Source of the DNA: Deltaproteobacteria bacterium RBG_13_61_14
GTDB taxonomy: Bacteria > RBG-13-61-14
Length of the DNA stretch: 16,099 nt
Reading direction: 5' to 3'
NCBI GenBank assembly: GCA_001797815.1
Contig: MGQK01000045.1
Coordinates: forward strand, 41,216 to 57,314
Shown piece by piece: positions 1 to 16,099 of the stretch. Under the pieces are notes generated by a model. It worked only from the letters and a program-made list of their open reading frames with translations, made no database searches and was not told the DNA's origin. Position 1 is the stretch's first letter, and the number at the start of each line of letters is the position of its first letter. The translations under genes were made by a program, and so were the position numbers.

Positions 1-1980
1 TATGCGGGGGAAGCCGGGCCCCTGGCGCCGCGGCAGTCCGTGCCCATCGAGTGGTGGGCGGTCCTGATCGTGGTGCTGTTCACCGGCCTGATCTACTTCA
101 ACAGCCTGCAGAACGATTTCCATTACGACGATATCCACTCGCTCAAAGACAACCTCGATATCCGTTTCCTTTCCAACATCCCCAAGTTCTTCACCCACCC
201 GGAAATGTTCAGCTCCCGGCCCAGCGTGATGATGCCCCGGCCGCTGCTCCTCATCACCTTCGCCTTCAATTACGCCTGGACCCAATACCAGCCCTGGAGC
301 TGGCTCCTGGTCAACTACCTCTTCCACATCGGCAACGCCGTCCTCGTCTATGTCTGCATCTGCCACCTCCTCGGCCGGCGCCGCACCGCGCTCCTCGCCG
401 CCCTGCTCTTCGCCTGTCACCCGGTCAATACCGAAACCGTCAACTACATCAATTGCCGGTCCTCCCTGATGGCCGACATGTTCATGATCCTCACCATCTA
501 CTTCTTCTTCCGCTCCAAGCTTTTAAACCGGCCCGGCTTTTTCTATGCCTCGCTCGGGGCCCTGGCCGCCGGGCTCCTGACCAAGGAAGAGGCGTTCATG
601 GCCCCCTTCATGATCCTGGCTTTGGACTGGCTCTACTTCTCCCGGCAGGACCGACAACCCTGGGGTCCCCGACTCCTCCGGCGCTACCTGCCGCTCCTCG
701 GCGTCCTGGTCCTCTATCTCCTTTACCGCCGGGGGATCCAGGGCTTCACCATAATCAACGTGAAATACCCTGACGGCATCATCTTGCTCAATCTGAAAAC
801 CCAAAGCCGGGTCCTGATCCATTACCTGAACCTCCTGCTCTTCCCCATTCACCTCAACTCCAGTTACGAAAACATTGATTACCCCCGCTGGATCAAAGAC
901 TATGTCCTCTTTGCCTGGCTCTTCCTCGGAGGACTGGTGCTCCTGGCCTTCTCGCTCCGCCGCAAGCTGCCGGCCGTCGGCTTCTTCGTGGCCACCTTCT
1001 TCCTGGCCCTCGCCCCCACCTCCAGCGTGATCCGCTTCAATGCCTTTCTCAACGAGCACCGCCTCTATATACCCTCCCTGGGTTTCTGCATCCTCCTCGC
1101 CCTGGCCCTGGAAAAACTGGAGGATCTCAAGCCCCGGATTCATCTCTCCGCCCTGGTCTGGCGCAACCTGGTCAACAGCCTGGCCGTGCTCATCTTCGTC
1201 TGCTTCGCCGCGCTCGCGGTCTCCCGCAACTTCCTCTGGAAGACGGACATGATCCTCTGGCGCGATACCGCCCGCAAGTCGCCGATGAAGGCGCAGGTGA
1301 TCTCGGACCTGGGCAACGCTTTTTACCGCAATATCCCGCCCACGGCCGACCCGGGCCAGAGCCGCGAACTCGACCGGGCGGAGCAGCTTTACAAGTGGTC
1401 CATCCGGGCCGATGAGCGCTACTTCAAGGCCTACCACAATCTGGGCACGGTCAATTACTCCCGGGGCGTGAGCGCCGAGCGCCGGGGAGACCAGGAAGCC
1501 GCCAAGGCCTATTGCGAGAAAGCGGTCAGCTACTTTGAGGATGCCCTTCAAATCAGCGGGCGCAATGCGGAGACCTGGAACGACCTCGGCTCCACCTTGA
1601 TCAAGCTGAAACGCTTCTCCGAAGCCGAAGCCTGTTACCGGAAAGCCGCCGCTTATGATCCCCAATTGTATAAGGCCATGATCAACCTGGGCGTGGTTCT
1701 CTACTACCAGGGCCGGGAGCTGATCGAGAAAAATCCCGAGGCCGCCTTCGCCATGTTTGATGAGGCGATCCGCTGGCTGGAAAAATCCCTGACCGTTTAC
1801 GACCGCGATTCGCTCTCCTGGTATTACCTGGGCCAGCTTTACCTCGGCATTTACAAGAAGCCGGACCAGGCGGTCCGATACCTGAAAAAAGCCCTGGAAC
1901 TCGATCCCAACAATGAGATGTATCGGAAGTTTTATATGCAGGCGCAAAGTCTCGCCTCCCAGCCGGCCCCTTCTCCCTAA
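1..1980 (+). CDS. TMTC-like polytopic membrane protein with C-terminal TPR repeats (probable GT-C glycosyltransferase), 5' end outside window
   Basis: The frame is open to the left edge, so the true start is probably upstream; a GTG at 40 is possible but has no Shine-Dalgarno sequence before it. Numbering from that GTG gives 646 residues. The first membrane segment (about 6-22) leads into a loop with the acidic pair D30-D31, the position of the catalytic or metal-binding acids in GT-C glycosyltransferases. The block HPVNTETVNYINCRSSLMAD starting at H127 and the later NEHRLYIPSLGF block match the TMTC/DUF1736 family, whose animal members are O-mannosyltransferases. About ten hydrophobic segments run to about residue 405. 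From about 417 to 640 there are TPR units, for example AWNDLG-like and LKKALELDPNN motifs. Known for the family: sugar transfer from a lipid-linked donor. Donor and acceptor here are unknown. The gene stops 11 bp before the next start, suggesting one operon. Confidence 0.82.
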   Translation, partial: YAGEAGPLAPRQSVPIEWWAVLIVVLFTGLIYFNSLQNDFHYDDIHSLKDNLDIRFLSNIPKFFTHPEMFSSRPSVMMPRPLLLITFAFNYAWTQYQPWSWLLVNYLFHIGNAVLVYVCICHLLGRRRTALLAALLFACHPVNTETVNYINCRSSLMADMFMILTIYFFFRSKLLNRPGFFYASLGALAAGLLTKEEAFMAPFMILALDWLYFSRQDRQPWGPRLLRRYLPLLGVLVLYLLYRRGIQGFTIINVKYPDGIILLNLKTQSRVLIHYLNLLLFPIHLNSSYENIDYPRWIKDYVLFAWLFLGGLVLLAFSLRRKLPAVGFFVATFFLALAPTSSVIRFNAFLNEHRLYIPSLGFCILLALALEKLEDLKPRIHLSALVWRNLVNSLAVLIFVCFAALAVSRNFLWKTDMILWRDTARKSPMKAQVISDLGNAFYRNIPPTADPGQSRELDRAEQLYKWSIRADERYFKAYHNLGTVNYSRGVSAERRGDQEAAKAYCEKAVSYFEDALQISGRNAETWNDLGSTLIKLKRFSEAEACYRKAAAYDPQLYKAMINLGVVLYYQGRELIEKNPEAAFAMFDEAIRWLEKSLTVYDRDSLSWYYLGQLYLGIYKKPDQAVRYLKKALELDPNNEMYRKFYMQAQSLASQPAPSP

Positions 1981-1991
1981 GATATGAGCCG

Positions 1992-3773
1992 ATGGCCAAC
2001 CCTGCCTGGTTCGTCTGCATCCTCGGACTCCTCACCATCTTCTTCCACCTCCTTCCCCTGCTCGGCCTCTCCGGGCTCTGGGGGCTGGACGCGCCGGCCT
2101 ATCTGCCCCGAACCTTCAGCCTGGCCTGGAGCGCGCTGGCGGCTCTGCTCTTGCTGCCGCCTCTGGCCGAGCGCTGGCTTCCCCACGGGGGACACCATTC
2201 AGATGGTGTCCCCACCGCTCCCGGCTCTTCCTGGAATCGCGCCTGGTTGATCGCGCCGGCCGCTCTCATCTTCTTTCCGTTCCTGGCGGTGGCCACGCCC
2301 TTGCTCGGCGACGGGCTGGACCGGATGGCGGCCCTCGCCCGGGGTTTAAAAGCGCTGCGCGGCCAGCCGGCACCCCTGGATATTGCGCTCCATCTCGCCC
2401 TTTTCCACCTGGCTCCCTGGGTCCCCCTGGGCAAGACCGCATTCTTCGCCGCCTGGAAAACCTACCGTATCCTCTCTTACCTGGCCGGCGCGTTCGCGCT
2501 CCTGGCCGGGTGGGCCCTGGCCCGGCACTGGGGAACTTCCGCCTGGCAAAAGGCGCTGGTCTTCGGCGGAATCTTGGGCATGGGCACCACCCTCCTCTTT
2601 TGCGGCTACCCGGAAAACTATTCCCTGCTCGCCGCCATGCTCTTGATCCACCTTTGGCTCCTGGACCGCTCCTTGCAGCCGAACCGGTCCCCCCGCTGGC
2701 CCCTGCTCTCCCTGCTCGTGATGATCGGCCTCCACTTCTTCGCCCTGCTCCTCCTGCCCCCCACTTTCTATGTCCTCTTCCGCTCCGGCCGCTGGCGGCC
2801 CGGTCGAGCCATCCTGGCCCTCCTGATCGGAGTCGGACTCGCTTTCTTAGCCTTCCTCGTCCTCATGCTCGAACGCCACTACCGCGGCACCGCCGCCATT
2901 TTTCTGGCCCCGGACCAAATCTTTTCCGCTTCCCGCCTGCTCGACTTCTTCAACCAGCAGCTCCTGGTCTGCCCGGCATTGCTTCCGCTTCTGTATCTTG
3001 CTCTAAAAAAGCGGCGCCGGTTTCCAACCGGTGACCTTATTCCAGAAAAACCTTTTCGCCGCCCCATTCTGAACTACCTCGCCGGCGCCTCGCTCATCTG
3101 GCTGGTTTTCTTTTACGCGCTCCGGCCGGTCCTGGGCGCCGGGCCGGACTGGGACTTGTTCAGCCTGCCCGCCCTGGTCTATACTCCCTGGCTGCTCTTG
3201 CGCGCCCGCGATACCATTTCACATACGCCGCGAGGACGCTACTTGGCATGGGCGGTCCTGGTGGTCAGTTTCTACCACACCATCCCCTGGATCGCGGTCA
3301 ACGCCCGGCACGATGCCTCCATCGCCCGATACGAAAACCTGCTTTTCGGGCTGGAAGGCAACAACCCCTGGGCGGCCGGCTATGGCTGGCTCAAGCTGGG
3401 AAAATACTGGCAGCACCTGGGCCGGACCGAGGCGGCGCTCAGCGCTTATGATCGCAGCATTGCCGCCAACCCGGATTACTCGGTCCTTTACCGGGAGATC
3501 GGCCAGCAGATGCTCGAGCTCGGCCGCTTGGACCTGGCCGTCGAGCGTTTTCAGGGCTTCCTGGAGCACAACCCCACCAACCCCGGGTCTAAGCCGGCCT
3601 TGGCCAAGGCGCGCAAACTCTACGCCAAGCACCTGGAATGGCAGGGCCGCGGGCAGGAAGCCGCGGCCCAATACCAGGCCATCCTCGATCTCTACCCCGG
3701 TCAACCCGAAGCTCAGGCCGGCCTGGCGCGGGTCCGGGCGAAACTCCAGGCCGGGGAGGCAAAGCAGCCATGA
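1992..3773 (+). CDS. Polytopic membrane protein with C-terminal TPR repeats, unknown function
   Basis: A 593-residue protein with about ten hydrophobic segments up to about residue 435, then roughly three TPR-like helical pairs from about 461 to 590. The first large loop carries a GDG motif (LLGDGLDRM), and a later one carries DWDLFSLPAL. Both recur in a family of uncharacterised membrane-TPR proteins that I recognise only by general appearance. The architecture parallels the preceding TMTC-like gene, so a GT-C-type transferase or an accessory to it is a reasonable inference but is not shown. ATG 1992 lies 11 bp after the previous stop; the ATG at 1984 is in another frame. No clear Shine-Dalgarno sequence is seen, so translation may depend on the upstream gene. 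Its stop overlaps the next start (ATGA). Two short palindromes are read in frame, at residues 66-74 and 341-348, both in stretches between hydrophobic segments. Confidence 0.75.
   Translation: MANPAWFVCILGLLTIFFHLLPLLGLSGLWGLDAPAYLPRTFSLAWSALAALLLLPPLAERWLPHGGHHSDGVPTAPGSSWNRAWLIAPAALIFFPFLAVATPLLGDGLDRMAALARGLKALRGQPAPLDIALHLALFHLAPWVPLGKTAFFAAWKTYRILSYLAGAFALLAGWALARHWGTSAWQKALVFGGILGMGTTLLFCGYPENYSLLAAMLLIHLWLLDRSLQPNRSPRWPLLSLLVMIGLHFFALLLLPPTFYVLFRSGRWRPGRAILALLIGVGLAFLAFLVLMLERHYRGTAAIFLAPDQIFSASRLLDFFNQQLLVCPALLPLLYLALKKRRRFPTGDLIPEKPFRRPILNYLAGASLIWLVFFYALRPVLGAGPDWDLFSLPALVYTPWLLLRARDTISHTPRGRYLAWAVLVVSFYHTIPWIAVNARHDASIARYENLLFGLEGNNPWAAGYGWLKLGKYWQHLGRTEAALSAYDRSIAANPDYSVLYREIGQQMLELGRLDLAVERFQGFLEHNPTNPGSKPALAKARKLYAKHLEWQGRGQEAAAQYQAILDLYPGQPEAQAGLARVRAKLQAGEAKQP
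2188..2213. repeat. Perfect 11-bp inverted repeat inside a coding region (REP-like palindrome)
   Basis: Arms GGGGACACCAT (2188-2198) and ATGGTGTCCCC (2203-2213) are exact reverse complements around the loop TCAG. The 27 nt from 2187 to 2213 are exactly nine codons (GGHHSDGVP, residues 66-74), in a polar stretch between hydrophobic segments. CCCCAC occurs on both sides (2181-2186 and 2210-2215). This could be a target duplication, but the period of 29 nt is not a multiple of three, so a simple insertion with duplication would have shifted the frame. Confidence 0.75.
3013..3035. repeat. Imperfect palindrome inside a coding region
   Basis: CCGGTT (3017-3022) and AACCGG (3026-3031) pair around TCC. 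The stem extends outward with a G-T wobble, a C-G pair, one mismatch and a further G-C pair. It encodes RRRFPTGD (residues 341-348), a basic, non-hydrophobic stretch between two membrane segments. It resembles short dispersed palindromes of intergenic DNA, but at this length chance in GC-rich sequence cannot be excluded. Confidence 0.4.
3753..3759 (+). promoter_or_regulatory. Ribosome binding site for the OppA-like gene
   Basis: GGGGAGG lies 10 nt before ATG 3770, inside the end of the upstream gene. It supports ATG 3770 over the longer open frame that continues upstream within the previous coding region. Confidence 0.6.
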
Positions 3774-5344
3774 CTAAAAGCTACGGGCGGTTTCTTCTGC
3801 TCGGCTTGCTTCTGTGCGGCTGCCTTTCCCGCTCCCAGCCCTTCACCCCCGGCGTGCTCCGCTTTAATCTGCTCACCGAGCCGCCCACCTTGGACTGGTC
3901 GCTGGCCGCGGACAGCGCCTCGATCTGGGTGCTCAACAACCTCATGGAAGGCTTGACCAGTTATGACCGCGACCTCAACCCCATCCCCGCCCTGGCCGAG
4001 CGCTGGGAAATCCTGGAGGGCGGCTTGCGCTACCGGTTTCATTTGCGGCCGGGAATCCTCTGGTCCGACGGCGTGCCGCTCCGCGCCCGGGACTTCGTTT
4101 ATTCCTGGCGCCGGCTGGTGGACCCCAGGACCGCGGCCCAGTATGCTTACTTCCTCTACGACGTGAAAAACGCGCGGGCCATCAATTCCGGCGAGATCCG
4201 GGACCTCGAGCAACTGGGGGTGAGAGCGCTGGACGACCTCACCCTGGAAGTGGAACTGGAAAAGCCCATCGTCTTTTTTCCCAGCATCACCACTTTTATC
4301 GTCACCTTTCCCCTGCGCCGGGAGATCATCGAGCGTTGGCCCGAATCCTGGTCCGAGCCGGAGCATATCGTCACCCTGGGCCCCTATCGCCTGCAAGAGT
4401 GGCACCACGAATACAAGCTCGTCCTGGAACGCAACTCCACCTATTACGGTCCCCGGCCCTCGCTGGACCGCATCGTCTTTTACATGATCACCGAGGCCTC
4501 CAGCGCGCTCACCCTCTACGAGACCAACAGTCTTGATTTCCTGCCCCAAGGCTCGGTGCCTTCGGTCGCCATCCCCTTCCTGCGCGGCAGCCCGGAGTTT
4601 AAGAGCTTTCCTTATCTGGGCAGCTACTATTACGGATTCAACGTGAAGAAGCCGCCGGTGGACAACGCGCTCGTGCGCCGGGCGCTGTGCCTGGCAGTGG
4701 ACCGGAGCAAGATCCCGGAGATCCTCAAGGGCGGCCAGATCCCCTGCTCTTCCTGGATCCCGCAAGGCATGTTCGGCCACAATCCCGGGATCGGCTTTCG
4801 CTTCGATCCGGAGCGGGCGCGCCAGTTCCTGGCCGAAGCCGGCTACCCCGGCGGCCGGGGATTCCCCCGGCTGACCATCGCCTTCAACACCGACGAGGGC
4901 CACAAGCTGGTCGCCCAGTTCATCCAGCAGCAGTGGCGCGAGCACCTGGGGATCCCGGTGGAGCTGAACAACATGGAATGGAAGGTCTATCTGAAAGAGC
5001 TGGAGCAAGACCCGCCCCAGGTCTTCCGCATGGGCTGGATCGCCGATTACCCGGACCCGGACAACTTCATGGCCATCTTCACGTCCTCGAGCGGCAACAA
5101 CCACACCGGGTGGAAGAGCCGGGAATACGATGAGCTGATCGCCCGCGCCGCGGTGGAGCCCGATCGGGAAAAACGCCAGGCCCTTTACGACCAGGCCCAG
5201 CGCCGGCTCTGCGAGACCGAGATCGCCATCCTGCCGCTCTACACCTACGCCCAGAACACGCTGCACAAACCCTGGGTCCAGAACTACCCGTTTAACGCCA
5301 TGGACTTGGTCTATCTCCGGGACGTCCGGGTGGAGGCGCCGTGA
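3770..5344 (+). CDS. OppA-like extracellular solute-binding lipoprotein (ABC transporter, SBP family 5)
   Basis: A 524-residue protein. The frame is open further upstream, but ATG 3770 is chosen because it overlaps the previous stop by 4 bp, has GGGGAGG before it and starts a classic lipoprotein signal: short basic start, hydrophobic run, lipobox L15-C16-G17-C18, so lipidation at C18 is expected. Family blocks follow in order: LAERWEILEGG with RFHLRPGILWSDG (about 75-105), DNALVRRALCLAVDR (about 295-310) and GWIADYPDPDNF (about 422-434). The length fits OppA/DppA proteins. The expected role is capture of a peptide or similar solute for import; the ligand cannot be told from sequence. It overlaps the OppB-like permease by 4 bp (GTGA). 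No ATPase or second permease is encoded nearby, so the partners must lie elsewhere if the system works. Confidence 0.88.
   Translation: MTKSYGRFLLLGLLLCGCLSRSQPFTPGVLRFNLLTEPPTLDWSLAADSASIWVLNNLMEGLTSYDRDLNPIPALAERWEILEGGLRYRFHLRPGILWSDGVPLRARDFVYSWRRLVDPRTAAQYAYFLYDVKNARAINSGEIRDLEQLGVRALDDLTLEVELEKPIVFFPSITTFIVTFPLRREIIERWPESWSEPEHIVTLGPYRLQEWHHEYKLVLERNSTYYGPRPSLDRIVFYMITEASSALTLYETNSLDFLPQGSVPSVAIPFLRGSPEFKSFPYLGSYYYGFNVKKPPVDNALVRRALCLAVDRSKIPEILKGGQIPCSSWIPQGMFGHNPGIGFRFDPERARQFLAEAGYPGGRGFPRLTIAFNTDEGHKLVAQFIQQQWREHLGIPVELNNMEWKVYLKELEQDPPQVFRMGWIADYPDPDNFMAIFTSSSGNNHTGWKSREYDELIARAAVEPDREKRQALYDQAQRRLCETEIAILPLYTYAQNTLHKPWVQNYPFNAMDLVYLRDVRVEAP
5332..5336 (+). promoter_or_regulatory. 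Ribosome binding site supporting a GTG start
   Basis: GGAGG ends 4 nt before GTG 5341, within the last codons of the OppA-like gene. It supports GTG as the start, together with the typical family N-terminus MIRFLVVRLL. Confidence 0.5.
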
Positions 5345-6258
5345 TTCGATTCCTGGTAGTTCGCCTGCTCAGCGGCGCGTTGGTGGTCTGGGTGGTGGCC
5401 ACCCTCACCTTCTTTATCATGCACGCGGTGCCGGGCGGACCGTTCGATACCGAGAAGAAATTCCCGCCCGAGATCAAGCGCAACATCGAGGCCAAGTATC
5501 ACCTCGACCAGCCCGTCTCCATTCAATACGCCTATTACCTCCGCGACCTGGCCCACCTCCGCTTCGGGCCCAGCTTCAAATACATCAACCGCCAGGTGCA
5601 AGACATCCTGCTCGATACCTTCCCGGTCTCGCTGGTCCTGGGCTTCTGGGCCCTCTGCTGGGCCGTGGCCGTGGGCGTCTCGGCCGGAGTGGTCTCCGCC
5701 CTCTGGCGCGACCGCGCCCTCGACCGGATCAGCATCTTCGCCGCCACCCTCGGCATCTCGATCCCCAACTTTGTGCTCGGCGCACTCCTCATCCTCATCC
5801 TCAGCCACCGCCTCAAGCTGCTCCCGCCCGCGCTCTGGGAGGGATGGCGCTACCTGATCCTGCCCGCGCTCACCCTCGGCGCCGGCCCGGCCGCCTACCT
5901 CGCCCGGCTCACACGCTCCAGCGTGCTGGAAGTGCTGGAAAAAGATTACGTGCGCACCGCCCGGGCCAAGGGGCTCTCCGGCTTCACGGTGATCGGCAAG
6001 CACGTGCTCAAGAACTCGCTCGGCCCGGTGGTGACCGTGATCGGGCCGCTCACCGCCATGCTGGTGACCGGGTCCTTCATCGTGGAAAAGATCTTCTCGG
6101 TGCCGGGCATGGGCAAATACTTCATCACGGCGGTCACCAACCGCGATTATCCTTTGGTAATGGGCGTTACCATTGTTTACGCCGTGCTGATCGTGCTCAT
6201 GAACTTTATCGTGGACCTGGTCTATACCTGGCTCGATCCGAGGGTGCGTCTGGATTAG
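5341..6258 (+). CDS. OppB-like ABC transporter inner-membrane permease
   Basis: A 305-residue, six-segment permease of the OppB/DppB type. The N-terminal membrane helix is followed by a periplasmic part containing YHLDQPVSIQYAYYLRDL, then FGPSF, both typical of the B subunit. The cytoplasmic EAA loop, which docks on the ATPase, is at about residues 197-225 and includes DYVRTARAKGLS and the following HVLKNSLGP. The C-terminal DLVYTWLDPRVRLD is the usual end for this family, so the protein looks complete. It starts with GTG in a 4-bp overlap with the binding-protein gene. A family member normally pairs with an OppC permease and one or two ATPases; none follows here. The stop codon TAG forms the base of a 13-bp hairpin stem. 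Confidence 0.9.
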   Translation: MIRFLVVRLLSGALVVWVVATLTFFIMHAVPGGPFDTEKKFPPEIKRNIEAKYHLDQPVSIQYAYYLRDLAHLRFGPSFKYINRQVQDILLDTFPVSLVLGFWALCWAVAVGVSAGVVSALWRDRALDRISIFAATLGISIPNFVLGALLILILSHRLKLLPPALWEGWRYLILPALTLGAGPAAYLARLTRSSVLEVLEKDYVRTARAKGLSGFTVIGKHVLKNSLGPVVTVIGPLTAMLVTGSFIVEKIFSVPGMGKYFITAVTNRDYPLVMGVTIVYAVLIVLMNFIVDLVYTWLDPRVRLD

Positions 6259-6285
6259 CCCACCCTTTAAGAAAAGGGTGGGCTA
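6256..6285. repeat. 13-bp perfect inverted repeat overlapping the permease stop codon
   Basis: Arms TAGCCCACCCTTT (6256-6268) and AAAGGGTGGGCTA (6273-6285) flank the loop AAGA. The first three bases are the permease stop. No T-run follows on either strand, so a standard intrinsic terminator is not supported; a dispersed REP-like repeat is more likely. It could still stabilise the 3' end of the message or attenuate readthrough. The CCCACCCT/AGGGTGGG core recurs as the outer arms of the repeat block at 14039-14168. Confidence 0.8.
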
Positions 6286-6296
6286 CAATAGGATTG

Positions 6297-6320
6297 GTAG
6301 GGGCAGGGCTTGCCCTGCCC
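6297..6320. repeat. Second palindrome in the same intergenic region (GTAGGGGC family)
   Basis: GGGCAGGGC (6301-6309) and GCCCTGCCC (6312-6320) pair around TT, preceded by GTAG. The GTAGGGGC edge (6297-6304) reappears at 14081-14088 and inverted at 14133-14140, so it looks like a genome-specific repeat family. The rest of 6286-6345 shows only a weak purine-rich stretch (AGAAAG) before ATG 6346. Confidence 0.75.
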
Positions 6321-6345
6321 GGACTAGCGATTAGAAAGCATACCG

Positions 6346-7311
6346 ATGAAAGCGTTAGTATTCGACGGCCAACTGCAATTGAAAGCCCTCCCCGTGCCCA
6401 AACCCCAACCCGAAGAAGCCCTGATCCGCGTGATCCTCGCCGGCATCTGCAACACCGACCTGGAGATCACCCGGGGCTACATGGGCTTTCAAGGTGTGCT
6501 CGGCCACGAGTTCGTGGGCCGGGTCGAGTCCTGCGAGGACCCGGCCTGGGTCGGCAAGCGCGTCGTGGGCGAGATCAACCTCCCTTGCCGCGAGTGCCGT
6601 TTTTGCCGGGCCGGACTCGGTAACCACTGTCCCTTTCGCGCCGTGCTCGGCATCCTCCACAAGGACGGCTGCTTCGCCGAGTATCTGACTTTGCCGATTG
6701 CGAACCTCCACGCGGTCCCGGACGCGGTGCCGGACGAACAGGCGGTATTCGTGGAGCCGCTGGCCGCGGCGCTCGAAATCCTCGAACAAGTGCCGGTGCA
6801 AAATTTTCAGCAGTGCGTGGTCCTGGGCGACGGCAAGCTCGGCCAACTGATTGCCCGGGCGCTGAAGCCGCACTGCCATAATTTGGTCGTGGTCGGAAAG
6901 CACGAGAACAAGCTCGCGCTGCTGAAAGAGGTCGGAATCGAGACGCGCTCGCTCGTGGCCTTGACCGCACGGCTTCCGGCCGCGGAAGCCAAGCCCGACC
7001 TGGTGGTGGAAGCCACCGGCTCGCCGGCCGGCTTGAGCCTGGCCTTGCAACTGGTCCGGCCGACCGGCACCGTCGTGCTCAAGAGCACCTTCCACGGCCA
7101 GGCCAATCTGAACCTGACCCCCATGGTGGTGGACGAAGTCACCCTGGTCGGCTCCCGCTGCGGCCCCTTTGCCAAGGCCATCGCCCTCCTTGCCTCCGGC
7201 CGCTTGAACCTGCGACCCCTGCTCAGCGAGATGATGCCTTTGGAAAAAGGGGTTGCAGCCATCGCTCGGGCGAGAGACAAAACCGCGCTGAAAATAATTC
7301 TCAAGGAGTAG
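6346..7311 (+). CDS. Zinc-dependent alcohol dehydrogenase-like protein (medium-chain dehydrogenase/reductase)
   Basis: A 321-residue MDR-family oxidoreductase, expected to interconvert an alcohol or polyol and a carbonyl compound using a nicotinamide cofactor in the cytoplasm. Visible residues: probable catalytic zinc ligands C35 and H54-E55 (GHEFVGRVE), with E137 in FVEPLAAALE; structural zinc cysteines C81, C84, C87 and C95 in the usual spacing; Rossmann motif G161-D-G-K-L-G166. After the second strand the sequence is VVVGKHENK, with basic residues and no acidic residue. In this family that favours NADP(H) over NAD(H), which is inference. The length is slightly short but both domains appear complete. 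ATG 6346 has only a weak AGAAAG before it. Its stop lies 4 bp before the next gene, whose ribosome binding site is in this gene's last codons, so the two are coupled. The substrate is unknown. Confidence 0.88.
   Translation: MKALVFDGQLQLKALPVPKPQPEEALIRVILAGICNTDLEITRGYMGFQGVLGHEFVGRVESCEDPAWVGKRVVGEINLPCRECRFCRAGLGNHCPFRAVLGILHKDGCFAEYLTLPIANLHAVPDAVPDEQAVFVEPLAAALEILEQVPVQNFQQCVVLGDGKLGQLIARALKPHCHNLVVVGKHENKLALLKEVGIETRSLVALTARLPAAEAKPDLVVEATGSPAGLSLALQLVRPTGTVVLKSTFHGQANLNLTPMVVDEVTLVGSRCGPFAKAIALLASGRLNLRPLLSEMMPLEKGVAAIARARDKTALKIILKE
7303..7308 (+). promoter_or_regulatory. Strong ribosome binding site for the secreted GH-O-like gene
   Basis: AAGGAG sits 7 nt before ATG 7316 and overlaps the last codons of the dehydrogenase gene. 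It fixes the start and indicates co-expression. Confidence 0.7.
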
Positions 7312-7315
7312 GGTA

Positions 7316-9373
7316 ATGAAAAAAAGTTGGGCGAGTTTAGTCGTCCTTGCGCTCATCGCGTGGTCGCAAACCGTCTTAGCCAAGGTTCCGCCCGGTCCGG
7401 AATGGCCCGGCAGCGAAGGCATGGTCCTGCCCATCACCGAAAATTCCAAGCTCCAGGTGCTGAACAGCCGGCTGGGATCGCGCCTGCTTTTCAACGTCGC
7501 GCTCGCCAAAAAGCAAGTCGAACTCGGCGCGATGGGCTTTGGCCAAAAAGGCGGGCTCCCTTTCATCTCCACTCCCCATTGCCGCGACTACGAGTTCATC
7601 GCCTCGCTCAACGGCTTTCGCCTGCTCCCCGCCTCGGCCGGTCCGTTGCTTTCCGACCAGACCCTCACCCTCGGCCTCACTTATTCCTGCTTCTCGGGCA
7701 AAACTCCGGAAGGCCTCGCGCTCACCCATTGCGTGATCTCGCCCCACGCCTGGGCCAAAGAGCTCTCCGATGAAGCCGATCTTAAAACCGCGATCGCGCC
7801 TTTCTTCTATCACTTCCTCACCGTGGAGAACCCGACCGGCTCCACCCAAGCCGGCAGGTTGACCTTTGCCTTGCAAGGCGAGCTTGCGGAGAAGCGGAGC
7901 GGGCCGCTCGGCTCCCAGGTGATCGCGCTCCGGGAGCCGCGCACCAACGCGCTCAGCCGCAAGCCCCCGGAGCTGGCTATCGCCGCCGCCGAGCCGGACG
8001 CTCAAGCGCTGACCGCCGCCGAGCAGGGATTCTCGTTTGCCTTCGAGCTTATGCCCGGCCAGCGCCAGACCCGGCTCGTGATCCTGGCCGGCTACACCAG
8101 CGAGCCGGTGATCAAGAGCAAGCGCGACGGCTCGCGCCACCGCTTCTACTACACCCGCTTCTGGAACTCCCTGGACGAGGTCCTCAGCTACGCGCTCTGC
8201 GAGCGGGCCGACATCCTGAAGCGCACGGCCCAGGCTGAGCGAACCCTTTCCGCCTCCCCGATGCCGCCGGAAAAGAAATGGTTCGCCGCGCTCACCTTCC
8301 ACAGCTACCTCGCCTGCACCTGGCTGCTCACCCCCGCCGCCGGCCCCGGCGATCCGCGCTTTTATGTGTGGGAGGGCGCCTTCCGATTTTTCAGCACGGT
8401 GGACGTGGCGCACGAGGTCGAGGTGCTCGCCTACTTCATGCCCTGGACGCTCCGCCTGCAACTGCAAGAATGGGCCACTAACCAGAAAAAAACCCGCTAC
8501 GGCCCCTACCTGATGCACGACATCGGTTACGACCAGACCGCGGACATTTCCAGATACGAGAACCCGCTGGCCGGGATTCTCAAGCTCCCGCCCATGCCGG
8601 TGGAAGAAAACGCCAATTATTCACTTTTGCTCCTCTGGTATGAACACCTCACCCAAGACCGCGAAACCATCGCGGCGCTGGTCCCGACCATGGCCCGGAT
8701 GGTGTTGGCCAACCGGGACCGGGACCTCGACGGCAACGGCATCGCCGACCAGGACACCGGCACCACCTTCGACGTCTCCGACGCGCTCCACCTGGCGCCC
8801 AACAACGTTTACCTGGGCATCAAGGAGCTGGTCGCTTATAGCGTGGCCGCGGACTTCTGCGACCGTTACGGCTGTCAGGATCAGTCCCCGGCCATGCGGG
8901 TCGAAGCGAGGAAAATCCTGGAGACCCTGAAGCAGGCGCGGGCGAAATACGGCTACCTGCCGGTGGCTTTGGACCAGAGCTACCAGGGGTGGGAGCAGCG
9001 CAGCGTGGTCCTGGGCGACGGGCTGCTTTACCCGGCGCTGACCGGATTTCGCTCGCCGGAAATGGATGAGCTGATCCCGATCCTGGCCGAGGATTTCGAC
9101 CAAGCGGTCTCGCGGTCCACCCGGCCCTGGGGCGTGGTCATGACCGAGGGCGAGCCGGCGATCTTCTTTGCCAAGGTGATGGTGGAAGAGCCGGTGAGCC
9201 GGTATGCGTATGGCAAGCCCATGCAGTTTTGGGAGCCGTTTTATCGGTTCAACCGGGACAATCCCCGCGCCTACAACGACGGCTGTTACTCGCTGACCGA
9301 GCCCTGGACCGGCTACGAGTATTCGCGGGGGGTGGTCTTGTTCTGGGAATTGCTGCCGCCGCCGGAGCGGTGA
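7316..9373 (+). CDS. Secreted clan GH-O-like protein (resembles GH52/GH116 glycosidases)
   Basis: A 685-residue protein with a signal peptide (MKKSW, hydrophobic run, likely cleavage after A22 in VLA|K), so it is exported. I recognise motifs close to GH52 beta-xylosidases: HRFYYTRFW at 275, VWEGAFRFFSTVD around E353 (aligning with the NEGEYR nucleophile region), MHDIGYDQ at 400-407, MPVEEN at 427, and DRDLDGNGIADQD leading into TTFD486, then APNNVYLGIK (aligning with the general-acid region). GH116 and GtaA-type glutaminases share parts of this pattern. The Asp-rich loop 468-480 resembles the Ca-binding or structural loop of clan GH-O. The predicted fold is an N-terminal beta domain plus an (alpha/alpha)6 barrel. 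Length is close to GH52 (about 700). Candidate catalytic residues are E353 and D486; this is from remembered motifs, not an alignment. The substrate is unknown. It is coupled to the upstream dehydrogenase and ends 6 bp from the convergent DUF523 gene. Confidence 0.7.
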   Translation: MKKSWASLVVLALIAWSQTVLAKVPPGPEWPGSEGMVLPITENSKLQVLNSRLGSRLLFNVALAKKQVELGAMGFGQKGGLPFISTPHCRDYEFIASLNGFRLLPASAGPLLSDQTLTLGLTYSCFSGKTPEGLALTHCVISPHAWAKELSDEADLKTAIAPFFYHFLTVENPTGSTQAGRLTFALQGELAEKRSGPLGSQVIALREPRTNALSRKPPELAIAAAEPDAQALTAAEQGFSFAFELMPGQRQTRLVILAGYTSEPVIKSKRDGSRHRFYYTRFWNSLDEVLSYALCERADILKRTAQAERTLSASPMPPEKKWFAALTFHSYLACTWLLTPAAGPGDPRFYVWEGAFRFFSTVDVAHEVEVLAYFMPWTLRLQLQEWATNQKKTRYGPYLMHDIGYDQTADISRYENPLAGILKLPPMPVEENANYSLLLLWYEHLTQDRETIAALVPTMARMVLANRDRDLDGNGIADQDTGTTFDVSDALHLAPNNVYLGIKELVAYSVAADFCDRYGCQDQSPAMRVEARKILETLKQARAKYGYLPVALDQSYQGWEQRSVVLGDGLLYPALTGFRSPEMDELIPILAEDFDQAVSRSTRPWGVVMTEGEPAIFFAKVMVEEPVSRYAYGKPMQFWEPFYRFNRDNPRAYNDGCYSLTEPWTGYEYSRGVVLFWELLPPPER

Positions 9374-9379
9374 AAGCCG

Positions 9380-9844
9380 TCACTCGCCCGGGATCTCTTC
9401 CTCGGAAATCACGTTGACGCCTTCCGCTTCCAGCAGAGCCGCAAAGACGCCCTTGCCCTCCACCAGCCGGCCGGCTCGATAAATCCGGCGGACCCCGCAC
9501 GAGGGCGAGCGCTCTTTCAGAATTGCATGGGTGGCCCGGCCGTGCTTGACCAATTCCAGCGCCGCGCCGGCGCCGCGCCGGAAAGCCTCGGTCACGTCCG
9601 ATCCGTCCGCCAGCTTGACCCGGGCTTCCTCCCGGAGCACGCGGCGGCCGTCGCCGGCTTGGATCTCGGCCGGCGGCCGGGGGATGGGCAGTCCGGAGAG
9701 GAGTTCGGGGCAGACCAGGACCGCCTGCTTGTTCTTTAAGAACTCCATGACTTGAGGAGTCAACTTATGCCCGCCATTGTAGCGGCAGCGGATGCCGAGG
9801 AGACAGGCGGAAACGGCATAAACGGCCGGATGCTGGACGGGCAT
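9380..9844 (-). CDS. DUF523 family protein
   Basis: A 154-residue protein starting at the ATG at 9844. A TTG six bases upstream would add two residues (ML); neither start has a clear Shine-Dalgarno sequence. All DUF523 landmarks are present: VSACLLGIRCRYNGG with C14 and C20, VCPELLSGLPIPRPPAE with C45, and LKERSPSCG with C116. The four conserved cysteines suggest metal or Fe-S binding, but no function is established that I can name with confidence. Full length for the family. It lies 29 bp after the MCE gene on the same strand, so it may be the last gene of that operon, though nothing links it functionally to lipid transport. It converges on the GH-O-like gene with a 6-bp gap and no visible terminator. 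Confidence 0.85.
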   Translation of the reverse strand: MPVQHPAVYAVSACLLGIRCRYNGGHKLTPQVMEFLKNKQAVLVCPELLSGLPIPRPPAEIQAGDGRRVLREEARVKLADGSDVTEAFRRGAGAALELVKHGRATHAILKERSPSCGVRRIYRAGRLVEGKGVFAALLEAEGVNVISEEEIPGE

Positions 9845-9873
9845 GAGCAAGTGTGGTCTAGAGAGGCACGCGC

Positions 9874-10815
9874 CTAGGGCGGCGGGTAGCGGGGCTTGCC
9901 GGAAATCTTGCCCACGTTCACGGTGATGCCCTCTTGCTGGAGGATCTCGCGGATGGCGCGGCTGATCTGGTCCCGGGTCAATCCCTGAGTCTCCTGCTCC
10001 AACTGGGCGGTGATCCGGTCGAGGCGGGCGATGGTGGCGGTGAGGCTGTCCACCGAGGCCAGGAGCTCGTTAAGCTTATCTTTCACTTCCCGCTTTTGCG
10101 CGGGCTGGACCTGGCCCAGTTCCGAAGTAATGTTGTTGAGATCGCGGAGCACCACCTGGGCCTGAGTGAGCAACGGCTGGGCATCATGGAGCGTAAGGCG
10201 CAGGTCCGCCATCATGGGCGAGATATTGCCCCGCACCTCGCCGGTGATGACCCGCAGGTCTTCGGAGATCGTGACCAGGTTCGAGAGCGCGGCCTTGAGC
10301 TTCTCCCGGTCGTCAAGCCCGAGCTGGTCCAGGAGGTCGGCCACCCGCTCGAAGATGTCAAAACCCTGGCTGAGCAACTGCTCCAGGCGGGGCGGGTCCA
10401 CGCCTCGCACCTCGGCGCCGTCTTCCAGCTCGGGAGAATCGGGACTACCAGGCACGATCTCGATATACTTGCCGCCGATCAAGCCTTCGAAGTTGATGAA
10501 AAACTTGGAGTCCCGGCGGATCAGGTGCTTGGCGCGCTTGTCAATCAAGAATTCGAGCGAGAGCGAGACCGGGCCGCCGGGAAAGGGATGTCCGGCCTCG
10601 AAGAAGCGGATGGCGGCGACTTTGCCCACCTTGGCCCCGGCCACCCGGACCGGCGAGCCGAGCTCGATGCCGCCCACGTAGTTGTGGACGGCGTAGATGC
10701 GGAAGGTGGTGGAGAAGGGGTTGTAGTCGCCGAGCAGGAAAAGGAAGAGGATGACGAGGGCGACGGTAGCGGTCACCACCAGGCCGACTTTGACTTCCAG
10801 GCTGAAGCGGTTCAT
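9874..10815 (-). CDS. mlaD: MlaD/MCE-domain lipid-binding protein with long helical C-terminus
   Basis: A 313-residue protein with an N-terminal membrane anchor (about 8-29), one MCE domain (about 35-122: VRVAGAKVGKVAAIRF, then NFEGLIGGKYIEIVPG) and a long, mostly helical tail (about 142-300) with heptad-like spacing, ending in a proline-rich YPPP. MCE proteins form hexamers in the periplasm with a central channel for phospholipid passage and sit on a permease-ATPase core. E. coli MlaD is about 183 residues; the extra ~130 here are mainly the helical tail, which could lengthen the channel or reach an outer-membrane partner (inference, by analogy with PqiB). ATG 10815 overlaps the upstream permease stop by 4 bp. 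It is the only MCE protein in the operon, and no MlaC or MlaB gene is seen. Confidence 0.9.
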   Translation of the reverse strand: MNRFSLEVKVGLVVTATVALVILFLFLLGDYNPFSTTFRIYAVHNYVGGIELGSPVRVAGAKVGKVAAIRFFEAGHPFPGGPVSLSLEFLIDKRAKHLIRRDSKFFINFEGLIGGKYIEIVPGSPDSPELEDGAEVRGVDPPRLEQLLSQGFDIFERVADLLDQLGLDDREKLKAALSNLVTISEDLRVITGEVRGNISPMMADLRLTLHDAQPLLTQAQVVLRDLNNITSELGQVQPAQKREVKDKLNELLASVDSLTATIARLDRITAQLEQETQGLTRDQISRAIREILQQEGITVNVGKISGKPRYPPP

Positions 10816-11675
10816 TGGATCACCACCTCCAAGATTTTATCAGCAACGACGTTGATGGTAAAGTCCAGCAGGATGATGACCAGGATGGAAGTGACCACGC
10901 CCCGGGTGGTGGCCTCGCCCACGCCCTTGGCCCCGGCCCCGGCGCGAAAGCCGTAATAGCAGGCCGCGATCGGCACCACCGCGCCCAGGAGCAGGGCCTT
11001 GGCGATCAAGTTGAGAAAATCCTCCACCCCCACGAAATGGCCCATGGTGGTCAGGTAAGACTGGAAGTTGAACCGGGGCTGGCTGATCAGGAAGCCGGTG
11101 ACAAAAGCCACGGCCACCCCGATCACCGAGAGCGCCACCTGCATGGCCAGGGTGGCGATGAACCGGGGCACCACCAGGTAATGCACCGGGTTGACCGAGA
11201 GCATTTCCAGGGCGTCAATCTGCTCGGTGTTCTTCATGCTGCTGATCTCGGCGGTAAAGCCGGCCCCGACCTTGGCCGCGAGCATGGCCGCGACCACGGT
11301 CGGGCCGAACTCCCGGAACATGAGGATGCCGGCCACCCCGGGCACGTATTCGAGGTTGTGGATCACCCGGCTGAGCTGGAAGTTGAGCTCGAGCACGGTG
11401 ATCATGCCGAGGAATCCGAGCACCACCACGATCAGGGGCAGGGACTGCCAGCCCACGGTCAGGGCCTGGCGCAGGATCTCGCGGAGGCGGTAAGGCGGCC
11501 GGGGCACGAGCCACAGGGTCTGGATCAAGAGGACCATGCCGCCGCCCGTCACCTCCAGGAAGCGGAAGAGGTTGGAGCCGATGCCCTCCACCGTGATCCC
11601 CAGCCGGGCCAGGTAAAGGATCTGGGAAAGGGTGCGGCCGATCAGGCGCAAGGTCTTGTTCTCAACCCAACTCAT
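10812..11675 (-). CDS. mlaE: MlaE-type ABC permease, second of two
   Basis: A 287-residue permease of the MlaE/YrbE family, the membrane part of an MCE lipid transporter. Family blocks are intact: FREFGPTVVAAMLAAKVGAG, then FTAEISSMKNTEQIDALEML and SVNPVHYLVVPRF, and near the end GAKGVGEATTRGVVTSI. Several hydrophobic segments are present. An N-terminal amphipathic stretch (MSWVENKTLRLIGRTLSQIL) matches the interfacial helix seen in the family. It lies 12 bp after the first permease and has GGGAGA close to its ATG. It overlaps the MCE gene by 4 bp. Its C-terminal VG-ATTR motif is canonical, whereas the first permease has a deviant version, which argues that the two are distinct subunits rather than a recent duplicate. 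Confidence 0.92.
   Translation of the reverse strand: MSWVENKTLRLIGRTLSQILYLARLGITVEGIGSNLFRFLEVTGGGMVLLIQTLWLVPRPPYRLREILRQALTVGWQSLPLIVVVLGFLGMITVLELNFQLSRVIHNLEYVPGVAGILMFREFGPTVVAAMLAAKVGAGFTAEISSMKNTEQIDALEMLSVNPVHYLVVPRFIATLAMQVALSVIGVAVAFVTGFLISQPRFNFQSYLTTMGHFVGVEDFLNLIAKALLLGAVVPIAACYYGFRAGAGAKGVGEATTRGVVTSILVIILLDFTINVVADKILEVVIQ
10826..10830 (-). promoter_or_regulatory. Ribosome binding site for the MCE gene
   Basis: Read on the minus strand, GGAGG lies 10 nt before ATG 10815, within the end of the second permease gene. It supports this start over downstream alternatives. Confidence 0.55.
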
Positions 11676-11678
11676 GCT

Positions 11679-11684
11679 TCTCCC
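11679..11684 (-). promoter_or_regulatory. Ribosome binding site for the second permease
   Basis: On the minus strand GGGAGA stands 3 nt before ATG 11675, in the 12-bp gap after the first permease. The spacing is short, but it is the only candidate. Confidence 0.45.
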
Positions 11685-11687
11685 GGT

Positions 11688-12512
11688 TTAAAAGATGATC
11701 TCCTCGGCCAGGCCGTAGGTGAGCGCGGCCAGGCTGGCGATGATGTAGTCGGCCAGGAACACGGCGATGCTGCAATGCACCAGGCAGCGGTTGACCGCCT
11801 GGCCCACGGCCTCGGCCCCGCCCTCGGTCTTCATCCCCTGGTAGCAGGCGATGGTGGCGAGCAGGATGCCGAAGAGGATGCTTTTCAGCATCCCGGTGAA
11901 CAGCGCCCAGGCCGCGGTCAGCTTGCGGATGTTGGCGAAGTAGAAGCTGAGATTGATGTCCAGGATCAGGTTGCCCACCAGGGCCCCGCCGAGCAGGGCC
12001 ACGAGCAGTCCGAGGATGGTGAGCATGAAAATCATGGCCGACACGGCCAGGAACCGGGGCACCACCAGGAACTGGACCGGGTTGACGCCCAGGCAGCGGA
12101 TGGCGTCCACCTGCTCGGTGACCTTCATGGTCGCCAGCTCCGCGGTGATGTAAGCCCCCACCCGGCCCACGATCATAATCGCCACCAGCACCGGGCCCAC
12201 CTCCCGGAGCAGGCCCGAGGTGGTGATCCCGCCCAGGTAGACCTCGGCCCCGAACAGGCTCAAGGCATAGTTGAACTGGATCACCACCACTCCGCCCACG
12301 AAAAAGCCGGAGATGAGCACGATCGGCACCGAGCGCACGCCCACCTGATACATCTGGAGGATCATCTCCTGCACCTCGAACGGGGCCTTGAAAATGTGGC
12401 GCACGGTGGCGGCCAAAAACATGGCCATGGCCCCGATCTCCCGCAGAAAGGCCATGACGCCGATCTCGATCGGCCCGCGGATCCTCTGGACCTGGCGGGT
12501 GAGCACGGTCAT
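11688..12512 (-). CDS. mlaE: MlaE-type ABC permease, first of two (divergent C-terminal motif)
   Basis: A 274-residue MlaE-family permease. Visible blocks: LLREVGPVLVAIMIVGRVGA, then YITAELATMKVTEQVDAIRC and GVNPVQFLVVPRF. The C-terminal motif, normally close to GVG-ATTRAVV, is here EAVGQAVNRCLVHCSIAVF, a clear departure from the family and from the second permease. Length is normal (E. coli MlaE is about 260). The ATG at 12512 overlaps the stop of the second ATPase gene by 4 bp, and a 12-bp gap separates it from the next permease. MlaE normally works as a homodimer. Two adjacent, dissimilar copies with two dissimilar ATPases suggest a heterodimer, as with YrbEA/YrbEB in mycobacterial Mce loci, but this is inference. 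Confidence 0.92.
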   Translation of the reverse strand: MTVLTRQVQRIRGPIEIGVMAFLREIGAMAMFLAATVRHIFKAPFEVQEMILQMYQVGVRSVPIVLISGFFVGGVVVIQFNYALSLFGAEVYLGGITTSGLLREVGPVLVAIMIVGRVGAYITAELATMKVTEQVDAIRCLGVNPVQFLVVPRFLAVSAMIFMLTILGLLVALLGGALVGNLILDINLSFYFANIRKLTAAWALFTGMLKSILFGILLATIACYQGMKTEGGAEAVGQAVNRCLVHCSIAVFLADYIIASLAALTYGLAEEIIF

Positions 12513-13255
12513 GGCGCGGCCTCGGGCGCGGCCCGGCCTTCGACAAATTGTCGGACCAGGGGGTTCGCGCTGTGGAGAAATTGTTCCGGCCGGCTGACCT
12601 CGACCAGGCGGCCGTCGGCCAGGAGCGTGACCCGGTCGGCCACCCGGACCATGCTGATCAAGTCGTGGCTGACCACCACGCTGGTCACGGAGAGCTTCTC
12701 CGCCATCTCGAGCATGAGCCGGTTGATCTGCTCGGCGGTGAACGGGTCGAGCCCGGTGGTGGGCTCATCGTAGAGGAGGATGCGGGGCCGGAGCGCGATG
12801 GTCCGGGCCAGTCCCACCCGCTTCTGCATACCGTAACTGAGCTCCTGGGGCATCCGCTCCGCCACGTCCCCGGGCAGGTGAACCAGCGCCAGGTTCTCCC
12901 GGACCTGCGCCGCGATTTCTTCTTCGGAGAGGTCGGTGTGCCGGCGCAGGGCAAAGGCCAGGTTCTCGAACACGGTGAGCGAGTCAAACAGGGTGGGGAA
13001 CTGGAAGACCATGCCGCATTTGCGGCGCACGCTCATGAATTGCGCTTCGGAAAAAGCCGTGACCTTTTCCCCGTCCACCCAGACCTGGCCGCGGTCGGCC
13101 CGGAGCAAGCCGACCAAAAGCCGGATGAGCACGGTCTTGCCCACCCCGGTCTGGCCCAGGATGAAAAAGCGCTCGCCCGGCTCGATGCGGAGATCAATCC
13201 CCTGGAGCACGGGGTGCCCCCCGAAGGACTTCCAGACGTCGCGGAACTCGATCAT
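12509..13255 (-). CDS. mlaF: MlaF-type ABC ATPase, second of two (consensus catalytic residues, deviant LSYGM signature)
   Basis: A 248-residue ATPase of the MlaF family, expected to power lipid movement at the inner membrane. Motifs: Walker A G34-QTGVGK-T41, Q-loop Q85 (MVFQFPTLFDSLT), signature L139-S-Y-G-M143, Walker B ILLYDE with catalytic E164, D-loop TTGLD, H-loop H197 (VVVSHD). All catalytic residues are present, but the signature has Tyr at the third position, where LSGGM is normal. The upstream partner shows the opposite pattern. ATG 13255 overlaps the upstream ATPase stop by 4 bp, and no separate ribosome binding site is visible, so translation is probably coupled. Its stop overlaps the first permease start by 4 bp. 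The C-terminal GRAAPEAAP tail is short and low complexity. Confidence 0.93.
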   Translation of the reverse strand: MIEFRDVWKSFGGHPVLQGIDLRIEPGERFFILGQTGVGKTVLIRLLVGLLRADRGQVWVDGEKVTAFSEAQFMSVRRKCGMVFQFPTLFDSLTVFENLAFALRRHTDLSEEEIAAQVRENLALVHLPGDVAERMPQELSYGMQKRVGLARTIALRPRILLYDEPTTGLDPFTAEQINRLMLEMAEKLSVTSVVVSHDLISMVRVADRVTLLADGRLVEVSRPEQFLHSANPLVRQFVEGRAAPEAAP

Positions 13256-13983
13256 GAAGTGAACTCGGGCTGCAAGAACTGGCGGACTTCCGGGCGTTCG
13301 GAATCCTGGAGCGATTCGGGCGCGCCCAGGTCGAGGAGTCGGCCCTGGTGCAGGAGCAGGACCCGGTCCGCGATTTTTTTGACCACCAGGAGGGAGTTGC
13401 TGACCAGGAGCAGGGTCACCTTGAACTGGCGGCGGAAATCCAGGATCAGGTCGGCGATGGCGTCGGAGGTGATGGGGTCGAGCCCGGCGGTGGGATCGTC
13501 GCAGAAGAGCACCCGGGGCTCGCCGATCATGGCGCGGGCCAGCCCCACCCGCTTCTTCATGCCCCCGGAGAGCTCCCGCGGATACAGGCCGCCGATCTCG
13601 CCCAGGTGAAGCCGGTCCAGGAACTGCCGCACCCGGCTCTGGATCTCGGCCGGAGCCAGGCGCTGGACCTCGCGCAACACAAAGCCGATGTTTTCGAGCA
13701 CGGTCATCGAATCAAAGAGCGCGTTGCCCTGGAAGAGCATGCCCACTTGCCGGCGCACGCGGGCCAGGCTCGCCGGCGAGGCCCGGGTGAGGTTGGTGCC
13801 GGCCAGCACCACTTCGCCGGCCTGGGGGCGGATCAGGCCCACCGCGGTCTTGAGCACGGTGGTCTTTCCCGAACCGCTCGGCCCGATCAAGGCCACCGCC
13901 TCCCCTTCGGCCACGGACAAGTCGGCCCCGCGCAGCACGGCCGCCTGGTGAAAGCGGACCCCAATATCGCGCAGCTCAATCAA
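13252..13983 (-). CDS. mlaF: MlaF-type ABC ATPase, first of two (degenerate Walker B and H-loop)
   Basis: A 243-residue MlaF-family ATPase and the first gene of the operon. Walker A G34-PSGSGK-T41 is intact, as are Q85 (MLFQGNALFDSMT) and the signature L138-S-G-G-M142. But Walker B reads VLFCDD, with D163 where the catalytic glutamate belongs, and the H-loop reads VSNS, with N196 in place of histidine. I checked both codons on the DNA (GAC-GAT and AAC). This subunit should bind ATP but hydrolyse it poorly on its own. The start is TTG 13983: an in-frame TGA lies at 13999-14001 and the family N-terminus MIELRDI begins here, so no ATG is available. Only a weak GAAAG precedes it. The frame is otherwise intact with family-normal length, so this is not a pseudogene. 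Confidence 0.92.
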   Translation of the reverse strand: MIELRDIGVRFHQAAVLRGADLSVAEGEAVALIGPSGSGKTTVLKTAVGLIRPQAGEVVLAGTNLTRASPASLARVRRQVGMLFQGNALFDSMTVLENIGFVLREVQRLAPAEIQSRVRQFLDRLHLGEIGGLYPRELSGGMKKRVGLARAMIGEPRVLFCDDPTAGLDPITSDAIADLILDFRRQFKVTLLLVSNSLLVVKKIADRVLLLHQGRLLDLGAPESLQDSERPEVRQFLQPEFTS

Positions 13984-13992
13984 GCGGCTTTC

Positions 13993-14021
13993 AAAATATC
14001 ACTCCGGCCCCGACGCGTCAA
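13993..14021 (-). promoter_or_regulatory. Candidate sigma70-type promoter for the MCE transporter operon
   Basis: On the minus strand TTGACG (-35, 14016-14021) and TATTTT (-10, 13993-13998) are separated by exactly 17 nt, directly before the operon. Predicted transcription would begin around 13986, leaving almost no leader before TTG 13983. Good element match, but that placement is odd; either the message is nearly leaderless or the match is fortuitous. Confidence 0.4.
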
Positions 14022-14038
14022 TGCCTCGCGCCCTCTTC

Positions 14039-14168
14039 CCCACCCTCATTTTTTAACCGCGCCGCGTATTTTCGGTCTTCGTAGGGGCGCAATTGATTGC
14101 GCCCACCTCCCGGCAAGGGCGCGATAAATCGCGCCCCTACCCCCCGTTCACGGGAAAATGAGGGTGGG
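14039..14168. repeat. Nested palindromic repeat block
   Basis: Outer arms CCCACCCTCATTTT (14039-14052) and AAAATGAGGGTGGG (14155-14168) are exact 14-bp reverse complements. Inside, GTAGGGGCGC (14081-14090) and GCGCCCCTAC (14131-14140) form a second inverted pair. Each of these belongs to its own small palindrome: GGGCGCAAT/ATTGCGCCC (14085-14093, 14096-14104) and GGGCGCGAT/ATCGCGCCC (14117-14125, 14128-14136). A four-pair hairpin CCCG/CGGG lies at 14143-14154. No reading frame is evident. The block fills most of the 222-bp gap and lies just after the glycosyltransferase stop, so it may also affect transcript ends. It looks like a composite REP-type or miniature element. Confidence 0.8.
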
Positions 14169-14205
14169 CAAGCTCGCGCCCGGCCTGCCGTCTCAACCCG
14201 TTAAG

Positions 14206-15852
14206 TTACAAGTAAGAACCTGGTTCTAAACGCCGCGTATAAAGCAGGAAAAAGACTTTGCTGGTCCGGGGCTTGAAGTCGGAGCGGGAGAGCTCGAGAT
14301 TGTCCCAGCCGAAAAGCTCGGTGCGGAACCGGAAGCGCTCTGGGAGGCGGGGGTCAGCCAGGAGCGCGCGGTCGGTCTCCGAATGCCCGAGCTCTTCTCC
14401 GCCCGGATAGCGGTGGAGCATGACCACGATGCAGTAAGGGTTTTGCTCAAACAGGTAATCCAGATCCGCGGTCAGCGAGGCCAGGCCGGGCCTCTGCGCC
14501 AGGTGCCGGTCCACCAGGCCGTTGCTGTCCACGATCCGGTCCACATCGGAAAAGTAACCCAGGCAACCAATATCTCCGGCGGCCACGGTCTCGCTTCGCC
14601 AGACATGCTGCAAGACCCACCGGCTCATGCCCAGGTAATACCGGCCCTGATGCCGGTGCCAATCCTGGTCATAGGAAGGTTTCAGTTCATAAGCCCCGTA
14701 GCGAAACAGGCTGAGGCCGAGCATGGCCAAGACCGCGAGCTTGGCCGGGAGATACCGGCGCCAGGCCGGGACGGCCGGGTCCGGCCGCGGCGATTCCAAG
14801 TCCGCCATTCCCAGGATCGCCAGCGCGATGAAAAGCGGCATCAGGTGGACGAAGAAACGGAAGTCGGGCATCCAGTCGCCGCCTACGGCCAGGATAAAGA
14901 GCAGGTAAAAGCCGATAAAGATTGCCGGGGCCGCCAGGAGGTGGCCGGGACGGCGGGCAAGTCCGTAAGCACCCAGGCCGAGGAGGGCGACCAGGGGAAG
15001 ATTGCCCCACTTGAGAAAAGACCAGAGGTAGAAAAGGCCTTCGCAGAGCGCGGCCCAGCCGAGGTCCACCTTGGCGTAAGCCGAGTTGGGGAAGAAGTTG
15101 TGGCCGAAATAGAAGTAGCGCCAGGAGAAATAGACGAGGTAAGGCGCCAGGAAAACGAGCAGGTTTTTCAAGTCGCTGAGAAAAGGCCGCTGGCGGTAGC
15201 GGATCAGGACCACCAGCCGTCCGAGCACCAGCGCGGCCGCGACCAGGATGCCTTCGGGGCGGGTGAGAGCGGCCAGGAAGGCGACCAGGGCGGCCGCGTA
15301 TCGCCGACCGTAGCCCTGGCCGAAACAGAGAAAAGCCAGGATCACCTCGAGCGCGAACAACGGGGTTTCCAGGCCGGAGACGGTCCAGATGATGAAAGGC
15401 AAATTCACGGCCAGGAGCAAGGCCGCGGCCAGGTCCAGGAAGTGGGTCAACGCCGGGTCCGGTAAAGACCTGGACCAGCGAAGGACCAGCAGCCACACCA
15501 GGATAATGGAAACCAGGTTGGCCAGGATGCCGGCGGTCCGGGAAATGAACTGCGGGCTTTTTCCGGCGGCCTGACCGGCGGCCAAGAGCATGACCCAGAG
15601 GAAGTTGGAATAACCTTCCACCCGCTCCAGGCCCGGGCCCCGGTTGTAGGTCAGGCCGTGACCTTGGACCAGGTTGCGGGCGTAGCGGGCGGAGATGTAG
15701 GCGTCATCCACCAGGTCGCCGCGTTCGTGGAGAGCGAGGGAAAGGTGCAGCGCCAGGATCAGGAGCAGGATCGGGATCCGAAAACGAAGCAGCCGGGAGG
15801 GAGCGGCCGGTTCGGAGTAGGAGGGAGGGCCGATGGGGGAAGGCCCGGTCAT
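14206..15852 (-). CDS. Polytopic GT-C-type glycosyltransferase
   Basis: A 548-residue membrane protein. ATG 15852 is preferred over an open frame 24 codons longer, because it overlaps the upstream receiver-domain stop by 4 bp (ATGA) and the extra stretch runs antiparallel to nothing but that gene's coding sequence in another frame. After a proline-rich cytoplasmic start and the first helix comes LVDDAYISARYARNLVQGHG (D49-D50), then ERVEGYSNFLW. These are landmarks of a GT-C family related to mycobacterial AftB-type and other polyprenyl-phosphate-sugar transferases. About ten hydrophobic segments follow, then a soluble C-terminal part of about 150 residues. Expected role: transfer of a sugar from a lipid carrier on the outer face of the inner membrane; donor and acceptor unknown. 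No terminator is visible apart from the palindrome block 38 nt downstream. Confidence 0.8.
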   Translation of the reverse strand: MTGPSPIGPPSYSEPAAPSRLLRFRIPILLLILALHLSLALHERGDLVDDAYISARYARNLVQGHGLTYNRGPGLERVEGYSNFLWVMLLAAGQAAGKSPQFISRTAGILANLVSIILVWLLVLRWSRSLPDPALTHFLDLAAALLLAVNLPFIIWTVSGLETPLFALEVILAFLCFGQGYGRRYAAALVAFLAALTRPEGILVAAALVLGRLVVLIRYRQRPFLSDLKNLLVFLAPYLVYFSWRYFYFGHNFFPNSAYAKVDLGWAALCEGLFYLWSFLKWGNLPLVALLGLGAYGLARRPGHLLAAPAIFIGFYLLFILAVGGDWMPDFRFFVHLMPLFIALAILGMADLESPRPDPAVPAWRRYLPAKLAVLAMLGLSLFRYGAYELKPSYDQDWHRHQGRYYLGMSRWVLQHVWRSETVAAGDIGCLGYFSDVDRIVDSNGLVDRHLAQRPGLASLTADLDYLFEQNPYCIVVMLHRYPGGEELGHSETDRALLADPRLPERFRFRTELFGWDNLELSRSDFKPRTSKVFFLLYTRRLEPGSYL

Positions 15853-16099
15853 GGCTGGATCATATACTTGAGAGTCCGGACCAGGCGGTTCATATCCAGC
15901 GGCTTGGTCAGATACTCGTCGCAACCGGCCTCAAACCCTTTGCGGATATCGTCCTTGGAAACGTGCCCGCTGAGCAGGATGACCGGAATATCGCGCAAGG
16001 CCGGCTCGGCCTTGAGGGCGGAGCAGAATTCCAGTCCGTCGAGCCAGGGGAGTTGGATATCGAGCAGGATGATGTCAACGGGGTTGGTCTCGATGGCGC
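15849..16099 (-). CDS. Response-regulator receiver domain, C-terminal end (start outside window)
   Basis: Reading from the right edge, the last 82 residues of a CheY-like receiver domain are visible. The phospho-acceptor aspartate is in LLDIQLPWLDG, the switch Ser in VILLSGH and the conserved lysine in YLTKPLD. The protein ends about 17 residues after that lysine, so no output domain follows. It is either a stand-alone receiver protein or the C-terminal receiver of a larger sensor or hybrid protein; the N-terminus is outside the window. Its TGA overlaps the glycosyltransferase ATG by 4 bp, so the two genes are translated from one message. This may mean only shared expression, not a regulatory relationship. 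Confidence 0.88.
   Translation of the reverse strand, partial: AIETNPVDIILLDIQLPWLDGLEFCSALKAEPALRDIPVILLSGHVSKDDIRKGFEAGCDEYLTKPLDMNRLVRTLKYMIQP

Follow-up and report, generated by a model that had tools for sequence, protein, structure and literature searches.

Here we describe a putative lipid transporter of the MCE family in which two different ATPases, A1 and A2, are predicted to form a heterodimer, with a degenerate and a consensus ATP site, mounted on a heterodimer of two different permeases, E1 and E2. Judging from the sequence comparisons presented below, we assign this reading a probability of about 0.86. The system is encoded in a stretch of 16,099 nt of Deltaproteobacteria bacterium RBG_13_61_14 (contig MGQK01000045.1, positions 41,216-57,314, forward strand; hereafter, the window), in a five-gene operon on the minus strand that consists of the two ATPase genes, two genes for MlaE-type permeases and a gene for an MCE protein, D. 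The genes and the codons relevant for the analysis are as follows, in window coordinates.

13252..13983, minus strand: A1, MlaF-type ABC ATPase with degenerate D163 and N196 and intact LSGGM (PF00005, 5.7e-33; AlphaFold2 model)
13558..13572, minus strand: A1 signature LSGGM, residues 138-142; SGGM is kept in all relatives read
13495..13497, minus strand: A1 D163 codon, GAT, at the position of the catalytic Walker B glutamate
13396..13398, minus strand: A1 N196 codon, AAC, at the position of the H-loop histidine
12509..13255, minus strand: A2, MlaF-type ABC ATPase with intact catalytic residues and a substituted signature, LSYGM (AlphaFold2 model)
12827..12841, minus strand: A2 signature LSYGM, residues 139-143
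12764..12766, minus strand: codon of the A2 catalytic E164
12665..12667, minus strand: codon of the A2 H-loop H197
11688..12512, minus strand: E1, MlaE-type permease 1, overlapping A2 by 4 bp (PF02405, 3.6e-69)
10812..11675, minus strand: E2, MlaE-type permease 2 (PF02405, 3.3e-58)
9874..10815, minus strand: D, MCE/MlaD protein (PF02470, 1.4e-15)

Three of the four gene junctions in the operon are 4-bp overlaps, including that between A1 (243 aa, with a TTG start) and A2 (248 aa). The two ATPases share 44% identity, and the two permeases, which belong to separate clades, 34%. D contains a single MCE domain (residues 39-123) and about 190 more residues. The PF02405 permeases, the PF02470 protein encoded in the same operon and the MlaF-like ATPases identify the system as an MCE transporter of the MlaFED type; the MlaF NCBIfam model is among the best matches of the ATPases, with a score under its equivalog cut-off. 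By family membership alone, the cargo is presumably lipid. MlaA and MlaC (PF04333 and PF05494) have no match in the source genome, which is about 95% complete, and hence the operon is not part of the six-component Mla pathway of E. coli. Directly downstream of the operon, a gene with a 2-thiouracil desulfurase domain (PF04463) is located at 9380-9850 of the window, on the minus strand.

AlphaFold2 monomers of both ATPases have a mean pLDDT of 91. MlaF is among the best structural matches of the A1 model, and MlaF and MceG are the best Foldseek matches of A2; MetN and ArtP match A1 about as well as MlaF, as expected for ABC ATPases. A1 and A2 were modelled as single chains, and monomer models carry no information on pairing. 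In the VIA-align superposition, residues 1-241 of A1 fall on residues 8-248 of the MlaF chain, and by this offset, A1 D163 is equivalent to MlaF E170, and A1 LSGGM to MlaF 145-149 (numbering as in PMC7367683). In E. coli, neither the K47A nor the E170Q mutant of MlaF rescued, so that the ATP-site residues are needed (PMC7367683).

Each ATP site of an ABC dimer is composed of the Walker A/B motifs and H-loop of one subunit and the signature of the other (PMC7756269). Because the sites are built in this way, all the substitutions in A1, where the acidic pair of Walker B is D162-D163, and in A2 fall within one and the same site. The sequence-only reading had assigned D163, N196 and LSGGM to A1 and E164, H197 and LSYGM to A2, within 12509-13983, and placed all the defects in a single composite site; these residues and coordinates are confirmed on the sequence, and the placement is the same in 115 further loci, with no exception. 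As would be expected of an ABC heterodimer with a single degenerate site, the two ATPases are co-encoded and all the substitutions are confined to one composite site, the other being consensus. LSYGM of A2 is altered at the same place as LSHGH of CFTR.

Related loci were collected by two routes. A DNA pattern for the substituted signature, LS[FLIYHN]GMxKR, was scanned over 84,980 species and yielded 31 stretches, of which 14 were Bdellovibrionota-type loci with the gene set of the window, and one was G001, a relative of the window. A profile built for the second permease, and blind to the ATPase residues, detected the operon in 122 of 290 Bdellovibrionota genomes, in G001 and also in a phylum of two genomes (G151 and G289). 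Among the 131 regions that were read, 116 contained two adjacent ATPase genes; genome G388 was read twice, so that these correspond to 115 distinct loci, the window excluded. Most of these loci come from Bdellovibrionota and the rest from two other phylum-level lineages; with the phylum of the window represented by only three genomes in the data set, the loci span three phyla. The median gap between the adjacent A1 and A2 genes is 48 bp. An example is the operon L167 (G475:C1:3670591-3677880), with ISGGM/DD/ITND in A1 and ISYGM/DE/SHD in A2.

The A1 signature SGGM is present in all 115 loci, and so are both the catalytic Glu and the H-loop His of A2. By contrast, the catalytic position of A1 is occupied by Asp (76 loci), Glu (38) or Ser (1), and its H-loop position by Asn (95), Ser (11), Thr (3), Gln (2), Asp (1) or His (3); loss of the H-loop His is thus nearly universal (112/115), whereas the replacement of Glu by Asp in Walker B is the most variable part of the pattern. 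Not a single A1, unlinked copies included, combines the catalytic Glu with the H-loop His, and none of the 115 loci is altered in the other composite site, that is, in Walker B or the H-loop of A2 or the signature of A1. The third signature residue of A2 is Tyr in 98 loci, Phe in 13, His in one and Gly in two, with one masked. The two loci with Gly are those of the G151/G289 phylum, in which A2 carries VSGGM and ISGGM, and A1 has Glu/Gln, so the signature Tyr is dispensable for this type of transporter. Walker A and the Q-loop are intact in both ATPases at all readable loci. The expected co-occurrence of the A1 and A2 changes in homologous two-ATPase loci was borne out in 115 of 115, although the exact residues vary, and operons with two independently canonical ATPases, which had been named in advance as evidence to the contrary, were not found among these loci.

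The retention of the catalytic Glu in 38 and of the His in 3 of the 115 A1 proteins would fit a heterodimer whose asymmetry is only tolerated, with useful rates of ATP hydrolysis at both sites; sites with Asp in place of Glu can still hydrolyse slowly (PMC7756269). We consider this very unlikely because no A1 has both Glu and His while the other site never varies, a pattern indicating that selection has favored a combination of one good site with one weak site. Nevertheless, Asp in Walker B of A1 may leave slow hydrolysis, which counts against the favored reading of one degenerate and one consensus site.

As a control, we analyzed 64 other MlaF-type ATPases that were not selected for the signature. 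In 62 of these, the three positions are occupied by Gly, Glu and His; the two exceptions have Gly/Asp/Pro and Cys/Glu/His. Compared with these 62 canonical controls of 64, a catalytic substitution is found in every A1 read, and the residue pattern of the window exceeds chance. We also considered the signature change as a marker in its own right and rejected it: LSFGM in Cloacimonadota and LSIGM in Sneathiella occur together with intact Glu and His, in MCE loci with apparently one ATPase. The change in the A2 signature taken by itself is therefore weak evidence, and Tyr need not impair the site. The weight of the argument rests on A1 having lost Glu and His yet kept SGGM, and on A2 having done the reverse.

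Several ATPases outside the A1/A2 pairs have unusual motifs. In Cloacimonadota, the MCE-associated LSFGM ATPases with intact Glu and His (L325:6822-7532 and L328:5683-6393) have no adjoining MlaE gene, and MlaE is encoded on another contig. Sneathiella G401 encodes two unlinked ATPases, with LSGGM/DE/'AITSN' and LSIGM/DE/SHD (L323:6579-7298 and L324:6420-7136); beside the former, which is on a separate contig, no MCE or MlaE gene was found, and the two possibly represent a second pair of this kind. A lone paralog of the MlaF type (L041:7126-7836, G030:C43), in which the motifs are LSGGM, DDP and VITPD, is a sister (support 98) to a canonical paralog in the same genome, G030, and may represent a case where a degenerate partner originated separately.

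Given that the loci are related, the 115 loci represent fewer independent events than their count, and the trait changes were therefore mapped on a tree. The tree was built from 44 representative A1/A2 pairs together with 42 further ATPases of the MlaF type, and the three trait positions were masked. At a minimum, 7 changes occurred at the catalytic position of A1, 7 at its H-loop position and 6 at the A2 signature; no changes were detected at the signature Gly of A1 or at the Glu and His of A2 on the tree of the 44 pairs. A1, A2, E1 and E2 each form one clade (supports of 88, 99, 99 and 100, respectively) that covers the phylum of the window, the G151/G289 phylum and Bdellovibrionota; vertical descent and transfer are not distinguished by the tree.

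The loss of catalytic residues from A1 and its somewhat lower conservation (mean column identity of 60% vs 67% for A2) could be taken to mean that A1 is decaying after a gene duplication, and that its match to the A2 signature is a coincidence. This scenario is extremely unlikely: A1 is a single clade that spans three phyla and stays an open frame, in which Walker A, the Q-loop, the first Asp of Walker B, the D-loop (AGLD) and SGGM are invariant at all readable loci. Recurring in 115 related clusters, the A1/A2 pair gives the impression of an ancient engine that is asymmetric by design, and not of two genes in decay.

The four core genes, A1, A2, E1 and E2, are co-inherited. Eight fully covered loci lack A1 in the fetched stretch upstream of A2; in seven of these genomes, a D/N-type A1 is encoded elsewhere, a few kb upstream in five and on other contigs in two, and the contig of the eighth genome, G672, stops short of where A1 would lie by synteny with G576. 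In G495, the operon is split, with E2-D located about 390 kb away from A1-A2-E1; this genome also contains, beside its D/N-type A1, an extra A1-type copy with ISGGM/DD/VVTHS (L311:4404-5117, G495:C23). These linkage data bear on the possibility that each ATPase pairs only with itself, for example, in an A2/A2 dimer as the active engine and a weak or regulatory A1/A1 dimer. MlaF and MceG are known homodimers (PMC7367683, PMC9882608), and the one-ATPase MCE loci with a changed signature and intact Glu and His suggest that an A2-like homodimer could be viable. Separate homodimers are nonetheless very unlikely: a D/N-type A1 persists even when relocated from A2, two co-inherited permeases go with the two co-inherited ATPases, and SGGM is universal in A1 although A1 has lost catalytic residues of its own, so that in an A1/A1 dimer this motif would serve impaired sites only.

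Thus, A1 and A2 would be expected to heterodimerise physically. In one case (L191:2791-4530), A2 and E1 (MlaE-1) are fused in a single frame of 580 residues, whereas A1 and E2 are separate genes, and this fusion suggests that A2 may be seated on E1, and A1 on E2. The ABC core would be fully heteromeric, with A1/A2 on E1/E2, under an MCE ring formed by D. In the consensus site, Walker A, Walker B and the H-loop of A2, including E164 and H197, would face LSGGM of A1, and this site should carry hydrolysis. In the degenerate site, Walker A of A1 with D163 and N196 would face LSYGM of A2; because Walker A and the Q-loop are intact, this site should still bind ATP, hydrolysing it slowly or not at all, and would act as an ATP clamp, a role that has been proposed for the degenerate site in other ABC transporters. 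One hydrolysis event per cycle would be predicted.

E. coli MlaFEDB, a type VIII ABC transporter of the MCE family with the stoichiometry MlaF2E2D6B2 (PMC7790496), likewise combines an MlaF-type ATPase with an LSGGM signature, an MlaE-type permease and MlaD with a single MCE domain. However, MlaF forms a homodimer in which the two sites are equivalent (PMC7367683), as the sequence-only reading had held, whereas the operon in the window encodes two ATPases and two permeases. The mycobacterial Mce1 transporter resembles the window system in having a permease heterodimer (YrbE1A/YrbE1B), but beneath it is a homodimer of MceG (PMC9882608), and there are six MCE genes, in contrast to the differing ATPases and the one MCE gene of the window. 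In Veillonella, a long MlaD has been proposed to bridge the envelope (PMC10665443). In TAP1/2, TM287/288, TmrAB and CFTR, the Glu is likewise replaced, the H-loop changed and the signature of the partner changed, all in one composite site, and the Walker B Glu of degenerate sites is replaced by Asp or, as in ABCC7, Ser (PMC7756269); these proteins, however, belong to families with exporter-type TMDs, whereas the window encodes an apparent MCE lipid transporter with MlaE-type permeases. No two-ATPase or heterodimeric MlaF system is described in the titles or abstracts of the open-access literature searched, in line with the novelty anticipated for an asymmetric MCE ATPase. It appears likely that an MCE lipid transporter with a fully heteromeric core, in which one ATP is hydrolysed per cycle at the single consensus site and the degenerate site serves as a clamp, is old enough to be present in three phyla, Bdellovibrionota among them, and arose independently of TAP and CFTR.

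The MCE transporters of described structure that we compared have an ATPase homodimer, even where, as in Mce1, the permease is a heterodimer. A conserved asymmetric version, if real, would mean that a design with one degenerate site, which has been described mostly for exporters, has also arisen in a cell-envelope transporter of lipids. Such a system would be a natural setting in which to address the purpose of degenerate sites and the direction of lipid movement by MCE systems, and since it appears to be present in tractable predatory bacteria, it would be testable by genetics.
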